Made by a program: the position numbers and the translations under genes
Notes under the pieces: model-generated
Databases searched by the model: none
Told to the model about the DNA's origin: nothing
The model's input: only the letters and a program-made list of their open reading frames with translations
Assembly (NCBI RefSeq): GCF_024648885.1
Contig: NZ_JANBBF010000008.1
Span: 868,001-932,000 of the forward strand
From: Prauserella salsuginis
GTDB lineage: Bacteria > Actinomycetota > Actinomycetes > Mycobacteriales > Pseudonocardiaceae
Length of the DNA: 64,000 nt
Direction: 5' to 3'
Shown: in pieces, positions 1 to 64,000 of the stretch
Layout: each line of letters starts with the position of its first letter
How positions within the stretch are numbered: the stretch's first letter is position 1

Positions 1-2020
1 CCCGGTCGTAGAACAGCGGCGCGATCTGCTGGCCGAGCAGGTCGTACAGTGCCGCGGCCTCCAGGTCGTCCCGCTGCAGCGGGTCGGTGACACCGTCGGC
101 CGTCGGGATCGCCCAACCGTTGCTGCCGTCGTAGAACTCGTCCCACCAGCCGTCACTGGTGGACAGGTTCAGGCAACCGTTGAGCGCCGCCTTCATCCCC
201 GAGGTACCGCACGCCTCGAGTGGGCGGGTCGGGTTGTTCAGCCACACGTCGCACCCGCGGTAGAGGTAGCGGGCCATCTGCATGCCGTAGTCCGGCAGGA
301 ACACGATGCGCCTGCGTACCTCGGGATCGCCGTCGATGAACCGCACGATCTGCTGGATGAGCGCCTTGCCGCCCTCATCGGCAGGGTGCGACTTGCCCGC
401 GACGACGATCTGGATCGGCCGGTGCTCGTCGAGCAACAGGGCGCGCAACCGCTCCGGGTCCCGCAGCATCAGCGTCAGCCGCTTGTAGGTGGGCACCCGG
501 CGGGCGAAGCCCACGGTCAGCACGTCCGGGTCGAAGATCCGATCCGTCCAGCCCAGTTCGAGGGCCGAGGCGCCGCGCTGCAACCACGCCTCCCTCGCGC
601 GCCTGCGCACCTCGCCGACCAGGTTGGACCGCAGTTCCCGGCGCAGCGCCCACAACTGTTCGTCGGTCACGTCGGCCGCGATGCGCGTGCCGTTCCCGTC
701 CCCCTCGTGGCCCCACTCCTCGTCGTTGCCGCCGAGCAGCGCGGTCATCTCACGCGCCACCCAGGTCGGGCCGTGCACCCCGTTGGTGACCGAGCGGACA
801 GGCACCTCGTCGACGTCGAAACCCGGCCACAGCCCGGCGAACATCCGCCGCGACACGCGGCCGTGCAGCGCGGACACACCGTTGGCGCGCTGCGCCAGCC
901 GCAGCCCCATGTGCGCCATGTTGAACATGCCCGGGTTGTCCTCCGCACCGAGCGCGAGCACCCGCCGCGGGTCGACGTGCGGCAGCAGTGCGCCGTCGCC
1001 GAAGTAGTGCTGCACCAGGTCGACGGGGAACCGGTCGATGCCGGCCGGCACGGGCGTGTGCGTGGTGAACACCGTGCCCGCCCGGACCGCCGACAGCGCT
1101 TCGTCGAAGTCGAGGCCGCCTCCGGAGAGGATCTCGTCGGCGCGTTCCAGGCCGAGGAACCCGGCGTGCCCCTCATTGGTGTGGAACACCTCCGGTTGCG
1201 GATGCCCCGTGAGTTCGCAGTAGCGCCGCACCGCGCGCATGCCGCCGATGCCGGCGAGGATCTCCTGCCGGATGCGGTGGTCGGCGTCGCCGCCGTAGAG
1301 GCGGTCGGTGATCCGCCGCAGGTCGTCGTCGTTGCCGTCGACGTCGGTGTCGAGCAGCAGCAGGACCGCCCTGCCGACACTCGCCTTCCACAACTGGGCG
1401 CGCAGCTCACGGCCGCCCGGCATCGCCACGCTCACCAGAGCGGGCCTGCCCGACTCCTCGGTGACCAGTTCGAGGGGCAGCCCGTCGGGGTCGATCACCG
1501 GGTAGTGCTCGACCTGCCAACCGTCGAGCGACAGCGCCTGGCGGAAGTACCCGGCGCGGTACAGCGGACCGACACCGATGATCGGCACCCCCAGGTCGGA
1601 GGCGGCCTTGAGGTGGTCCCCCGCGAGCACGCCGAGACCACCGGAGTAGTTCGGCAGCGCCTCGTGCACGCCGAACTCCATCGAGAAGTAGGCGACCGCC
1701 GCGGGCACGCGCTCGCGGTCGGCGGCCAGCCGCTGATACCAGCGCGGTTCGGTCAAGTACCGGTGCAGTCCGTCGACGGCGTCGCGGGTGCGCTTCAGGA
1801 ACGCTTCGTCGCGGGCGAGCTCGTCGAGCCGGTCCGCGGGCATCTCGGTGAGCATCCGCAGCGGGTCACGGATCCGCCGGAACAGTGCGTCGTCCATGGA
1901 CGCGAACAGGTCCCGCGTCGGCGGGTGCCAGGTCCAGCGCAGGTTCGTCGCCAGCGCCGTGAGCCCTGCCAACTGGTCCGGAATGCGCGCGTGCACGGTG
2001 AAGCGGCGGACTGCTCTCAT
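1..2020 (-). CDS. glgP: Alpha-glucan (glycogen/maltodextrin) phosphorylase, 3' end outside window
   Basis: Phosphorolysis of alpha-1,4-glucans to glucose-1-phosphate in the cytoplasm, a PLP enzyme of family GT35. The visible 673 codons start with an N-terminal domain reading MRAVRRFTVHARIPDQLAGL, typical of the actinobacterial GlgP form. They include YFSMEFGVHEALPNYSGGLG, HTNEGHAGFLGLERA and, close to the window edge, the PLP-lysine motif GTSGMKAALNG (about bases 180-215). Family members are around 850 residues, so roughly the last 180 are cut off. The ATG at 2020 is the natural start. The neighbour is divergent, so it is read from its own promoter in 2021-2144. The family call is secure; the glycogen versus maltodextrin preference cannot be read from sequence. 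Confidence 0.95.
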   Translation of the reverse strand, partial: MRAVRRFTVHARIPDQLAGLTALATNLRWTWHPPTRDLFASMDDALFRRIRDPLRMLTEMPADRLDELARDEAFLKRTRDAVDGLHRYLTEPRWYQRLAADRERVPAAVAYFSMEFGVHEALPNYSGGLGVLAGDHLKAASDLGVPIIGVGPLYRAGYFRQALSLDGWQVEHYPVIDPDGLPLELVTEESGRPALVSVAMPGGRELRAQLWKASVGRAVLLLLDTDVDGNDDDLRRITDRLYGGDADHRIRQEILAGIGGMRAVRRYCELTGHPQPEVFHTNEGHAGFLGLERADEILSGGGLDFDEALSAVRAGTVFTTHTPVPAGIDRFPVDLVQHYFGDGALLPHVDPRRVLALGAEDNPGMFNMAHMGLRLAQRANGVSALHGRVSRRMFAGLWPGFDVDEVPVRSVTNGVHGPTWVAREMTALLGGNDEEWGHEGDGNGTRIAADVTDEQLWALRRELRSNLVGEVRRRAREAWLQRGASALELGWTDRIFDPDVLTVGFARRVPTYKRLTLMLRDPERLRALLLDEHRPIQIVVAGKSHPADEGGKALIQQIVRFIDGDPEVRRRIVFLPDYGMQMARYLYRGCDVWLNNPTRPLEACGTSGMKAALNGCLNLSTSDGWWDEFYDGSNGWAIPTADGVTDPLQRDDLEAAALYDLLGQQIAPLFYDR

Positions 2021-2130
2021 GCTGCGATTCAACCTACTGGATCACCGGTACGCAGCCGCGGGGGGCGTGATCACCACCATTCGGCGGGACTCGGTGTCCG
2101 GATCGCCGCATGTCGTCCGCAGCCACTCAG

Positions 2131-2136
2131 TAAGGT
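2131..2136 (+). promoter_or_regulatory. Putative -10 element, leaderless start
   Basis: TAAGGT lies 8 nt before the ATG at 2145 and there is no Shine-Dalgarno sequence. Transcription would begin at or within about two bases of the start codon. No clear -35 is seen. Confidence 0.45.
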
Positions 2137-2144
2137 GCACCCCC

Positions 2145-3617
2145 ATGAGGACAGGGGGGCGCCCGGGACGCATCGCCGCAGCACGGATCATCGCCGGCAT
2201 GGCCGTCGTGGCCCTGACCGCGACCGGCTGCGCGGGTGAACAGGTCACCGGCGAGCTTCAGACGGTCGGAGACGTCGCCGGACTGCCGGTGACCCATTTC
2301 GAGAGCGGGCTCAAGGACAACGCGGCGAAACCGGACGTACAGGCCGAGGGTGCGACCGACGCCATGGAGGACCGGCTGGCACTGGCCTCGATCGCCGACG
2401 TCACCGATTACTGGGACGAGCAGATGCCGGAGCACTTCGGCGAGAAGTTCGAGCACGTCGACAAGCTCATGTCCTACGACCCGGAGGGCGACTCGCAGGA
2501 GGTCTGCGGCACCAACACGCGGGACATGGCACTCAACGCCTTCTACTGCCCGCCGGAGGACCTCGTCGCCTGGGATCGCGGCGTCCTGCTGCCGCTGCTG
2601 CGCGAGAAGTTCGGCGACATGGCCGTCGCCGCGGTGCTGGCCCACGAATTCGGGCACGCGGTCCAGACCCGGCTCGGGGACAAGGCGGGCATCGACGAGG
2701 GCACGTCCACGATCGTCAAGGAGCAGCAGGCCGACTGCTTCACCGGTTCGTACATGCGCTGGATCGCCGAAGGCGACAGCAAGTACTTCGAGTTGTCGAC
2801 CTCCGACGGCGTGAACGAGGTGCTCGGCGCGTTGTTCCTGATCCGCGACGCACCCGGCGCGCACGCCAACGAACAAGGGGCGCACGGCTCCGGATTCGAC
2901 CGGACCTACGCGGTGCAGCTCGGCTTCGAAGAGGGTGCGAAGCGGTGCGCGGAGATCGACAAGGCCGAGGTCGACCAGCGCATTACCGAGGTGCCGTTCA
3001 AGAACGCGACCGACCAGGCCCAGCAGGGCCAGGCCCCCATCACGGCCGGCACCATGGTGCACGTCCAGCGCAGCCTCGACCAGGCGTTCTCCGGTTCCGG
3101 CGTCGACGCTCCGGAGATTGTCGAGGGCGACGGGACGTGTGACCAGGGCAGGTCCACACCACCGGTGTCGTACTGCCAGCAGGGCAACGAGGTGAACATC
3201 GACCTGGCCACGCTCGAGAAGATCGGCCAGCCCGCGGACCAGGTCGGCGAGCTGACCGGCGAGAAGTCACCCGACGCGGGCCTCGGCGACTTCGCCGTGT
3301 TCTCGGAGGTGGCGTCCCGGTACGTGCAGGGGATCCAGCACGGCGTCGGCGCCCCCACCGAGGGCGGGCAGGCAGGGCTGCGCACGGCCTGTCTGGTCGG
3401 CGCGTGGGCGCAGTACGCCAACGACCCCAACAGCGGTTCCACGCTGTATCTGTCCCCCGGTGACCTCGACGAGGCGATCGCCGAGTTGCTGCAACCGCGC
3501 AGCCTGCTGGCGGCCGACATCAGCGGCCATCGGGTCGCCAACGGTTTCGCCCGCATCGAAGCCCTGCGCAACGGTTTCCTCGACGGTTCCTCGGTCTGCA
3601 CCGAGACCTACAAGTAG
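2145..3617 (+). CDS. Secreted zinc metallopeptidase-like lipoprotein
   Basis: 490 residues. The N-terminus has a basic stretch, a hydrophobic segment (IIAGMAVVALTATG) and a lipobox ending TATGC, so the protein should be anchored outside the membrane at the Cys near residue 27. AVLAHEFGHAVQTR (about residue 165) is an HExxH zinc site, followed about 30 residues on by KEQQADCFTG, which supplies the third acidic ligand in the YpfJ/neutral zinc metallopeptidase family. The C-terminal half is a second all-helical region (YCQQGNEVNIDLATLEKIG) resembling a diverged repeat of the peptidase fold but without HExxH. Substrate unknown. Stands alone between the divergent phosphorylase and the convergent Lrp gene. 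Confidence 0.8.
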   Translation: MRTGGRPGRIAAARIIAGMAVVALTATGCAGEQVTGELQTVGDVAGLPVTHFESGLKDNAAKPDVQAEGATDAMEDRLALASIADVTDYWDEQMPEHFGEKFEHVDKLMSYDPEGDSQEVCGTNTRDMALNAFYCPPEDLVAWDRGVLLPLLREKFGDMAVAAVLAHEFGHAVQTRLGDKAGIDEGTSTIVKEQQADCFTGSYMRWIAEGDSKYFELSTSDGVNEVLGALFLIRDAPGAHANEQGAHGSGFDRTYAVQLGFEEGAKRCAEIDKAEVDQRITEVPFKNATDQAQQGQAPITAGTMVHVQRSLDQAFSGSGVDAPEIVEGDGTCDQGRSTPPVSYCQQGNEVNIDLATLEKIGQPADQVGELTGEKSPDAGLGDFAVFSEVASRYVQGIQHGVGAPTEGGQAGLRTACLVGAWAQYANDPNSGSTLYLSPGDLDEAIAELLQPRSLLAADISGHRVANGFARIEALRNGFLDGSSVCTETYK

Positions 3618-3655
3618 CACCGCGGCCCGCGGGTGTGGGAATCGCGGTTCGGGGC

Positions 3656-4129
3656 TCAGCCGGGCGGCAGGAGCGGTCCCGCGTCCCAGCGCTCGAAGAC
3701 GAGGTTCGTGTGGACCAGCGCGACCTCCGGGCGGTCGGTGAACTCGTCGAGCACCAGCCGCTGGAGTTCCTGCGGGTTCTCGGCGGCCACGTGCACGAGG
3801 AAGTCGTCCGGTCCGCTCACGTGGTACAGCTCCAGCGTCTCCGGCAGCGCGAGCACGTGCTGGATGAACGGGTCGACCAGTGGCCGGCGGTGCGGCTGGA
3901 CCCGGATGAACAGCAGCGCCTGCAACGGCCGCCCGATCTTCTCGGCATCGACGCGGACGCTGTAACCGAGGATGACGCCCGCTTCACGCAGCCGGTTGAC
4001 CCGGTCGAGACAGGTCGAGGGCGCGATGCCGACCGCCGCGGCGAGGTCCTTGTTGGGGATTCGGGAATCGTTCTGCAGCGCTGCGAGTATGCGCATGTCC
4101 ACCGAATCGAGTTCGGCACTTCTGGCCAT
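3656..4129 (-). CDS. Lrp/AsnC family transcriptional regulator
   Basis: 157 residues. An N-terminal winged helix-turn-helix (LDSVDMRILAALQNDSRIPNKDLAAAVG) is followed by a C-terminal RAM/AsnC ligand-binding domain (LYHVSGPDDFLVHV). It is divergent from a LysE-type exporter, a common arrangement in which the Lrp protein senses an amino acid and controls its export. The ATG at 4129 is preferred over an upstream GTG extension because homology begins there and a -10-like hexamer sits 7 nt upstream. The effector amino acid is not predictable. Confidence 0.9.
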   Translation of the reverse strand: MARSAELDSVDMRILAALQNDSRIPNKDLAAAVGIAPSTCLDRVNRLREAGVILGYSVRVDAEKIGRPLQALLFIRVQPHRRPLVDPFIQHVLALPETLELYHVSGPDDFLVHVAAENPQELQRLVLDEFTDRPEVALVHTNLVFERWDAGPLLPPG

Positions 4130-4136
4130 ACGCAGA

Positions 4137-4142
4137 ACCCTA
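4137..4142 (-). promoter_or_regulatory. Putative -10 element of the Lrp gene, leaderless
   Basis: On the minus strand TAGGGT ends 7 nt before the ATG at 4129. No Shine-Dalgarno sequence is present. The spacing suggests a leaderless transcript. Confidence 0.4.
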
Positions 4143-4218
4143 ACCGGGGGCGGTGGATATTCGCCGACTCGACGCCGATGCTGCGGCATGTCCTTCCCCA
4201 CCGATACGGGAGCCTGCC

Positions 4219-4839
4219 ATGCCCCAGCAACTACCCGTGTTCATCGGGACCACGCTGCTGATGCTCATCATCCCCGGTCCCGATTTCGTCCTGGTCACCC
4301 GCAACACCGCAACCGGAGGAGCGCGCCGCGGTCACGCCACCACGATCGGCATCTGCAGCGGGCTCGCGCTGTTGACACTCGTCGCCGCGGCCGGTGTCAC
4401 CGCGGCCGCCTCGGACCCGCACGTGTTGTCGGCCCTGCGGATCTGCGGGGGCGCATACCTCGCGGCACTCGGCATGTCCTTCGCCCTCGCCGCACGGTCC
4501 CGCCGCGCGGACACCGGCGCCCCGGACACCGTCCGCAGCGCCGGGTCACCGGTGGTGCAGGGCTTCGCCTGCAACGTGCTGAACCCGAAAGCGCTGATCT
4601 TCTACCTGACGTTCATTCCCCAGTTCGTGCACACCGGCGGCTCGGTGCCGACGCAGACGCTGCTGCTCGGCGGTCTGGTGGTCGGCTGCGCCGCACTGTG
4701 GTGGACGCTCTACGTGACGGCGCTCGGCGCGCTCGGTGCGGTACTGGCCCGGCCGCGGGTGCGCCTCACACTCGACATCGGCGCGGGCCTCGCACTCGCC
4801 GTACTGGGGGTCACCACGCTCGCGAGCGCCCTCGGATGA
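4219..4839 (+). CDS. LysE/RhtB family amino-acid exporter
   Basis: 206 residues. It begins MPQQLPVFIGTTLLMLIIPGPD; the IPGPDFVLVTRN segment is the conserved LysE/RhtB signature in the first membrane segment. Further hydrophobic helices follow (ICSGLALLTLVAAAGV, the NVLNPKALIFYLTFIPQFV signature around residue 125, and two at the C-terminus), giving about six in all. Expected role is efflux of an amino acid or a related small molecule across the plasma membrane. Divergent from the Lrp regulator 89 bp away, which is its likely controller. Confidence 0.9.
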   Translation: MPQQLPVFIGTTLLMLIIPGPDFVLVTRNTATGGARRGHATTIGICSGLALLTLVAAAGVTAAASDPHVLSALRICGGAYLAALGMSFALAARSRRADTGAPDTVRSAGSPVVQGFACNVLNPKALIFYLTFIPQFVHTGGSVPTQTLLLGGLVVGCAALWWTLYVTALGALGAVLARPRVRLTLDIGAGLALAVLGVTTLASALG

Positions 4840-4897
4840 TCCGACGGCTCCTGCCGGGGCCCGCACGACACCGGCCGGTGGACGACGGCCGGCGAAC

Positions 4898-4957
4898 CCG
4901 CCGCAGCACATTCCGTCGCACCACACCCCGCCGCAGCACCTTCCGCCGCACCACACC
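4898..4957. repeat. Two tandem 30-bp repeats
   Basis: Two adjacent 30-bp units (4898-4927 and 4928-4957) differ at two positions (A/C and T/C). They lie in the 181-bp gap between the convergent exporter and co-chaperone genes. No gene or obvious hairpin was recognised in this gap. Confidence 0.8.
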
Positions 4958-5020
4958 CAGGCACGCCACCGCCCCGCCGACCACGGCCGGAGCCGCGGAC
5001 GACGGGGCGGATGCGCTTGC

Positions 5021-6007
5021 TCAGAACAGGGCGCCGGCCAGGTCCCGGCGGGCCTTGGCGACGCGGTCGTCGGCCGGGTCGAACAACTCGAACAGCCCGA
5101 CCAGGTGCTCCCGGACACGGTCGCGGTCCTGGCCCGCGGTGCGGCGGATCGTGTCGATGAGGCGGGCGAACGCCGCCTCGACCTGTTGCTGGGCGACCTC
5201 CTGGTCAGCCGCGGCGAGCTGGGCGTCGAGATCGGCCGGGTCGGCGTCGGCCTTGGCGATCGCCGACGCGTCGGACTCCGCCGCCCTGGCGGCGAAGCGC
5301 ACCTGGTTCAGCGCGGCCTTGGCCTGCTCGTTGGCGGGCTCGGCGTCGAGGATCCGCTGGTAAGCCGCCTCGGCGGCGGCCAGGTCGCCGCGGGCGAACG
5401 CGTCCTCGGCCTCGGTGAACCGCTCGTCCTCCGGTTCTTCGACGGGCTCCGCGGCCGCGCCTTCCTCCGCGGCGCGGATGCCGGGCAGCTTGTCGCGCAG
5501 CGCGTCCAGCAGCTTGTTCAGCCACTGCTTGATCTCCGGCTCCGGCAACGCGCCGGAGAAGGCGTCGACGGGCTGACCGCCCGCGATCGCCACGATCGTC
5601 GGGATCGACTGCACGCCGAACAGCTGCGAGATCCGCGGGTTGGCGTCGACGTCGACCTTCGCCAGCACCCACGCACCGTTCGCCTCACCGGCGAGTTTCT
5701 CGAGCACCGGGCTGAGCTGCTTGCACGGCCCGCACCAGTCGGCCCACAGGTCGACGACGACGAGCGTGTTCATCGACCGCTCGACGATCTCGGCCTGGAA
5801 CGACGACTCGGTCACGTCGATAACGGCACCGCCGGCGCCGCCGGCTCCATCACCGCCGGCTCCACCGGACGGCGGCGGCGCCTCACCACTCGCCGCGGAC
5901 GGGCCTGCCTGCTGCTGCGAGGCCTCGGCGCGCTGCTTCAAACCGGACAGATCGACCGCTCCGGAGAGGGCCGCCGGTACCCCTGGAGTGTTGCGTGGCT
6001 GTGTCAC
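5021..6007 (-). CDS. Thioredoxin-TPR co-chaperone (YbbN/CnoX-like)
   Basis: 328 residues. A flexible Gly/Pro/Ala-rich N-terminus (residues 1-60) precedes a thioredoxin domain with the intact active site [16 protein letters not shown] (about 90-105) and the cis-Pro region [11 protein letters not shown]. The C-terminal half is TPR-like ([28 protein letters not shown]) and ends with the family tail [30 protein letters not shown]-type sequence. CnoX/YbbN proteins protect unfolding proteins from overoxidation and hand them to chaperones; that role is inferred from the family. Both active-site cysteines are kept, so redox activity is plausible. Monocistronic. Confidence 0.9.
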
Positions 6008-6073
6008 GGTTCCATCCTGGCACGGACTGCTGGGAGCTGGGTCACTGGTGGAATCCTAGCGAATCCGCAGCTC

Positions 6074-6116
6074 GGCACCGCTCCGGCGGGCGGGCGGCGG
6101 GGGGCACTGCTCGCGC
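6074..6116. repeat. Direct repeat, left copy (43 bp)
   Basis: Matches 6674-6716 at 41 of 43 positions, at an offset of exactly 600 bp; mismatches are at 6099 and 6104. The right copy covers the last codons of the thiamine-binding gene and 30 bp beyond its stop. This copy carries no intact reading frame, the stop TCA having become GCA. Confidence 0.9.
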
Positions 6117-6265
6117 CGCGTCGTGGCATCACTCACGTGCGGCTCGCTCCCAACACGGACGAAGTCACACGGATGTGAGCTATACGCCCGGTCACATCGG
6201 TGTATCCGATTCCGTACACGCTCAGCAGTCGTAGCGTCACCGTATGCTCAATACGCTCGGCAGGC

Positions 6266-6670
6266 ATGGCGAAAACGAAGAACAAGCTATTGCGGACAGT
6301 ATTTCGCTTCTGGGGATACCTCGTGGTCGCCGGTGTCGTTTACGCGTGGACCGCACGTGACGTCAGCCTACCGATCATCATCGCCGGCTCCTGTGCGTCG
6401 CTGCTGTACATGCTCTTTGCGGCACCCACATGGTGCCTGGCGCCCACCCGTGCACACGAGCGATGCCGAAACAATGCTTATGGCCTGCTGCTGGGTTGTT
6501 GGATCCGCTCCCACAAGTGGCAGAACGTCACAATGCTCGCGAGCAGCTCACGCTGGGCCGAATTGATGCGCCGCTGTTGGTCGGGATTCGGGAACGCTGC
6601 CGCGTCGGTAAGTGCGTTGGCGGCGTCCTTGTCGGCGATCGTCGCAACCGTCACGCTGGCTACCGGCTGA
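6266..6670 (+). CDS. Hypothetical small membrane protein of actinomycete type, lower GC
   Basis: 134 residues starting MAKTKNKLLRTVFRFWGYLV. Two hydrophobic helices near the N-terminus (FWGYLVVAGVVYAW and LPIIIAGSCASLLYMLFAA) are followed by a cysteine-containing cytoplasmic-type stretch (CLAPTRAHERCRNNAYGLLLGC, then HKWQN) and a C-terminal hydrophobic helix. The Cys-x9-Cys-x9-Cys pattern could bind metal. I do not know a function. Base composition is visibly lower in GC than all neighbours, and the gene sits inside a 600-bp interval between two near-identical 43-bp direct repeats, suggesting acquisition. The upstream Shine-Dalgarno is weak. Confidence 0.65.
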   Translation: MAKTKNKLLRTVFRFWGYLVVAGVVYAWTARDVSLPIIIAGSCASLLYMLFAAPTWCLAPTRAHERCRNNAYGLLLGCWIRSHKWQNVTMLASSSRWAELMRRCWSGFGNAAASVSALAASLSAIVATVTLATG

Positions 6671-6673
6671 GTT

Positions 6674-6716
6674 GGCACCGCTCCGGCGGGCGGGCGGCAG
6701 GGGTCACTGCTCGCGC
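6674..6716. repeat. Direct repeat, right copy (43 bp)
   Basis: The partner of 6074-6116. It overlaps the stop codon and the last four codons of the thiamine-binding gene. The pair brackets the lower-GC gene at 6266-6670. Confidence 0.9.
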
Positions 6717-7009
6717 AGGTGCGCCTCGACGCGGTCGAGCTTGGCGTCGAGCTGGCCGGTGTAGCCGGGCCGGATGTCGGCCTTGATCACCAGGCCGACC
6801 CGGGCGGACCCCTCCCCCGCGGCGTCGGTGGCACGCTTGACCACGTCCATCACCTCGTCCCATTCGCCTTCGATCTCGGTGAACATCGACCCGGTGCGGT
6901 GCGGCAGGCCGGACTCGCGGACGACACGGACGGCGCGGGCGACGGCCTCGCTCACACCGCCGTCGGAGTCGGGCGCGGCCGCCGGGCTGACACTGAACGC
7001 GACGATCAT
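6704..7009 (-). CDS. Thiamine-binding protein, MTH1187/YkoF family
   Basis: 101 residues. It starts MIVAFSVSPAA and has the family features FTEIEGEWDEVMDVVKRA and the alternating beta/alpha pattern of the MTH1187/YkoF ferredoxin-like fold; members bind thiamine or hydroxymethylpyrimidine. It ends AHLREQ. Downstream of the stop lies the lower-GC interval. Family call is good; ligand is from family knowledge only. Confidence 0.8.
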   Translation of the reverse strand: MIVAFSVSPAAAPDSDGGVSEAVARAVRVVRESGLPHRTGSMFTEIEGEWDEVMDVVKRATDAAGEGSARVGLVIKADIRPGYTGQLDAKLDRVEAHLREQ

Positions 7010-7214
7010 GGTGGGGCTCCCCTGGGGTTCTCGTACCGGTCGCCTCGTGCGCCGGTCGTCTCGTGCCCCGTGTTCTACCGTGACCGCGTCCTGCCCGGCA
7101 CCTCCGGCGGCGCCACACGACGGCCACACGAGGCGGCGACACTGGACGGCGACACTGGGCGGCGGCGTGGGCGATCGACTCGGGGCGCGTGCCCGCCGAC
7201 GTCGCCCGCGCTGC

Positions 7215-7220
7215 TAACTT
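7215..7220 (+). promoter_or_regulatory. Putative -10 element, leaderless start
   Basis: TAACTT lies 8 nt ahead of the ATG at 7229 and there is no Shine-Dalgarno sequence. Confidence 0.4.
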
Positions 7221-7228
7221 CGGGCGCC

Positions 7229-7729
7229 ATGAACCGTCCGTTGCCGTTCGACCCGATCGCCCGCGCGGCGCAACTGTGGGAGGACCGCATCGGGCCTTCC
7301 GACACCATGGCGGCCGTCACCGGCGTCATGCGGGTACAGCAGATCGTGCAGTCGGCCGTCGACGGCGCGCTGAAGCCGCACGGGCTGACGTTCGCCCGCT
7401 ACGAGGCGCTGGTGCTGCTGACCTTCTCGCGACAGGGAGCACTGCCGATGCGGGTCATGGGCGAACGGCTGCAGCTGCACCCGACGAGCGTCACCAACAT
7501 TGTCGACCGGTTGGAATCCGGAGGCCTGGTCACGCGAGTACCGCATCCGACGGACCGGCGCACGACCCTCGTCGAGATCACCGACGACGGGCGTGCACGG
7601 TACGAGGTCGCGACGAAAGCCGTCACCGACATCGACTTCGGACTCCACGGCCTGACGGAACGGCAGACACAGCAGCTGACCGAACTGTTGACCAAGGTGC
7701 GCAAAGCGGCCGGCGACTTCACCGAGTGA
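7229..7729 (+). CDS. MarR family transcriptional regulator
   Basis: 166 residues. The winged helix core is clear: LTFARYEALVLLTFSRQGALPMRVMGERLQLHPTSV followed by NIVDRLESGGLV and the wing HPTDRRTTLVEITDDG. The long N- and C-terminal helices form the dimer interface in this family. It stands alone between divergent and convergent neighbours, so neither its target nor its ligand is evident from context. Confidence 0.9.
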   Translation: MNRPLPFDPIARAAQLWEDRIGPSDTMAAVTGVMRVQQIVQSAVDGALKPHGLTFARYEALVLLTFSRQGALPMRVMGERLQLHPTSVTNIVDRLESGGLVTRVPHPTDRRTTLVEITDDGRARYEVATKAVTDIDFGLHGLTERQTQQLTELLTKVRKAAGDFTE

Positions 7730-7765
7730 GCCGCCGGCCGATGCGGATTCGGAAGTGAGCGGCGC

Positions 7766-8122
7766 TCAGGCGCCGACCGGCTGACGGAACAGTGCCGTGC
7801 CGCCGCGCTGGGAATGCTGCGGGCCGTCGAGCTTGCCGCGGCGCAGCGCCCAGGTCTCGAACCACCAGGTGAACAGCGGCGGGATGCTCGCCAGCAACGC
7901 GGTGACGGTGGTGCCGGCCGACCACCCCAGCGGCTTCGCGACGCCCAGCGTCACGACGAGATACACCACGAACATGGCGCCGTGCACGGCGCCAAGGACG
8001 GGCACGCCGCCCTCGCCGAGTTCGACGACGTACTTCAGGAACATGCCGATCAGCAGGCCGGCCCACGACAGCGCCTCGGCCACGGCGACCACGCGGAACA
8101 AGACGGCGGCCTTGTTCGACAA
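7766..8122 (-). CDS. DUF3817 integral membrane protein
   Basis: 118 residues from a TTG start with a strong GAGGAGG Shine-Dalgarno 5 nt upstream. Hydrophobic helices are FRVVAVAEALSWAGLLIGMFL, VHGAMFVVYLVVTLGVA and TTVTALLASIPPLFTWWFETWAL, matching DUF3817, a small three-helix actinobacterial membrane family of unknown function that begins with AVLFRVVAVAEA. The longer reading frame that an ATG further upstream would give has no family similarity and is rejected. Confidence 0.85.
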   Translation of the reverse strand: MSNKAAVLFRVVAVAEALSWAGLLIGMFLKYVVELGEGGVPVLGAVHGAMFVVYLVVTLGVAKPLGWSAGTTVTALLASIPPLFTWWFETWALRRGKLDGPQHSQRGGTALFRQPVGA

Positions 8123-8432
8123 CGGTTCCTCCTCCGCTCGGATTGTGCCGCCACGGACGGGCAGCCACGTCACTTGCTGTATACGCCAACGCCGCCCGCG
8201 ACGCGCAACATGCCCGTGCGTTCCGTGACCGTACTCACGAACGTCGGCATGACCTGGTGAGACTGTGACCACACGTAACCGTGCGGTGCGAATTGTCACC
8301 GCTTCGGGCGCTTTGTGACTTCTACTCCGGACGGCCTGCGGCGCGGAAGTGAAGGAGCACCCGGCGAACGGTGCCGAGCTGCGCCGAATCGGCGTCATTG
8401 ATGGGCGCCGGTGACTGTGTGACGATGCGATC

Positions 8433-9554
8433 ATGACTCAGCGTCGAACGCCGCCGTTCCGCGCAGACCACGTCGGGAGCCTGTTGCGCCCCGCGGCGCT
8501 CCACGAAGTGCGACGGCAGGCAGCCCAGGGCGCCATCACCGCCGAGCAGCTGCGAGCCGCCGAGGACGAGGCGATCCGCGACGTCGTCGACATGCAGCGC
8601 AGGGTTGGCCTGCGGTCGGCCACCGACGGCGAGTTCCGCCGTTCGTCGTGGCACATGGACTTCATCTACCAACTCGAAGGCATCTCGGCGAGCGACGAGA
8701 AGCTTCAGGTGAAGTTCCGCAACGCCGACGGGGAGCTCGAATTCAGTCCGTCGGGCCTGAAGGTCGACGGCACGGTGGGCCTCGGCCACACGATCTTCGG
8801 CGACCACTTCGACTTCCTCAAGTCCACTGTGGACCCCGAAGTCACGCCGAAACTCACGATCCCGTCGCCGAGCATGGTCTACTACCGCGGCGGCAGGGCG
8901 GCCGTAGACCCGAGCGTCTACCCCGATCTCGAGGACTTCTTCGCCGACCTCGGCGCCGCGTACGCCGCGCAGATCGCGGCCGTCGGTGACCGTGGCTGCC
9001 GGTATCTGCAGCTCGACGACACGAGCCTCGCCTATCTCAACGACCCCGCACAGCGCGAGTTCGTCGCCGAGATGGGCTTCGACCCGCAGACGCTGCACCT
9101 GCGCAACATCCGGACCATGAACGCCGCGATCGCCGCCAAGCCCGACGGCATGGCGATCACTACCCACCTGTGCCGCGGCAATTATCGCTCCTCCTGGGCC
9201 GCAGAGGGCGGCTACGACTTCGTCGCCGAGGCGCTGTTCAACGAACTCGACGTGGACGGTTACTTCCTCGAGTTCGACGACGAACGCTCCGGCGGGTTCG
9301 AACCGCTGCGGTTCGTGCCGAAAGGCAAGCACGTCGTACTCGGCCTGGTCACGACCAAGCGCGGCGAGCTGGAGACGGTCGACGGACTGCGGCGGCGCAT
9401 CGAGCAGGCGTCGCAGTACATCGACGTCGACCAGCTCTGCCTGTCCCCGCAGTGCGGCTTCTCCTCCACGGAGGAGGGCAACGACATCACCGAGGACGAG
9501 CAGATCCGCAAGCTGGAGTTGATCGTCGAGACGGCCGAACAGGTCTGGGGCTGA
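8433..9554 (+). CDS. MetE C-terminal-like (YxjG/YxjH) cobalamin-independent methyltransferase
   Basis: 373 residues. It resembles the zinc-binding C-terminal half of MetE, in the standalone YxjG/YxjH form: RADHVGSLLRP at the N-terminus, SATDGEFRRSSWH, YLQLDDTSLAYL, THLCRGN (His and Cys zinc ligands, about residue 245) and DQLCLSPQCGF (third ligand Cys, about 345). Such proteins transfer a methyl group to a thiol such as homocysteine; the methyl donor of the standalone form is uncertain. The gene is monocistronic. The 310-bp gap to the divergent DUF3817 gene holds no riboswitch that I can recognise. Confidence 0.85.
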   Translation: MTQRRTPPFRADHVGSLLRPAALHEVRRQAAQGAITAEQLRAAEDEAIRDVVDMQRRVGLRSATDGEFRRSSWHMDFIYQLEGISASDEKLQVKFRNADGELEFSPSGLKVDGTVGLGHTIFGDHFDFLKSTVDPEVTPKLTIPSPSMVYYRGGRAAVDPSVYPDLEDFFADLGAAYAAQIAAVGDRGCRYLQLDDTSLAYLNDPAQREFVAEMGFDPQTLHLRNIRTMNAAIAAKPDGMAITTHLCRGNYRSSWAAEGGYDFVAEALFNELDVDGYFLEFDDERSGGFEPLRFVPKGKHVVLGLVTTKRGELETVDGLRRRIEQASQYIDVDQLCLSPQCGFSSTEEGNDITEDEQIRKLELIVETAEQVWG

Positions 9555-9601
9555 CGCCTGCGCCGGCGGCGCGTGCGATACCCGTCGGCCCGCGCGTGGC
9601 C

Positions 9602-9607
9602 TACAGT
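9602..9607 (+). promoter_or_regulatory. Putative -10 element, leaderless start
   Basis: TACAGT ends 8 nt before the GTG at 9616; no Shine-Dalgarno sequence is present. Confidence 0.45.
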
Positions 9608-9615
9608 GCGGAGCC

Positions 9616-10662
9616 GTGCCGGAGCCACTCGAACCGATCGTCCTGCCCGCCAACCAGCCGCCGCAGTTCTACCGCGGCGGCGCCGCCATCGCCGCTCTCC
9701 GTGGGGACGAGACACGTGAGTACGGCCCCGAGGACTGGGTCGCCTCGACGACCACGAGGTTCACGGGCGGCCCCGACGGGCTCACCCGCCTGCCGGACGG
9801 CCGGTGGCTGGCCGACGCCGTCACCGCCGACCCCCGCGGCTGGCTCGGCGACCCGCACCTGCGCCGGTTCGGCGATTCGACCGCACTGCTGGTGAAACTG
9901 CTCGACGCCGGCCAGCGACTGCCCGTCCACTTCCACCCCGACGACCGGTTCGCCCGCGCGCACTTCGACTCGCACTTCGGCAAGACCGAGGCGTGGATCG
10001 TCGTCGGGGCCTCCGGCGACGATCCGACCGTCTACACCGGATTCCGCGAGACGCTCCCCGCCGCGACGGTCCGCGACTGGGTACGCGACCAGGACGCGCC
10101 GTCCATGCTGGAGGCGCTCAACGCCGTCCCGGTCGCACCCGGCGACACGGTCGTGATCCCGGCCGGCCTGCCGCACGCGATCGGCGCGGGCGTGTTCGTC
10201 GTCGAACTGCAGCAGCCCACCGACTTCTCGCTCACCATGGAGTGGCGGGACTTCCTCGACTCCCCCGAGCAGGGCCACCTGGGTCTGGGCTTCGACACCG
10301 CGTTGCAGGTCCTCGACACCTCCGGCTGGGACGAGCAGCGCCTGACCTCGCTCATCCGGCGCGGCGATGACGAGCCCGCCGGCCGGGACGCCACCGACCC
10401 TGCGGCGGCCGAACTGCTCGCCCCGCTCGCCGACGGATTCTTCCGCGCCGAGCGGCTGTTCCCCCGCGCCGCGCCTGCCGGCACGCTCACCCTCACGCCG
10501 GGCTTCGCCGTGCTGGTGGCACTCGGCGGCGCGGGCACGCTGGCCTCGCCGCACGGCGAAACACCCATCGCCCGGGGCGACACCGTCGTCGTGCCCTACG
10601 GAGCGGGCGCGCTGGAGCTGTCCGGCGACGTCACCGTCCTGCGCTGCCGCCCACCGGCCTGA
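9616..10662 (+). CDS. Class I mannose-6-phosphate isomerase-like enzyme
   Basis: 348 residues from a GTG start. The cupin metal site is visible: LPVHFHPDDRFARAHFDSHFGKTEAWIVV (His-x-His and Glu, about residues 115-140) and VVIPAGLPHAIGAGVFVVELQQPTDFS. The length and the second cupin at the C-terminus (TPGFAVLVALGGAGTL...GDTVVVPYGAGALEL) fit ManA-type isomerases interconverting mannose- and fructose-6-phosphate, or a related sugar isomerase. It directly follows, on the same strand, the MetE-like gene but has its own promoter. Convergent with the MFS gene. Confidence 0.8.
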   Translation: MPEPLEPIVLPANQPPQFYRGGAAIAALRGDETREYGPEDWVASTTTRFTGGPDGLTRLPDGRWLADAVTADPRGWLGDPHLRRFGDSTALLVKLLDAGQRLPVHFHPDDRFARAHFDSHFGKTEAWIVVGASGDDPTVYTGFRETLPAATVRDWVRDQDAPSMLEALNAVPVAPGDTVVIPAGLPHAIGAGVFVVELQQPTDFSLTMEWRDFLDSPEQGHLGLGFDTALQVLDTSGWDEQRLTSLIRRGDDEPAGRDATDPAAAELLAPLADGFFRAERLFPRAAPAGTLTLTPGFAVLVALGGAGTLASPHGETPIARGDTVVVPYGAGALELSGDVTVLRCRPPA

Positions 10663-10692
10663 CCGGCAGGTCCGGCCGGGACCGCCGGGTGC

Positions 10693-12138
10693 TCAGCGGC
10701 TGGTGCGCCGCCGCCGACGCTCGGCCGACCGTGTGCGCGGGCGCAGGAAGGCAGGACCCCTGCCGGGATGCGCGGCGGCGTGCCGGATCCGGCGTTCGCG
10801 CGACGGCGTACCGGCGACCCGGGACAGCGCCGCGGACGCCCGCGACGGCGCGGCGACCGCCCTGCGGCGGCCCCCGTCGCGCCGCAGGCCGCCCGGCCAC
10901 CACACGCGAGTCCGGCGGACCGGGAACGCGGGGCGCTGAAAGACGGCGACCGCCACCGCGACCAGCGGCACCAACGCCGCCGTCACAGCCGTGACCCAGG
11001 TGGTCGCCGTAGCGAGCGGATGCGTGAGCGTGATCAGCCCGACCACGACCGCGGGCGCCCCGGAACCGAGGTAGAACGCCACGTGCAACGCGCCGGTGAT
11101 CGCGCCGGTGCGTGCGACGGGTGCGACGGCGTCGACGGCCGCGGCCGCACCGCCGTAGGCCAGGCCGTGCCCGGCACCGGCGATCACCGCGGCCACGAGG
11201 GTCACCACCGTCGACCCGCCCGCCGTGAACGCCAGCAACGCCAGGCTCGTCAGCAGCGCGGCGAGCCCCAGTACCTGCGCCCGCCGGTCCCGCAGCCTGG
11301 CCACGAACGGCTGGGTCGCCACCGAGCACACCAGCACCAGCCCGAGAATCGCGCCCGTCACCGCGGGGCTGGTCTGCCCTGCCCGGTTCAGCAGCGTCGG
11401 AATGATGGCCAGGAACAGGCCCGCCACCATCCACGCGACGAAACCCGCGGCAGCCGCCGAGGCGAACACCCTGCGCATGCCGCGCGGGATCGCCGGCTTC
11501 GTGGGACGCCACCCCGCACGACCCGACGTGCCCGCCGCGACGGTCATCCCGGGGGCGCTGCCGCCCAACCCGGACACCAGGCGCCACCCGAGCGCCAACA
11601 GTCCGAGGTGGAGCACGAACGGCACGGTCTCCGGAGCTGGCGCGTACCGCGCGAGCAGCCCGCCGACGACCGGTCCGGCGGCGGTGCCGCCCACGAACGC
11701 GATGCCCGCCAGTGCCGCGGGTGCGATCCGCCTGCCGCCGTGCAGCGAGGTGAGCGCGCTCGCAGCCGCCGTCGCAGCGCCGAGCGCAAGGCCCTGTGCC
11801 CCGCGGCCCAGCAGCAGCCACGTGGTGCCGGTGGCGAACACGAAACACGCCGAGCCGGCCGCCGCGACGATCAGCGCCCCACGGAGCACGGGACGCGCAC
11901 CGAGCGCATCGGCCGCCTGCCCGAACAGCAGCAGCGCCGGCGCGCTGACCAGGGCGAACGTCGCGTACACCACGGTCATCGTCAGATCGTCGACGCCGAA
12001 GGTCTGCTGATACGCCGGATACAGCGTGCTCGGCAGATAGGCGCCGAAAGTCAGCACGGCGAGCACGTAGGCACCGGTGCGCGCGGGCGAGCTGAGAAGT
12101 GGGCGGTGACGAGGGGAAGCGAGACGTTCCAGCAGCAC
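10693..12138 (-). CDS. MFS transporter
   Basis: 481 residues with about 12 hydrophobic helices. The loop 2-3 signature reads LFGQAADALGARPVLRGA, the usual G-x-x-x-D-x-x-G-R-R/K-x motif of drug/metabolite exporters. The last 80 residues form an unusual Arg-rich tail (RRTRVWWPGGLRRDGGRRR and RSAERRRRRTSR) expected to be cytoplasmic. Start is a GTG. Divergent from a LysR regulator 72 bp away, which probably controls it. The substrate is not predictable. Confidence 0.85.
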   Translation of the reverse strand: MLLERLASPRHRPLLSSPARTGAYVLAVLTFGAYLPSTLYPAYQQTFGVDDLTMTVVYATFALVSAPALLLFGQAADALGARPVLRGALIVAAAGSACFVFATGTTWLLLGRGAQGLALGAATAAASALTSLHGGRRIAPAALAGIAFVGGTAAGPVVGGLLARYAPAPETVPFVLHLGLLALGWRLVSGLGGSAPGMTVAAGTSGRAGWRPTKPAIPRGMRRVFASAAAAGFVAWMVAGLFLAIIPTLLNRAGQTSPAVTGAILGLVLVCSVATQPFVARLRDRRAQVLGLAALLTSLALLAFTAGGSTVVTLVAAVIAGAGHGLAYGGAAAAVDAVAPVARTGAITGALHVAFYLGSGAPAVVVGLITLTHPLATATTWVTAVTAALVPLVAVAVAVFQRPAFPVRRTRVWWPGGLRRDGGRRRAVAAPSRASAALSRVAGTPSRERRIRHAAAHPGRGPAFLRPRTRSAERRRRRTSR

Positions 12139-12210
12139 ACGACCATGGTGCCGAGATTATTCGGTGAGGAGAATCAAACGATTTTCATCATGACCGTGCA
12201 AAATGACTGC

Positions 12211-13140
12211 ATGATCGACCCGAAGTTGCGGGTACTCCAACTCGTCGCGCAGCACGGCACCGTCACTGCGGCCGCGGCGGCCTCGCACTACACGCCGTCG
12301 GCGGTCTCGTATCAGTTGCGTCAGCTCGCCGAGGAACTCGGCGTTCCGCTGATCGAAGCCCGCGGCCGCGGAATCCAGCTGACCACCGCGGCGCGTACCG
12401 TGCTGCGGCACGTCGACGTCCTGTCCGCGCAGGCCGAACGCGCCCACGCCGAACTCGCGGCCCTCGCCGGCGAGCCCAGCGGCCCGTTCACCGTGTGCGG
12501 CTTCTCGACGGCCGCCACGCACCTGCTGCCCCCGGTCGCGGCGGCCCTGCGCGATCGGCACCCGCACGTCCGCATGCGGGTGATCGAGGCCGAGCCGGGC
12601 CGGTGCTTCGACCTGCTGCTGGCCGGTGACGTGGACCTCGCCCTGGTGATCAATACGGCCCACACACCGCCGACCGGCGACGACCGGTTCCACCAGCAAC
12701 CGCTGCTGGACGATCCGCTCGACCTGGTCGTGCCCACGGACCACCCGTTCACCGCACGTCGCCGCGTCACGCTGGCGGACGCGGCCGACCAGGAGTGGAT
12801 CGTCGGACGGCCCGGCACCGCTTACCACGACCTGGTCCGCACCGCGTGCTCCGCAGCCGGCTTCTCCCCGAACATCGCGCACTACGCCGACGAATGGGAC
12901 ACCGGAGCGGCGCTCGTCGCACAGCGGTTCGGCGTGATCCTCGTGCCCCGGCTGGCACGGCTGCACGACGACCGTCCCGTCGCGCGCGTCCCGCTGTCCG
13001 GCGATCCCGCACCCGCACGACGGGTGATCGCCGCGACCCGCAGCGGCCACGCCGGGCACCCGCTCGTGACCGAGGCGCTCGACGAGATCAACGAGGTCGC
13101 GGCCCAGCTCCTGCCCACGGAAGCACCGCAACCGCGGTGA
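12211..13140 (+). CDS. LysR family transcriptional regulator
   Basis: 309 residues from ATG 12211. The N-terminal helix-turn-helix is LRVLQLVAQHGTVTAAAAASHYTPSAVSYQLRQLAEELGVPL, with the usual linker helix and a type 2 periplasmic-binding effector domain (FTVCGFSTAATHLLPPVAAALRDRHP). It is divergent from the MFS gene; the 72-bp gap contains an imperfect TTATTC...GAGAATCAA dyad that could be its operator. An upstream ATG at 12190 is rejected because the family N-terminus starts at MIDPKLR. Confidence 0.9.
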   Translation: MIDPKLRVLQLVAQHGTVTAAAAASHYTPSAVSYQLRQLAEELGVPLIEARGRGIQLTTAARTVLRHVDVLSAQAERAHAELAALAGEPSGPFTVCGFSTAATHLLPPVAAALRDRHPHVRMRVIEAEPGRCFDLLLAGDVDLALVINTAHTPPTGDDRFHQQPLLDDPLDLVVPTDHPFTARRRVTLADAADQEWIVGRPGTAYHDLVRTACSAAGFSPNIAHYADEWDTGAALVAQRFGVILVPRLARLHDDRPVARVPLSGDPAPARRVIAATRSGHAGHPLVTEALDEINEVAAQLLPTEAPQPR

Positions 13141-13205
13141 CCCGCCGCCGCGCGCGGTGGGTCGAGCCGGCCCCGGACACGCCGCGCGGTTCCCGGCCCC
13201 GGATA

Positions 13206-13249
13206 CACGTCCGGCGCCGGGAGCCGAGGGCTCACCGGCGCCGGACGTG
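13206..13249. terminator. Bidirectional hairpin terminator
   Basis: A perfect 15-bp stem (CACGTCCGGCGCCGG and its complement) with a 14-nt loop lies between the convergent LysR and thiolase genes. There is no long U tract, as is usual in actinobacteria. Confidence 0.7.
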
Positions 13250-13262
13250 GTGTGAGCGAGGG

Positions 13263-14447
13263 CTACGCGGGCACGTTCAGCAGCAGCGCGTCGCCCTGGC
13301 CGCCACCGCCGCACAGCGAGGCCGCACCGAGGCCGCCGCCGCGACGGCGCAGCTCGTGCACCAGGTGCACGGCCAGCCGGGCACCGGAGGCGCCGATGGG
13401 GTGGCCGAGCGCGATCGCACCGCCGTTGACGTTCACGATCTCCGGGTCGACGCCGAGCTTGTCGGTCGAGACGAGGCCGACGGCCGCGAACGCCTCGTTG
13501 ATCTCCACGAGGTCCAGCGACGAGGCGTCGAGCCCGGCCTTGCGCAGTGCCGCGCCCACCGCGTTCGACGGCTGTTCGTGCAGGCTCGCGTCGGGACCGG
13601 CGACGACACCGTGCGCGCCGATCTCGGCCAGCGGGGTCAGGCCCAGCTGCTCGGCCATCGCCGGGCTCGCCACGACGACCGCGGCCGCACCGTCGGAGAT
13701 CTGCGACGCCGAACCGGCCGTGATCGTGCCGTCGGCGGCGAACGACGGGCGCAGCTTGCCCAGCGACTCCGGCGTGGTGTCCCCGCGCACACCCTCATCG
13801 GTGTCGAACACGACCGGGTCGCCCTTGCGCTGCGGCACCTCGACGGGCGCCAGCTCGGCGGCGAACACGCCGTCGGCGATCGCCTTCGCCGCACGCTGGT
13901 GCGACCGTGCGGCGAACTCGTCCTGCTGCTCACGGGTCAGGCCGTAGCGCGCGTTGTACTTCTCCGTCGACACGCCCATCGCGACCTGGTCGAACGCGCA
14001 GTGGAGGCCGTCGAAGGCCATGTGGTCGACGAGCGTCGCGTCGCCGTACTTGAACCCGGAGCGCGACTTCGGCAGCAGGTGCGGCGCCTGGGTCATCGAC
14101 TCCTGGCCGCCGGCCACGACGAGGTCGAACTCGCCCGCCCTTACGAGCTGGTCGGCCAGCGCGATGGCGTCCAGGCCGGACAGGCACACCTTGTTGATCG
14201 ACAGGGCGGGCACGTCCATCGGGATGCCCGCGTCCACGGCGGCCTGCCGCGCGGGCATCTGCCCCGCGCCGGCGGTCAGCACCTGACCCATGATCGTGTA
14301 CTGCACCTTCTCGGGCGCCACGCCCGCCTGCTCGAGCGCCGCCTTGATGGCGACACCGCCGAGCTGGGCGCCCGAGAAGTCCTTCAACGAGCCGAGCAAC
14401 CGGCCGATCGGCGTGCGGGCCGCCCCCAGGATCACGGAACCGGACAC
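13263..14447 (-). CDS. Acetyl-CoA acetyltransferase (thiolase)
   Basis: 394 residues from GTG 14447, preceded by a GGAGGAAG Shine-Dalgarno. The enzyme condenses two acetyl-CoA or cleaves acetoacetyl-CoA. Active-site regions are intact: [12 protein letters not shown] (nucleophilic Cys about residue 89), [32 protein letters not shown] (His about 350) and [14 protein letters not shown] (second Cys about 380). Divergent from methylmalonyl-CoA epimerase 190 bp away, so both may serve short-chain acyl-CoA metabolism. Confidence 0.95.
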
Positions 14448-14625
14448 GTGTCTTCCTCCAAGCGTTGACGATGCTTCTCGGCGCTGACCCGGCACGCCTC
14501 GCGTGCCCTGTGCACCAGCGGCGCTTCACCGGGGAACGATACCGGTCGCCGCGGCGGAATCGGACTCCGCGGCGGCCCAACCCACGGTGTGAACAAGCGC
14601 ACCCCAACCGGCGTTCCGGTGACCC

Positions 14626-14631
14626 TATCCT
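14626..14631 (+). promoter_or_regulatory. Putative -10 element, leaderless start
   Basis: TATCCT ends 6 nt before the ATG at 14638, the ideal spacing for a leaderless mRNA. No Shine-Dalgarno sequence is present. Confidence 0.5.
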
Positions 14632-14637
14632 GCGCGT

Positions 14638-15084
14638 ATGCAGCAGCAGGCAACCGCGGCGCTGGCGCCGTACATCACGACGATCGACCACGTGGGCGTC
14701 GCCGTCGCCGACCTGGACGAGGCAATCGCGTTCTACCGCGACAGCTTCGGCCTCGAGGCCACGCACGTCGAGGTCAACGAGGAGCAGGGCGTGCGCGAAG
14801 CGATGCTGCACGCACCCGGCGACGAGAGTGGCACCGCGGTGCAGCTGCTCGCCCCGTTGCGGGCGGAGTCGACGATCGCGAAGTTCCTCGACACCAAGGG
14901 ACCGGGGTTGCAGCAGCTCGCCTACCGGGTCACCGATGTCGAGGCCGCCGCACAGGCGTTGCGCGACAAGGGATTGCGGATGCTCTACCCGGAGGCCAAA
15001 CGCGGCACCGCGGGCAGCAGCGTGAACTTCGTGCACCCCAAGGACGCGGGCGGCGTGCTCGTGGAACTGGTGCAGCCCGCCTGA
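14638..15084 (+). CDS. mce: Methylmalonyl-CoA epimerase
   Basis: 148 residues, single VOC/glyoxalase-fold domain. ITTIDHVGVAVADLDEAIAFYRDSFGL contains the first metal His. Further conserved segments are GTAVQLLAPL, GLQQLAYRVTDVEAA and NFVHPKDAGGVLVELVQPA with the terminal metal Glu. It converts (R)- and (S)-methylmalonyl-CoA in propionate and branched-chain catabolism. Family members are 140-150 residues, so it is complete. A strong hairpin follows directly. Confidence 0.93.
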   Translation: MQQQATAALAPYITTIDHVGVAVADLDEAIAFYRDSFGLEATHVEVNEEQGVREAMLHAPGDESGTAVQLLAPLRAESTIAKFLDTKGPGLQQLAYRVTDVEAAAQALRDKGLRMLYPEAKRGTAGSSVNFVHPKDAGGVLVELVQPA

Positions 15085-15104
15085 TCCGCCAGGGCCGGAT
15101 GCCC

Positions 15105-15134
15105 GCTCACGGCGTTGCCGGGAACGCCGTGAGC
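15105..15134 (+). terminator. Hairpin terminator after the epimerase gene
   Basis: A perfect 12-bp stem (GCTCACGGCGTT and its complement) with a 6-nt loop lies 20 bp after the stop codon. The opposing SPW-repeat gene ends just beyond, so it may serve both. Confidence 0.75.
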
Positions 15135-15150
15135 GACACTGTTCCGGCCG

Positions 15151-15528
15151 CTAGTGCTGGCCCGCCATCCGATGTGCGGCGCTGGCCACCGGTACCGCCG
15201 CCGCGCCCACGAGCACGGTCAGCCCACCGATGATCCAGGACGTCCACGCCGCGCCGGTGAAGGCCGTGTAGCCCATCACCCACGGAGACACGAACGCCAA
15301 CACACCGAGTACCACCTGGATTCCCTCACCGACGATCATGCCGGGCATGGCCAGCGAGACCAGCCCGTCGATGGCGATGAGCGCGCCGAGCACGGACATG
15401 GTCCACGCTGCCGCGGTGTCCGTGCTCATCCAGACCGGGGACAGCGCCAGTACCGCACCGAGTACGACCTCGGCCCAGTCGTGCGGCCGGGTCCACGCAC
15501 GTGCCGGATGAGTCGATGATCCGGCCAT
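15151..15528 (-). CDS. SPW-repeat membrane protein
   Basis: 125 residues from ATG 15528, preceded by GGAGGTGATCACG with ideal Shine-Dalgarno spacing. It has two copies of the SPW repeat (VLALSPVWMSTD and LAFVSPWVMGYT) embedded in four hydrophobic helices. These small integral membrane proteins are widespread in actinobacteria and Rhizobiales; their function is unknown. Confidence 0.85.
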   Translation of the reverse strand: MAGSSTHPARAWTRPHDWAEVVLGAVLALSPVWMSTDTAAAWTMSVLGALIAIDGLVSLAMPGMIVGEGIQVVLGVLAFVSPWVMGYTAFTGAAWTSWIIGGLTVLVGAAAVPVASAAHRMAGQH

Positions 15529-15760
15529 CGTGATCACCTCCTGGAGATCGGCCCACGGAGGGCACACCATGTGCCCGCCGTCGGGGTCGACCGCCGGACC
15601 ACACGCCGGCAGGTGCGCTGGTGCCCGCCTGCCGAATGCTTGGGTGACGACGGCGGCCCCTCACCTCAGCATGCGCTTCCGGGTGCCCCCGGTCAATGCC
15701 GCCGGCGATGGTTCGGACGTCGCCGTTTTCCCAGCGCAAGACGGAATCGGGAGGCACTCG

Positions 15761-15784
15761 ACAGCCGGGCCGCGGCCCGGCTGT
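15761..15784. promoter_or_regulatory. Perfect 24-bp palindrome, possible operator
   Basis: Half-site ACAGCCGGGCCG is followed directly by its exact reverse complement with no spacer. It is centred about 90 bp upstream of the DivIVA-like start codon. With no loop it is a poor RNA hairpin, so a dimeric protein-binding site is more likely. Confidence 0.5.
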
Positions 15785-15849
15785 GAATCCCGTGTGAAGC
15801 ACCGCGGCGCCACGGGCGCATTCGGCGGCGTGGCGATCACGCGTGCGGT

Positions 15850-15855
15850 TAGGGT
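15850..15855 (+). promoter_or_regulatory. Putative -10 element, leaderless start
   Basis: TAGGGT ends 6 nt before the ATG at 15862 and no Shine-Dalgarno sequence is present. Confidence 0.5.
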
Positions 15856-15861
15856 GGGGAC

Positions 15862-16983
15862 ATGAGCCTTGGCGACGAACGGGATCTCGTGCCGCTGGGG
15901 GCCGGCTTCGACTTCGAGAAGCGCGGCTACAGCCGGGCACAGGTGGATGAGCATCTGGAACGGCTGGACGCCGATCTGCGGATGCTCACCTCCGACCGCG
16001 ACGCGGCGATCTCCCAAGCCGGCGATCTGGCGAAACAACTCGAATCGGCCCGCGTCGAGATCGACGACCTGCGGGGCCAGGTCGACCGCCTCGCACAGCC
16101 GCCGACGACGATCGAGGGGCTCTCGGAACGTCTCCAGCGCATGCTGCGGCTCGCGCAGGAGGAGGCCGCCGACACGCAGGCGCGCGCCGAGGCCGAGGCC
16201 GGGCACATCCGCGCCAAGGCCGAGGCTGACGCCAGCGCGATGCGGGCCCGCTACGAGCAGCTGTTGACGGAGCTGGCCGAGCGGCGCCGCGAGATGGAGG
16301 CCGAGCACCGCAAGGTCATCGCGGACGCGCGGGCCGAGGCCGACTCGATCCTCACCAAGGCCAAGGACGAGCGCGAGCGCCTCGACACCGAGGCCGAGCA
16401 GCGCCGCACCAAGGTCGAGGAAGACTTCGAGATCGCGATGGCCACGCGTCGCACCGAAGCGATGCGTGAGTTGGCCGAGCAGGAGGCCGCGAGCAAGGCC
16501 GAGGCAGAACGCCGGGTGCGCGAGGCGACCGAGGAGGCCGCCGCGATCCGCGCCGAGGTCGCCGAGGAGCAGGCCACGGCGAAGGCCGACATCGAGCGGC
16601 GGCAGCGCGAGTCCGTGGAGGACGCCAACCGGCGCAAGCAGAACTCGATCAGCGAGGCCAACGCCCGCGTCGCCGAGGCGACCGACGAGGCGAACCGGCG
16701 CGTGCGCGAGGCGACCGAGGAAGCCAACCGCCGGGTGCGCGAAGCGACCGAGCTCGCCAAGCGGCGGGTCTCCGACGCCAAGGACAAGGTCCAAGCGCTG
16801 CGCACGCTGCGACACAAGGTCTCCGACCAGGTCCTGTCCGCGAAGTCGATGCTCGCCGAGGTCGACGCAGCCATCGAGGGCAAGCAGTCCGGCACTGACT
16901 CGTCGCTGCCGCAACGCAACGGCCAGAAGGCCCACGCGGGAGCATCGGCCGGTGCGTCGGGAGCGGAAGCGACTCGCGAGTAG
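15862..16983 (+). CDS. DivIVA-like coiled-coil protein
   Basis: 373 residues. The N-terminus FDFEKRGYSRAQVDEHLERLDADLRML matches the DivIVA membrane-binding/coiled-coil start. Residues 60-345 are almost continuous charged coiled coil with short repeats near the C-terminus, such as EANRRVREATE (three consecutive copies around residues 275-305). The tail is Ala/Ser/Gly-rich. The shape is like actinobacterial Wag31/Scy/FilP relatives that organise polar growth or the cytoskeleton; the exact role is unassigned. It is too long for Wag31 itself and no cell-division genes are adjacent. Confidence 0.75.
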   Translation: MSLGDERDLVPLGAGFDFEKRGYSRAQVDEHLERLDADLRMLTSDRDAAISQAGDLAKQLESARVEIDDLRGQVDRLAQPPTTIEGLSERLQRMLRLAQEEAADTQARAEAEAGHIRAKAEADASAMRARYEQLLTELAERRREMEAEHRKVIADARAEADSILTKAKDERERLDTEAEQRRTKVEEDFEIAMATRRTEAMRELAEQEAASKAEAERRVREATEEAAAIRAEVAEEQATAKADIERRQRESVEDANRRKQNSISEANARVAEATDEANRRVREATEEANRRVREATELAKRRVSDAKDKVQALRTLRHKVSDQVLSAKSMLAEVDAAIEGKQSGTDSSLPQRNGQKAHAGASAGASGAEATRE

Positions 16984-17073
16984 GTACGGTGTGGCCCCCG
17001 GTACGGCGACCGGCTACTGTTCGGCCTGCAGTACCACCGAGGTTCACCGAGCCCGCTGGAGGATGCGAGAAGC

Positions 17074-17523
17074 ATGGCCGCTTACCAGACCGTCATCGTG
17101 GGCACGGACGGGTCCGATTCGTCCTACGCCGCCGTGGACCGGGCCGCCGCCGTCGCCGCGGACGCCGGCGCCACCGTCGTGATCGTGTGTGCCTATTTCC
17201 CCGCCAGCAAGGACGAGGTGCTGCGCGCGCAGGACGAACTGGGCGACGAGGCGTACCAGGTCGTCGGCTCCGCGCCGGCCGAGGACACGTTGCAGTCGGC
17301 GCGGGACCGCGCGCTGAAAGCCGGCGCCCGTGACATCGAAACGGTTGCCGTCAAGGGTGAGCCGGTGGATGCGCTGCGCAGCACCGCCCAGGAGCGCCGC
17401 GCCGATCTGCTCGTCGTCGGTAACCGCGGGCTCAACACGCTCGCCGGCCGTATCCTCGGCTCCGTGCCGTCCGAGGTTGCGCGCAAATCCGGCGTCGACG
17501 TGCTGATCGTGCACACCACCTAG
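17074..17523 (+). CDS. Universal stress protein (UspA family)
   Basis: 149 residues, single Usp domain. It starts YQTVIVGTDGSDSSYAAVDRA, with the nucleotide-binding Asp near residue 11. The C-terminal ATP-binding motif GNRGLNTLAGRILGSVPSEVARKS matches G-2x-G-9x-G-(S/T). It is followed after 7 bp by a class III adenylate cyclase on the same strand, so the two are probably co-transcribed. Some mycobacterial Usp proteins (Rv1636, MSMEG_3811) bind cAMP, which makes this pairing noteworthy; binding here is inference. Confidence 0.92.
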   Translation: MAAYQTVIVGTDGSDSSYAAVDRAAAVAADAGATVVIVCAYFPASKDEVLRAQDELGDEAYQVVGSAPAEDTLQSARDRALKAGARDIETVAVKGEPVDALRSTAQERRADLLVVGNRGLNTLAGRILGSVPSEVARKSGVDVLIVHTT

Positions 17524-17530
17524 GCCGCCC

Positions 17531-18613
17531 GTGGACGAGGCGCTCGCGCGCCGGCTGGAGCGAATCCTCCTCGACGGCAAGCGCAAGTACACGCGACAGC
17601 AGGTCGCGGACAAGGCCGGCGTTCCCCCGGAGCGGACGAAACGGCTGTGGCGTGCGCTGGGCCTGGCGACAGCCGCTGACGACGAGACCGTGTTCACCGA
17701 CGCCGACGTCGAAGCCGTGCGCATCGTCGACCGGCTCGTGACGGCCGGGCTGCTCGACGAGGAACTCGAAACGTCGGTGGCCCGCGCCGTCGGCCTGCAC
17801 CTGTCACGACTGGCCGAATGGCAGGCCGATCTGTTGTGGTCGCTGGTGGCCGACAACCCGAAGCTGGCCGGCGACGAACGCCGCATCGGCAAGCTCGTCG
17901 AAAGCGTGCTCCCGGAGCTCGAACGGGTGCAGAACTTCGTCTGGCGGCGCCACCTCGCCGCGTACTCGGCGCGCCTGCTCACCGGTGCCGACGAGGAACC
18001 GGAGTCGCGCACCGAAGTCGTCGGATTCGCCGACATGGTCGGTTACACCCGGATGACCCGCCGGGTCGACGAGGCCGAGTTGAGCGCCGTATTGGAGCGG
18101 TTCGAAGCGCTCGCCTCCGACATCATCGCCGACCGCCACGGCCGGATCGTGAAGATGATCGGCGACGAGGTGCTGTTCGTCTGCGACGAACCCGCCGACG
18201 CCGCCGAGATCGCCCTTACCCTGTCCGAACGCGCCGGTGAGGACGAGGACCTGCCGCACGTGCGGGTCGGCATGGCGGCCGGCCGCGTGCTGAGCCGGTT
18301 CGGCGACGTGTACGGCTCGGTGGTGAACCTGGCGAGCAGGCTGACATCGCTCGCCAGGCCGGGCACGGTCCTGGTGGACCGCGAACTCGGCCGCGAGCTG
18401 GACGGACTCGACGACTTCGACGTGCGGTCCCGCCGCGCCACCTCGGTGCGCGGCTACAGCCGGCTCCGCCCCGGAGTGCTGCGGCGCGCAGGTGCGACCC
18501 GGCGGGTGTCGAGCGGCCAGCAGCTGGCAGCGGACCTGCTGGGACTCAGCCGGACCGACCGCGACACCGGTCCCGGCACCGAGCACGACGCCGGGACCGA
18601 TCGCGACGGCTGA
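17531..18613 (+). CDS. Class III adenylate cyclase with N-terminal regulatory domain
   Basis: 360 residues from GTG 17531. Residues 1-155 are a helical domain like the autoinhibitory/regulatory half of the mycobacterial Rv1264/Rv2212 type, starting KYTRQQVADKAGVPPERTKRLWRALG. The catalytic domain has a first metal Asp in VVGFADMVGYT, Lys and second metal Asp in RIVKMIGDEVLF, the purine-contacting Asp in FGDVYGSVVN, and the transition-state Asn and Arg in VNLASRL. All key residues are present, so ATP to cAMP conversion as a homodimer is expected. No membrane segment. The Thr/Asp-rich tail is probably disordered. Confidence 0.9.
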   Translation: MDEALARRLERILLDGKRKYTRQQVADKAGVPPERTKRLWRALGLATAADDETVFTDADVEAVRIVDRLVTAGLLDEELETSVARAVGLHLSRLAEWQADLLWSLVADNPKLAGDERRIGKLVESVLPELERVQNFVWRRHLAAYSARLLTGADEEPESRTEVVGFADMVGYTRMTRRVDEAELSAVLERFEALASDIIADRHGRIVKMIGDEVLFVCDEPADAAEIALTLSERAGEDEDLPHVRVGMAAGRVLSRFGDVYGSVVNLASRLTSLARPGTVLVDRELGRELDGLDDFDVRSRRATSVRGYSRLRPGVLRRAGATRRVSSGQQLAADLLGLSRTDRDTGPGTEHDAGTDRDG

Positions 18614-18690
18614 CGGCGGCCGGCACCGGTGACGGACGGACCCGGCCGGTCTGCGACGTGGCGCAAGCGCCGGCGGCCGGCGGGAGTGCG

Positions 18691-20715
18691 CTACTTCTTC
18701 TGGTACCGCTCGCGGCGCACCGTGGCCTTGCGTCCCTTGATGCTCGTGCCCTTCAGCGCGGCGATCACGTCCTCCGCCGCTCCGGAGGGCACGTCGACGA
18801 GCGAGAACCGATCAGCGATGTCGATGGCACCGATGTCGCGGCCACGCAGTCGCGACTCGCCCGCGATCGCGCCGACGAGATCCTGCGGCCGGACGCCCGA
18901 CGTGCGGCCGACGCCGACGAACAGGCGCGTCATACCCGGGCCGACGGCGCGGGCGCCCTTCTGCTTGCCGCCGGGACCGTTGCCCTGGCCGCCCTCGCGC
19001 TTGCCACCGCGTTTGCCTTCCGCCGGCGGCCACGCCTTCACCTCGGGAATCTCTTCCTCTTCGGTGATGGAGCCGCCGGCCTCGTGCGCCAGTTTGACCG
19101 CGGCGAGCGCGATCTCGACGACGTCGTACTCGTCGGCGAGCGGCTCGACGACCGAGCGGAACCGGTCGAGATCCGCGGTGTCCTGCAGCGCCTCGGTCAG
19201 CGAGGAGCGGGTCTGTTCGAGCCGCTGCGCACGCAGATCCGCGATCGTCGGCAGCTTCTTGACGGCGATCTTGTGGCCGGTGACGCGTTCGATCGTCTTG
19301 AGCATGCGGTGTTCCCGCGGCTCGGCGAGCGTGATGGCCGTACCCTCACGGCCCGCGCGGCCGACGCGGCCGATCCGGTGCGTGTACGACTCGGGCGCAC
19401 TCGGCACGTTGTAGTTGACGACGTGCGTGAGCTGATCGATGTCGAGTCCGCGCGCCGCCACGTCGGTCGCGACGACCAGGTCGGCACTCGACCCGCGGAG
19501 ACGTTCGACGACCCGGTCGCGCTGCAGCTGATTCATGCCACCGTGCAAGGGTTCGGCCCGGTAGCCGCGGCCGTTGAGGGTTTCGGTGAGCGTGTCCACC
19601 TCGTCCCGGGTGCGACAGAACACGATCGCCGCTGCGGGCGATTCGACGTCCAGCACACGGCCGAGCGCCGCCGGCTTGTGCCCGCGCGGCACCACGTAGG
19701 CGGTCTGCGTGATCGGCGACTCGGCCCCGCCGGCGGTGCGTTCCCTGCCGACGCTGATCTGCACGGGGTCGGCCAGGAATCGCTTGACGAGACCGTTGAT
19801 GCGCGGCGGCATCGTCGCGGAGAAGAGCATCGTCTGCCGCTCCGTGGGCATCTCCGCGAAGATCGCGTCGATGTCCTCGGCGAAGCCCATGTCGAGCATC
19901 TCGTCGGCCTCGTCGAGCACCGCCATACTCAGCTCGCCGAGCGACAGCGTTCCCCGCGACAGGTGGTCGAGCGCGCGGCCCGGCGTCGCGATCACCACGT
20001 CGACGCCGCGTTCGAGCGCCTTCAGCTGCCTGCCGATGGGCTGCCCACCGTAGATCGGCAGCACGCGCGTGCCGAGCTCGCTGCCGTAGCGGTGCAACGC
20101 CTCGGAGACCTGTACGGCGAGTTCGCGGGTCGGTGTGAGCACGAGCGCCTTGGGACCGGCACCCTTCCCGTGCCCGGTGATGCGCTGCAGGATCGGCAGC
20201 GCGAACGCCGCGGTCTTGCCCGTGCCCGTCGCGGCCTGCCCGACGAGGTCGCGCCCTGCCAGCATCGGCGGGATCGCCTCCCGCTGGATGGGGGTCGGCT
20301 CCTCGTAGCCGAGCGACGACAGCGCGCCGAGCAGCTCCGGCCGCAGGTCCAGGTCGGCGAACGTCACGCCCGCCTCGCCACTGCCCTCGTCGGAGTCCAC
20401 GGTGTCGGCCGCGTCCTCGTCGGTGTCGGCCGCGGCGGTGTCCGCGGTGGCGTCAGCGGCGGGACCGGGTGTGTCCTCGTCTTCGTCCTCGGCCGTGTCG
20501 TCGTCGTTGTCGGTGTCGGTGTCGGCCGTGTCGTACCCGGCTTCGGTGGTGTCGGGGGCTTCGGTGGTGTCGGCGGTCGCTGCGACCGCGGCGGTGGGCT
20601 CGCCGGGGTTGGGCTCGCCGGCGGTGGGCTCGCCGGCGTTGGAGTCGTTGTCGTCCGACGTGGCCGCTGCGCCGGTGGCGCTATCGGTACTGTCGCCGGT
20701 GGCGGTGTCGTTCAC
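18691..20715 (-). CDS. DEAD-box RNA helicase (DeaD/CsdA-like) with DbpA-type RNA-binding domain
   Basis: 674 residues from GTG 20715, preceded by AGGAAGG; a start 54 bp upstream is possible. Residues 1-110 are a very acidic, low-complexity tail with GEP repeats. The helicase core is intact: QAATGTGKTAAF (motif I), PTRELA (Ia), ATPGR, VLDEADEML (II), FSATMP (III), VATDVAARGLDI (V) and HRIGRVGRAG (VI). The C-terminal RRM-like domain (MTRLFVGVGRTSGVRPQDLVGAI) is the DbpA RNA-binding fold. Role: RNA unwinding in ribosome assembly, mRNA turnover or cold adaptation. The acidic tail is longer than usual. Confidence 0.93.
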   Translation of the reverse strand: MNDTATGDSTDSATGAAATSDDNDSNAGEPTAGEPNPGEPTAAVAATADTTEAPDTTEAGYDTADTDTDNDDDTAEDEDEDTPGPAADATADTAAADTDEDAADTVDSDEGSGEAGVTFADLDLRPELLGALSSLGYEEPTPIQREAIPPMLAGRDLVGQAATGTGKTAAFALPILQRITGHGKGAGPKALVLTPTRELAVQVSEALHRYGSELGTRVLPIYGGQPIGRQLKALERGVDVVIATPGRALDHLSRGTLSLGELSMAVLDEADEMLDMGFAEDIDAIFAEMPTERQTMLFSATMPPRINGLVKRFLADPVQISVGRERTAGGAESPITQTAYVVPRGHKPAALGRVLDVESPAAAIVFCRTRDEVDTLTETLNGRGYRAEPLHGGMNQLQRDRVVERLRGSSADLVVATDVAARGLDIDQLTHVVNYNVPSAPESYTHRIGRVGRAGREGTAITLAEPREHRMLKTIERVTGHKIAVKKLPTIADLRAQRLEQTRSSLTEALQDTADLDRFRSVVEPLADEYDVVEIALAAVKLAHEAGGSITEEEEIPEVKAWPPAEGKRGGKREGGQGNGPGGKQKGARAVGPGMTRLFVGVGRTSGVRPQDLVGAIAGESRLRGRDIGAIDIADRFSLVDVPSGAAEDVIAALKGTSIKGRKATVRRERYQKK

Positions 20716-20820
20716 TGTGGTGGACCTTCCTGATCCGGGGAATGTGCGGCGACGCCACAGCCGTGACATCCCCGACAGAGGTGACCACCGGCCGCAGGTG
20801 CTGCGGCGGTGGGGGTGCGT

Positions 20821-22062
20821 TCACCGCGACGCCGGGAGTACGGCGTACTGGCGGACGTACAGGTCGGTGTAGGTGACCGGGCCACGCGGGCCAGGCACGC
20901 GGTCCAGGTTGATGCCGGTCTCCGGCACGCCGAGCAGCTTGAAGCCGTCGAGCAGCCGGGTCGGGGCGTTCCAGAACACGCCGGTGCCCTGATAAGCGTC
21001 GAAGAAGGCCTCGGCCGTGGCGGAGTCCTCGGTCGCGATGCCGGCGGCGAGGCCGGAAGTCTGCTCGTTGGCGATCGCCACGGCCTCGGTGAGGCCGCCG
21101 ACGGGAGCGACGGTAACCGTGGCCTCGCGGTCCGAGTCCAGGGCCCACTCGTAGCCGATCGGGTGCTCGTGCGGCGGCAGCGACGGGGTCACTCCGCGGC
21201 CGGCGAGGGCCTCGGAGATGACCGGCCACAACCGGTCGTAGACCGCGGAGTGGACCAGCAGCAGGTTGAGCCGGTTGCAGACGCCGAGCCGGTCGAGGCT
21301 GCCGCTGACGAGACCGGCCACCGTGTCGGCGTCGGCCGCCTCGTCGACGTACAGCACGCCGCCGCCGTCGGCGTGCGCGAGCGTGCGCACGCCGCAGTTC
21401 GCACCCTCCGTCGCCAGCGCGCGCGTGGTCTCACCGCTGCCACGCAGGATGACGAGCGGCACGAGGTTCGGCAGGCGCACGAGCGCCGCCGCGGCCTCCC
21501 GTTCGGTGCGCGGGACGAGCTGGACGACGCCGGCGTCGATACCGGCCGCGGCCAGGGCGGGGGCGACGACGATCTCGATCAGCCGCTGGGCCGAGCCGAG
21601 CGCGGCCGAACCGGTGCGCAGCACGCCCGCGTTGCGCGATTTGACCAGCTGCGAGGCCACGTCGACCGTGACGTTGGGCCGCGCCTCGTAGTTCGCGCCG
21701 ATGACACCGACCGGCCTGCGCCGCTCGACGAGCTTCAGCCCGCCGTCGAGCGCGGACACGTCGACCGAGCGCGCCTGGTGCGGGGCACCGGCGAGCAGCC
21801 GGAGCTGGTCGGCCATCCCGGTCAGGCGGTCCTCGGTGATGGTGAGCCGGTCGAGCAGACCCGCGCTCATCCCCTCGGCGCGCGCACGAGTCACGTCGGC
21901 GTCGTTGGCGGCGAGAATGTCGGCCCGGTACTCGACGAGACGGTCCGCCATCGCGGTCAGGGCGACGTCGATCGCCTCGTCCGACGCGGTCGCCAACGAC
22001 GGCGCCGCGTGCTTCGCCACTCGCGCGCACTCCTCGACAGCCTTGGCGACCTCGTCCGTCAC
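20821..22062 (-). CDS. proA: Glutamate-5-semialdehyde dehydrogenase (gamma-glutamyl phosphate reductase)
   Basis: 413 residues from GTG 22062, encoding the family N-terminus VTDEVAKAVEECARVAKHAAPSLATA. It catalyses the NADPH-dependent reduction of gamma-glutamyl phosphate in proline synthesis. RPVGVIGANYEARPNVTVDVA, KSRNAGVLRTGSAALGS and the catalytic-Cys region DRLGVCNRLNLLLVH (about residue 270) are all present. A longer upstream reading frame is not supported by similarity. The kinase partner proB is not in the window. Confidence 0.95.
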   Translation of the reverse strand: MTDEVAKAVEECARVAKHAAPSLATASDEAIDVALTAMADRLVEYRADILAANDADVTRARAEGMSAGLLDRLTITEDRLTGMADQLRLLAGAPHQARSVDVSALDGGLKLVERRRPVGVIGANYEARPNVTVDVASQLVKSRNAGVLRTGSAALGSAQRLIEIVVAPALAAAGIDAGVVQLVPRTEREAAAALVRLPNLVPLVILRGSGETTRALATEGANCGVRTLAHADGGGVLYVDEAADADTVAGLVSGSLDRLGVCNRLNLLLVHSAVYDRLWPVISEALAGRGVTPSLPPHEHPIGYEWALDSDREATVTVAPVGGLTEAVAIANEQTSGLAAGIATEDSATAEAFFDAYQGTGVFWNAPTRLLDGFKLLGVPETGINLDRVPGPRGPVTYTDLYVRQYAVLPASR

Positions 22063-22201
22063 AGCCTGAGCCCTTCCCCGCTCGCGGGCGCCGGGCCCGC
22101 AGTCGTCCGCACCGTCATCGTCACGGTGTCGACTCCTCAGTGTGCCCCACCGCCGGTGCGTGCCCACGGGCGGTCCCCGGGTCGGGCACCTGCTCAGGGG
22201 G

Positions 22202-22927
22202 CTACAGCGGCCCGCCGACGGCCGGATCGACGAGCAACATGCCGCCCACGACGGCACAGCCTCCGATCAGGACTCCGAGCACGAGCAGCCACAGCGCCGC
22301 AGGCAGGCCGGTCAACCGGGCCAACTGGTCGATGTCCGAGTCGCGGGCGGCACCACGACGGCGTTTGCTCTGCAGCTCGAACAGCGGCCGCACCGCACCC
22401 AGGATCAGGAACCACGTCACGACGTACACGAACACGGCCTGCACCCCTGGCGGGGCGAACCACGCCACGGCACCGAGCACCGCCGCCGCAACCAGCACGG
22501 AGAAGACCCCGTAGGCATTGCGGACGAGGACCAGCACGCCGAGCAGCAGCACCGCGGTGACGCCGAGGACCGCCGAGAGCTGCTCGGCCCACACCAACCA
22601 CGAGAACAGCAGCCCCAGCAGTGCGGGCGCCGGGTAGCCCGCCAGCGACGTCAGCACCATGCCGGGGCCTTCGGGACGGCCCCGCGAGACCGTCACGCCC
22701 GAGGTGTCCGAATGCAGCCGGATTCCCTGCAGCCGCCTGCCCACCGCGAGCGCGGCGAGCGCGTGCCCCGCCTCGTGGACGATCGTCAGCAGGTTCCGCG
22801 CCAGCCGCCACGGCGCTCCGGACAAGACCACGATCAGCGTGGCCACGCCGCTGAGGAGAATGATCGTGCCCGCCGTCGTGACGTCCAGATCGAACGCCCG
22901 GGTGATCTCGTCGATACCGTCCTGCAC
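22202..22927 (-). CDS. M50-type (M50B-like) membrane metalloprotease
   Basis: 241 residues from GTG 22927. A first membrane helix (TAGTIILLSGVATLIVVLSG) is followed by TIVHEAGHALAALAVGRRLQGIRLHSDTSG, the HExxH zinc motif within a helix typical of intramembrane site-2-like peptidases, and then by at least four more helices. Substrate unknown. It starts 9 nt after the stop of the upstream glycosylase gene, so the two are likely co-transcribed. Confidence 0.8.
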   Translation of the reverse strand: MQDGIDEITRAFDLDVTTAGTIILLSGVATLIVVLSGAPWRLARNLLTIVHEAGHALAALAVGRRLQGIRLHSDTSGVTVSRGRPEGPGMVLTSLAGYPAPALLGLLFSWLVWAEQLSAVLGVTAVLLLGVLVLVRNAYGVFSVLVAAAVLGAVAWFAPPGVQAVFVYVVTWFLILGAVRPLFELQSKRRRGAARDSDIDQLARLTGLPAALWLLVLGVLIGGCAVVGGMLLVDPAVGGPL

Positions 22928-22936
22928 CGCGCCAGC

Positions 22937-24055
22937 TCACCACAACGGGTGTCGGGTCGTGGTGACACCCCGCCCGCGGGCACCCTCCTTGCCGACACCC
23001 CGCCCATTGACACCGCGCCCACCGGCACCGCGCAGCACCGCGGCGAACCTGATCACGAAGCTCGCCCAGCTCCGGTACGGCCGCCATCGCTCGGCCACCT
23101 CGGCGGGCGGCCGGTCGTAGAGGTCGGCCATCGCCGCCAGCAACAGCCTGTCGTGGGCGGGGAACACGTCGGGGTGCCCGGCCCCGCGGGCGACGATCAG
23201 CTCGGCGGACAGCGGCCCGATCCCGGGAACCTGCCGGACCAAGTCGACCGCGTCCCCCGGATCCATCGCACGCAACGCAGCCGCGTCGAGCAGTCCGGAC
23301 TCCGCCGCGTCAGCGACGATCGCCAGCCGCTCGCGCTTGCCGGCCGACAGCCGTGTCGCGGGCGAGACCGCCCGCAACTCCGGCGGCGGTGCGATCACCG
23401 GCCGCCTGCGGCCTCCGACGGGAACGACCCGCCCGTACCGCGTAACCACCCGCGAGTACAGGGCGACCGCCTGTGGCATCCGCAGCCCTTGGCAGATCAC
23501 GGCCCAGCATGCGGCCTCGTACGGCGACCCGAACAGGATCGGCCGCGTCCCCGGGGAGGCCCTGCGGAGCCCGTCGAGTACGGCATCGCCGCGGGCGCCG
23601 GCTGCGAACGCCGCCCCGTCGCAGTCGAGCGAGAGTATGCGGCGGGCCTGCGACACGGCGCGGTCGACATCGGCCTGCGACACGCCGCCGAGGGCCGCCT
23701 CGTCCGTGCCCACACCACCCGTGACGGCTCCGGTGACTCGCAGCTCCAGCATCGCGGGTGACCGGCGCCGCACGTGCACCCCGACCGCGCGCCGGACACC
23801 GTCCAGGAGGAACGCCAGCCGCAGTTCGTCGACGCCCCACAGGTCTCCGCCCACCGCGGGCGTGATCGCGTGCGCGACGCTGCCGGACACCGTCAGGTCG
23901 ATGTCGCCCCGGGGCGCCGGTTCCAGCCGGGTGATCACGGCCGAACCCGGCCCGCGCGCGATCGCGGCCGGCATTCGCGCCGAACCCGATCGCATCCCGC
24001 CGTTTCCGATCCCGCCGTTTCCCATCCCGCCGTTTCCGATCCCGCCGGTTCCCAT
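22937..24055 (-). CDS. AlkA-like DNA-3-methyladenine glycosylase (HhH-GPD)
   Basis: 372 residues from ATG 24055, with GGGGGA upstream; GTG 24067 is an alternative. The N-terminus is four tandem (M/I)G(N/T)GG units made by a 15-bp DNA repeat. The core has an AlkA-type layout ending in the helix-hairpin-helix and catalytic Asp: VRQVPGIGPLSAELIVARGAGHPDVFPAHD (Asp about residue 315). AlkA enzymes excise alkylated purines; the exact lesion range is unknown. The C-terminal tail (GGRGVNGRGVGKEGARGRG) is also Gly/Arg-rich low complexity, which is unusual for the family. Confidence 0.8.
   Translation of the reverse strand: MGTGGIGNGGMGNGGIGNGGMRSGSARMPAAIARGPGSAVITRLEPAPRGDIDLTVSGSVAHAITPAVGGDLWGVDELRLAFLLDGVRRAVGVHVRRRSPAMLELRVTGAVTGGVGTDEAALGGVSQADVDRAVSQARRILSLDCDGAAFAAGARGDAVLDGLRRASPGTRPILFGSPYEAACWAVICQGLRMPQAVALYSRVVTRYGRVVPVGGRRRPVIAPPPELRAVSPATRLSAGKRERLAIVADAAESGLLDAAALRAMDPGDAVDLVRQVPGIGPLSAELIVARGAGHPDVFPAHDRLLLAAMADLYDRPPAEVAERWRPYRSWASFVIRFAAVLRGAGGRGVNGRGVGKEGARGRGVTTTRHPLW
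23996..24055. repeat. Four 15-bp tandem repeats inside the glycosylase 5' end
   Basis: Four in-frame 15-bp units, plus-strand consensus (C/G)ATCCCGCCGTTTCC, encode (M/I)G(N/T)GG on the minus strand. Every second unit carries an ATG codon, so copy-number changes would shift the usable start codon. Confidence 0.85.
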
Positions 24056-24332
24056 CGCGTCCCCCACTTTTCGCCCGCCGTCCCGGGCGTCGTCGTTTCC
24101 GGATTGATTCGAACACTAGAGCGACAGGTGGCGATGCGGCAGCCACGATTCACCGGAATGCGGCGGTTTCCCGGCGCACGTGACACGAGTGTCGACTTCT
24201 GTTCGCCTCCCGGCGCCGCGAGGGGACCACTCGTGCCACCATCCACCTCGGCCACGCCCCCACTCGTCCGCGCCGTCCGGCCTACCGACACGACGGGAAG
24301 CGGCGCGGCGCACGGCGCTGCGGGCCGCGCGT

Positions 24333-24338
24333 TAGTGT
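24333..24338 (+). promoter_or_regulatory. Putative -10 element, leaderless start
   Basis: TAGTGT ends 6 nt before the GTG of orn; no Shine-Dalgarno sequence is present. Confidence 0.45.
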
Positions 24339-24344
24339 GGCCGG

Positions 24345-24947
24345 GTGACTGACCGTCTAGTCTGGATCGACTGCGAAATGACGGGACTCGATCTCGCGAC
24401 CGACGCGCTGATCGAGATCGCCGTGCTCATCACCGACGCCGACCTCAACGTGCTCGACGACGGCCTCGACCTCGTCATCCACGCCGACGACGATGCGCTG
24501 GCCGCCATGCCCGACGTCGTGGCCGAGATGCACGAGAAATCGGGACTGACCGACGAGGTGCGTCGCTCGACGACCACCCTCGCCGACGCCGAACAGCAGG
24601 TGCTCGACCACATCAAGCGGTACGTGCCCGATGCACAGACCGCTCCCCTCGCCGGCAACTCGATCGGCACCGATCGTGGCTACATCGCCCGCGACATGCC
24701 GGCACTCGACGCCCACCTGCACTACCGCATGGTGGACGTGTCGTCGGTCAAGGAGCTCGTGCGCCGCTGGTACCCGCGCGTGTACTACGCCAAGCCGGAG
24801 AAGGGCCTCGCCCACCGCGCACTGGCCGACATCAAGGAGTCGATCGCCGAACTGCGTTACTACCGCGCAACGGCGTTCGTACCCCACCCCGGGCCGAGCA
24901 GCGACGAAGCACGCGCCGCGGCGGACCAGGTGACCGCTGCTCCGTGA
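24345..24947 (+). CDS. orn: Oligoribonuclease
   Basis: 200 residues from GTG 24345. A 3'-5' exoribonuclease of the DEDDh family that clears short RNA oligonucleotides and pGpG. Motifs are intact: [11 protein letters not shown] (Asp and Glu), [16 protein letters not shown] (Asp) and [20 protein letters not shown] (His and Asp). Family length about 180-215 residues, so it is complete. tRNA-His follows about 100 bp downstream on the same strand. Confidence 0.96.
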
Positions 24948-25043
24948 CCGCCCGCCGCGGAGACCACCGTGGTGGACCTCCCCGAAACCGCGCGCGGGCG
25001 GTGCGCTACGATATGTCAGCCGAGGCGCTCAGCGGCTCGCATG

Positions 25044-25119
25044 GTGGATGTAGCTCAGCTGGTAGAGCACCTGGTTGTGGTCCAGGAGGTCGCGGGTTCG
25101 AGCCCCGTCATTCACCCCA
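25044..25119 (+). tRNA. tRNA-His (GTG anticodon)
   Basis: Acceptor stem GTGGATG pairs with CATTCAC (one G-T pair). D-arm TAGCTCAGCTGGTAGAGCA is normal. Anticodon loop is TTGTGGT within CTGG...CCAG. T-arm contains GGTTCGAGCC. CCA is encoded at 25117-25119. A G at 25043 supplies the histidine-specific G-1. Confidence 0.97.
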
Positions 25120-25142
25120 CACAACTGCAGATCACGCAGTGA

Positions 25143-25177
25143 GAACCCCGGAGGCGTCCCCTCCGGGGTTCTTTGTT
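25143..25177 (+). terminator. Rho-independent terminator after tRNA-His
   Basis: An 11-bp stem (GAACCCCGGAG and its complement) with a 7-nt loop is followed by TTTGTT. It lies 24 bp downstream of the tRNA. Confidence 0.85.
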
Positions 25178-25358
25178 GTGCCCTCGAGTTCCCGGAGCCA
25201 TCCGGGTTGTCCACGCGACCTCCGTGGCGGGCCGTCGCCGGTGAGCTGCCGTGCCCGAACGTCGCGAGCAGGCGGACATGATCCCTGAACACCCGCGGAT
25301 CACTCCGCGCTGAACACCGGTGCTGACTGCCGCCCACGGGCCTTGCATCCCCCTATCC

Positions 25359-25374
25359 GTAAGTATACGCTTAC
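25359..25374. promoter_or_regulatory. Inverted repeat, probable ArsR operator
   Basis: GTAAG and CTTAC arms flank TATACG, 5 bp upstream of the GTG start of the ArsR gene. Position and symmetry suit autoregulation. Confidence 0.5.
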
Positions 25375-25379
25375 CGTTC

Positions 25380-25733
25380 GTGGAGGCTTACGAATCGGAG
25401 GCGTGGGACGCGATCGGCGATCCCACCCGGCGGGCGATCATGACCTGCCTGGCCGGACAGGAACTGGCGGTCGGGGAACTCGCCGACGAGCTGCCCGTCA
25501 GCAGGCCGGCCGTCTCCCAGCACCTGAAGGTGTTGAAGAACGCCGGGCTCGTCGCGGAACGCACCGCGGGCACGAGGCGGATCTATCGGCTCAACCCGGC
25601 AGGGGTCGCCGCGCTACGAGAACAGCTGGAGACGTTCTGGAACCGAGCTCTGACCGGATACCGCAAGGTCGCCGAAGACCGGAACAGCCGTACCCGGAAC
25701 ACGACGGATGAACAGCCCAAGGAGGAAGAATGA
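25380..25733 (+). CDS. ArsR family transcriptional regulator
   Basis: 117 residues from GTG 25380. Winged helix: AWDAIGDPTRRAIMTCLAGQELAVGELADELPVSRPAVSQHLKVLKNAGLVAERTAGTRRIYRLNPAGVAALRE-type sequence, the common ArsR subgroup that lacks metal-binding Cys residues and is paired with an SRPBCC protein. Its stop overlaps the ATG of the next gene. A longer start upstream is rejected because it would place the operator-like inverted repeat inside the coding region. Confidence 0.9.
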   Translation: MEAYESEAWDAIGDPTRRAIMTCLAGQELAVGELADELPVSRPAVSQHLKVLKNAGLVAERTAGTRRIYRLNPAGVAALREQLETFWNRALTGYRKVAEDRNSRTRNTTDEQPKEEE

Positions 25734-26203
25734 TGCAGACACAAACCACGGTGGTGCGGCGACAGATCGTCGTCGAGGCGCCCCGCGACAAGGCCTTCCG
25801 CACCTTCACCGAACGGTTCGGCGACTTCAAGCCGAAGGAGCACAATCTGCTCGGCGCGCCGATCACCGAGACGTTGTTCGAGCCGCACGTAGGCGGGCAC
25901 ATCTACGACCGCGCCGAGGACGGCAGCGAATGCCGGTGGGCACGCGTGCTCGTGTACGAGCCGCCGAGTCGGGTGGTGTTCAGCTGGGATATCGGCCCGA
26001 CGTGGCAACTGGAGACCGACCCCGCGAACGCCAGCGAGGTGGAGGTCCGGTTCGTGGCCGAAAGCCCGGAGCGCACGCGGCTCGAACTGGAGCACCGGCA
26101 CATCGACCGGCACGGCCCGGGCTGGCAGGCCGTCGCGGACGGCGTGGCAGGCGACGGCGGCTGGCCGCTGTATCTGCAGCGGTACGCGGCCCTGCTCGGC
26201 TAA
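25730..26203 (+). CDS. SRPBCC (AHSA1-like) domain protein
   Basis: 157 residues; the start ATG overlaps the ArsR stop codon (ATGA), so the two genes are translationally coupled. A single START/AHSA1-like fold: RRQIVVEAPRDKAFRTFTERFGDF, GGHIYDRAEDGSECRWARVLVYEPPSRVVFSWDI, then RTRLELEHRHIDRHG and a long C-terminal helix. Such proteins bind hydrophobic ligands in a deep pocket. The ligand and the signal sensed by the pair are unknown. Confidence 0.85.
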   Translation: MMQTQTTVVRRQIVVEAPRDKAFRTFTERFGDFKPKEHNLLGAPITETLFEPHVGGHIYDRAEDGSECRWARVLVYEPPSRVVFSWDIGPTWQLETDPANASEVEVRFVAESPERTRLELEHRHIDRHGPGWQAVADGVAGDGGWPLYLQRYAALLG

Positions 26204-26334
26204 CCCCGAACGGGGTCGTGCGACGGCCGGGTTCTGCTGCCGGCCGGATGCATGGGGCCGGCCACGACGGGCGACCGGCCCCGACCGACAGTTCGGCAGC
26301 TGCGGACAACCGTGGCGTGCTGTCCGAGACTCAC

Positions 26335-26397
26335 CCTCGAACGACGCGGTGCCAACCTCGAACGACACGGTGCCAACCCGGAACGACACGGTGCGGA
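26335..26397. repeat. Three 21-bp tandem repeats
   Basis: Consensus CC(T/C)(C/G)GAACGACACGGTGC, then three variable bases, repeated three times in the 284-bp gap between the SRPBCC and L,D-transpeptidase genes, which converge here. No gene is seen in the gap. Confidence 0.8.
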
Positions 26398-26487
26398 CCC
26401 GGTCGGCGTTTCCACGTCGCCGCAGGTCGAGTGGCGGGGCCCCGGAGTATCTCGCCGCGGCCCCGCCACGACACGGACGTCGGATCC

Positions 26488-27696
26488 TCAGGCGTCCTCG
26501 GAGGTCCACTCGTCCCACGACATCTGCCACACACTCCAGCCGTCGGTCGGTTCGAGTGTTTGCCCACCCGCGTTCCGCACGGTGATCAGATCACCGGGTT
26601 TCGAGTTCTTCATCAGCCACGCGGCGTTCTCCGTGGACAGGTTGATGCACCCGTGACTGGTGTTGGTATTGCCCTGATACCCCACCGACCACGGCGCCGA
26701 ATGGTAGAAGATGCCCGAGTACGACATCCGAGTCGCGTACTCGACCCACAGCCGGTAGCCGTCACCGCTGTCGGTCGGCACGCCGTAGGTGCTGGAATCC
26801 ATCGTGTAGCCGTTGTGCTCGCTCATCACCGTGTAGGTGCCGTTCGGTGTCGGCGAGGACGACTTGCCCATCGAGATCGGCATTCGCCTGACCCGTTCGT
26901 CGTCGACGAACACGGACATGTGATGCGACTTCCCGTCCGCGATAGCGGTGACCTTGCGGCCGATCTCCAGCGAGGCCTGCTGATCCTCGGCTCCGTAGAG
27001 GCCACCGCCGAGCGGTTTGCCGTAGATCGCCGCATCGACGGTGACTTTCGTACCGGGCTCCCAGTACGCCTTCGGCCGCCACGTCACCTCGGAGTCACTG
27101 CGCCAGCGGAACGCACCCTCGGTGTCGTTGTCGGTGCGGACGCGCAACGCCCGCTCGGCGAGCTTGCGGTCGGGGACGTCGGTGCTGAACGTGAACACCA
27201 GCGGCATACCGACGCCGACCTTCTGGCCCTCCTGCACGTTGAGATAGACCTCGGCCTGCCCCTGTGGGACGAGCGTGGTGAACGTCGCCTTCTCCGTGAC
27301 GGTCTCGCCGTCGTCCCCCTCGGCGGTCGCCTTCAGCGTGTAGGTCTTGCCGTACCCGAGCGGTTCGGACGCCCGCCACGCGGTGTCCTGCTGTGTCGTG
27401 CCGCCGTCGACGACGGTGCCGTCCTCACCCACGAGGGAGGCCTCGGTGATCGTGCCGTGCTGCACCGTGGCCGTGAACGCGCGGCCGGGCGCGACGTCGT
27501 CGGCTCCCTGTCTCACCGACAGGTCCAGCTCGGCAGGCTGCGCTGGCCGCGTCGTGTCCCCGGAACCATCCCCACCGCCACTCGCGCCGCGTTCCTGTGC
27601 CGTCGACGTGCATCCCGCGGCGAGCACGCCCCCGACGATCATGATCGTTGCCAGCCGCGCCCAGCTGCCCGGTGCGGCCATCCCCCAACGCCCCAT
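26488..27696 (-). CDS. L,D-transpeptidase lipoprotein (LdtMt2-like)
   Basis: 402 residues from ATG 27696, with AAAGG upstream. Signal/lipobox IMIVGGVLAAGC anchors it outside the membrane. Two immunoglobulin-like domains (about residues 55-145 and 150-250) precede the YkuD catalytic domain. The catalytic motif is TSHGCINLSTENAAWL with the His-Gly-Cys nucleophile, preceded by FYHSAPWSVGYQGN. These enzymes make 3-3 cross-links in peptidoglycan and resist most beta-lactams except carbapenems. All catalytic residues are present. Confidence 0.95.
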   Translation of the reverse strand: MGRWGMAAPGSWARLATIMIVGGVLAAGCTSTAQERGASGGGDGSGDTTRPAQPAELDLSVRQGADDVAPGRAFTATVQHGTITEASLVGEDGTVVDGGTTQQDTAWRASEPLGYGKTYTLKATAEGDDGETVTEKATFTTLVPQGQAEVYLNVQEGQKVGVGMPLVFTFSTDVPDRKLAERALRVRTDNDTEGAFRWRSDSEVTWRPKAYWEPGTKVTVDAAIYGKPLGGGLYGAEDQQASLEIGRKVTAIADGKSHHMSVFVDDERVRRMPISMGKSSSPTPNGTYTVMSEHNGYTMDSSTYGVPTDSGDGYRLWVEYATRMSYSGIFYHSAPWSVGYQGNTNTSHGCINLSTENAAWLMKNSKPGDLITVRNAGGQTLEPTDGWSVWQMSWDEWTSEDA

Positions 27697-27994
27697 CGAC
27701 AACCTTTCAGTTGACGTTGTCAGTCCTTCGTGCGAATACCGCCAGTCTGCCGGATCACACCCCGTGTGCAGGGCGGAGTTAATAGGAGTGAGACGTACGA
27801 GCACCCCGATTCGTTGCGTCGTCTGCCGGTGCCGTCACTTCCACCTCCGCCCCAGCGCCGACGTGCGATGATGCGGAACCGGAGGGGGGTCGTTCGGGGC
27901 CGGTACACACCGTGCTAATCTTTTTCCCGTCGCAAGGGAGACCGAGGACGCCGCGCCGGACAGGCCGAAGCGACCGGGTTTTCATTCGCGTGAC

Positions 27995-28070
27995 GCGCCG
28001 TTAGCTCAATAGGCAGAGCAGCTGGCTCTTAACCAGCGGGTTCGGGGTTCGAGTCCCTGACGGCGCACCA
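27995..28070 (+). tRNA. tRNA-Lys (CTT anticodon)
   Basis: Acceptor GCGCCGT pairs exactly with ACGGCGC. D-arm is TAGCTCAATAGGCAGAGCA. Anticodon arm CTGGCTCTTAACCAG has the CTT anticodon. T-arm contains GGTTCGAGTCC. Encoded CCA is at 28068-28070. Confidence 0.97.
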
Positions 28071-28071
28071 C

Positions 28072-28102
28072 AGCCCCAGGCCATCGGTCTGGGGCTCTTC
28101 TT
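28072..28102 (+). terminator. Terminator after tRNA-Lys
   Basis: An 8-bp stem AGCCCCAG/CTGGGGCT is followed by CTTCTTCATT, immediately downstream of the tRNA. Confidence 0.75.
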
Positions 28103-28508
28103 CATTCCGGCCCGTTTCTTTCAGGCCCCTTCTCCGTTCGGGTCGAAGTCACTATCGGTTCGAACGAAGCCACTCCGCGTTCGCCGCCGGTCCGGCGCGA
28201 GCCGATGCGCACCCTCCCAAGCCCGCGATCGAAACGCGGCACCCCGACCCGCCAGCCCGCCGTAGTACGCGTGTCTGCAGCGGGGGCCGACGGACCGAAC
28301 GTGGTACAGACCACTCGACCGAACGACGGGCCACGCCGGACCGCAGTAACCCACCGAACGCGAGTCACGCCGTGCACCGCAGCATGCGGCACCGACAGCG
28401 AGGCGCGCGATCCCATGTCGCGCCGTGGGATCGCGCGCCTCGCCCCAGGTGGGCACCGTGTCCGTGCCGTGCCGGCACACGCAGGTCGGCACGTGCCGGA
28501 ACGGTGCG
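28103..28508. other. Gene-free gap downstream of tRNA-Lys and the symporter gene
   Basis: 406 bp. Open frames exist on both strands but have no recognisable similarity, ribosome-binding site or domain. The notable content is the perfect 16-bp inverted repeat at 28400-28441 and a run of GTGCCGG/CCGGCAC-type short inverted repeats at 28455-28505. Confidence 0.5.
28400..28441 (-). terminator. Perfect 16-bp hairpin downstream of the symporter gene
   Basis: GAGGCGCGCGATCCCA and its exact complement flank a 10-nt loop, about 70 bp past the symporter stop codon. Terminator is the simplest reading. Confidence 0.6.
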
Positions 28509-29870
28509 TCAGACCGGCGCGCCCTCCTTGACGTTCTCCTCGCTCGCTCTGGCACCCGTGTCCGTCAACAGCGGCGGCGCACTCGGAGCGTCGAGCACCT
28601 CGTCGTCGAGCAGCCCCTCGGTGCGAGCGACCACGGTCGGCACCGCGATCTGGCCCGCGACGTTGGTCGCCGTGCGCATCATGTCCATGATCGGGTTCAC
28701 CGAGTAGATCAGCGCGATGCCCGTGGCGACCTGCGCCGGGTCGAGCCCGATGACCGTCCCGGTGAGCGTCAGCGCGGTGAGCCAGCCCGTGGTGCCCGCC
28801 GTGGCGAGCGCGCCGAACACGGCCACCACGACGATGCCGAGGTACTGCCCGACACTCAGCGAAACCCCGGAGATGTTGGCGATGAAGATCGCGCCGATGG
28901 CGGGAAAGACCGCAGCGCAACCATCCATTTTGGTCGCACTCGCGAGCGGCGTCGCGAAGGCTGCGTAGCCGGGGTCGACACCCAGATTCACCGTCGTCTG
29001 CCGCGTCAACGGCAGCGTCGCGCCCGACGACTGCGACACGAACGCGAATTGGATCGCCGTCCACGCCTTACCGAAGAAGCGTCCCGGGCTCACCCTCGCC
29101 ACCAGACGGAGCAACGTCGGGTAGACGACGAACATGACCAGTCCACTGCCGACGTACACGGCCACCGTCATCGACAGCAGCGGCCGGAACAGCGAATCGC
29201 CGTACTCGGCCACAGCGGCACCGATGAGACCGAGAATGCCCAGCGGAGCCAGCCGCACGATCCAGCCGAGGTACCGCTGGATGATCTCGAACACGCTCGT
29301 GACGACGTCGATGAACGGCGCGGCGCGCTCGCCCAGACTGTAGGCAGCGGCGCCGATCACCAGCGCCAGGAACAGCACCTGGAGCGTCTGCCCGTCGGCG
29401 AACGCGGCGACGAAGTTGTCCGGCACGATGCCGTCGAGGAACGCCGTCCACGAACCCCACTCCCCGACGCTGCCGGCGGCCTTCTCGGCGTTCTCGGCCG
29501 TGGCCTCGACCCCGCCGAGACCACCGCTGCCCGGGTTGAACAGCAGGCCCACTCCGATGCCGATCAGTACGGCGATCAGGGACGTCGTCGCGAACCACGC
29601 GACCGTCTTCCCGCCGAGCCGCGCCGCGGTGCGCCCGCCGCCGAGTCCGCGGAGGCTGTTGATACCGACGATGATCGCGGTGAACACCAGCGGCACCACC
29701 GCGATCTGCAGCAGGGTGGTGAACACCGAACCGATGTGGTCCAGCACCTCGGCGAGCCAGGTCGTCCCTGTGACGCGGGCCAACGCGCCCAGCCCGGCAC
29801 CGAGGAGGAGAGAACCGATGACCGCGGACGCGAAGACCGCGGGTTTCGTATACACGCGCAGCAAGGACAC
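28509..29870 (-). CDS. Dicarboxylate/amino acid:cation symporter (DAACS, GltP/DctA-like)
   Basis: 453 residues from GTG 29870, with GGAG at suitable spacing. About eight hydrophobic helices. The re-entrant loop serine-rich motif is FVSQSSGATLPLTRQ (about residue 275) and the substrate-binding segment is NPIMDMMRTATNVAGQ (about 400), both diagnostic of the sodium/proton-coupled glutamate/C4-dicarboxylate carriers. The C-terminal 35 residues are acidic and probably cytoplasmic. A much longer in-frame extension upstream is not conserved. Substrate (glutamate, aspartate or dicarboxylate) unresolved. Confidence 0.92.
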   Translation of the reverse strand: MSLLRVYTKPAVFASAVIGSLLLGAGLGALARVTGTTWLAEVLDHIGSVFTTLLQIAVVPLVFTAIIVGINSLRGLGGGRTAARLGGKTVAWFATTSLIAVLIGIGVGLLFNPGSGGLGGVEATAENAEKAAGSVGEWGSWTAFLDGIVPDNFVAAFADGQTLQVLFLALVIGAAAYSLGERAAPFIDVVTSVFEIIQRYLGWIVRLAPLGILGLIGAAVAEYGDSLFRPLLSMTVAVYVGSGLVMFVVYPTLLRLVARVSPGRFFGKAWTAIQFAFVSQSSGATLPLTRQTTVNLGVDPGYAAFATPLASATKMDGCAAVFPAIGAIFIANISGVSLSVGQYLGIVVVAVFGALATAGTTGWLTALTLTGTVIGLDPAQVATGIALIYSVNPIMDMMRTATNVAGQIAVPTVVARTEGLLDDEVLDAPSAPPLLTDTGARASEENVKEGAPV

Positions 29871-29994
29871 GAAGCCGCTCCGAAGACGGGGTTGCCGATA
29901 GATCCGGTATCGACAACACGGCGGGCCCCCGCCGTCTTCCTCGTCCCAGATCGTGGAACCCGGCCGGTCCGGCGGCCCTACCTCAGCTGGGACG

Positions 29995-30735
29995 ATGGCA
30001 GGTGTGACGACGCCCGAACGCCGACCGGCCCGCCGCGCACCCGACGGCAGCGGTTGGCGCACCCGCGCGAATCTGGTCGTGCCGGTCCTGCTCAGCCTGT
30101 TCGGGCTAGCGATGGTGGTCTGCGCCGCGCTGCCCGTGATCGGCGCGCCGCCGGGCGCCCGTGTCCTGCTCGCCGGGTTCGGCGCCGTCCTCCTGCTGCT
30201 GGCCTGGCCGAACGGCCGCCGCGGCAGGCGCGCACCGTATCCGACGATCCACGACGGCGTTGCTGCCACGGCCGTCCCTCGGCGGGGCATCCGGCTGTCC
30301 TCGGCGATGGCGACGCTCGTGCTGGGAGTGACGCTCGTCGTCGCGGCCGTCGGCTCCTGGCGGGTCGACGGCGAAGCGGAACCCGTGATGGCCGTGCTCG
30401 GCGGGCTCGTCACTCTCGCCGGTGCCGCCACGGCCTTCCATCCGCGCGCCCGCAGGCCCGCGCCGCTCCTGGTCACCGCTCAAGGGCTCGCCGTACCCGA
30501 CGTGGACGGGTACGGCGAGACACCGTGGCCCGACGTCGCCTCGATCGACCGCGGTTGGACGTTCGTCGGGAGGCGGTGGACGTTCCCGCGCCACTACCGC
30601 AACCACATCGCGGTGACCGGCCGCGACGGCGCGTGCCTGGCGTTGCTGCCGATCGAACGGTTCGCCGGCGATCCCGCGGCGGTGCTCGCCCTCCTGCGGT
30701 CCCACCATGCCGAGCACGCGAGCGAGGCGACCTGA
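29995..30735 (+). CDS. PH-like domain membrane protein, hypothetical
   Basis: 246 residues from ATG 29995; the GTG at 30003 is an alternative in a different frame, so it is rejected. Two pairs of hydrophobic helices (LVVPVLLSLFGLAMVVCAALPVIG with VLLAGFGAVLLLLAWP, then SAMATLVLGVTLVVAAVGSW with PVMAVLGGLVTLAGAATAF) precede a soluble C-terminal domain with a bacterial PH-like beta pattern (LLVTAQGLAVPDVDGYGETPWPDVASIDRGW). This layout is common in actinobacteria; function unknown. Convergent with the PucR gene. Confidence 0.7.
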   Translation: MAGVTTPERRPARRAPDGSGWRTRANLVVPVLLSLFGLAMVVCAALPVIGAPPGARVLLAGFGAVLLLLAWPNGRRGRRAPYPTIHDGVAATAVPRRGIRLSSAMATLVLGVTLVVAAVGSWRVDGEAEPVMAVLGGLVTLAGAATAFHPRARRPAPLLVTAQGLAVPDVDGYGETPWPDVASIDRGWTFVGRRWTFPRHYRNHIAVTGRDGACLALLPIERFAGDPAAVLALLRSHHAEHASEAT

Positions 30736-30752
30736 CCACCGGCCGGACGCCG

Positions 30753-32381
30753 TCATCGGTGGCGGAGGCGCACGGCCAGCTGGAGTTCCAGCAACAGCCG
30801 GTCCGAAGAGTCGCGCAGGTCCAGCCCCGTCAGCTGTTCCACGCGGCGCAGGCGGTACCGCAGCGTGTTCGGATGCACCCGCACGCGTTCGGCCGCGCTG
30901 CGGACGTCGCCGTGGCAGGCCAGGAACGCCGCGGCGCTCGCGCGCAGCTCGGTGCCGTGGCGGTCGTCGTACTCGCCCAACGCGTCGACCCGCGGGTCGT
31001 GCATCTCCGGACGCGAGCCGACCATGTCGAGGATCTCGCCCAGCAGCACCGCGGTCCGGGATTCGGCGAGCGTCGTCACCCGCCCCTGCGGCGGGGTGTC
31101 GGCGGTGCCGTCCAGGACCCGATCCACCTCGGCACGTGCCGCCGCGACGTCCCCGAGCCGGGCGACCCCGCCCGCGATCGCCGCGCGCAACACCACCGAC
31201 CGCGTCTCCTCGAGCGCCCCGACCAGCTGCCGCGCCCACGCCGCGACCGCCTGCTGCGAGCTGTACCCGGGAAGCAGGACGTAGGCACGGTCGCCGAGCA
31301 TCGTCGTCACCGAGTCACGGCGGAAGGCGCTCGCGTGCAGCCGCAGCACGCTGCCGGTCCGGCCGAGACGTCCCGGCTCCGAGGCCGCGAACCCGATCAC
31401 CGCGACCGGACCGGCCGACGGCAGGTTCAGCGCACCCGCCAGTGACGGCACGTCCACGCCCTCGCCGTGCAGCCCGAACAGCCGCTGGATGAGCATCTCC
31501 TCCGTGGACGGCGCGTTGTGGGTGCGCACGATGATCCGTGCCGCGATCGCCGCGGCGCCCCGCAGCACGTCCGCGGCATCCGGCGAGAACGGCTGCTCAC
31601 CCTGCTGCAGCCAGATCGATCCCAGCGTGCGCCCGGTCTCCCCGTCATCAGCCGGTTCACGGATACCGACGACCAGCCGTCGTTTCGTGCCGAGCTCGGC
31701 GTGCTCGGGCACGTCGACGACCTCGTCGCCGGTGCGCAGCCGGTCGTAGACGCCCCATCGGTGCAGCACCCGCAGGTAGTCGCGCGGGCCTTCCCTCCCG
31801 AGGATCGACAGGGTGCGCAGTTCGTCGGCGGTCTCGTCGGACGGCGAGTGGGCCAGCACCCGCGAGGCGGCGTCCTCGATCGACACCATGCCGCCCGCGT
31901 TGCGCGCGACGCTCTGTGCCAGGTCGAACAGGTCCGTGTCGGCGGCGAGCAGGTCGGGGTCGGCGGGTGCGGTGGGTTGCCGGTGGCTGCGGTCGAGCAT
32001 GCGCTGTACCCGCGGGAAGACGTGGTCCCAGCGCGCCCGGGGATGCACCTCGACGAACGCCACCCCTGCGCTCCGGGCCGCCTCGTGCACCTCCGGCGAC
32101 GCCGTCTTCGACAGCACGGCTCGGGGCCGCAGACTCGCCGGCCTCCCGGTCAGCGCGGCGAAGTACGCCAGCTCCTCGTCATCGCGCACCCCCACGTGCA
32201 CGCACACGTCGGGGGCGGAGGTCTTCTCCTCCGCCGGCCCGCCATCGGCGAGCTCCGCGCCGTCGACGAGCGCCACCGAGGAGACCACCGCGGACGGATC
32301 GCCCACGACCGCGCCCACGACGGCGGTGTCGAGGGCGTCGACGAGTTCGCGCAGCGTGCTCGCGCGACCGCTGTCGGCCAT
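30753..32381 (-). CDS. PucR-type transcriptional regulator of proline catabolism
   Basis: 542 residues. N-terminal PucR-like domain, central GGDEF-like region (LRAAIAGGVARLGDVAAARAEVDRVL), and a C-terminal helix-turn-helix: GDVRSAAERVRVHPNTLRYRLRRVEQLTGLDLRDS, the PucR/CdaR output signature. Divergent from pruA-proline dehydrogenase across a 151-bp gap that contains two TTGTCCGAT motifs, so it is very likely their activator, sensing proline or a derivative. Equivalent PucR regulators sit next to proline catabolic genes in other actinobacteria. Confidence 0.9.
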   Translation of the reverse strand: MADSGRASTLRELVDALDTAVVGAVVGDPSAVVSSVALVDGAELADGGPAEEKTSAPDVCVHVGVRDDEELAYFAALTGRPASLRPRAVLSKTASPEVHEAARSAGVAFVEVHPRARWDHVFPRVQRMLDRSHRQPTAPADPDLLAADTDLFDLAQSVARNAGGMVSIEDAASRVLAHSPSDETADELRTLSILGREGPRDYLRVLHRWGVYDRLRTGDEVVDVPEHAELGTKRRLVVGIREPADDGETGRTLGSIWLQQGEQPFSPDAADVLRGAAAIAARIIVRTHNAPSTEEMLIQRLFGLHGEGVDVPSLAGALNLPSAGPVAVIGFAASEPGRLGRTGSVLRLHASAFRRDSVTTMLGDRAYVLLPGYSSQQAVAAWARQLVGALEETRSVVLRAAIAGGVARLGDVAAARAEVDRVLDGTADTPPQGRVTTLAESRTAVLLGEILDMVGSRPEMHDPRVDALGEYDDRHGTELRASAAAFLACHGDVRSAAERVRVHPNTLRYRLRRVEQLTGLDLRDSSDRLLLELQLAVRLRHR

Positions 32382-32404
32382 CGGATACCTCCCTCACGCG
32401 GTCG

Positions 32405-32445
32405 TTGTCCGATTGGACGAAGTATTCCCGCTCGCTTTGTCCGAT
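32405..32445. promoter_or_regulatory. Paired TTGTCCGAT motifs in the pucR-pruA gap
   Basis: TTGTCCGAT occurs at 32405-32413 and 32437-32445, exactly 32 bp apart (about three helical turns). The first copy is also half of a GTCC-GATT-GGAC dyad. Both lie between the regulator and pruA start codons. Confidence 0.5.
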
Positions 32446-32532
32446 CGGCTCAGTTTACGGATGCTCACGCGCTGCTTCACTACCCACGTGTGCGAACCCG
32501 CTCGCACGTCCGCGAAGGAGGTCTCGAGGTCC

Positions 32533-34170
32533 ATGGACGGCATCACCAACGTTCCGCAGCCGGCGAACGAACCGGTCAACTCGTACGCGCCCGGCACACC
32601 CGAACGCGCCCGGCTGGAGGCGAAGCTGGCCGAGCTGGACGCGAACCCCACCGAGGTCCACCACGTCATCGGCGGCGAGCATCGCCGCAGCGCGACGACC
32701 GTGCAGAACGTGGTGCAGCCACACAAGCACGCCTCCGTGCTCGGCACGTTCACGCACGCCACGCGGCAGGACGTCAGCGACGCCGTCGAGGCGGCCGATG
32801 CCGCGGCGCCCGCATGGGCGGCCATGCCGTTCGACGAGCGGGCCGCGATCTTCCTGCGCGCCGCCGACCTGCTGTCCGGTCCGTGGCGCGAGACCATCGC
32901 CGCCGCGACGATGCTGGGCCAGTCGAAGACCGCCTACCAGGCCGAGATCGACGCCCCGTGCGAGCTCATCGACTTCTGGCGGTTCAACGTCCACTTCGCA
33001 CGTCAGCTGATGACCGAACAGCCGCTGTCGGTGCCCGGCGTGTGGAACCGCGTCGAGTACAGGCCGCTCGAAGGATTCGTCTACGCGGTCACGCCGTTCA
33101 ACTTCACCGCCATCGCCGGCAACCTGCCCACCGCACCCGCGCTCATGGGCAACACGGTCGTGTGGAAGCCGTCGGACACCCAGGCCGTGTCGGCGTACCT
33201 GACGATGCAGCTGCTCGAGGCGGCCGGCCTGCCCAAGGGCGTCATCAACCTCGTCACCGGCCCCGGCCCCGACATCTCCGACGTCGTGCTGCCCGACCCG
33301 CGCCTGTCCGGCATCCACTTCACCGGCTCCACGCAGACGTTCCAGACCCTCTGGGCCGAGGTCGGCACCAACATCTCGCGCTACCGCTCCTACCCGCGCC
33401 TGGTCGGCGAGACCGGCGGCAAGGACTTCGTCGTCGCACACAGCTCGGCCAACCCCGACGTCCTCACGACCGCGCTGATCCGCGGCGCGTTCGACTACCA
33501 GGGCCAGAAGTGCTCCGCGGCCTCGCGCGCGTTCATCCCGCGATCGGTGTGGGCGAAGATGGGCGAGGACCTCATCGCCAAGACCAGCGCCCTCTCCTAC
33601 GGCGACGTGGCCGACCTGTCTAACTACGGCGGAGCCGTCATCGACAAGCGCTCGTTCGACCGCAACGCCGCCGCACTGGAGCGCGCCAAGTCGACGCCGA
33701 GCCTGACGGTCGCCGCCGGCGGCGGCGCCGACGACAGCGTCGGCTACTTCATCGAGCCGACGATCCTGCTCGGCGACGACCCGACCGACGAGGCGTTCCA
33801 GCAGGAGTACTTCGGCCCGATCCTGGCGATCCACGTCTACGACGACTCGAAGCCGGGCGCGTTCGATGAGATCCTGGAGACGGTGGACTCCGGCTCGGCG
33901 TACGCCCTGACCGGCGCGGTGATCGCGGACGACCGCGACGCCGTGGCCAGGGCGTCCGAAAAGCTGCGGTTCGCCGCGGGCAACTTCTACATCAACGACA
34001 AACCGACCGGTTCGATCGTGGGTCAGCAGCCGTTCGGCGGTGCCCGCGCCTCGGGCACCAACGACAAGGCGGGTTCGCCGCAGAACCTGCTGCGGTGGGC
34101 CTCGGCACGCTCCATCAAGGAGACCTTCGTGGCCCCGACCGATCACCGCTACCCGCACCAGGGGGTGTGA
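32533..34170 (+). CDS. pruA: L-glutamate gamma-semialdehyde (P5C) dehydrogenase
   Basis: 545 residues from ATG 32533, with AAGGAGG about 15 nt upstream. Oxidises glutamate semialdehyde to glutamate, the second step of proline breakdown. NAD-binding and active-site segments are FVYAVTPFNFTAIAGNLPTAPALMGNTVVWKPS, GIHFTGSTQTF, ETGGKDFVVAH and GAFDYQGQKCSAASR (catalytic Cys about 325). The length matches the monofunctional family. Proline dehydrogenase starts 5 bp after its stop. Confidence 0.97.
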   Translation: MDGITNVPQPANEPVNSYAPGTPERARLEAKLAELDANPTEVHHVIGGEHRRSATTVQNVVQPHKHASVLGTFTHATRQDVSDAVEAADAAAPAWAAMPFDERAAIFLRAADLLSGPWRETIAAATMLGQSKTAYQAEIDAPCELIDFWRFNVHFARQLMTEQPLSVPGVWNRVEYRPLEGFVYAVTPFNFTAIAGNLPTAPALMGNTVVWKPSDTQAVSAYLTMQLLEAAGLPKGVINLVTGPGPDISDVVLPDPRLSGIHFTGSTQTFQTLWAEVGTNISRYRSYPRLVGETGGKDFVVAHSSANPDVLTTALIRGAFDYQGQKCSAASRAFIPRSVWAKMGEDLIAKTSALSYGDVADLSNYGGAVIDKRSFDRNAAALERAKSTPSLTVAAGGGADDSVGYFIEPTILLGDDPTDEAFQQEYFGPILAIHVYDDSKPGAFDEILETVDSGSAYALTGAVIADDRDAVARASEKLRFAAGNFYINDKPTGSIVGQQPFGGARASGTNDKAGSPQNLLRWASARSIKETFVAPTDHRYPHQGV

Positions 34171-34175
34171 TCACC

Positions 34176-35132
34176 ATGCCGTCTCCGCTGCGCACGAGCC
34201 TGCTCGCCGCGGCGAGGTCGAAGCGCCTCGAACGGATGGCCTCCCGGCTCTCGCTCACGCGCAAGGTCGTCGACCGCTTCGTGGCCGGCGAGACCGAACA
34301 GCAGGCGCTCGCCACCTCCCGGGACATCCTCGACTCGGGCCGGTTCATCACGATCGACCACCTCGGCGAGGACACCACGGACACCTCGCAGGCGACCGCG
34401 ACCGTGCAGGCCTACCTGTCGCTCCTGTCGGCTCTCGCGCCGCTGGCCGGCGAGCAGGCCGCGGCGGGCGGACCCCGTCCCGTGGAGGTCTCGCTGAAGT
34501 TGTCGGCCCTCGGCCAGTTCGTGGGAGCCGACGGAGATCGGATCGCGCTGGAGAACGCGCACAAGATCTGCACCGCGGCCGAGGAGGCCGGCGTGTGGGT
34601 CACGGTCGACGCCGAGGACCACACGACGACCGATTCGACGTTGTCGATCGTGCGCGAGCTGCGCAGCGATTTCCCGCAGCTGGGCACGGTGCTGCAGGCC
34701 TATCTCAAACGCACCGAGGCCGACTGCGCCGACCTGTCCGGACCGGGGTCCCGGATCCGGCTGTGCAAGGGCGCCTACGCCGAGCCGGCGAGCGTGGCCT
34801 ACCAGGGCGATGCGGTCGACGAGGCGTACGTGCGGTGCCTGCGGGTGCTGATGAACGGCCGCGGCTACCCGATGGTGGCCACGCACGATCCGGCGATGGT
34901 GCAGGCCGGACTTCGCCTGGCTACCGAGTCGGGCCGCGGCACCGACGAGTACGAGATGCAGATGCTCTACGGCGTCCGCGACACCGAGCAGCTCCGGCTC
35001 GTCGGGCAGCAGCGGCACCTGCGCGTGTACCTGCCCTACGGCACCGAGTGGTACGGCTACTTCATGCGCCGCCTTGCCGAGAAACCCGCCAATCTGGCGC
35101 TGTTCCTGAGGGCACTGACTTCGCAGAAGTGA
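34176..35132 (+). CDS. Proline dehydrogenase
   Basis: 318 residues; a FAD-dependent TIM-barrel enzyme oxidising proline to P5C. Family motifs are VEVSLKLSALGQ, WVTVDAEDHTTTDSTL, VLQAYLKRTEAD, RIRLCKGAYAEP, MVATHDPAM, YEMQMLYGVRD and VYLPYGTEWYGYFMRRLAEKPAN. It is the monofunctional actinobacterial form, co-transcribed with pruA. ATG 34176 is preferred; a GTG at 34167 that overlaps the pruA stop is an alternative. Confidence 0.96.
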   Translation: MPSPLRTSLLAAARSKRLERMASRLSLTRKVVDRFVAGETEQQALATSRDILDSGRFITIDHLGEDTTDTSQATATVQAYLSLLSALAPLAGEQAAAGGPRPVEVSLKLSALGQFVGADGDRIALENAHKICTAAEEAGVWVTVDAEDHTTTDSTLSIVRELRSDFPQLGTVLQAYLKRTEADCADLSGPGSRIRLCKGAYAEPASVAYQGDAVDEAYVRCLRVLMNGRGYPMVATHDPAMVQAGLRLATESGRGTDEYEMQMLYGVRDTEQLRLVGQQRHLRVYLPYGTEWYGYFMRRLAEKPANLALFLRALTSQK

Positions 35133-35230
35133 CCGCCGGGCCGCGCTCCTGGTGCGCCCCAAAAGCACCGGAGGCTTGGGCCAGGGCTGGCCCCCCGGGG
35201 GGCGCGCCGGGGGTCGTCGGTGTCACATCG

Positions 35231-35268
35231 GGTGGCGGGTCCTCGGGGTGTCCCGGGGTCCCGCCACC
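35231..35268 (+). terminator. Hairpin after proline dehydrogenase
   Basis: A 9-bp stem GGTGGCGGG/CCCGCCACC spans a 20-nt loop that contains a further CGGGG/CCCGGGG pairing. It lies about 100 bp after the stop and before the -10-like TAGACT of the next gene. Confidence 0.5.
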
Positions 35269-35319
35269 GCCATAGACTCGCCCGCGATCGATGATCAACG
35301 GCGAAAGGCGCGCACAAGG

Positions 35320-36291
35320 ATGTACGCAGCAACGGTCACCCGCACCGATGGCCCGGCAGCTCTCGAGGTCACCGACACTCCCGCGCCGAAAGCCGGCGAC
35401 GACCAGATCCTCATCGACGTCAAGGCCGCCGGGGTCAATTTCCCCGACCTGCTGCTGACGAAGAACATGTACCAGTACAAGCCGGAGCCGCCGTTCACGC
35501 TCGGCGGGGAGCTGGCGGGGGTCGTCCGCGAGGCCCCGGCCGATTCCCGTTTCTCCCCCGGCGATCGCGTCGCCGCCAGCACCACCACGGGCGCCTTCGC
35601 CGAGCAGGTCGTCGCGCCGGTCACCAACGTGTTCCCACTACCGGATGCGATGAGTTTCGCCGCGGGCGCCTGCCTGCCGATGAACTACCTGACCATGACG
35701 TTCGCGCTACTCAAGCGAGGGCAGCTGCAGCAGGGCGAAACGGTGCTCGTGCACGGCGCGGCGGGTGGCATCGGCACGGCCACCATCCAACTCGCCTCGG
35801 CCATGGGCGCACATGTCGTCTCCGTGGTGTCCACTGAGGACAAGGCGCGGTTCGTGTCGTCGGTCGGTTCCCACGACGTCGCCGGAGCCGACGGGTTCAA
35901 GGACGCAGTCGCCGAACTCACCGGCGGCCGCGGCGTCGACCTGGTGGTCGACCCGGTCGGCGGCGACCGTTTCACCGACTCCCTGCGCAGCCTCGCCCCG
36001 CTGGGCCGGCTGCTGGTCATCGGTTTCACCGCGGGTGACATCCCCACCGTCAAGGTCAACCGCCTGCTGCTGAACAACATCGACGTCCGCGGGGTCGCGT
36101 GGGGCGCCTACGTCATGGCCAATCCGGCGCGCCTGCGCGGGGAGTGGGACGTGCTGCTCCCCTACCTCGAGTCCGGTGTGGTCGATCCGCCGATCGCGGC
36201 GACCTATCCGCTGTCCCGGGCGGGCGAAGCCGTCGCCCAACTCGAGGACCGCGCCGTGCTCGGCAAGGTCGTGGTGGACCCGACGGCGTAA
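35320..36291 (+). CDS. NADPH:quinone oxidoreductase family protein (zinc-free MDR)
   Basis: 323 residues. A GroES-like N-terminal domain (ILIDVKAAGVNFPDLLLTKNMYQYKPEPPFTLGGELAGVV) is followed by a Rossmann domain with VLVHGAAGGIGTATIQLASAMGA and VDLVVDPVGGDRFTDSLRSLAPLGRLLVIGF. Zinc-ligand residues of alcohol dehydrogenases are absent, as in quinone oxidoreductases. A -10-like TAGACT sits about 45 bp upstream, and the leader has AAAGG. Substrate not predictable. Confidence 0.9.
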   Translation: MYAATVTRTDGPAALEVTDTPAPKAGDDQILIDVKAAGVNFPDLLLTKNMYQYKPEPPFTLGGELAGVVREAPADSRFSPGDRVAASTTTGAFAEQVVAPVTNVFPLPDAMSFAAGACLPMNYLTMTFALLKRGQLQQGETVLVHGAAGGIGTATIQLASAMGAHVVSVVSTEDKARFVSSVGSHDVAGADGFKDAVAELTGGRGVDLVVDPVGGDRFTDSLRSLAPLGRLLVIGFTAGDIPTVKVNRLLLNNIDVRGVAWGAYVMANPARLRGEWDVLLPYLESGVVDPPIAATYPLSRAGEAVAQLEDRAVLGKVVVDPTA

Positions 36292-36300
36292 CCAGGCGGC

Positions 36301-36327
36301 CGGGCGGCCGGCGACGGCGGCCGCCCG
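36301..36327 (+). terminator. Short GC hairpin after the oxidoreductase gene
   Basis: A perfect 10-bp stem CGGGCGGCCG and its complement with a 7-nt loop, 10 bp after the stop codon. There is no U tract. Confidence 0.5.
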
Positions 36328-36368
36328 CGATCGTGAGGGAAACGCCCGGTGCCGCCACCCTCATTCGT

Positions 36369-36374
36369 TAGCCT
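36369..36374 (+). promoter_or_regulatory. Putative -10 element, leaderless start
   Basis: TAGCCT ends 8 nt before the ATG at 36383; no Shine-Dalgarno sequence is present. Confidence 0.4.
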
Positions 36375-36382
36375 CGAAGGCG

Positions 36383-37891
36383 ATGAGCACGCCCGGAGCC
36401 ACCGCCGCCGATACCGACAACGCGACCGACACGGCGACCGACGCCCACACCGCGACGGCCGTCGTGGATCGCGCCTACCGGCTGATCCTCGGCAGAGCCC
36501 CGGACGCCGACGGGCTGGCGTACTACACGGAGCGGCTGCGCTGCGGAGAACTGTCGAAGCCGCAGTTGTGCGCAGCGCTGGCGAGTTCGGACGAGTTCGC
36601 CGGCAGGCTCTCCCCCGAGCAGGCGGCGCCGGAAGCCGGCGCGGCCCGGGCAGCGGCCGCGCGTGACCCCGAGTTCGTCGACGCCGCCGAACTCATCCGC
36701 ACCACGACGGTCGAGGACCTGGCCGCCACCGCCGAGGAGTACTTCTCCTCGCTCGACGACGCCGAGCTGCTGCTGACGAAGCCGTTGAAGGAGCCCGGCG
36801 AGGCCGCCGATCTGCTGGTGACGTTCGGCCAGGTGCTGCGCGGGCTGCAACCGGCGGCGGGCATGACGGTGCTGGATTTCGGCGCGGGCACCTGCTGGAC
36901 GAGCCGGTTGCTCACCCAGCTCGGCTGCCACGTGATCGCCGCGGACGTCTCACCGTCGGCGCTCGCACTCGGCCGCGAGCTGTACGCCCGCCAGCCCGTG
37001 CTCGGCGACCGGCCGGAACCGGAGTTCCTGACGTTCGACGGCCACCGCATCGACCTGCCCGACGGCAGCGTCGACCGGATCCTGTCCTACGACGCACTCC
37101 ACCATGTGCCGAACCCCGACCAGGTACTCGCCGAGTTCGTGCGCGTGCTGCGGCCGGGAGGCCTGGCCGCGTTCGCCGAACCGGGCCCCGAACACTCGCT
37201 GCAACCGCAGTCGCAGTACGAGATGCGGCACTTCGGGGTACTCGAGAACGACGTGGTGATCGAACAGGTGTGGGACCGGGCGCGCCGGATCGGGTTCGCC
37301 GACCTGCGGCTCTGCCTGCTCGACTCGGCACCGCAGTGGGTCGACCTGCCAACGTTCCAGGACGTGCTGGCCGCCCACGCCGACGGCTCGGTGTTCCCGG
37401 AGCCCACGCGCGCGGCGATCGGCGACCGGCGCATGTTCGTGCTCCGCCGCGACGGCGTCGAGACGCCCGACAGCCGCGCCGCGGACGGGCTCCGCGCCGA
37501 GCTGACGTTCTCCGACCTCGAGGTCACCGCATCCACCTCCGGTGTGGGCGGCACCACCGTCCGCGGGACGTGCCTGCTGCGCAACACCGGCACCCGCACC
37601 TGGCTGCCGTCCGACGCGGCGCACGGTCCCGTGTTCCTCGGCGCCCGCCTGCGCACGGCCGACGGCATGCTGAGCGACCGGCTCGCCGACTCCGGCGGCC
37701 GGACTCCGTTGCCCGGACGCGGTGTCGCCCCGGGCGAGGAGGTGACCGTCGCGGTACGACTCGACGTGCCCGGGCAGCTCGGCGACGCCACCGGCGCCGC
37801 GCCGGTCGCCGTGGAGTTCGACCTGGTCAGCGAGTTCGTGTGCTGGTTCTCGATCAACGGGTCGGCCCCGGTGACCGTGCCGCTGCCCTGA
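36383..37891 (+). CDS. DUF4214-methyltransferase-Ig-like three-domain protein
   Basis: 502 residues. After a Thr/Asp/Ala-rich tail, residues 28-75 match DUF4214 (VVDRAYRLILGRAPDADGLAYYTERLRCG...ASSDEFAGRL). Residues about 150-300 are a class I SAM methyltransferase: TVLDFGAGTCWTSRLL (motif I), DVSPSALALGRELYARQ, PDGSVDRILSYDALHHVPNPDQVL and LRPGGLAAFAEPG. Residues about 370-502 form a beta-rich Ig-like domain with VRGTCLLRNTGTRTWLP and PVAVEFDLVSEFVCWFSINGS. DUF4214 and such C-terminal modules occur in glycan- and surface-polysaccharide-related proteins, so a glycan or glycolipid acceptor is possible. Target unknown; monocistronic. Confidence 0.8.
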   Translation: MSTPGATAADTDNATDTATDAHTATAVVDRAYRLILGRAPDADGLAYYTERLRCGELSKPQLCAALASSDEFAGRLSPEQAAPEAGAARAAAARDPEFVDAAELIRTTTVEDLAATAEEYFSSLDDAELLLTKPLKEPGEAADLLVTFGQVLRGLQPAAGMTVLDFGAGTCWTSRLLTQLGCHVIAADVSPSALALGRELYARQPVLGDRPEPEFLTFDGHRIDLPDGSVDRILSYDALHHVPNPDQVLAEFVRVLRPGGLAAFAEPGPEHSLQPQSQYEMRHFGVLENDVVIEQVWDRARRIGFADLRLCLLDSAPQWVDLPTFQDVLAAHADGSVFPEPTRAAIGDRRMFVLRRDGVETPDSRAADGLRAELTFSDLEVTASTSGVGGTTVRGTCLLRNTGTRTWLPSDAAHGPVFLGARLRTADGMLSDRLADSGGRTPLPGRGVAPGEEVTVAVRLDVPGQLGDATGAAPVAVEFDLVSEFVCWFSINGSAPVTVPLP

Positions 37892-38304
37892 CCCCGGTTC
37901 CGGCGCAGGACTCGGCGCCGCTGTCACCGACCCCGGTGACCGTGGGACTCGGTGTCCGATCCGTGGCGTCGTCCCCGTGCCCGACGTCCCCGTGCCCCGA
38001 CGTCGCTGCGCCCCGGCCTCGCTGCGCCCCGACCTCGCCGTGCCCGTCCCCCAAACGTCGCCGTGCCCGGCCTTGGCTCTGCGCTCCGCGAGCCGCGGCG
38101 ATTCGTCCCTGTTGTCCCGGTTTCCGCTGGTGGCAGCGCATACGGCTGACCGGCAGTCGGTGGGGAGCGATAACCTCCGCTCGCACTTTTGGGGAGACCT
38201 GGGACCGCGCGGCACGCGCGCGCAGACGGCGCAAGACGAGGTGAGCACCGATCCGGCAGGCGACGACGAGCGACCCGGCCAGTGCGGGCCCCACGGAGGC
38301 GAAG
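37892..38304. other. Gene-free gap with degenerate repeats ahead of the sensor-kinase operon
   Basis: 413 bp. Between 37974 and 38075 the sequence is a degenerate array of CCCCGAC(G/C)TCGC-like units. A candidate -10 for the downstream operon is TAACCT at 38171-38176. Open frames on both strands lack any recognisable domain and are judged non-coding. Confidence 0.5.
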
Positions 38305-39408
38305 CTGTACGCCGCCTTCCGCCGCTACGCCGTCGGCGTGCGGATCGCCGTGGTACTCGCCTGCACCGCGCTCGCCATGATCGGCGTGCCGGACCGCTAC
38401 GAACCGGCGGTGCTGGTCGCCGCAGTCGTCACGGCATGGTGCGGACTGTCTGCGTGGTGGACGTGGCGGGCCCCGCACCACGCCGTTCCGGCCAGGGTCG
38501 TCGCCGCGGCGCTCGTCGCGCTGCCGGCCGTGGAACTCACCCAGCCCTGGACGGCCATCGGCGCGTACAACGGCTGGGCGTTCGCGGTCGCGAGCATCAC
38601 GAGTATCAGCATCCAGTTCGAACTGCCCACCCGGCCCCGGCTCGCCTTGCTGGTCACCGTCGTCGCCGCCGGTTCCTACGTCGCCGGTGCGGCGATGGTG
38701 CGCCCGCTGGCCGACGCAGCACTGTTCGGGGTCAGGCTGCTGCTCGACGCCCTGCTGTCGCGCTCTGTGTTCCTGCTGATCCGGTCCCGCGCCCGTGCGG
38801 CCGATCGCGGGCGGGAACGGGCGGCCGCGCAACGGCGCGCCGCCCAGGTCGCCGCGGCCCGCCGCAGCACCGAACGCGAGTACCTCGCCACGCTGCACGA
38901 CACGGCCAGCGCCACGCTGATGATGGTGTCCCTCGGCGCCGGTGCGCCCCAGGGCTCGTGGCTGCCCGATCGCGCACGCCGGGACCTCGACGCGATCACC
39001 ACCGTTCCCACGCCGCCGGGAACCCGCCAGGGCACCGTCGACCTCCCGGTCCTGCTCCGCCAGGCGACCGCGCACCCACTCGTCGACGTGAGCTGGGACG
39101 TTCCGGACACACTGCCGTTGCCCGCGCGGCCGGCCCTGGCGATCTCCCACGGGGTACGCGAAGCGGTGGAGAACGTGGCCCGCCACTCCGGCGTGACCGA
39201 AGCCCACCTGCGGGTGCAGCGTTCGGCGGGCGCGGTCGAGGTCACACTGGCCGACGCCGGCAGCGGCTTCGATCCCGCCACCGTCGGCGACCACCACCAC
39301 GGCACGAGCGAGTCGATCTCAGGGCGCATGACCGACGCCGGCGGCACCGCCGTGATCGAATCCGCTCCCGGCCACGGCACGACGGTCCGCTGGAGCTGGT
39401 ATGACTGA
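38305..39408 (+). CDS. NarL/DesK-type sensor histidine kinase
   Basis: About 367 residues. The GTG at 38338 has no Shine-Dalgarno, whereas a CTG at 38305 is preceded by GGAGG, so a CTG start is proposed; the stop codon at 38242 rules out more. The N-terminal half has about five hydrophobic helices. The kinase half has the phospho-acceptor box EYLATLHDTASATLMMV, an N box AVENVARHSG, and nucleotide-binding LADAGSGFD and HGTTVRWSW. Overlaps the next gene by 8 bp in a three-gene operon with its regulator. Confidence 0.8.
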   Translation: MYAAFRRYAVGVRIAVVLACTALAMIGVPDRYEPAVLVAAVVTAWCGLSAWWTWRAPHHAVPARVVAAALVALPAVELTQPWTAIGAYNGWAFAVASITSISIQFELPTRPRLALLVTVVAAGSYVAGAAMVRPLADAALFGVRLLLDALLSRSVFLLIRSRARAADRGRERAAAQRRAAQVAAARRSTEREYLATLHDTASATLMMVSLGAGAPQGSWLPDRARRDLDAITTVPTPPGTRQGTVDLPVLLRQATAHPLVDVSWDVPDTLPLPARPALAISHGVREAVENVARHSGVTEAHLRVQRSAGAVEVTLADAGSGFDPATVGDHHHGTSESISGRMTDAGGTAVIESAPGHGTTVRWSWYD

Positions 39409-40630
39409 CCACGCCACCGCCACGTCCGCGACCGGTCCGGTACCCGCTCCTTGGCCCGCCTCGACTGCGCACCCACCGGATCCGCCGTCGCCGGAGGCGT
39501 CCCCGCCGCTCGGGCAGACGGCCGAGCAGGTGCGGGACCGGCTGGTACGGGGCGCACAATCCGCGGTGCTGCTCGTCGGTGTGGCGGTGCAGCTCACCAG
39601 TTGCCTGCCCCAGCTGATCGCCAACCGCGACCGCTTCGGTCCGTGGTGGACCGAGCTGGTCGCGTTCGTCATGCTGGCGGGCGTCGCCGTGACTGCCGCG
39701 GCAGGCCTGCTGCGCCCCAGGCCGATGCCCCGTCCGCTAGCGTTCGCACTGTGCGGCGTGTGCGTGGCCGCCTCCGCCCTGGCGTCGATACCGATTCCGC
39801 CCGACCTGCTCCTCGTCGCCGACGACTGGTCGTTCGGCATCGCGGGCTGGTACATCCTCGCCCTGCTGCTGCGCATGCGCATGCGCACGATCGCGGCGTT
39901 CTTCGCGTGCCATGCGCTGGTCACTCTCATCGAGGTGCTGCTCAAGGGCGTGCCCGAGCGGTACATCACGGTCCAGATGGGCATGGTGGCGGTGTCGGTG
40001 TTCGGGTTGGAGCTCGCAGTGGCCCTGCTCGCCGTGGTGCTGCACCACACCGCGTCCGACGCGGGCGAGGCTGCCGAACGCGAGGAGCGCACCCGCACCG
40101 CGGAGGAGATCGCCGAGGCCACGCACCGCGACCACCAGGCCCGCTACGCCCGGCTTCTCGACACGACCGTCCCACTGCTCACCGGCCTGGCCTACGGTGC
40201 GCTCGACCCGGGCGACGAGACGGTGCGCCGGCGCGCAGCCATCGAAACGGCCCGTATGCGCCAGCTGTTCGCCGAGACCGACGAGGTGTCCGACCCGCTG
40301 CTCCACGAGCTGCGTGCGGGAATCGACGTGGCCGAGCGGCAGGGCGTGTCGGTGCAGCTCGCGGTACGCGGTGAGATCCGGCCGGTGCCGCAGCCGGTGC
40401 GGCAGGAACTGGTGGCGGCCGCGGCGGCGGTGCTCGCGTCGGCGCGCACCACGGCCCGTGCCACAGTGATGCGCACGCAGGCAGCGGTCCGCGTGAGTGT
40501 CGTGGCCGACGCCCCCGCCGAGATCGGCGCGGCGATCGACGCCGAACAACGGACCCGCACCGAGACCACGACCACTACGAAGAACGGGAAGCTCTGGGTA
40601 GAGGCGGTATGGCGGACGAAATCACCGTGA
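39401..40630 (+). CDS. Degenerate sensor kinase partner (pseudokinase)
   Basis: 409 residues. A Pro-rich N-terminus, then about five to six hydrophobic helices (VLLVGVAVQLTSCLPQLI, ELVAFVMLAGVAVTAAAGLL, and so on), a coiled coil (EAAEREERTRTAEEIAEATHRDHQ), and a C-terminal part that aligns by eye with the kinase encoded just upstream. The phospho-acceptor His is replaced (YARLLDTTVPLLTGL, where the partner has LHDTAS), the N box lacks its Asn and no glycine-rich boxes remain. I infer a catalytically dead partner that senses or scaffolds. It overlaps the genes on both sides. Confidence 0.65.
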   Translation: MTDHATATSATGPVPAPWPASTAHPPDPPSPEASPPLGQTAEQVRDRLVRGAQSAVLLVGVAVQLTSCLPQLIANRDRFGPWWTELVAFVMLAGVAVTAAAGLLRPRPMPRPLAFALCGVCVAASALASIPIPPDLLLVADDWSFGIAGWYILALLLRMRMRTIAAFFACHALVTLIEVLLKGVPERYITVQMGMVAVSVFGLELAVALLAVVLHHTASDAGEAAEREERTRTAEEIAEATHRDHQARYARLLDTTVPLLTGLAYGALDPGDETVRRRAAIETARMRQLFAETDEVSDPLLHELRAGIDVAERQGVSVQLAVRGEIRPVPQPVRQELVAAAAAVLASARTTARATVMRTQAAVRVSVVADAPAEIGAAIDAEQRTRTETTTTTKNGKLWVEAVWRTKSP

Positions 40631-41262
40631 CGGTCGTGGACGATCATCCTGCGATGCTGGTCGGCATCGAGCAGTGGTATGCCGCCGCCGCGGAGCCGCT
40701 GCGGGTCGTGGCGAGCGGCGCGACCTCGAAGACCGCGTGGCTGCCGCCGGGCGACGCCGCGGATGTCGTGGTGTTCGACCTGCAGCTGGCGGGCCAGACC
40801 ACGCCGGCGTTCGGTGAGCTGCGCCGCCTCGTCGACGCGGGCAGGAACGTCATCGTCTACACCATGCGCGACGACGAGCAGACCGCGCTGACCTGCCTCG
40901 ATCTGGGCGCCGTGACCTTCCTGACCAAGACCGAGGGCGCCGATCACCTCGTGTCCGCCACGTTGGCCGCCGCCCGGAACCGCCCGTACACCCCACCCGC
41001 GCTGGCCGGTGCCCTGTCGGCCAACACCAGCTCGGATCGGCCGAAACTGTCGATCCGCGAGGAGGAAGTGCTGGTCGAGTGGTTCCAGTCCGAGTCACGG
41101 GACCTCGTGGCCCAGCGGCTGAACCTGTCGCCGAAGACCGTCACGACCTACCTCGACCGCGTGCGGCTGAAATACGCCAACGCGGGCAGGCCCGCGCGCA
41201 GCAAGGCCGCCCTGGTCGCGCGGGCCATTCAGGACGGCCTGATCAACGTCGACGACCTCTGA
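40609..41262 (+). CDS. NarL/FixJ-type response regulator
   Basis: 217 residues, starting 22 bp inside the preceding gene. Receiver domain: VTVVDDHPAM (acidic pair), VVVFDLQLAG (phospho-Asp about residue 56), YTMRDD (Thr) and FLTKTEG (Lys). C-terminal LuxR helix-turn-helix: LSIREEEVLVEWFQSESRDLVAQRLNLSPKTVTTYLDRVRLKYA. All phosphotransfer residues are present. It completes the operon with the two sensors; target genes are unknown. Confidence 0.93.
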   Translation: MADEITVTVVDDHPAMLVGIEQWYAAAAEPLRVVASGATSKTAWLPPGDAADVVVFDLQLAGQTTPAFGELRRLVDAGRNVIVYTMRDDEQTALTCLDLGAVTFLTKTEGADHLVSATLAAARNRPYTPPALAGALSANTSSDRPKLSIREEEVLVEWFQSESRDLVAQRLNLSPKTVTTYLDRVRLKYANAGRPARSKAALVARAIQDGLINVDDL

Positions 41263-41290
41263 TCCGGCCGAGCCGGTACCGGAGGCGGAC

Positions 41291-41333
41291 CGTCCGGTGA
41301 TCGTGCCACCCCCAGACGCACGATCACCGGACG
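41291..41333. terminator. Bidirectional hairpin overlapping the SARP gene stop
   Basis: A perfect 15-bp stem (CGTCCGGTGATCGTG and its complement) with a 13-nt loop. The stop codon of the convergent SARP gene (41324-41326) is inside the right arm, so the same hairpin serves both transcripts. Confidence 0.75.
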
Positions 41334-43429
41334 TCCGACGGCCGCCACTCGACGGTGGCGAGCCGGTTCAGGTCACCGAGCCGGAAGGTGTCCGGGCCGC
41401 GCTGGGCGACGAGGTTCACCATGACGAGTCCGCGCACCAGCGTCCGCGCCTCGTTCCGGCCACGACCGGTGAGGCCTGCGACGTCGTCGACGTCGAAGTC
41501 CAGCTTCCCCCCGGCTGCCAGCATGTGCAGCAGTTCGGCCTGTTGCGGGGTGAGCTGCGCGTGCGCCCGCGTCAGCACCGCACGCATGCTGGTGGCCTCG
41601 TCCCCTGCGTCGAGCTGGTCGAGCCGGGTCGCTTCGGCCGCCAGCCTGCCCACGAGCCGCGCCGGATCCGAGTCCCCACCGTGGGTGAGTTCCTCGGCGG
41701 CGATCCGCAGCGCCAACGGCAGTCCGTCGCACAGGTCCACCAACTCGTAGACGTCGGCCGGGTCCCCGGCAGCGGCACCGGTGCACGCGGCCAGCACGCG
41801 CGCCCCGTCCTGCGGTCCCAGCGGCGGCACGCTCACCCGCACCGCGCCCTCACGGGCGACCAGCCCGCGCAGCTGGTTCCGGCTGGTGACGACCGCGGCC
41901 GACGTGCCGCCCGGCAGCAGCGGCCGGGCGGCCTCGGCGTCCCTGGCGTTGTCGAGCACGACGAGCGTGCGGTTCCGCGTGGTCACCCGGCGCAGCAACG
42001 CGGCTAGCGCCACCGGTTCGGCGGGGAGCTCACCCACCTCGCAGCCGGCCTGGACGAGCAGATCGGTCAGCGCCTCGGCCGTCGTCAGCGGGGGTTCGGT
42101 GTCGAATCCGCGCAGGTCCACGTGCAGCACGCCGCCCGGAAAGCGTGGCTGGGACGTCTCCGCCGCTGCCGCGCTCACCCAGTGGGAGACCAGCGCCGTC
42201 TTGCCGACACCTGCCGGACCGTCGACGACGACGAGCCGCGCTCTCCCCCGGCCGAGCGCACCATCGAGCACGGCCAGTTCCTTTCGCCTGCCGGGCAACG
42301 GGTGAGCCGCATCGGCCACCGCGACCGCCCCGCTCAGCGAGCCGGTCCAGGCATCGGCGGCGACGTCGGTGTCGGTGCCGCCGGGGGTGTCGGTGTTGCT
42401 TGAGGTGCCGGTGCCGCCGGGGATGGCCGTGCCGACGGTGAGGGCGGGGTCGTGGTCACTGCCCGGCGACGCCGCGGGAGCCGATGCCGGAACGGGCGGC
42501 TTCGGAGCAGGCGCCGCAGCGGCGGGCGAGTTCGGACCGGGCGGCGTTGCGGCGGGCGGGGTTTCGGCGGGCGGGGTCGTGGCGGGCCTGCCGCTCCCCA
42601 CGGACGGGGCACGCTGCGGGCCGTCCTCGCGGAGCAGCCGCTCGTGCACGCCCCGCAGGCTCGCACAGGGTTCGACGCCGAGGCCGTCGGCCAGCATGCG
42701 CCGCACCTCGTCGTAGGTGAGCAGCGCCTCGGCGGTTCGGCCGCTGTGGTGCAGCGCCAGCAGCAGCCGCGTCCACAGGCTCTCCCGGTGCGGATGCGCA
42801 CTGGTGAGCGGACGTAGTTCGGACACGGCGCGCTCCGCCTGGCCGAGTTCGAGCCGCAGTTCCGCGCGGCGTTCGCAGACCTGGAGGTACTCCTCCTCCG
42901 CCGCATCGGCCGCGCTCGTGACCCACGGCATCGGTTCGAGTCCGCTCAACGCCCGTCCGCGCCACTGTCCCAGCGCGTCCTGCAACCGTCCGAGTTCCTC
43001 GGTGCGGCCGCGCCTGCCCGCGGCCGCACCGCGCGCCGCGTGATCGCCGGCTCCGTTCCGCCAGGCCGTGGCCGGAGCGGACGCCTCGGCCGCCTTCCGC
43101 CGCGACGCCCGGAACCGCTCCAGGTCGATGTCCCCCGGGCACACGCAGAGCCGGTATCCACCGGAGACCGCCTCGATGGCGGTGCCGGACCCGGCGCGGG
43201 AGAACCCGGTCCGCAACCGTTTGACGTAGCCGCGCAGGGTCGTGCGCGCCGTCTCGGGGGGATCCTCGTCCCACACCCGGTCGATGAGCTCCTCGGTGGT
43301 CAGCAGCCGCCCCGCGCGGAGCGCGAGCGCCGCGAGCAGGAGTCGCTGTTTGCCACCCGGAATGAGCACCGGTGCGCCGGCCACGCGCACATCCAGTTCC
43401 CCGAGCATGCCGATGTCGATCGACGTCAT
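41324..43429 (-). CDS. SARP (AfsR/DnrI/RedD) family regulator with NTPase domain
   Basis: 701 residues from ATG 43429 with GGGGGA upstream; GTG 43441 is an alternative. N-terminal winged helix (GMLGELDVRVAGAPVLIPGGKQRLLLAALALRAG) plus bacterial transcriptional activation domain (to about 280). A Pro/Ala/Thr linker (about 285-385) leads to an NB-ARC-like STAND NTPase with Walker A VVVDGPAGVGKTALVSHW, VLDNARD and VTSRNQLRGL. No TPR array follows the NTPase, so it is shorter than AfsR. SARPs usually switch on specialised metabolism or, in some lineages, other clusters; no biosynthetic cluster is visible here. Lies downstream of the ESX-like genes on the same strand. Confidence 0.9.
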   Translation of the reverse strand: MTSIDIGMLGELDVRVAGAPVLIPGGKQRLLLAALALRAGRLLTTEELIDRVWDEDPPETARTTLRGYVKRLRTGFSRAGSGTAIEAVSGGYRLCVCPGDIDLERFRASRRKAAEASAPATAWRNGAGDHAARGAAAGRRGRTEELGRLQDALGQWRGRALSGLEPMPWVTSAADAAEEEYLQVCERRAELRLELGQAERAVSELRPLTSAHPHRESLWTRLLLALHHSGRTAEALLTYDEVRRMLADGLGVEPCASLRGVHERLLREDGPQRAPSVGSGRPATTPPAETPPAATPPGPNSPAAAAPAPKPPVPASAPAASPGSDHDPALTVGTAIPGGTGTSSNTDTPGGTDTDVAADAWTGSLSGAVAVADAAHPLPGRRKELAVLDGALGRGRARLVVVDGPAGVGKTALVSHWVSAAAAETSQPRFPGGVLHVDLRGFDTEPPLTTAEALTDLLVQAGCEVGELPAEPVALAALLRRVTTRNRTLVVLDNARDAEAARPLLPGGTSAAVVTSRNQLRGLVAREGAVRVSVPPLGPQDGARVLAACTGAAAGDPADVYELVDLCDGLPLALRIAAEELTHGGDSDPARLVGRLAAEATRLDQLDAGDEATSMRAVLTRAHAQLTPQQAELLHMLAAGGKLDFDVDDVAGLTGRGRNEARTLVRGLVMVNLVAQRGPDTFRLGDLNRLATVEWRPSDVR

Positions 43430-43542
43430 CGTGTCCCCCACCTGAACGTGATGGCCACCGGCCGGTCGCCCGGTGCGTCGCCGACGCTAACGACACGCAC
43501 CGGAAGGGTTTGTCGGTAGAACTGCCTACAAAATCGTCCAGA

Positions 43543-44052
43543 TCAGCGACCACGGCGCAGGTAGGAGAACTCCGAGTAGTCATCCGGTTCCGGTCGGCGG
43601 TCACGGCGACCCGGTCGGACCGGTGGCGGTGCCTGCGAGACGTGCTGCGGTTCCGGCGACGGCCCCGGGTCGGCGGGTCTGCGGTCGCCGAACACCCGCT
43701 CGTCGGCGTCCAGGACGCGGTCGAGCAGGTCGGTGTCGCCGAAACCGCGTCGCACCACCTCGGCCTGCTGCCGCGCCGCGGCGTAGCGGGCCTGCGCGAT
43801 CGTGTGTGTCACCGACGCCGACAGCGCCTCCGGCGCGACGTCGCCGACACCGCCGGTGAACGTCACGCGGCTGACGCCGCCGTCCGCGGTCGCGACCACC
43901 GTGACGACGCCGTCCGCCGAGGTCGCCGTACCGGTCACCTCGGCGAGTTCCTCGGTGACCTGCCGGTACGCCTCCGCGGCCCGCGCGTTGTCGGCCGCCG
44001 CCGTGTCGATCGCCTCGATGCGGCGCATCAGATCCTGCCCGGGATCGGTCAC
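43543..44052 (-). CDS. YbaB/EbfC family DNA-binding-like protein
   Basis: 169 residues from GTG 44052, with AGGAGG about 10 nt upstream. Residues 1-100 have the YbaB/EbfC pattern: a first helix (LMRRIEAIDTAAADNARAAEAYRQV), a beta sheet (VTVVATADGGVSRVTFT) and a second helix. The Pro/Arg-rich tail (about 115-169) is disordered-looking. Such proteins are a recurring component of actinobacterial ESX/type VII-associated loci, as here, but their job there is not known. Confidence 0.75.
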   Translation of the reverse strand: MTDPGQDLMRRIEAIDTAAADNARAAEAYRQVTEELAEVTGTATSADGVVTVVATADGGVSRVTFTGGVGDVAPEALSASVTHTIAQARYAAARQQAEVVRRGFGDTDLLDRVLDADERVFGDRRPADPGPSPEPQHVSQAPPPVRPGRRDRRPEPDDYSEFSYLRRGR

Positions 44053-44168
44053 GTCCCTGTACCTCCTCGCCGTGTGCCGGGGTCGCGCGTGGGCGGATCC
44101 ACGCAGTCCTGTCCTTGCCGAATGCCACCTGCGGGTGCCGGACCGGCACGGCAACGGTGGCCCGCCGG

Positions 44169-45161
44169 TCAGGGGTCCCTGCGATGCCGGCCAGGCCGCC
44201 GCGGCGGCGGATGCGGCGCCGCGGCGGGGCGGTCGCGAGGCGCGGGAGGACGCGGCATCGGTCGCGGGATCCCGCGCTCCCCCGGCCCGCCGGGCGCGCG
44301 GTGCCTGCCCTCTCCGGTGCTCTGCGGCGGGGTGGAGTGCCGCTGCGGAAACTGCGGCTGCGGAGCGTGCGGTTGCGGAGGGGCCGGCGGCGGGGCCGGC
44401 GGAGACGGCGACTGGGATGAGGGGCGCTGGTATGAGGGGCGCTGGGGTGACGGCCGCTGGGCGGGCGCACCCGGCGCCCCGGGAGCCGGTCGTGGCCGTG
44501 GCGAGGCAGGGGGCCGCTGCGGCGCCGGAGGTCGTGGCGGCGCCGGAGGTCGGGGCCAGGCGGACGGCGACCCCGGAGACGGTGGCTCGGCAGGCGGTGT
44601 TCCTGGAGCCGGCGATTCGGGAACGGCCGGACCCGGCGCGGTGGCAGGCCCCTGGGCAGCCGACGAACGGGGCGAGCCCGACAGGTCCGGCCGGATGCCC
44701 GCGACGAAGGCCTGGAAGTCGCCGATCAGTTCGGCCAACTGTGCGGGCGTGGCCGTCATCACGATGTTCACGACGAGCAGCCGCCCGGTACCCGTGCGCT
44801 CGGCGACCGTGAGGAAGGTCTGCAGCTGAGCCAGGTCGGTGAGCTCGCCACCGGTGCGCACCCGCACGCCGAGCGCCTGCGTGAGGCTGCCGCTGGTGCG
44901 GCCGCCGGCACGTTCGCGCCTGCCGACCGTGACCGCGGCCGCCGTCCCGGCGAGACGGTGCGCGGTCTCGTCGGCGAGCTCGTCGAGACCCGCACCGTCC
45001 TCGCGCACCCCGCCGGTCACGGCGATCGTCGCGGTGAAGCCCGCACTCGAACCGGGGTGCACCGCCAGGAATTCCGTGTCCGGGGCGCCGGCCTGCGCAG
45101 GCGGCACCGAGCGCCACCCGTCGGGCAGGATGAATTCGATCGGAACCGGCAGCATCGTCAC
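44169..45161 (-). CDS. ESX-locus associated protein with long Pro-rich tail
   Basis: 330 residues. The GTG start (45161) overlaps the stop of the upstream gene. Residues 1-160 are a compact alpha/beta domain (PVPIEFILPDGWRSVPP, FLAVHPGSSAGFTATIAVTGG, LAQLQTFLTVAERTG, LLVVNIVMTATPAQLAELIGDFQAFVAGI) resembling the LpqN/DUF1795 fold that follows WXG genes in actinobacteria. Residues 165-330 are almost pure Pro/Ala/Ser/Arg, probably unstructured. No signal peptide is seen. Function unknown. Confidence 0.6.
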   Translation of the reverse strand: MTMLPVPIEFILPDGWRSVPPAQAGAPDTEFLAVHPGSSAGFTATIAVTGGVREDGAGLDELADETAHRLAGTAAAVTVGRRERAGGRTSGSLTQALGVRVRTGGELTDLAQLQTFLTVAERTGTGRLLVVNIVMTATPAQLAELIGDFQAFVAGIRPDLSGSPRSSAAQGPATAPGPAVPESPAPGTPPAEPPSPGSPSAWPRPPAPPRPPAPQRPPASPRPRPAPGAPGAPAQRPSPQRPSYQRPSSQSPSPPAPPPAPPQPHAPQPQFPQRHSTPPQSTGEGRHRAPGGPGERGIPRPMPRPPAPRDRPAAAPHPPPRRPGRHRRDP

Positions 45162-46396
45162 CAGCCCAGGTCGCGCACCATCGAGCCGACGGTGTCGGCC
45201 GCTCCGGTGACGGATTCGGTGACCTGGGCGGGGTCGATGGCGATCCCGCCGCCGAGCCTGCCGCCCAGTCCGAGCCCGATCCCGAGGTCGCCGCCGACGT
45301 GGAACTTGCCGTCCTCACCCATGCCGAACGCGGCACCGGCCTCGGCGCCCGCGCCGGCCCAGCCCTCGGCGTTGACACCGGCTTCGACACCGGCGACCTC
45401 GACGGCGGCGCCGACGTCCGCCCGTCCGCCGGCGAACGCGTCGGCACCGATGTCGATACCGGTCAGGCCGACGTCGGCGTTGGCGTTGGCCGCCGCCTCG
45501 ACCGCCGCGTTGGCGTGGCCGTTGACGCCGAGTGGACCGGCGTCGAGGCCGCCTTCGGCACTGCCCCGGGCGGCATGTGCCTCGGCCCCGGCGCCCAGCG
45601 ACGCACCGGTGGCGTCGGCCGTCGCCTCGGCATCGGCGGATGCTCCGAGCAGGGAACCGCCGAGCATGCCCTGACCCCCGACCACGCTCGTGTCGAATTC
45701 GCCGCCGATCTCGCCCTCGGCGACACTCACGCCCGCTGCTGCCTGCGCGCTCGCACTGGGCAGCTGGATGCCGAGCGTGTCGACCAGCCGCGCGACGGGA
45801 TCCTCTTTCAGTCCCTGCTGACCGCCCCACGGCCGATCGATCCGACGTTCCCGGACCCGTTCATGCTCCCGGCTGTAGCCGCCCTGCCCGTCGGGCTGCA
45901 GCCCGAGCGTCGAGGCCAGCTGCGTGCCGGCCGCGTCGACGCGTTGCCGCGCGTGGTCGAGCACGGCCTGCGCCTCGGCCAACAGCCCGCCGCCCGGGTC
46001 GGCCTGCGGCGCCGGCGCGCCCGCCGCAGCGTGCATCTGGTGCTGCGCCGTCGCGGCGCGCCCGGCCGCCTGGGCCTGGGTGTGCAGCTCGATCGCGCGC
46101 TGCGCCTCGCCCTGCCCCCAGGCCAGCACGTCTGCGAAGTCCGCGAGCGTCTGCCCTCCCCTGGCGACCGTGTCGACCAGTTCCGTCCACTTCGGCGGTT
46201 CGGCGCCGAACGCGTCGCGGAACATGGTGCTCGCCTCGCCGATCCAGTGCTGCGGATCGATCTGCCCCAGCAGGCCGCCGACCTCGCCGACGGTGCCGAG
46301 GTTGCCGACGATCTGCCGCAGATCCTCGGCGATCTGCTCCGGGTGCCCCGGAACGAGCTGCTTCGGATCCGTCGTCTGCCCGAGCTGAGCGACCAT
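45158..46396 (-). CDS. Putative type VII-secreted protein with Gly/Ala-rich C-terminus
   Basis: 412 residues. The start ATG directly follows the upstream stop (TAGATG). Residues 1-130 are helical and WXG-like (HWIGEASTMFRDAFGAEPPKWTELVDTVARGGQTLADFADVLAWGQGEAQRAIELH), as in T7SS-targeted polymorphic proteins. Residues 225-400 are a striking Ala/Gly-rich region with alternating small and polar residues (NANADVGLTGIDIGADAFAGGRADVGAAVEVAG). There is no recognisable C-terminal toxin and no immunity gene. It could be a structural or surface protein; function unknown. Confidence 0.65.
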   Translation of the reverse strand: MVAQLGQTTDPKQLVPGHPEQIAEDLRQIVGNLGTVGEVGGLLGQIDPQHWIGEASTMFRDAFGAEPPKWTELVDTVARGGQTLADFADVLAWGQGEAQRAIELHTQAQAAGRAATAQHQMHAAAGAPAPQADPGGGLLAEAQAVLDHARQRVDAAGTQLASTLGLQPDGQGGYSREHERVRERRIDRPWGGQQGLKEDPVARLVDTLGIQLPSASAQAAAGVSVAEGEIGGEFDTSVVGGQGMLGGSLLGASADAEATADATGASLGAGAEAHAARGSAEGGLDAGPLGVNGHANAAVEAAANANADVGLTGIDIGADAFAGGRADVGAAVEVAGVEAGVNAEGWAGAGAEAGAAFGMGEDGKFHVGGDLGIGLGLGGRLGGGIAIDPAQVTESVTGAADTVGSMVRDLGW

Positions 46397-46759
46397 CTAC
46401 CGTCCCCCGTCCAGCACACTCGCGATCCGGCCCGGCTGCCCGCCGGACGCGGGTGCCTGCGGAGCCTGTGCCACGGCTTCCTGCAACCCGGAGAAGACGC
46501 TCAGGCCTTCCTGTTCCTGCTCCAGGTACCGGTCGGCGGCATCGCGCAATCCGCTGCCGTGCTCGTCGGCCCGCTCCCGGAGCGAGCGCAGCTGCTGTTC
46601 GACGTCCGCCATGAAGCCGGCCCACGCCGACTGGATGTCGCTGTGCCCGTAGTCGCCACCGGGTCCGTGCCAGGCGACGTCCGCCGCCCGCTCCACCGTC
46701 TCGGCGATCCGGCCCGCGGTCAGCCGCAGTTCGTCGGGCACCGCCCCGAAACCAGCCAT
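46397..46759 (-). CDS. WXG100-like small helical protein
   Basis: 120 residues from ATG 46759. A helix, a turn with W-x-G-like DVAWHGPGGDYGHSDIQSAWAGFMADVEQQLRSLRERADEHGSGLRDAADRYLEQEQ, then a second helix; this is the layout of ESX/EsxA-like substrates and their partners. First gene of a four-gene minus-strand set with the large Gly/Ala-rich protein, the Pro-rich protein and the YbaB-like protein. No secretion ATPase (EccC) is nearby, so any export would rely on a machine encoded elsewhere. Confidence 0.7.
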   Translation of the reverse strand: MAGFGAVPDELRLTAGRIAETVERAADVAWHGPGGDYGHSDIQSAWAGFMADVEQQLRSLRERADEHGSGLRDAADRYLEQEQEGLSVFSGLQEAVAQAPQAPASGGQPGRIASVLDGGR

Positions 46760-46889
46760 GCCATCCCCTGTGCCTCGTCGGCTCCGCCTGGCGCGGCGGA
46801 CCCGTGGGTTGCCGCGCTGCGCGCGATGCTGCCGGGGCGTGGTGGTTTCCCGGTGGTTCGCCGGTGGTTCGGCCGTCACACGGGCGCGA

Positions 46890-47903
46890 TCAGCCTGCGC
46901 GCGTGCTGTCCCGCACGACGAGCTTCGGCACCAGGGCGACGTGTGCGGCGTCGCGCGTGGCGGACCCGCCGCCGGCTGCGTCGGCCAGCAGCCGTACCGC
47001 CTCGTCGGCGATGCGCCGGGTCGGCTGGTCCACAGTGGTCAGCGGCGGCTCGGCCAGGCGGGTGAACTCGATGTTGTCGAACCCGGTGACCTGGACCTGA
47101 TCGGGGACGGCGATTCCCCTGGTGCGACAGGCACGCACGGCACCGAGCGCGATCAGGTCGTCGGCGCACACCAGCGCGTCCGGCAGCTGCCCGGCGTCGT
47201 GCAGCAGGCCCACCGCCCGTTCGCCCCACTCCACGCTGTAGTCGCCGAGCAAGGTCCACTGTGGATCCGTGGCGAGGTCGAACTCTTCGGCGTGCCGGCC
47301 GAACCCGGCGTGGCGCAACTCGCTCGACGAGTTCGTCAGCCGCGCACCGAGGTAGGCGGCCGAGCGCGCGCCGCCGGCCCGGACGTGGTCCAGGACGGCA
47401 CGCATCGCCGCCATGTCGTCCACCCCGACCCAGTCGGTGCTGGTCCCGCCGACGAAGCGGTCGAGCTGCACGAGCGGCAGGCGTTCGGCGGTCCGCTGCA
47501 CCGCGGCGGTGCTGTCGGTGCCGTGGCACGGGCTGACGATGATGCCGTCGACGTTGCGGGTCACGAGGGCGTCCAGGCGCTTGGCCTCGGTGTCGGGGTC
47601 GGACTGGGCGTCGCAGAGCAGTAGTTCCTTGCCGTCGGCCCCGAGCGCATGCTCGACGCTCTCCACCAGCGCGGTGAAGAAGGGATTCCGGATGCTCGGC
47701 ACCACCATGCCGACGGTGTCGGTGCGGCTCACCCGCAGCGCCCGCGCGATCGGGTTCACCTCGTAGCCGAGCTCCGTGGCGGCCGCCCGGACCCGTTCGG
47801 CGACGTCCGACGAGACCTTGCGCCCGCCCGACAGCGCACGGGAGACCGTGGCCGTCGAGACTCCGGCGCGGCGGGCAACGTCCGCGATGGTGACCCGGTG
47901 CAA
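46890..47903 (-). CDS. LacI family transcriptional regulator
   Basis: 337 residues from TTG 47903, chosen because GGAGAGG lies 7 nt upstream. HTH: VTIADVARRAGVSTATVSRALSGGRKVSSDVAERVRAAATELGYEVN, then a periplasmic-binding-like sensor domain (TDTVGMVVPSIRNPFFTALVESVEHALG, GVDDMAAMRAVLDHV, VTGFDNIEFTRLAEPPLTTV). Divergent from the eight-gene uptake/catabolic operon. The 12-mer GTAAACGATTGC overlaps its own start codon and a near copy sits upstream of the operon, so it probably represses both until the sugar-like inducer binds. Confidence 0.93.
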   Translation of the reverse strand: MHRVTIADVARRAGVSTATVSRALSGGRKVSSDVAERVRAAATELGYEVNPIARALRVSRTDTVGMVVPSIRNPFFTALVESVEHALGADGKELLLCDAQSDPDTEAKRLDALVTRNVDGIIVSPCHGTDSTAAVQRTAERLPLVQLDRFVGGTSTDWVGVDDMAAMRAVLDHVRAGGARSAAYLGARLTNSSSELRHAGFGRHAEEFDLATDPQWTLLGDYSVEWGERAVGLLHDAGQLPDALVCADDLIALGAVRACRTRGIAVPDQVQVTGFDNIEFTRLAEPPLTTVDQPTRRIADEAVRLLADAAGGGSATRDAAHVALVPKLVVRDSTRAG

Positions 47904-47911
47904 TCGTTTAC
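47900..47911. promoter_or_regulatory. LacI-type operator overlapping the lacI-family start
   Basis: GCAATCGTTTAC differs by one base from GCAATCGATTAC at 48021, and has the central CG of LacI-family operators. It covers the TTG start and its ribosome-binding region. Confidence 0.6.
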
Positions 47912-47974
47912 CTCTCCGTCGTGGGTGAAACCGGAACTTAATCGGTTCCCCTGGCACGAGTCCAGGCTAGACCA

Positions 47975-48004
47975 TTGACCTTCCACTGAAAGCCTCTCTA
48001 ACGT
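47975..48004 (+). promoter_or_regulatory. Candidate promoter of the eight-gene operon
   Basis: TTGACC (47975-47980) is 18 bp from TAACGT (47999-48004). The operator-like palindrome at 48021 lies just downstream of the expected start site, suited to a roadblock. Confidence 0.4.
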
Positions 48005-48020
48005 ACTCCGCAATTCGCTG

Positions 48021-48032
48021 GCAATCGATTAC
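48021..48032. promoter_or_regulatory. LacI-type operator upstream of the eight-gene operon
   Basis: GCAATCGATTAC, a near-palindrome around ATCGAT, is 155 bp ahead of the first operon gene. It is followed by two AGTCAGTTGCA direct repeats (48049 and 48066, 17 bp apart). Confidence 0.6.
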
Positions 48033-48186
48033 ACGACTTGCCCACCGGAGTCAGTTGCAGACCGAAGTCAGTTGCACACCCGAGTCACCGTTCCCGCGGT
48101 GCACACCCGTCGGCGGCCGTGTCGAAGCCGTGGTCGCCGAACCCACTTCCCCGAGCATCCCCGCCCACCGAGCACAGAGAGCACAG

Positions 48187-49041
48187 ATGAGCACTCTCGG
48201 AGTCTTCCCTCCCAAACCGCACGCCCTGCGTGAGCTGTTCGGCACCGACAAGGTCGTGATCGGCGTCGTGCACCTGCCCGCCCTGCCCGGCAGTCCGCAC
48301 TACACCGGAGCCCCGATGGCCGACATCCGCACGTTCGCCGTGGAAGAGGCCCGCGCCTACCTCGACGGCGGATGCCACGGCGTCATCGTGGAGAACCACT
48401 GGGACATCCCGTTCCCGAAGCCCGGAAGACACGGCTACGAAACGTCGGCCGCGATGGCCGTCGTCACCGCCGCGGTGCGCGACGCGACAGACGGCGGCGT
48501 CGGCGTGAGCGTGCTGTCCAACGCCGCCGAGTGCGCGATCGCCTCCGCCTGGTCCGGCGGCGGCGGGTTCGTGCGGGTCAACCAGTGGGCCAACGCCTAC
48601 GTCGCCAACGAGGGCATCATCGAAGGCCAGGCTGCCGACGCCACGCGCTACCGCAGCCGCATCGGCGCGGGCCCGGTCAAGGTGTTCGCCGACGTCCACG
48701 TCAAGCACGGCGCCCATGCGATCGTCGCCGACCGGACACTGGCCGAGCAGACCGAGGACGCCGAGTTCTTCGACGCCGACGTGCTCATCGCCACCGGTTC
48801 CCGCACCGGGGACGCCGCGGCCGTCGACGAGGTGGCCGGCATCAAGGAGCACACGAGCCTGCCCGTCGTCATCGGCTCCGGAATCACCGCGGGCAACATC
48901 GGCGAGCTGCTGCCCGCCTGCGACGGCGTCATCGTGGCCTCGTCGGTGAAAGACAACGGCCGCTGGTGGGGCCGGGTCGATCCGGCCAAGGTCCGCGAAC
49001 TGACCACGGCAGCCGAGCGGGCGGGCGCGGTTCTGCCGTGA
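48187..49041 (+). CDS. BtpA/SgcQ family TIM-barrel protein
   Basis: 284 residues from ATG 48187. VVIGVVHLPALPGSPHY, GGCHGVIVENHWDIPFPKPG, GVSVLSNAAECAIASAWSGGGGFVRVNQWANAYVANEGIIEG and LPVVIGSGITAGNIGELLPACDGVIVAS match the BtpA/SgcQ family. Family chemistry is not established; members sit in sugar operons (sgcQ in E. coli) and in photosystem-assembly contexts in cyanobacteria. First gene of the operon; it overlaps the kinase gene by 4 bp. Confidence 0.9.
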   Translation: MSTLGVFPPKPHALRELFGTDKVVIGVVHLPALPGSPHYTGAPMADIRTFAVEEARAYLDGGCHGVIVENHWDIPFPKPGRHGYETSAAMAVVTAAVRDATDGGVGVSVLSNAAECAIASAWSGGGGFVRVNQWANAYVANEGIIEGQAADATRYRSRIGAGPVKVFADVHVKHGAHAIVADRTLAEQTEDAEFFDADVLIATGSRTGDAAAVDEVAGIKEHTSLPVVIGSGITAGNIGELLPACDGVIVASSVKDNGRWWGRVDPAKVRELTTAAERAGAVLP

Positions 49042-49982
49042 TCGTGTTCTGCGGGTACGCCAACAGCGACGTCACGGCAGCGGTGCCGGCCCTGCCCGCC
49101 GCAGGGCAGCGGATCCAGGCCGTGGCGGTCGAGCGGGGCGACGGCGGCATGGCGGCCAACGCCGCGGCCGCCGCCGCCCGCCTCGGCGCCGACGCCCGGT
49201 TCGCCGGTGCGGTCGGTGCCGACGCCCTGTCGACGGCCTTCCTCGACACCCTCGCCGCCGACGGCGTCGACGTGAGCCCGACGCGCCGGAACGCGCAGCT
49301 GACGACCGCGCTCGTACTGCTCACCCCGGACGGGGAACGGTCGATCATCAGCCAGGACGACGACCTCGACGGCACCGACATCGCCGAGGCGGCCAGGCAA
49401 GCGGCCGGCGGCTGGCTCTACCTGGACGGCTACCGCTTTCCCGACGCCGCGTCGGTCCTGCCGGACAGCGCCGCGTCGGTCCTGCCGGACAGGGCGCGGG
49501 TGGTGGTCGATCTCGACGGCTGCGAGACCCGGTCCGCGGCAATCGCCGCGCTCGGCGCCGCCGAGCACGTCGTGCTCGGGCGCACCCAGGCGACCGCGCT
49601 GCTCGGCGACGACGACGCCTGGGCGCAGCTGGCCCAGCGCCACGACGTCCACGTGGTCGTCACCGACGGCGGCCGCGGGGCGCTACTCGTCCCGCCGGAA
49701 GGACCGCCGCAGCAGATACCGCCGATCGACGTGTCCGTTGTGGACTCGACGGGCGCTGGCGACTGCTTCGTCGGCGCCTACTGCACCGAACTCGCACGCG
49801 ACGCCTCGCCCGCGAGCGCCGCCCGGTTCGCGGCCGTGGCCGCGGGCCTGTCCTGCACGCGCGCGGGTGCGCGCGCCGGACTTCCGTACCGCGCCGCGGT
49901 GCTGTCCCGTCTCGAAGCCGGCGGATCCGGCCCGGACACCGGTTCACCCGGAAAGGAGCGAACACCATGCGACGCAAGCTGA
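49038..49982 (+). CDS. PfkB family carbohydrate/nucleoside kinase
   Basis: 314 residues, starting GTG 49038 in the stop of the previous gene (GTGA). Ribokinase fold: N-terminal GDGGMAANAAAAAARLGADARFAGAVG and the C-terminal PfkB signature with anion hole and catalytic Asp, DSTGAGDCFVGAYCTEL (about residue 235-250). Expected to phosphorylate the imported sugar or nucleoside. Odd feature: residues around 137-152 contain two consecutive AASVLPD(S/R) units made by a 24-bp tandem duplication. Its stop overlaps the start of the binding-protein gene. Confidence 0.92.
   Translation: MIVFCGYANSDVTAAVPALPAAGQRIQAVAVERGDGGMAANAAAAAARLGADARFAGAVGADALSTAFLDTLAADGVDVSPTRRNAQLTTALVLLTPDGERSIISQDDDLDGTDIAEAARQAAGGWLYLDGYRFPDAASVLPDSAASVLPDRARVVVDLDGCETRSAAIAALGAAEHVVLGRTQATALLGDDDAWAQLAQRHDVHVVVTDGGRGALLVPPEGPPQQIPPIDVSVVDSTGAGDCFVGAYCTELARDASPASAARFAAVAAGLSCTRAGARAGLPYRAAVLSRLEAGGSGPDTGSPGKERTPCDAS
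49446..49493. repeat. 24-bp tandem duplication inside the PfkB kinase gene
   Basis: Units 49446-49469 and 49470-49493 are identical except for the last base. The duplication is in frame and encodes AASVLPDS then AASVLPDR. Confidence 0.95.
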
Positions 49983-50980
49983 TCGCGCTCGCCGCACTGG
50001 GGGTACTGCTCGTCGCCACGGCCTGCGACACCGCGGCGAGGCGCGAAATGGCGGCAGAGGCGCGCGCGCAGCAGCAGGGCCCGCCCCCGCCGTCCGAGGT
50101 GGCCGAATCCTGCGAGGTCGACGGGGGCCGGCCGAAGATCGGCGTCGTGCCGATCAACCTGCAGGCGCTGTTCTTCAACCAGATCATCACCGGCGCCGAG
50201 GACGTCGCCCAGCAGGCTGGGGTCGACGTGCAGGTCGTCAACGGGGACGACGATTCGCAGAAGCAGGCGAACGCGATCGACGACCTCGTGGCCAACAACT
50301 TCGACGCGATCATCGTCGACGCGGTCGACACCGACGGCATCAGGCCCGCGATCCGCCGGGCCGACGCCGCCGGGGTGCCGGTGGTCGCCGTCGACGCCGT
50401 CGTCGACGACGAGGCGGTATCGACGCAGGTGGGCACGGCGAACGTCGAAGGCGGCCGGCAACTCGGCGAGCAGCTGCTGAAACTCAGCGGCGGCGACGGC
50501 GACGTCGGGATCGTGGGTGCGCTCAACAGCACCGTGCAGCTCCAACGGCAGAAGGGTTTCACCGACCGTGTGACCGAGGGCGGCATGGCGATCCGGCACG
50601 TCGTGGACGGGCGCAACATCCAGGAGCAGGCCCAGACCGTGGCCGAGAACCTGCTCACCGGGAATCCCGATCTGCCGTACGCCTACGCGACCGGCGAACC
50701 GGCACTCATCGGCCTCGCCGCGGCGGTCGCGAGCCAACAGCGCAGCGACGACATCGAGGTCGTCGGCTGGGACCTGTCGGCACAGGCGGTCGACGGGCTG
50801 CGCGCAGGCTGGATCAAGGGCGTCGTGCAGCAGAACACGTTCGAGTTCGGCTATCAGTCGATGAACGCGGCGATCGACCTGGTCTGCGGACGCGACGTGC
50901 CCGCGGACGTTCCGGTGCCGACCCAGATCGTCACCCCGGAGAACGTGTCCGAGTACCTCTACTACCTGGAGCGGGGATGA
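49967..50980 (+). CDS. Sugar ABC transporter substrate-binding lipoprotein
   Basis: 337 residues from ATG 49967 with GGAAAGGAG upstream. Lipobox LLVATAC puts the mature N-terminus at about residue 20. Family: periplasmic-binding-protein type 1, RbsB-like. PKIGVVPINLQALFFNQIITGAEDVAQQAGVDVQVVNGDDDSQKQANAIDDLVANNFDAIIVD and IEVVGWDLSAQAVDGLRAGWIKGVVQQNTFEFGYQ show the two-lobed fold with hinge. It would capture the operon's substrate outside the cell. The ligand cannot be deduced from sequence. Confidence 0.92.
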   Translation: MRRKLIALAALGVLLVATACDTAARREMAAEARAQQQGPPPPSEVAESCEVDGGRPKIGVVPINLQALFFNQIITGAEDVAQQAGVDVQVVNGDDDSQKQANAIDDLVANNFDAIIVDAVDTDGIRPAIRRADAAGVPVVAVDAVVDDEAVSTQVGTANVEGGRQLGEQLLKLSGGDGDVGIVGALNSTVQLQRQKGFTDRVTEGGMAIRHVVDGRNIQEQAQTVAENLLTGNPDLPYAYATGEPALIGLAAAVASQQRSDDIEVVGWDLSAQAVDGLRAGWIKGVVQQNTFEFGYQSMNAAIDLVCGRDVPADVPVPTQIVTPENVSEYLYYLERG

Positions 50981-51756
50981 TGAGTCACGAGAGCACCGAT
51001 GCCCGGGCCGGCGACACGCTCGTCACGCTCGAGGGCATCACGAAGTCGTTCGGCGCGGTGCAGTCACTGCGCGGGGTCGATCTCCGGCTGGGCGCAGGCG
51101 AGGTGCTCGGCCTCGTCGGCGACAACGGCGCGGGGAAGTCCACCCTGATGAAGGTGCTGGCCGGGGCGATCCGGCACGACGCGGGCTCGATCACCGTGGG
51201 CGGCAGGCAGGTGCGGTTCCACAGCCCTGCCGACGCCCGCAGCGAGCACATCGGCATCGTCTATCAGGACCTGGCCCTGTGCGACACGCTCGACGTCGCC
51301 AGCAACCTGTTCCTCGGCAGGGAACCGCGCCGGGGGCCGTTCGTCGACCGCGGCGAGATGCACCGGCAGGCCGCCGAGATGCTGTCCACATTGCACGTGC
51401 GGGTGCGCTCGACGCACCAGGAGATCGGCGAGCTGTCCGGCGGGCAACGGCAGGCGGTCGCGATCGCGCGCGCCGTGTCGTTCCAGCCGAAGGTGCTGAT
51501 CCTCGACGAGCCGACGGCCGCCCTGGCGGTCGCCGAGGTGCGGCAGGTGCTGCGCATGATCCGCGAGGTCGCCGCCCGCGGTGTCGGCGTCATCCTCATC
51601 ACCCACCGGCTGCAGGACCTGTTCGAGGTGTGCGACCGCATCACGGTGATGTACGAGGGGCGGAGCGTGGAGGACGCCGCGATCGCCGACCTCGACATCG
51701 AGACGCTCGTCGGGATGATCACCCGCTCGAACACGACGACCGAGGAGGCCGCATGA
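50977..51756 (+). CDS. Sugar-type ABC transporter ATP-binding protein (single domain)
   Basis: 259 residues; the ATG at 50977 overlaps the previous stop, and a second ATG at 50980 is possible. Walker A LVGDNGAGKSTLMKVLAG, signature ELSGGQRQAVAIARAV, Walker B VLILDEPTAAL and H-loop ILITHRLQDLF are intact. Unlike RbsA/XylG (about 500 residues, two ATPase halves) this is a single-domain form of the same type, as in frcA-like systems, and would act as a homodimer. Confidence 0.93.
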   Translation: MMSHESTDARAGDTLVTLEGITKSFGAVQSLRGVDLRLGAGEVLGLVGDNGAGKSTLMKVLAGAIRHDAGSITVGGRQVRFHSPADARSEHIGIVYQDLALCDTLDVASNLFLGREPRRGPFVDRGEMHRQAAEMLSTLHVRVRSTHQEIGELSGGQRQAVAIARAVSFQPKVLILDEPTAALAVAEVRQVLRMIREVAARGVGVILITHRLQDLFEVCDRITVMYEGRSVEDAAIADLDIETLVGMITRSNTTTEEAA

Positions 51757-52775
51757 CGACGCAGGTCGAGTCCCCGCCGCAGCGGGACCTGGCGGCGGAG
51801 CCGTCGTGGTGGGAACGGGTGAACAAGGCGACCGTCGCGATGCTCGGCGTCACGGTGGCGCTGTTCATCGGGTTCGGCCTGGCGTCGCCGAACTTCCTGA
51901 CGTTCGACAACATGTCGAACCTGGCGACGCAGGTGGCGATCACGCTGATCGTGGCGATCGCGATGACGTTCGTGATCACGACGGGGCAAATCGACCTGTC
52001 GGTCGGCTCCACGGTCGCGTTCGTCGCGGCGATGACCGCCGAGCTGCTGCAGCTGGGTCTCGATTCGTCGCTCGTCATCGTGGTGGGTCTGCTGGCCGGC
52101 CTGTTCTGGGGTTCGGTCAACGGCTGGCTGTCGGCGTACCAGAACATCCCGCCGTTCATCGTCACCCTCGCCGCGATGTCGATCATCCGCGGATTCGCTC
52201 TGCTGTGGACGGAGGGATTCTCGGTCCCCATCGACCGGCGGCTGTTCGTCGCGAAAATCGGCGAGGCCGAGTTCCTCGGGTTCTCGGCGCTGGCGTGGAT
52301 CGCGCTGGCCACCGCCGTGGTCGGCGGGATCCTGTTGTCGCGCATGCGCTTCGGCCGCTACGTCAACGGCATCGGCGCACAGGAGGAGTCGGTGCGCCGT
52401 GCGGGTGTGAACACCCGCCGCATCAAGATGATCACGCTGATGCTGACGGGACTCGCGGCGGGAGCGGCGGGCATTCTCACGGCGGCGCGGCTCGGTTCCG
52501 GATCCGCGAACGCGGCGGAGGGCTTCGAGCTCACGGTGATCGCGGCGGTGGTGCTGGGCGGCACGAACCTGTTCGGCGGTCGCGGCACGATCGTCGGCAC
52601 CGTGATCGGCGCACTGATCACCGGCATGATCGCCAACGGCCTGACGTTGATGGGTGTGAGCCCGTTCCTCACGCCGATCGTGACGGGTCTGGTGCTGATC
52701 GCAGCGATCTGGATCAACCTGCGCGGGCGGTCGCTGGCCCAGCTGTTCTCCCACCTGACGGCGCGGCGCACATGA
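51753..52775 (+). CDS. Sugar-type ABC transporter permease
   Basis: 340 residues, overlapping the ATPase stop (ATGA). About nine to ten hydrophobic helices, with the RbsC/BPD-type segments ITTGQIDLSVGSTVAFVAAMTAELL, PPFIVTLAAMSIIRGFALLWTEG, FGRYVNGIGAQEESVRRAGVNTRRIKM (coupling loop) and VIAAVVLGGTNLFGGRGTIVGTVIGALI. Acts as a homodimer in the membrane with the adjacent ATPase and binding protein. One permease gene only. Confidence 0.93.
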   Translation: MTTQVESPPQRDLAAEPSWWERVNKATVAMLGVTVALFIGFGLASPNFLTFDNMSNLATQVAITLIVAIAMTFVITTGQIDLSVGSTVAFVAAMTAELLQLGLDSSLVIVVGLLAGLFWGSVNGWLSAYQNIPPFIVTLAAMSIIRGFALLWTEGFSVPIDRRLFVAKIGEAEFLGFSALAWIALATAVVGGILLSRMRFGRYVNGIGAQEESVRRAGVNTRRIKMITLMLTGLAAGAAGILTAARLGSGSANAAEGFELTVIAAVVLGGTNLFGGRGTIVGTVIGALITGMIANGLTLMGVSPFLTPIVTGLVLIAAIWINLRGRSLAQLFSHLTARRT

Positions 52776-53812
52776 CCGCCGTCACCACGGTCACCGGCCC
52801 GGTGCCCGCCGCCCAGCTCGGGCTGACCCTCACGCACGAGCATCTGCACAACGACGTGCGGGCCGCGGTCGGCCCTCCCGCCGACCCCGGGCTGGCGTGG
52901 TTGCGTGACGCCGAGACCGATTCTCGGATCGCATGGTTGCTGCGCGAGGAGCCCTACGCGTGCCTGGACCACTGCACGCTGGACGATCCGGGACCGGTGG
53001 CCGACGACCTGGCCGCGTTCGCCGCGGCGGGCGGCGGCACGGTCGTCGACGTCACGCCACCGGGCCTGGGCAGGGATCCGCTGGTACTCAAGGAACTGTC
53101 CGAACGCACCGGAGTGCGGATCATCATGGGATCGGGTTGGTACCTGGAGAACTTCCATCCTCCCGGACTGTCCACAACGGACGAATCTGGACTGGCGGCA
53201 GCGCTGCTCGACGAGTTCCGGAGCGGGGCCGGTGGCACGGGCATCTCCCCCGGGGTCATCGGCGAGATCGGCGTCTCCCCCGCCTTCACCGACGCCGAAC
53301 GTCTCGCGCTGCGCGCAGCCGCCGTCGCGCAACGCGAGGCCGGCGTCCCGCTGTACGTGCACCTGCCGGGATGGCAGCGCCGGGCCCACGAGGTGCTCGA
53401 CATCGTCCTCGACGAGGTCGGCGCGGCACCCGGGGCCGTCGTGTTGTGCCACATGGACCCGTCCGGCCACGACGTCGACTACCAGCGGTCGGTCGCACGG
53501 CGCGGCGTGTGGCTGGAGTTCGACATGATCGGCATGCCGTTCCGCTACCCCGGTGAAGGCCAGTCGCCCGCGCCCGCCGACACGGCACGGGCGGTCGCCG
53601 GACTGATCACCGACGGATTCGGCGACCGGCTGCTGCTCAGCCACGACGTGTTCCTCAAGAGCATGCTCACCGTGCACGGCGGCAACGGTTTCCGGTACGT
53701 CCCGACACTGTTCACCGCGCGCCTGCACGAGCTCGGCGTGCCCGCCGACGTGACGTCGGCGCTGCTGCGCGCCAACCCGCCGCGGCTGTTCGAGGCCGCC
53801 GCGGGCGGCTGA
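52772..53812 (+). CDS. Phosphotriesterase-like metal-dependent hydrolase
   Basis: 346 residues, start overlapping the permease stop. Amidohydrolase/PTE fold: LGLTLTHEHLHND (metal His-x-His, about residue 20), GVIGEIGVSPAFT with a Glu in the place of the carboxylated Lys bridge, VPLYVHLPGWQRRAHEVLD, GAVVLCHMDP (His) and RLLLSHDVF (catalytic Asp). PTE relatives in sugar operons hydrolyse phosphorylated sugar lactones; here a lactone or ester derived from the imported compound is the likely substrate (inference). Confidence 0.85.
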   Translation: MTAVTTVTGPVPAAQLGLTLTHEHLHNDVRAAVGPPADPGLAWLRDAETDSRIAWLLREEPYACLDHCTLDDPGPVADDLAAFAAAGGGTVVDVTPPGLGRDPLVLKELSERTGVRIIMGSGWYLENFHPPGLSTTDESGLAAALLDEFRSGAGGTGISPGVIGEIGVSPAFTDAERLALRAAAVAQREAGVPLYVHLPGWQRRAHEVLDIVLDEVGAAPGAVVLCHMDPSGHDVDYQRSVARRGVWLEFDMIGMPFRYPGEGQSPAPADTARAVAGLITDGFGDRLLLSHDVFLKSMLTVHGGNGFRYVPTLFTARLHELGVPADVTSALLRANPPRLFEAAAGG

Positions 53813-53945
53813 GGGCCCACCGGCGCGCTGTACCACCAGCCCGATTCTCCACCGATCCGCTGCCCCACCGAGACCCGCTGTCCTACCAACCCGCACCCGA
53901 CCCCGAGACGGGGCGTCAACCAGCAACCAGAAAGGGAAAATCTCC

Positions 53946-54689
53946 GTGGCACGAGTACTGATCGCCGGTGAAAGCTGGATCACGCAGTCCACCCACATCA
54001 AGGGAGTGGACTCGTTCGTCACGAGTTCGTACGTGGAAGGCGTCGCTCCGCTGCGGACGGCACTGACCGCACGGGGGCACGACGTCGTGCACCTGCCCGC
54101 GCACCTCGTGCCGTCGGACTTCCCCGAGGACCAGGCGGCGCTGGAGGCCTACGACGTCGTCGTGCTGTCCGACATCGGCGCGAACTCGGTGCAGCTCGCA
54201 CCGGCGGTCTTCGAAGGGGCACGCCCCGGCGGCGACCGTCTCGCCGCACTGCGCGACTGGGTCGACGCGGGCGGCGGCCTGCTGATGGTGGGCGGCTACC
54301 TGTCGTTCACCGGGTTCGAGGCGAAGGCCGCCTACCGCAACACGGTCCTGCACGAGGTGCTGCCGGTGGACCTGCTGCCCGAGGACGACCGGGTGGAGCT
54401 GCCGGCGGGCGCCCACGGGCAGGTCGTCGCCGAGCATCCGGCCCTCGGCGACGTGAGTGGCGAGTGGCCGCGCCTGCTCGGCTACAACCGGGTGCGCCCA
54501 CGGCCTGCCACCGAGATCCTCGCGACGATCGGCGACGACCCGCTCGTCGCTGTCGGCGGCTACGGCGAGGGCCGCACCGCCGTGTTCACCTCCGACTGCT
54601 CGCCGCACTGGGCCCCACCCGAGTTCTGCGAACAATGGCCCGGCTACGCGGCCGTGTTCGGCGGCCTGATCGACTGGCTCGCGGCGTGA
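53946..54689 (+). CDS. Glutamine amidotransferase-like (ThuA/DUF1355-type) protein
   Basis: 247 residues from GTG 53946 with AGAAAGGGAAAA upstream, 133 bp after the hydrolase gene. Class I amidotransferase-like fold: ARVLIAGESWITQSTHIKGVDSFVTSSYVEG, LEAYDVVVLSDIGANSV, WVDAGGGLLMVGGYLSFTGF and VGGYGEGRTAVFTSDCSPHWAPPEF. The nucleophilic Cys position normally after GGG is not occupied (LLMVGGY), so it may be a binding rather than hydrolytic protein. Role in the operon unknown. Confidence 0.75.
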   Translation: MARVLIAGESWITQSTHIKGVDSFVTSSYVEGVAPLRTALTARGHDVVHLPAHLVPSDFPEDQAALEAYDVVVLSDIGANSVQLAPAVFEGARPGGDRLAALRDWVDAGGGLLMVGGYLSFTGFEAKAAYRNTVLHEVLPVDLLPEDDRVELPAGAHGQVVAEHPALGDVSGEWPRLLGYNRVRPRPATEILATIGDDPLVAVGGYGEGRTAVFTSDCSPHWAPPEFCEQWPGYAAVFGGLIDWLAA

Positions 54690-55318
54690 GCCGGTCGCGT
54701 CACCTCCTGCATACCTGCGAACCCGCACTCGAGCGGGCGGCCGGCATGCGGTTCGTCCGAGACGTCCACGACGGCACGATCGGCGAGCCGGAGTACGCAC
54801 GGTATCTGGAGTTCGAGGCCGGATTCGTCGACACCGCGGCACGACTGCACGGGCTCGCGGTGTGGCAGGCACCGCACTGGCGGGCCGTCACCCGCAACGC
54901 CGGCGCCCTGCACGGACTGACGACCGAGCAGACCGAGTACTTCGCGGCCGCGCGCGCGGCGTGGCCCGTCGCAGCCGAGGTGTCCGACGCGGCACGGCGC
55001 GCCGCGTCGGTGCTGTCGGACTACGCCGTCGCGGCCGCCGAGGACGGCGGCTACCCGGCCGTCACCACGGTTCTGTTCGCCGCGGAGACGCTGTATCTGA
55101 CCTGGTGCACCCGTGCCCACCGCGACGGGACGCCCCCCGCGGGTCCGATCGCCGACTGGGTCGCCCTGCACACCCGCGACCCGTTCGTCTCCGGCGTCGA
55201 CGCGCTCGGCGCAGCCGTCGACGAACTGCCCGCCGACGTACCCGACGACCGTCTCGCCGCGTGGTTCACCGGCATGCTCGACGCCGAGATCAGCTTCCAC
55301 GACGCGGTGTACCTGTAA
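54686..55318 (+). CDS. TenA/thiaminase-2-like helical protein
   Basis: 210 residues, GTG 54686 in the stop of the previous gene (GTGA). All-helical TenA-like profile: FVRDVHDGTIGEPEYARYLEFEAGFVDTAARLHGLAVWQAP, EQTEYFAAARAAWP, LFAAETLYLTWCTRAH and WFTGMLDAEISFHDAVYL, with Glu and Tyr residues placed as in the pyrimidine-binding pocket. The usual Cys of thiaminase-2 (C135 in B. subtilis) is not obvious. TenA hydrolyses aminopyrimidines in thiamine salvage; here it may act on another heterocycle. Last gene of the operon. Confidence 0.75.
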   Translation: MSRSRHLLHTCEPALERAAGMRFVRDVHDGTIGEPEYARYLEFEAGFVDTAARLHGLAVWQAPHWRAVTRNAGALHGLTTEQTEYFAAARAAWPVAAEVSDAARRAASVLSDYAVAAAEDGGYPAVTTVLFAAETLYLTWCTRAHRDGTPPAGPIADWVALHTRDPFVSGVDALGAAVDELPADVPDDRLAAWFTGMLDAEISFHDAVYL

Positions 55319-55439
55319 GCGGGCCGCACGGCACGATTACGGGAGCGGGGCCGGCGCGCCATCCCGGCCTAACGGCATGCGGGAACACAAGACGGCGCGG
55401 AGAACGCCGCAGCCGGACGCCACCCGCCCCTGCGGAACC

Positions 55440-55499
55440 GGGCCGCCCCCGCCGTGGTCCCCTCGCGCAGGTCGCGGCGGGGCCACGGCGGGGCGGCCC
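55440..55499. terminator. Long hairpin between convergent TenA-like and PPOX genes
   Basis: GGGCCGCCCCCGCCGTGG pairs with CCACGGCG plus GGGCGGCCC (one bulge); a GGTCCCC/GGGGCC extension continues inward. Position between convergent stops supports a bidirectional terminator. Confidence 0.65.
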
Positions 55500-55524
55500 T
55501 GGACGGGCGAGCGGCCGGGCGGGC

Positions 55525-55989
55525 TCAGTCTCCTGCCAGCTCGGGAGGGAATCCGCCGGTCGCGATCGGACCCCAGTCATCGATCGTGATCCGCAACAGG
55601 GACTTGCCCTGCCGCTGCATCGCCTCGCGGTACTCGTCCCAGTCGGGGTGTTCCCCGGAGATGCAGCGGAAGTACTCGACGAGACCGTCGAGCGCATCGG
55701 GCATGTCGAGCACCTCGGCAGTGCCGTCGAGCTGTACCCAGGCGTCGTTCCACTCCTCGGAGAGCACGCACAACGACACGGTCGGGTTCCGCCGCGCGTT
55801 GCGGGTCTTCGCTCGGCTCGGGTACGTGGAGATGACGACCCGGCCGCTCTCGTCCACACCACAGGTGACCGGCGACAGCTGTGGCCTGCCGTCGGTTCGC
55901 GTCGTCATCAGCACCGTGCGGTGGCGCGGCCGCACGAACTCCAGGAGCGTGTCCCTGCCGACCCGTTCGGCGGTGGCGATGCGTGGCAA
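55525..55989 (-). CDS. PPOX-class (F420/FMN-binding split-barrel) oxidoreductase
   Basis: 154 residues from TTG 55989 with AGGAGG 8 nt upstream. Split-barrel flavin/F420 family: LLEFVRPRHRTVLMTTRTDGRPQLSPVTCGVDESGRVVISTYPSRAKTRNARRNPTVSLCVL, then WVQLDGTAEVLD and WDEYREAMQRQGKSLLRITIDDWGP. Typical of actinobacterial F420-dependent enzymes of the PPOX class. Substrate unknown. Monocistronic. Confidence 0.88.
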   Translation of the reverse strand: MPRIATAERVGRDTLLEFVRPRHRTVLMTTRTDGRPQLSPVTCGVDESGRVVISTYPSRAKTRNARRNPTVSLCVLSEEWNDAWVQLDGTAEVLDMPDALDGLVEYFRCISGEHPDWDEYREAMQRQGKSLLRITIDDWGPIATGGFPPELAGD

Positions 55990-56155
55990 CTCTCCAACCT
56001 CCTGGTGTGCTCGTCCTCACCGGCGACCCGTCCGATCCACGGGTGTACGCGGCCGAACTGTACCGCCCCACCGCGGCCGCCGGCCGCAACGTCTCACCGC
56101 GGTGGTGCCGTCGTCGCGGCAGTTTCTACCGACGCGGCGGCGCCTTCACGGCGGC

Positions 56156-56246
56156 GTCGTTCACCGACGGCGGCGTCGTTCACCACAGTGCCTTCCTGCA
56201 CCGCAGCGTCTTCCTGCACCGCGGTGTCGTCGTGCACCGCGGTGTC
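56156..56246. repeat. About five degenerate 18-bp tandem repeats
   Basis: The clearest units are TTCCTGCACCGCAGCGTC (56193), TTCCTGCACCGCGGTGTC (56211) and GTCGTGCACCGCGGTGTC (56229). Two more diverged copies precede them. Confidence 0.8.
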
Positions 56247-56660
56247 TTCTCTCGCCACACCGCCCGTCCCCGCGGCGACCTCGTACCGCCGCGACCGGCC
56301 CTCGCCGCGACCTCGTGCCGCAGCGCAGTCCCACGGGCCCGGCTGCCGGTACGCACCACGGATACGGTTACCGATCGTCGCCGGCAGCTGTCCGGCCGAT
56401 CTCTGTGATCATTTTTCGGTTTCGTGAAATGTCTCTACCAATACATTTTCACGAATGAATCACGAGTGGCATTCACGTTCCGTATCCGGTTATCACGCAG
56501 TGTATTCGACGTGGCACGCCGAGCACAGTGACACGTCCGAGCGATATCGACGAGCCGTGACCGGACACCCACACAATGCCGTCACCATGGCCGTCGCCGC
56601 CGGCACAGTCACTCACACGTGCCATTATTTTCGCTGGTCACAGCGTTTTGACCGGCGGAC

Positions 56661-56688
56661 TTGGCCAATCGACCCGTGTTTCTGATAC
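56661..56688 (+). promoter_or_regulatory. Candidate promoter of the transglycosylase-like gene
   Basis: TTGGCC and TGATAC are separated by 16 bp. The predicted transcript would start about 225 nt before the GTG at 56921. Confidence 0.4.
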
Positions 56689-56920
56689 GTTCGCGCAGTT
56701 GTCTGGCGCGAGTCAAAGAAAGCCGACTCCTGGGCGCCTAAACCTTCTCCCGGAAAACGATCTGTGTTCCACGACACCGATCCGTGACTTTTCCGTTGCT
56801 GTTTCGTAATCTCTCGGAAGGTGTTCGCGACAACCCCGCGTGTTCCCCAGCACGGTCGCGACCCTGCCGATCCGGAACCCCGACCGGTCGGCACGCGAAA
56901 CAAAAAAGGAGAACCACCCC

Positions 56921-57790
56921 GTGGAGTGGAACGACATCCCCCGGAACGCGAAGAACATCTTCGCGCGAAAGGCCCTGACCCCGAGTTCCCCGAAGCTGAA
57001 CGCCTCCTTGAAGGAGAGTGTCCGCGGCTACGCCGCCGTCGGACTCCTCGCCACCGCCCTCGCCGGAGTGGTCGGCCAGGCCGCGTTCGCCGACGAGGAG
57101 GTCAACCCGGCCGCAACCCAGCGCACCGCTGATTCGGCGGTGCAGAACGCCGGCGTGGTCCGTGCGCACAGCCACTTCGGCGTCGCCCAGCTCGGCGAGA
57201 AGGCCTCCGATTCCCAGAAGTCCAACGATTCCGGGAAGTCCGAGCAGAACGGCGGTTCCGGTGGCCAGGCCCAGCCCGCGGGCCAGGCCGACGAAGACAG
57301 CAAGCAGCAGGCCGATCAGCAGCAGGCCCAGCCGCAGCAGGCCCAGCCGCAGCAGAAGCAGCAGGCCGACAAGCAGGCGCAGAACCAGCCCGCCCCGAAG
57401 GCCAAGCCCAAGCCTGCGCCGAAGCCGCAGTTCGACCAGGTCGACCGCTGGATCAACCGTGCGATCGACATCCTGCGGCAGAACAACGTCGAGATCACCC
57501 ACGAGAAGCGGGACGAGATCCGCACGATCATCGAGAAGGAGTCGAGCGGAGACCCGCGGGCCATCAACCTGTGGGACAGCAACGCGGCCAAGGGCATCCC
57601 GTCGAAGGGCCTGATGCAGACCATCGACCCGACGTTCGACGCCCACAAGCTGGCGGGCCACGACGACATCTACAACCCGGTCGACAACATCATCGCCGGT
57701 GTCCGGTACACGCTGGACCGCTACGGCAACTTCGACGAGCACCCCGGCCTCGCCTCGATGGCCGGTGGCGGTGACTACCAGGGTTACTGA
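56921..57790 (+). CDS. Secreted lysozyme/transglycosylase-like (SLT/Rpf-type) protein
   Basis: 289 residues from GTG 56921, preceded by AAGGAG at good spacing. A long signal region (VRGYAAVGLLATALAGVVGQAAFA, cleavage after AFA about residue 58) is followed by a Gln/Ala/Pro/Lys-rich linker (about 100-170, QQAQPQQAQPQQKQQ). The C-terminal domain FDQVDRWINRAIDILRQNNVEITHEKRDEIRTIIEKESSGDPRAINLWDSNAAKGIPSKGLMQTIDPTFDAHKL has the SLT Glu in EKESSGDP and the GLMQTI motif. Expected to cut peptidoglycan glycan strands outside the cell. Long leader suggests post-transcriptional control. Confidence 0.85.
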   Translation: MEWNDIPRNAKNIFARKALTPSSPKLNASLKESVRGYAAVGLLATALAGVVGQAAFADEEVNPAATQRTADSAVQNAGVVRAHSHFGVAQLGEKASDSQKSNDSGKSEQNGGSGGQAQPAGQADEDSKQQADQQQAQPQQAQPQQKQQADKQAQNQPAPKAKPKPAPKPQFDQVDRWINRAIDILRQNNVEITHEKRDEIRTIIEKESSGDPRAINLWDSNAAKGIPSKGLMQTIDPTFDAHKLAGHDDIYNPVDNIIAGVRYTLDRYGNFDEHPGLASMAGGGDYQGY

Positions 57791-57824
57791 GCACGCGGCG
57801 CAGCCGCAGCCGATCGGTCTCGTC

Positions 57825-57863
57825 GGGCCGCTCGGGGATTCGCGACGGATCCCCGAGCGGCCC
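57825..57863. terminator. Bidirectional hairpin terminator
   Basis: A perfect 15-bp stem (GGGCCGCTCGGGGAT and its complement) with a 9-nt loop, between the convergent transglycosylase-like and SDR genes. Confidence 0.8.
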
Positions 57864-57883
57864 GCTCGCGTGCGCGGGCGAGG

Positions 57884-58663
57884 TCAGAGCGCGTGGCCAC
57901 CGGCGACCTGCACAACCTGGCCGGTGATCCAGCGGGCCTGGTGCGAGGCCAGGAAGACGACGGCGTCCGCGATGTCGTCGGGCTCGCCGACCCGTCCCAT
58001 GGGCACGGCGCGGGTGGCGTGTTCCAGGAGTTCGCCATCGAGCCAACCGGTCTGCACCGGGCCCGGTGCGACGGCGTTCACCCGAACCCCGGACGGTGCG
58101 AGATCCAGCGCGGTAGCTCGCGTGACCGCCTCGAGCACGGCCTTCGACGTCCCGTAGCCCACCTGCCCGGGAAACGCCCGCGCGGCATCGGTCGACACGT
58201 TGATCACACACGGCGGATCGCCACCCTGCCGCTCCCGGACGAGTTCGGCGGTCAGGAGTGCCGGAACAACCGCGTTCACGCGGTAATGCCGCTCGAGCGA
58301 CCCGCGGGTGACCGTGTCCACGGTGTCCGGCGTCTCGCAGTGCGCCGCGTTGTTGACCAGAACGTCTACCGAACCGAGGCGCTCGACCACCTCCCGCACC
58401 AGCGCCCGGGCCGCAGCCTCGGCCGACAGGTCCGCCTCGACGGCGATCGCGCCGTCGAGCTCGTCGGCCAGCCGCCACGCCTGCTCGGCCGGCGGCGTGA
58501 CATGAGCCCATGAGGTCTCGGCCGGCGCAGGAGACTCGGCTTCCAGGTAATGGATCGCGACGCGAGCCTCCTGAGCCGCGAAAGCACGGCTGATCGCCGC
58601 GCCGATGTTGCCCGCACCGCCGGTCACGAGGACGTTCCGCCCCGCAAGACGAGGATCGATCAT
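57884..58663 (-). CDS. Short-chain dehydrogenase/reductase (SDR)
   Basis: 259 residues. Classical SDR motifs: NVLVTGGAGNIGAAISRAFA (NAD(P) binding), DVLVNNAAHCE, CVINVSTDAA (catalytic Ser), YGTSKAVLEAVT (YxxxK) and a PGPVQTGWLDGE stretch. The cofactor region lacks a clear NADP-specifying Arg pair. Substrate unknown; monocistronic, convergent with the transglycosylase gene. Confidence 0.9.
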   Translation of the reverse strand: MIDPRLAGRNVLVTGGAGNIGAAISRAFAAQEARVAIHYLEAESPAPAETSWAHVTPPAEQAWRLADELDGAIAVEADLSAEAAARALVREVVERLGSVDVLVNNAAHCETPDTVDTVTRGSLERHYRVNAVVPALLTAELVRERQGGDPPCVINVSTDAARAFPGQVGYGTSKAVLEAVTRATALDLAPSGVRVNAVAPGPVQTGWLDGELLEHATRAVPMGRVGEPDDIADAVVFLASHQARWITGQVVQVAGGHAL

Positions 58664-58727
58664 GCCGGTGTCCTACCGGCACCCCATCCCGGTGTCGACC
58701 GATTTTCCGACGGCACGACGCCGCTCG

Positions 58728-59576
58728 TCAGGGTTTGCGGCCGAGGCCGACGATGCCGCTCGAGGTGGCCGGGTTCGCGCGGAACTCTTCCGATGCGGGT
58801 GATGCGCGCAGCTCCGGCTTCCACTCCGGCGTCCATGTGATACCGGGCTCGACGAGTTCGAGGCCGTCGAAGAACTGCGCGAACTCCTCGCGGGACCGGA
58901 GGAACAGCGGCGAGCTCGAGCGGGCGTACTGCGCCCTGATCGCCTCCCGTTCGTTCTGGCCCTCGTCCGGTACCCCGTCGTCGGTCAGGTGCGAGGTCAG
59001 CAGGTACGAGCCGGGCCGGAGGCGGTCGAGGTAGTCGCGGATGACGCCGCGCGGATCGTCGTCCGGGCCGAAGAAGTACAGCACGTTGACCGCGATCAGG
59101 CCGATCGGCTTCGTGGGATCGAGCACGCCGGTGTCGAGCGCCGCCTCCCACACCTCGTCGACGTCGAGCAGGTCGGCGTGGATCACGGCGTGGCGGGTCG
59201 GATCACCCTCCTGTTCGAGCAACACCCGCGAGTGCGCCACCGCCACGGACTCGTTGTCGACATAGACACAGCGACTGTCGGCGTTGACCGAATCGGCGAT
59301 CTCGTGGACGTTGCCCACCGTCGGCACACCGGATCCGAGGTCGAGGAACTGGGTGATGCCCTGATCGGCGAGGTACTGCACACCGCGGCCGAGGAACTCC
59401 CGCCCGACGCGGGCCATCGTCCGCACGATCGGGAAGGTCTCGACGGCCTTCGCGCCGAACTCGCGGTCGATCGCCCAGTTGTTGTGCCCGCCGAGGAACC
59501 AGTCGTAGATCCGCGCGGGATTCGGGCGTTCCAGATCCACGCCCTCCGGTACGGAGCCCTGGCCGTTCGGCGCCAT
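58728..59576 (-). CDS. SAM-dependent methyltransferase, DUF574 (Methyltransf_19) family
   Basis: 282 residues from ATG 59576 with GAGGAGG upstream. Starts LERPNPARIYDWFLGGHNNWAIDREFGAKAVE, the strict N-terminal signature of the actinomycete DUF574 family, then FLDLGSGVPTVGNVHEIA (SAM motif I), CVYVDNESVAVAHSR and IGLIAVNVLYFFGPDDDP. Streptomycetes and relatives carry many paralogs; substrates are unknown. Stands alone. Confidence 0.92.
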   Translation of the reverse strand: MAPNGQGSVPEGVDLERPNPARIYDWFLGGHNNWAIDREFGAKAVETFPIVRTMARVGREFLGRGVQYLADQGITQFLDLGSGVPTVGNVHEIADSVNADSRCVYVDNESVAVAHSRVLLEQEGDPTRHAVIHADLLDVDEVWEAALDTGVLDPTKPIGLIAVNVLYFFGPDDDPRGVIRDYLDRLRPGSYLLTSHLTDDGVPDEGQNEREAIRAQYARSSSPLFLRSREEFAQFFDGLELVEPGITWTPEWKPELRASPASEEFRANPATSSGIVGLGRKP

Positions 59577-59726
59577 CGTTCCTCCTCGTCGTCCCCGCGG
59601 ACGCGTCGTTGATCAACCGCCGCCGTCACCCTACCGAGGGAGCAGGCTGCTTCCCATCCCGCGCGGAGTGCCCGGTTCCGGGCCTCGTCCCACCCGCGCG
59701 GGGCCCACCCGCGCACGCGGGGCCGA

Positions 59727-61397
59727 TCAGCGGACGAGCCCGGTGATGCGGGTGCGCATGTCCTCACCGAGGAATCGACGCAGCGCGGCGGTGAGCTCGT
59801 GGCGAGCCTGCTGCTGATCGGCCGCGAACGCGCCAGCCAGCTCGCCCATGGCCAGCAGCGTTCCGGTGGGCGCGCGCCCCGCTTCGTGCATGCGTGCGGC
59901 GTGTTCGCGCAGCCCGTCGCTCTGCACCTCACCGTCCTGGAACGCGCCGAGGATGTCCTGGAGCTTCTTGAGCCGTTTCAGCACCGCCGCGTGCTCGGCG
60001 GCCGGGCACAGCGGCCGCGCGAACTCCAGCAGGTACCGCAGCTCCTTGCACCGCTTCCGCAGGTTGTGCACGTCCTCGGCAGGCGTTTCCGGGGTGATCG
60101 CCGCGGCCTTGCGGGTCACCTTCTTCGCCGTGCGCGCCAGCCGGTCCCGCACGAACGTCCTGACGTCGGGAACCCGGCCGGCCTCGCCGCCCGCCGCCCC
60201 GGTGTCCTCGGTCGTCCCGGTGTCCTCGGCCGCACCTGTGTCCTCGGCCGCACCGGTGTCGCCGTCACCGATGACGTCCGTCAGGGTCGCGGGCCACTCC
60301 TCCAGCAGCCGGGTGAACCGGCGGGTGCGCAGCGCACGGACGAGTGCGCGCCGGGCAGTGTCGCGCTCGCGGTGGAGATGGTCGCGGAACGGCGCGAGGT
60401 CGTCCGACTCGCCTGCCGTGAGCCTGCCGGCGAGGTCGTCGAATCCGAGCAGGTAGACGTCGAGGTCGCGCGTCGGCCCGGTCACCTCGCCCAACCACGT
60501 CAACGCCGCCGAGTGCCGCTCGACCGGCCGCGCCGGCAGTACGTCGCCTGCGAGTTTCAGCAGTGACCGGGTCCGCCGCACGGCCACGCGCAGATCGTGC
60601 AGATACTCCGTGTCGACGTCGGCGATCGTGCCGTCCACGTTGGCTGCGATCGCACGGGCGTGCGCCCGCAGCGCGAGCGCGACGGCCACGTCGGCGGGCA
60701 TGTCGGGCGACAGTTCCGGGGGCTCGGGCCGATCCGGCAGACCGGCCGCGGCCAGCAACTCCTCGTAGAGGTCACCGGAGTGTTTGCGGAACGTCCTGCC
60801 CGCGTCGTCACCGCCCTGCGACCGAGGAGCGCAGAGGGCCTTCCTGATCCGTTTCGCGTGCTTGCCCACGCCCGTGGTGAGCACGTCGACACGGATGAGC
60901 GGCTCCGTACGCACCGGCTCCTGCACGGTCGTCTCCCGCCAGACGAGACCGGCGACCACCCTTGCCTCCTCGTCCCGCACGTGCACCTCGCGGGTCACCG
61001 TGCGGGCACGCAACACGGGCGCGACGGCACGCACCCACATCGGTCCGGCGACGAGCTCGCGGACGTCGCCGTCGGGCAATTCGCCGGCGAGTGCGGGCCA
61101 CTCGGGTGGTCCGGACAACGGAGTGCTCGCAGTGTCGTCGCCACGAGTAGCGGTCAGTGAACCGGGGCCGGAGGCGCGGTCGTGGGTCAGCCGCACGCCC
61201 TTGCGCCGCAGTCGCCAGTCGGCGGTGTCGAGGTGGGTTCGGTTGCGAATCCGGCGCGGACCGGCCTCGAGGGTGTAGCGCGACGGCACGACCGGCTCCA
61301 GCGCGGCGAGCACGGTGTCGGCCTCACCCCGCGTCGCCGCACCGTCGACGAGCAGCGTCCCGAAGACCGTCGGCTGCGGCTCCACGTCGTCTCGCAC
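59727..61397 (-). CDS. CYTH and CHAD domain protein
   Basis: 556 residues from GTG 61397, chosen because GAGGAGG lies 6 nt upstream; a GTG at 61415 is possible. The N-terminal CYTH domain is diverged, with RNRTHLDTADWRLRRKGVRLTHDR and a following Glu/Arg-rich sheet; two CHAD-type helical regions follow: MPADVAVALALRAHARAIAANVDGTIADVDTEYLHDLRVAVRRTRSLLKLAGDVLP and ITPETPAEDVHNLRKRCKELRYLLEFARPLCP. CHAD His/Arg helices bind polyphosphate; CYTH acts on triphosphates. An internal 18-bp repeat (60201-60254) encodes an acidic GAAEDT linker. Likely linked to polyphosphate handling. Confidence 0.88.
   Translation of the reverse strand: MRDDVEPQPTVFGTLLVDGAATRGEADTVLAALEPVVPSRYTLEAGPRRIRNRTHLDTADWRLRRKGVRLTHDRASGPGSLTATRGDDTASTPLSGPPEWPALAGELPDGDVRELVAGPMWVRAVAPVLRARTVTREVHVRDEEARVVAGLVWRETTVQEPVRTEPLIRVDVLTTGVGKHAKRIRKALCAPRSQGGDDAGRTFRKHSGDLYEELLAAAGLPDRPEPPELSPDMPADVAVALALRAHARAIAANVDGTIADVDTEYLHDLRVAVRRTRSLLKLAGDVLPARPVERHSAALTWLGEVTGPTRDLDVYLLGFDDLAGRLTAGESDDLAPFRDHLHRERDTARRALVRALRTRRFTRLLEEWPATLTDVIGDGDTGAAEDTGAAEDTGTTEDTGAAGGEAGRVPDVRTFVRDRLARTAKKVTRKAAAITPETPAEDVHNLRKRCKELRYLLEFARPLCPAAEHAAVLKRLKKLQDILGAFQDGEVQSDGLREHAARMHEAGRAPTGTLLAMGELAGAFAADQQQARHELTAALRRFLGEDMRTRITGLVR
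60201..60254. repeat. Three 18-bp tandem repeats in the CYTH-CHAD linker
   Basis: GTGTCCTCGG(T/C)CG(T/C)(A/C)CC-like units encode TGAAED-type acidic hexapeptides on the minus strand, within a linker between the two CHAD halves. Confidence 0.8.
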
Positions 61398-61552
61398 AGC
61401 GGCCTCCTCGTGCACGTCACGTCTGCGCCGGGACGCGAATTGTACGGCAGCGGGCGCGATTCGGCACCGCCGTCGACCGGGACCCGCACCGTGCCGGCCG
61501 CGACCGAATGGGCGAGACTCGCCCCTGCATCCCCAGGAAAGGACTCAGTGAC

Positions 61553-62392
61553 GTGACCGAGATCGACATTCCGACCGTCGAACTGAACAACGGCGTGACC
61601 ATGCCGCAGGTGGGCTACGGGGTGTTCCAGGTGCCGCCCGACGAGACGGCCGTCGCGGTGACGGCGGCGCTCGAAGCCGGATACCGCAGCATCGACACCG
61701 CCACCCTGTACGGCAACGAGTCCGGCGTCGGCCGGGCCGTCCGCGACGCGGGCATCCCGCGCGAAGAGCTGTTCCTCACCACGAAACTGTGGAACGACGC
61801 GCACGGCTACGACGCGGCGCTGAAGGCGTTCGACGCGAGTCTGGCCGCGCTGGGCACCGACTACGTCGACCTGTACCTGATCCACTGGCCCCTCCCCGGG
61901 GCAGGTCTGTACCCGGAGACGTGGCGAGCGCTGGAGCGGATCAACGCCGAGGGCAGGGCCAGGGCCATCGGCGTGTCGAACTTCCAGCCGCACCACCTGG
62001 ACACCCTCGCCGAGAACTCCGGCGTCGTGCCCGCGGTCAACCAGATCGAGGAGCACCCGTTCCTGCAGCAGGCCGCGGTGCGCGAGTACGACGCCGCCCA
62101 CGGCATCGTCACCGAGGCATGGAGCCCGCTCGCCAAAGGCGGTGACCTGCTCACCAACGAAACCGTCACCACGCTCGCCGCCAAGCACGGGCACACTCCC
62201 GCGCAGGTCGTGCTGCGGTGGCACCTGCAGCTCGGGAACGTGATCATCCCGAAATCCGTCACGCCCTCGCGCATGGCCGAGAACCTGCAGCTGTTCGACT
62301 TCGCGCTCGACGCCGACGACATGACACGGCTGGCGGGACTCGACCGCGGCGAGCGGACCGGTCCGGACCCGGACACGTTCAACCGCCGCTGA
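61553..62392 (+). CDS. Aldo/keto reductase (AKR family 5-like)
   Basis: 279 residues from GTG 61553. Active-site tetrad is present: Asp and Tyr in YRSIDTATLYGNESGVGRAV, Lys in LFLTTKLWND and His in DLYLIHWPLPG. The NADPH-binding end VIIPKSVTPSRMAENLQLFDF is intact. Similar to the mycobacterial 2,5-diketo-D-gluconate reductase/AKR5H group. Substrate unknown; tail-to-tail overlap of 14 bp with the next gene. Confidence 0.93.
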   Translation: MTEIDIPTVELNNGVTMPQVGYGVFQVPPDETAVAVTAALEAGYRSIDTATLYGNESGVGRAVRDAGIPREELFLTTKLWNDAHGYDAALKAFDASLAALGTDYVDLYLIHWPLPGAGLYPETWRALERINAEGRARAIGVSNFQPHHLDTLAENSGVVPAVNQIEEHPFLQQAAVREYDAAHGIVTEAWSPLAKGGDLLTNETVTTLAAKHGHTPAQVVLRWHLQLGNVIIPKSVTPSRMAENLQLFDFALDADDMTRLAGLDRGERTGPDPDTFNRR

Positions 62393-63572
62393 CGCCGGAC
62401 GCCGCGTTCGCCGTGTCCCGGCTTCCGGCGTGCGGTGCGCCGGGAGCCGGGTCGTCCGGGTCGCCGAGGTACCGCAGCTCGTCGAGGTACCGCTGCGGCG
62501 GGCCGAACAGTGCGGCACTGCCGTGGGCACGCTTGAAGTACAGGTGGGCGTCGTGTTCCCACGTGATCGCGATACCGCCGTGCAGCTGGATCATCTCCGC
62601 GGCGATGTGCTGCAGGCTCTCCGAACACACGACCTTGGCCACCGCCGCGTCCTCATCGTCCGGACCGTCACCGCGCGCCGCGGACGCGATCGCGGCATGG
62701 CAGGCAGAGCGAGCCGTTTCCAACCGGACGAACGCATCGGCCAGCCGGTGCTTGACCGCCTGGAAGCTTCCGATCGGCCTGCCGAACTGGCGGCGCTGCA
62801 GCGTGTACTCCACCGTCCGTTCCAGGGCCCGCTCGGCCGCACCGGTCTGCTCCGCGGCGAGCACGACCACCGCCTCGGCTCGCGCCCGCCGGAGCGCGTC
62901 CCCCGGCAGCTCGCCCAGCCGCGTCCCCGCCACCTCCGACAAGGTGATGGTGGCGAGACGGCGCAGCGGATCCAACGCCTCGGCGTCGCGGCGGCTGACT
63001 CCGGCAGCTCCCGCGTCCACTTCGTACAGTGCCGGTGGCCCGTCGTCGCTCTCGACGACCGGCACCAGCAATGTGTCCGCCTCGTCCCCGTCCAGCACGT
63101 ACGAAGCCGTGCCGTGCAACACCGTCGACGCCGCGCCGTCCGCACCGCGCAGGCGGGCGGTGACGACGGGCCGGTCCGACCACGTGCCGTCCTCACCGGT
63201 CCACACCACTGCGGCCACGCGGCTCCCGTCGGCGAGGCCCGGCAGTAGCCGGGCGCAGGCCGGTTCGTCGGCGGCCTCCCTGACGAGGCGAGCGGCCAGC
63301 ACCGAGGACCCGAGCAGCGGACTCGGCGTCAACGTGCGGCCCAGCTCGTGGGCCACGACGCCGATCTCGGCGAGTCCGGCACCCGCGCCCCCGTACCGCT
63401 CGGGGACGGCGAGTCCGGCGACACCGATCTGGTCGCACAGCATCGACCACACGGCGGGGTCGTACCCGCCGGGGGAGGCCATCACGTCGCGGATCTCGGA
63501 GTGTTTCTCCAGCAGTCCGCGCACGGCCTCGCGCAGCGCCTCGCGTTCCGCCGCCCCGTCGTCAGTCGGCAT
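62379..63572 (-). CDS. Acyl-CoA dehydrogenase (FadE-type)
   Basis: 397 residues from ATG 63572 with GAGG 5 nt upstream; GTG 63578 is an alternative. Acyl-CoA dehydrogenase folds are visible: VAGLAVPERYGGAGAGLAEIGVVAHELGR, VEYTLQRRQFGRPIGSFQAVKHRLADAFV, and IQLHGGIAITWEHDAHLYFKRA. FAD-dependent desaturation of an acyl-CoA. It overlaps the stop of a second dehydrogenase gene by about 11 bp, the arrangement of the heterotetrameric steroid-type enzymes (FadE26/27, FadE28/29). Substrate unknown. Confidence 0.92.
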   Translation of the reverse strand: MPTDDGAAEREALREAVRGLLEKHSEIRDVMASPGGYDPAVWSMLCDQIGVAGLAVPERYGGAGAGLAEIGVVAHELGRTLTPSPLLGSSVLAARLVREAADEPACARLLPGLADGSRVAAVVWTGEDGTWSDRPVVTARLRGADGAASTVLHGTASYVLDGDEADTLLVPVVESDDGPPALYEVDAGAAGVSRRDAEALDPLRRLATITLSEVAGTRLGELPGDALRRARAEAVVVLAAEQTGAAERALERTVEYTLQRRQFGRPIGSFQAVKHRLADAFVRLETARSACHAAIASAARGDGPDDEDAAVAKVVCSESLQHIAAEMIQLHGGIAITWEHDAHLYFKRAHGSAALFGPPQRYLDELRYLGDPDDPAPGAPHAGSRDTANAASGVSGG

Positions 63573-64000
63573 GCTCACCTCGCACGGCCGTCAGCACGCG
63601 GGTGCGGTGCGCGTCCGCGGTGCCCCATGCGCCCGCGAGCGCGCGTACCTTCGTCAGCCACAGGCCGAGGTCGTGTTCGGCCGTGTAGCCGATCGCGCCG
63701 TGCACCTGCAGCGACGTGCGCGCGGCGAGCAACGCCGCACGGGTCGCGGCGACCTTCGCCGCTGAGATGTCCCGCATCACCACGGGCTCGGCTGCGCCGG
63801 AGGCGAGCGTCACCGCCGCCCCGTCGACGAGTGGCCGCGCCATCGTCAGGCTCACCGTGACGTCGGCGAGCAGATGCTTGACGGCCTGGTACTGCCCGAT
63901 CGCCCTGCCGTACTGCCGCCGCTGCGACGCGTACTCGGTCGCCATCGCCAGCATCCGCCGAGCCGCGCCGAGCAGCTGGGCGGACACGCCGAGCACGCCG
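63562..64000 (-). CDS. Acyl-CoA dehydrogenase, 5' part outside window
   Basis: Only the C-terminal 145 codons are present. YASQRRQYGRAIGQYQAVKHLLADVTVSLTMARPLVDGAAVTLA and LQVHGAIGYTAEHDLGLWLTKV identify an acyl-CoA dehydrogenase. Overlaps the next dehydrogenase gene, so the two products probably form a mixed complex. The start codon lies beyond base 64000. Confidence 0.88.
   Translation of the reverse strand, partial: GVLGVSAQLLGAARRMLAMATEYASQRRQYGRAIGQYQAVKHLLADVTVSLTMARPLVDGAAVTLASGAAEPVVMRDISAAKVAATRAALLAARTSLQVHGAIGYTAEHDLGLWLTKVRALAGAWGTADAHRTRVLTAVRGEHAD

Follow-up and report, generated by a model that had tools for sequence, protein, structure and literature searches.

A LacI-linked operon of Prauserella salsuginis as a candidate uptake and catabolic system for a sugar compound

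Which compound might be imported and degraded by the products of an eight-gene operon that faces a lacI gene in Prauserella salsuginis, and do these genes belong to one pathway? The 64,000-nucleotide stretch of DNA that was analysed (the window) carries the operon and the divergent lacI gene at positions 46890-55318, as established from open reading frame coordinates and a Pfam search. The minus-strand lacI gene faces, in order, genes for a BtpA/SgcQ-family protein, a PfkB kinase, a solute-binding protein (SBP), an ABC ATPase, a permease, a phosphotriesterase-family hydrolase (PTE), a GATase1_like protein and a TenA-like protein, which together occupy 48187-55318 (Table 1). The original prediction had described an eight-gene operon with a LacI regulator, and the genes and order that it claimed are borne out. 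However, it placed the start of the locus at 47900. The lacI gene spans 47957, where its GTG start codon lies (an alternative TTG start is at 47903), down to 46890, and the earlier boundary therefore truncates it.

Six of the seven operon junctions are overlaps, of 16 nt between pfkB and the SBP gene and of 4 nt at btpA/pfkB, SBP/ATPase, ATPase/permease, permease/PTE and GATase-like/TenA-like. The single non-overlapping junction is a 133-nt gap between the PTE and GATase-like genes, which agrees with the earlier claim that all junctions are overlapping or coupled save the one before the amidotransferase-like gene. In the listed relatives the same spacing takes values between -16 and +98 nt (with scripted start choices; 55 of 57 relatives, with L092 and L012 excluded since the two genes are not neighbours there), and a consensus scan of the gap found no promoter- or terminator-like site. 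Because the spacing varies among relatives, the gap was rejected as an operon boundary.

Table 1. Features of the locus, in positions of the window
Feature	Position	Strand	Basis or remark
lacI-family repressor	46890..47957	-	Pfam LacI + Peripla_BP_3
Second, weaker operator-like site	47899..47912	-	5' end of lacI; one mismatch to pattern
LacI operator GGCAATCGATTACA	48020..48033	.	between lacI and btpA; core conserved
BtpA/SgcQ-family TIM barrel, proposed phosphosugar lyase/hydrolase	48187..49041	+	PF03437, 225 bits
PfkB/ribokinase-superfamily sugar or nucleoside kinase	49038..49982	+	PF00294, 134 bits
CUT2-type solute-binding lipoprotein	49967..50980	+	PF13407
Single-domain ABC ATPase	50977..51756	+	PF00005
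CUT2-type permease	51753..52775	+	PF02653, 146.6 bits
PTER-like metal-dependent hydrolase, phosphotriesterase family	52772..53812	+	PF02126
GATase1_like protein without catalytic Cys	53946..54689	+	PF07090, 307 bits
TenA-like protein with a diverged active site; putative C-N hydrolase	54686..55318	+	AlphaFold/Foldseek TenA fold

Conservation of the whole set was the check that the original prediction had proposed, and its outcome is positive. The full nine-gene set occurs in 47 of 80 named BtpA loci, 44 of which keep the order and strand of the window and, with overlapping genes, span 15 actinobacterial genera or groups; rearranged sets are found in Alpha-, Beta- and Gammaproteobacteria. Many soil bacteria from several groups thus retain the block, and its five enzymes, namely BtpA, PfkB, the PTER-like hydrolase, the Cys-less GATase-like protein and the diverged TenA, remain associated in genera that range from Prauserella and Streptomyces to Rhizobium and Pantoea. 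Among 298 genomes of the order, BtpA, GATase, PTE and TenA occur together in 16 (on one contig in 14), and all 17 genomes with the TenA-like gene also carry an orthologue-level BtpA. Given this conservation across BtpA loci and genomes of the order, the set is not a chance assembly. Independent occurrence of the genes, which had been named as grounds for refutation, was seen in part: a GATase-like gene is present in 33 genomes of the order, 17 of which lack the set. A phylum survey of 149 genomes, with BtpA in 5 and the GATase-like gene in 4, is too thin to add to this picture.

The transport and kinase genes indicate what kind of compound might be handled. A PF13407 binding protein, a PF00005 ATPase and a PF02653 permease within one operon constitute a CUT2 importer of ribose type. 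With the PfkB kinase they belong to one co-inherited operon, in support of the earlier claim of an uptake and catabolic system. The first PDB relative of the binding protein is 5HSG from Klebsiella pneumoniae, followed by sugar-binding, mostly ribose-binding proteins. When aligned with RbsB, several residues of what we take to be the ribose pocket are kept, and R90, N190 and N13 are changed. Operons of the rbs type for CUT2 ribose/fructose-type import share the LacI-type regulator, lipoprotein, ATPase, BPD_transp_2 permease and PfkB kinase. However, the ATPase here is a single-domain protein that aligns with the first half of YtfR/RbsA-type models, no compared part reaches an equivalog cut-off, and the Prauserella operon adds four extra enzymes. 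A PfkB kinase gene accompanies BtpA at a distance of at most 1.5 kb in 69 of the 80 BtpA loci. Naming its product through NCBIfam or the PDB was rejected, as the best matches, ribokinase (TIGR02152, 126.6 bits against a cut-off of 299.65) and sulfofructose kinase (the closest PDB relative), are all weak. The regulator is nearest to the GntR, PurR, CytR, RbsR and UriR models of NCBIfam, which speaks for a ribose-type compound, though all remain below cut-off. Two relatives lean the same way: in Arthrobacter (L076) the TenA place holds a ribokinase-like gene (250 bits, below the cut-off of 299.65), and in Trueperaceae (L085) an IF-2B-family gene comes next after BtpA. The IF-2B family includes ribose- and methylthioribose-1-phosphate isomerases. 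Because kinase, transporter, PTE and regulator fall below every equivalog cut-off shown, ribose is a lean and not a result.

Control by the adjacent regulator is suggested by palindromes between lacI and btpA. Of the 44 same-order loci, 42 carry the operator core AATCGATT in the 450 nt that precede btpA, compared with 17 of 8800 shuffled regions. The operator pattern is expected by chance only 0.01 times in the window, and a whole-genome scan with a slightly different degenerate pattern gave one exact match. LacI would thus be a local repressor, released by the imported compound or an intermediate.

Taken together, sequence comparisons show a co-inherited set with a CUT2 importer, a PfkB kinase, a conserved operator and intact PTE metal ligands. 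We tentatively favour, at somewhat less than an even chance, one LacI-controlled operon for the import and degradation of one sugar-containing compound, in which a nitrogen-bearing group is most likely attached to a ribose-type (pentofuranosyl) unit. The lipoprotein would capture this conjugate and the ABC importer would bring it inside. PTE and the TenA-like protein (or an M20 amidase in other genomes) might cut the ester, amide or C-N bonds of the attached group, PfkB would phosphorylate the sugar part, and BtpA could split or rearrange the phosphosugar for entry into pentose metabolism. The earlier statement that no characterised pathway has this set stands, in that full-text searches of open-licence papers found no published account of it.

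The BtpA protein shares PF03437 membership with the BtpA/SgcQ family and passes the subfamily model TIGR00259 (198.8 bits, cut-off 153.4), but at 178.9 bits it falls short of the cut-off of 400 for the photosystem I BtpA model. Its E. coli match, at 27% identity, is unannotated in the record and is presumably sgcQ. The predicted barrel resembles ThiE (the top fold neighbour), TrpA, HisF, RPE and aldolases with TM-scores of about 0.5-0.6. Since all of these are comparably similar, the fold gives no single reaction, and naming one on this basis was rejected. These neighbours act on phosphorylated substrates, and BtpA, a predicted TIM barrel, may share the phosphate-binding end of TrpA, ThiE and HisF. 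Residues of interest in the model are E69, N70, D73, R130, D169, H171, K173 and H177, together with a putative phosphate loop at 230-232. To our knowledge, the only phenotypes described for the family concern the photosystem and tetrapyrroles; a 2024 paper in New Phytol., judging by its title, reportedly ties cyanobacterial BtpA to tetrapyrrole biosynthesis. An excerpt of PMC11433714 names the BtpA/SgcQ family in passing. Many literature matches to the name 'BtpA' refer to a Brucella protein or to photosynthesis.

The aldolases among these neighbours fit another arrangement, in which the imported sugar undergoes oxidation or lactonisation and PTE hydrolyses a (phospho)lactone, with BtpA serving as an aldolase and the TenA-like protein contributing a side activity. 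The original prediction had similarly assigned PTE to a phospholactone step, and the phospho-furanose lactonase model NF045706 does match the protein. However, this match scores only 34.8 bits against an equivalog cut-off of 630, and the metal site carries a Glu as in PTER, so a phospholactonase was rejected. The best PDB matches are 3rhg and 3k2g, and H22, H24, E165, H197, H227 and D292 are each kept in at least 95% of 64 sequences. These residues form the H-x-H, Glu, H, H, D pattern of a PTER-like two-metal site, the last three being presumed metal ligands. The closest known proteins are PTER and two bacterial esterases, Pmi1525 (3rhg) and Rsp3690 (3k2g, which we take to be this enzyme). They are PTE-family hydrolases that share the metal ligands of the operon protein, including the Glu, and 3rhg and 3k2g match it over its full length; the operon protein differs in its placement inside an import and kinase operon. 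The name Rsp3690 is from an excerpt of PMC5341072. According to an excerpt of PMC11374699, which supplied H26, H28 and E169 for comparison, PTER is an N-acyl hydrolase with a metal-site Glu and also has 3K2G as its top structural match. By its predicted metal site, the operon PTE is therefore PTER-like and not a phospholactonase. The nine-gene set also has no dehydrogenase gene, and a lactone route leaves the recurrent M20 amidases unexplained, which together make it unlikely.

A distinctly unlikely arrangement is that two pathways for different compounds, GATase-PTE(-M20) and PfkB-BtpA-TenA, share one regulator and importer. Each submodule does occur alone with other transporters: GATase-transporter-PTE accompanies PfkB in Proteus and M20 in Streptomyces NBC_01471, whereas five loci have PfkB-BtpA-TenA without the rest, one of them (L060) followed by an MFS transporter. 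In five genomes of the order that lack the set, the GATase-like and PTE genes are direct neighbours or lie about 1 kb from each other. Pairwise distances among 16 actinobacterial loci, taken without species-tree control, correlate with those of BtpA at 0.90 for PTE, 0.90 for TenA, 0.91 for the permease and 0.82 for GATase, which favours a single unit; PfkB and LacI co-diverge less well (BtpA-PfkB 0.52, PfkB-TenA 0.50, LacI-TenA 0.26). Against such a division stand the 44 loci that hold the full set in one order and the proteobacterial loci that hold it in others. Partial loci, which count against the favoured single pathway, also include Roseomonas, where oligopeptide-type ABC genes accompany LacI-GATase-BtpA-PfkB, and 14 of the 80 BtpA loci with no PTE, TenA or M20 (several being short contigs).

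The GATase1_like protein passes PF07090 (307 bits, cut-off 27), and the earlier label 'amidotransferase-like' is apt for the fold only. In all 68 sequences compared, G116-G117-Y118 occupies the nucleophile elbow, where we presume that class I glutamine amidotransferases carry their Cys at the position corresponding to 118. A Cys anywhere in positions 110-124 is found in one sequence (L082), at another position. An amidotransferase was thus rejected; the probable role of the protein is to bind the sugar part or to act on it. STM1381-type GATase1_like proteins of PF07090 give near full-length matches (3soz and 2gk3) whose entries name no function, whereas the operon protein is tied to a kinase, PTE and importer. 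The associations of this family raise the prospect of a glycosylamine or an Amadori/opine-type substrate, in which a sugar is joined to an amino acid, with the kinase phosphorylating the sugar and amide hydrolases freeing the amino acid. On pTiA47a, fructoselysine-kinase, SIS and oxoprolinase genes have a diverged GATase-like gene in their vicinity, and genes of the M20, M24 and nitrilase families are found with GATase-like genes. However, a divergent LysR gene stands between the pTiA47a GATase-like gene (36% identity) and these neighbours, and the nine-gene set has no SIS deglycase, so that we consider this substrate very unlikely.

The TenA-like protein matches no Pfam family at E 0.001, and hence not PF03070 (TENA_THI-4), and its sequence matches are all weak. 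Its AlphaFold model (pLDDT 96.5) nevertheless has the TenA fold, with a TM-score of 0.86 to 2gm8; Foldseek gave 41 matches with E<=0.001, of which ranks 1 to 35 are TenA/thiaminase-type proteins and rank 36 is UndA. With TenA/thiaminase II it shares a Glu (E201) that is conserved close to the C-terminus. Unlike these enzymes, it carries His205 after this residue, occurs only with operon-type BtpA in the survey of the order, and has Ala133-Glu134, both invariant in 26 sequences, at the place that we take to be that of the thiaminase catalytic Cys. In an alignment with canonical TenA, the Asp presumed to act in the active site is replaced by Glu. The M20 amidases occupy the same place elsewhere, following BtpA without TenA in three loci (L018, L109 and L111), and 36 of the 44 same-order loci have an M20 gene whose end is no more than 1.3 kb from lacI. 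Along with the PTER-like site, these M20 genes favour amide or C-N hydrolysis. No M20 gene was found beside the operon of the window; the nearest homologue in the genome (43% identity) is unlinked. The proposal that TenA cleaves a heterocyclic base thus gains no direct support. Salvage of thiamin pyrimidine, with TenA acting on aminomethylpyrimidine and M20 on its formyl form, would draw on the TenA fold, on ThiE as top fold neighbour of BtpA and on the M20 amidohydrolase that partners TenA in Bacillus, but was rejected as highly improbable given the lost Cys and altered Asp, the presence of two canonical TenAs at other places in the genome (both passing PF03070), a ribose-type importer under LacI control, and no TPP riboswitch in the window, where only two tRNAs reach Rfam gathering scores.

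The general design of the favoured single operon for a ribose-type conjugate, a regulated ABC importer plus a kinase, is familiar. A fuller version, which we regard as doubtful, is that the genes form a complete unrecognised pathway for a common environmental ribosyl conjugate (e.g. a modified nucleoside or ribosyl-amide), which transfer has spread through Actinomycetota and Proteobacteria at the least and which Bacillota carry in reduced form. BtpA would then be a phosphoribosyl C-N or C-C lyase, and the TenA relative would be a catabolic amide hydrolase interchangeable with M20 amidases. With 5HSG as a solved relative of the binding protein and a sharply defined LacI operator, the ligand is open to direct tests. 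Once found, this single ligand would help to assign functions to the BtpA/SgcQ family, PF07090 and a PTER-like clade together.

Named species genomes were searched with a BtpA profile (alignment A1), which returned at least 591 stretches, at least 576 of them confirmed. The best 80 loci were kept and mapped with profiles for the nine genes and two M20 amidase/peptidase types, derived from the window together with relatives carried on plasmids, with score thresholds of our own choosing. Because they were chosen as best matches, these loci lean towards close relatives, and 19 of the 80 were flagged as incomplete around BtpA; among the matches listed, the nearest named relatives of the window's BtpA are from Prauserella species (92-96% identity). 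The check originally proposed, conservation of the gene set, gives a positive answer, with all nine genes present in 47 of the best 80 loci and the window's order and strands retained in 44 of these 47. The same-order loci come from Prauserella, Actinomadura, Streptomyces, Rhodococcus, Rhodococcoides, Modestobacter, Pseudonocardia, Saccharopolyspora, Amycolatopsis, Murinocardiopsis, Nocardiopsaceae, Klenkia, Geodermatophilus, Blastococcus and Actinoallomurus, and the three rearranged sets from Burkholderia (L100), Rhizobium (L102) and Acidisoma (L083). Further whole sets are annotated in the plasmid collection, in Pannonibacter (L011), Pantoea (L014), Paracoccus (L016), Ponticoccus (L020), Roseivivax (L022) and Rhizobium (L023, its lacI recognised by profile, and L104).

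The genome carrying the window comprises 5.6 Mb in 15 contigs, with the window on contig C1. Overlaps of 4 or 16 nt occur at six of the seven operon junctions. The remaining junction, between the phosphotriesterase-family hydrolase (PTE) and GATase-like genes, has a gap of 133 nt in the window and of -16 to +98 nt in relatives, and such variability means that it is not a meaningful break.

Operon genes, putative operators and flanking genes in the window
Feature	Position	Strand	Remark
T7SS secretion-signal domain protein and small partner	45158-46879	minus	PF21725, 97.9 bits; partner without Pfam match; immediately past lacI
lacI	47957-46890	minus	divergent from the eight plus-strand genes
weaker operator copy	47899-47912		5' end of lacI
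putative operator	48020-48033		GGCAATCGATTACA
btpA	48187-49041	plus	
pfkB	49038-49982	plus	
binding lipoprotein	49967-50980	plus	
single-domain ABC ATPase	50977-51756	plus	
permease	51753-52775	plus	
PTE	52772-53812	plus	
GATase1_like	53946-54689	plus	
TenA-like	54686-55318	plus	
PNPOx-family protein	55525-55989	minus	downstream; no link to operon seen
SLT transglycosylase domain protein	56840-57790	plus	Q/P-rich linker; downstream; no link to operon seen

Of the 44 same-order loci, 42 (all but L035 and L049) carry the palindrome core AATCGATT in the 450 nt before btpA, compared with 17 of 8800 shuffled control regions; several proteobacterial loci have AGTAAAnCGnTTTACT-like palindromes in its place. 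The best three CG-centred palindromes were listed per locus, and an unrelated palindrome scored equal or higher in some loci, the window included. Shuffles yield 0.01 matches to the pattern of the window's putative operator. A degenerate pattern is matched exactly at a single site in the whole genome, and on this ground LacI would seem to act locally as a regulator.

An independent survey covered 298 genomes from the window's order, scoring the best candidates per genome (BtpA orthologue level E<1e-70, our choice; PTE E<=1e-30). BtpA was matched in 31 genomes, 18 of them at orthologue level, the GATase-like gene in 33, PTE in 30 and the TenA-like gene in 17. All four occur together in 16/298, on one contig in 14 and divided over contigs in two (G235, G393). 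Orthologue-level BtpA is present in all 17 genomes with the TenA-like gene, one of which (G020) has the pair without a GATase-like gene. The set is missing from 17 of the 33 genomes with a GATase-like gene; PTE adjoins that gene or lies about 1 kb off in five of these (G189, G230, G261, G348, G359), and a distant BtpA (29% identity) adjoins it in two (G243, G322). Thus, BtpA and TenA are a tight pair, and GATase and PTE are a reusable module. With the GATase-like gene in four of six other genomes of the genus and the set sporadic in the order (16/298), gain and loss by transfer would fit the distribution. In one genome of the genus, the GATase-like gene was matched in two pieces, as if frame-shifted (G002:C8:152646-153464). 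Gene-distance correlations with BtpA, uncontrolled for the species tree, are 0.93 for PTE, 0.94 for GATase and 0.89 for TenA over 25 loci. Over 16 actinobacterial loci, equally uncontrolled, they are 0.90, 0.82 and 0.90, with weaker values for BtpA-PfkB (0.52) and LacI-TenA (0.26).

In 36 of the 44 same-order loci, the end of an M20 peptidase gene is no more than 1.3 kb away from lacI, a position occupied in the window by the T7SS-signal protein and its partner; the eight loci lacking such a gene include the four Prauserella. Both lacI-side M20 proteins scanned match ArgE/DapE-type models, and the nearest M20 homologue in the window's genome lies elsewhere (43% identity). A hydantoinase/carbamoylase-type M20 occupies the position following BtpA in L018, L111 and L109 (type checked for L018) and follows TenA in L023 and L102, L103 and L094 have an M20D-type gene between PTE and BtpA, and a ribokinase-like gene takes the TenA place in Arthrobacter (L076). 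Three Bacillota loci (L082, L091, L097) combine M20 genes, GATase-like gene and kinase without PTE or TenA. This exchange of unrelated hydrolase families suggests that the TenA-like protein carries out an amide- or C-N-hydrolysis step. Against this reading, TenA, PTE and M20 are all present in 37 of the best 80 loci, and therefore they are not simple substitutes everywhere.

Other contexts were also encountered. On Rhodococcus aetherivorans plasmid pN1 (L021, 3849-12463), GATase-like, LacI and PfkB genes lie among those for PRPP synthetase, nicotinate phosphoribosyltransferase, an LLM oxidoreductase and flavin reductase, close to a succinate-semialdehyde dehydrogenase gene, in what we take to be perhaps a pyridine-type catabolic cluster. 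A Klebsiella plasmid (L106, 4402-10665) pairs the GATase-like gene with nitrilase, M24 peptidase, ABC transporter and LacI genes, and is another amide-hydrolase context for PF07090. In Trueperaceae (L085, 10001-12912), BtpA is followed by IF-2B-family and SIS-domain genes. Two BtpA paralogues, PfkB, TenA, RidA, (S)-ureidoglycine aminohydrolase and a Zn-dependent hydrolase stand together in Sagittula (L019, 3717-11463), hinting at a ureide-like nitrogen compound.

The nearest solved relative of the binding protein is 5HSG (241.6 bits for the window's protein, 410.5 for that of Pannonibacter), a Klebsiella pneumoniae protein according to PMC12459267. The next solved relatives are sugar-binding proteins, with many ribose-binding ones among them. 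We take 5HSG to be an apo structure. Aligned with 2gx6 at presumed ribose ligands of RbsB, the Pannonibacter protein retains F15, F16, D89, N105, R141, D215 and Q235, with R90, N190 and N13 altered, and by eye the window's protein has the same pattern. This pattern is compatible with a core resembling ribose and with space for a substituent, a lean rather than a test.

PfkB is a superfamily member that reached no equivalog model; its D242 motif is conserved in at least 95% of 80 sequences, and in 69 of the best 80 loci the gene is at most 1.5 kb away from BtpA. The predicted BtpA structure (pLDDT 88.4; weak stretch 138-145) has fold neighbours including ThiE, TrpA, HisF/HisA, RPE, GGGP synthase, KDPGal aldolase and class II aldolases, enzymes whose substrates are mostly phosphorylated. 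Residues 197-277 match TrpA in a profile search, and we take this part as the putative phosphate end. Polar residues invariant in 28 sequences include E69, N70, D73, R130, N132, Q133, N136, N141, E142, D169, H171, K173, H174, H177, D182, R183, T203 and T207, and the G230-S231-G232 loop is also invariant.

PTE matches 3rhg (298 bits) and 3k2g (293 bits) over nearly its full length. A 2026 paper reportedly concerns N-acetyl-beta-alanine and PTER. According to PMC11374699, PTER is an N-acetyltaurine hydrolase whose top structural match is 3K2G and whose metal ligands are modelled as H26, H28 and E169, to be compared with H22, H24 and E165 of the window's PTE, which also has H197, H227 and D292. 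The GATase-like protein has G116-G117-Y118 in 68/68 sequences, at what we take from the usual elbow pattern to be the class I amidotransferase Cys place. The TenA-like protein has a predicted TenA fold, with A133-E134 at the presumed catalytic Cys place; E44, Q82, Y137, W158, H162, E201 and H205 do not vary across 26 sequences. It is a third, diverged TenA protein of this genome, which encodes canonical TENA_THI-4 proteins at G000:C12:23744-24376 and C5:214041-214667.

As read from the sequences, the operon forms a single unit, regulated and co-inherited, that combines a CUT2 importer, a kinase and intact predicted two-metal ligands. Very likely, it would serve a single imported substrate. This probably holds a sugar that would be phosphorylated first, with BtpA acting afterwards. 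We slightly favour removal of the attached part by amide, ester or C-N hydrolysis, and the sugar is possibly, though more tentatively, ribose-type. A glycosylated compound cut in two, as originally proposed, survives in general form; the phospholactone step once assigned to PTE does not follow from the evidence on the enzymes, nor does the heterocyclic base from the evidence at hand. A search of open-licence papers found no text on this gene set, which does not establish its absence in print. The kind of system is familiar, whereas this combination of genes is not.
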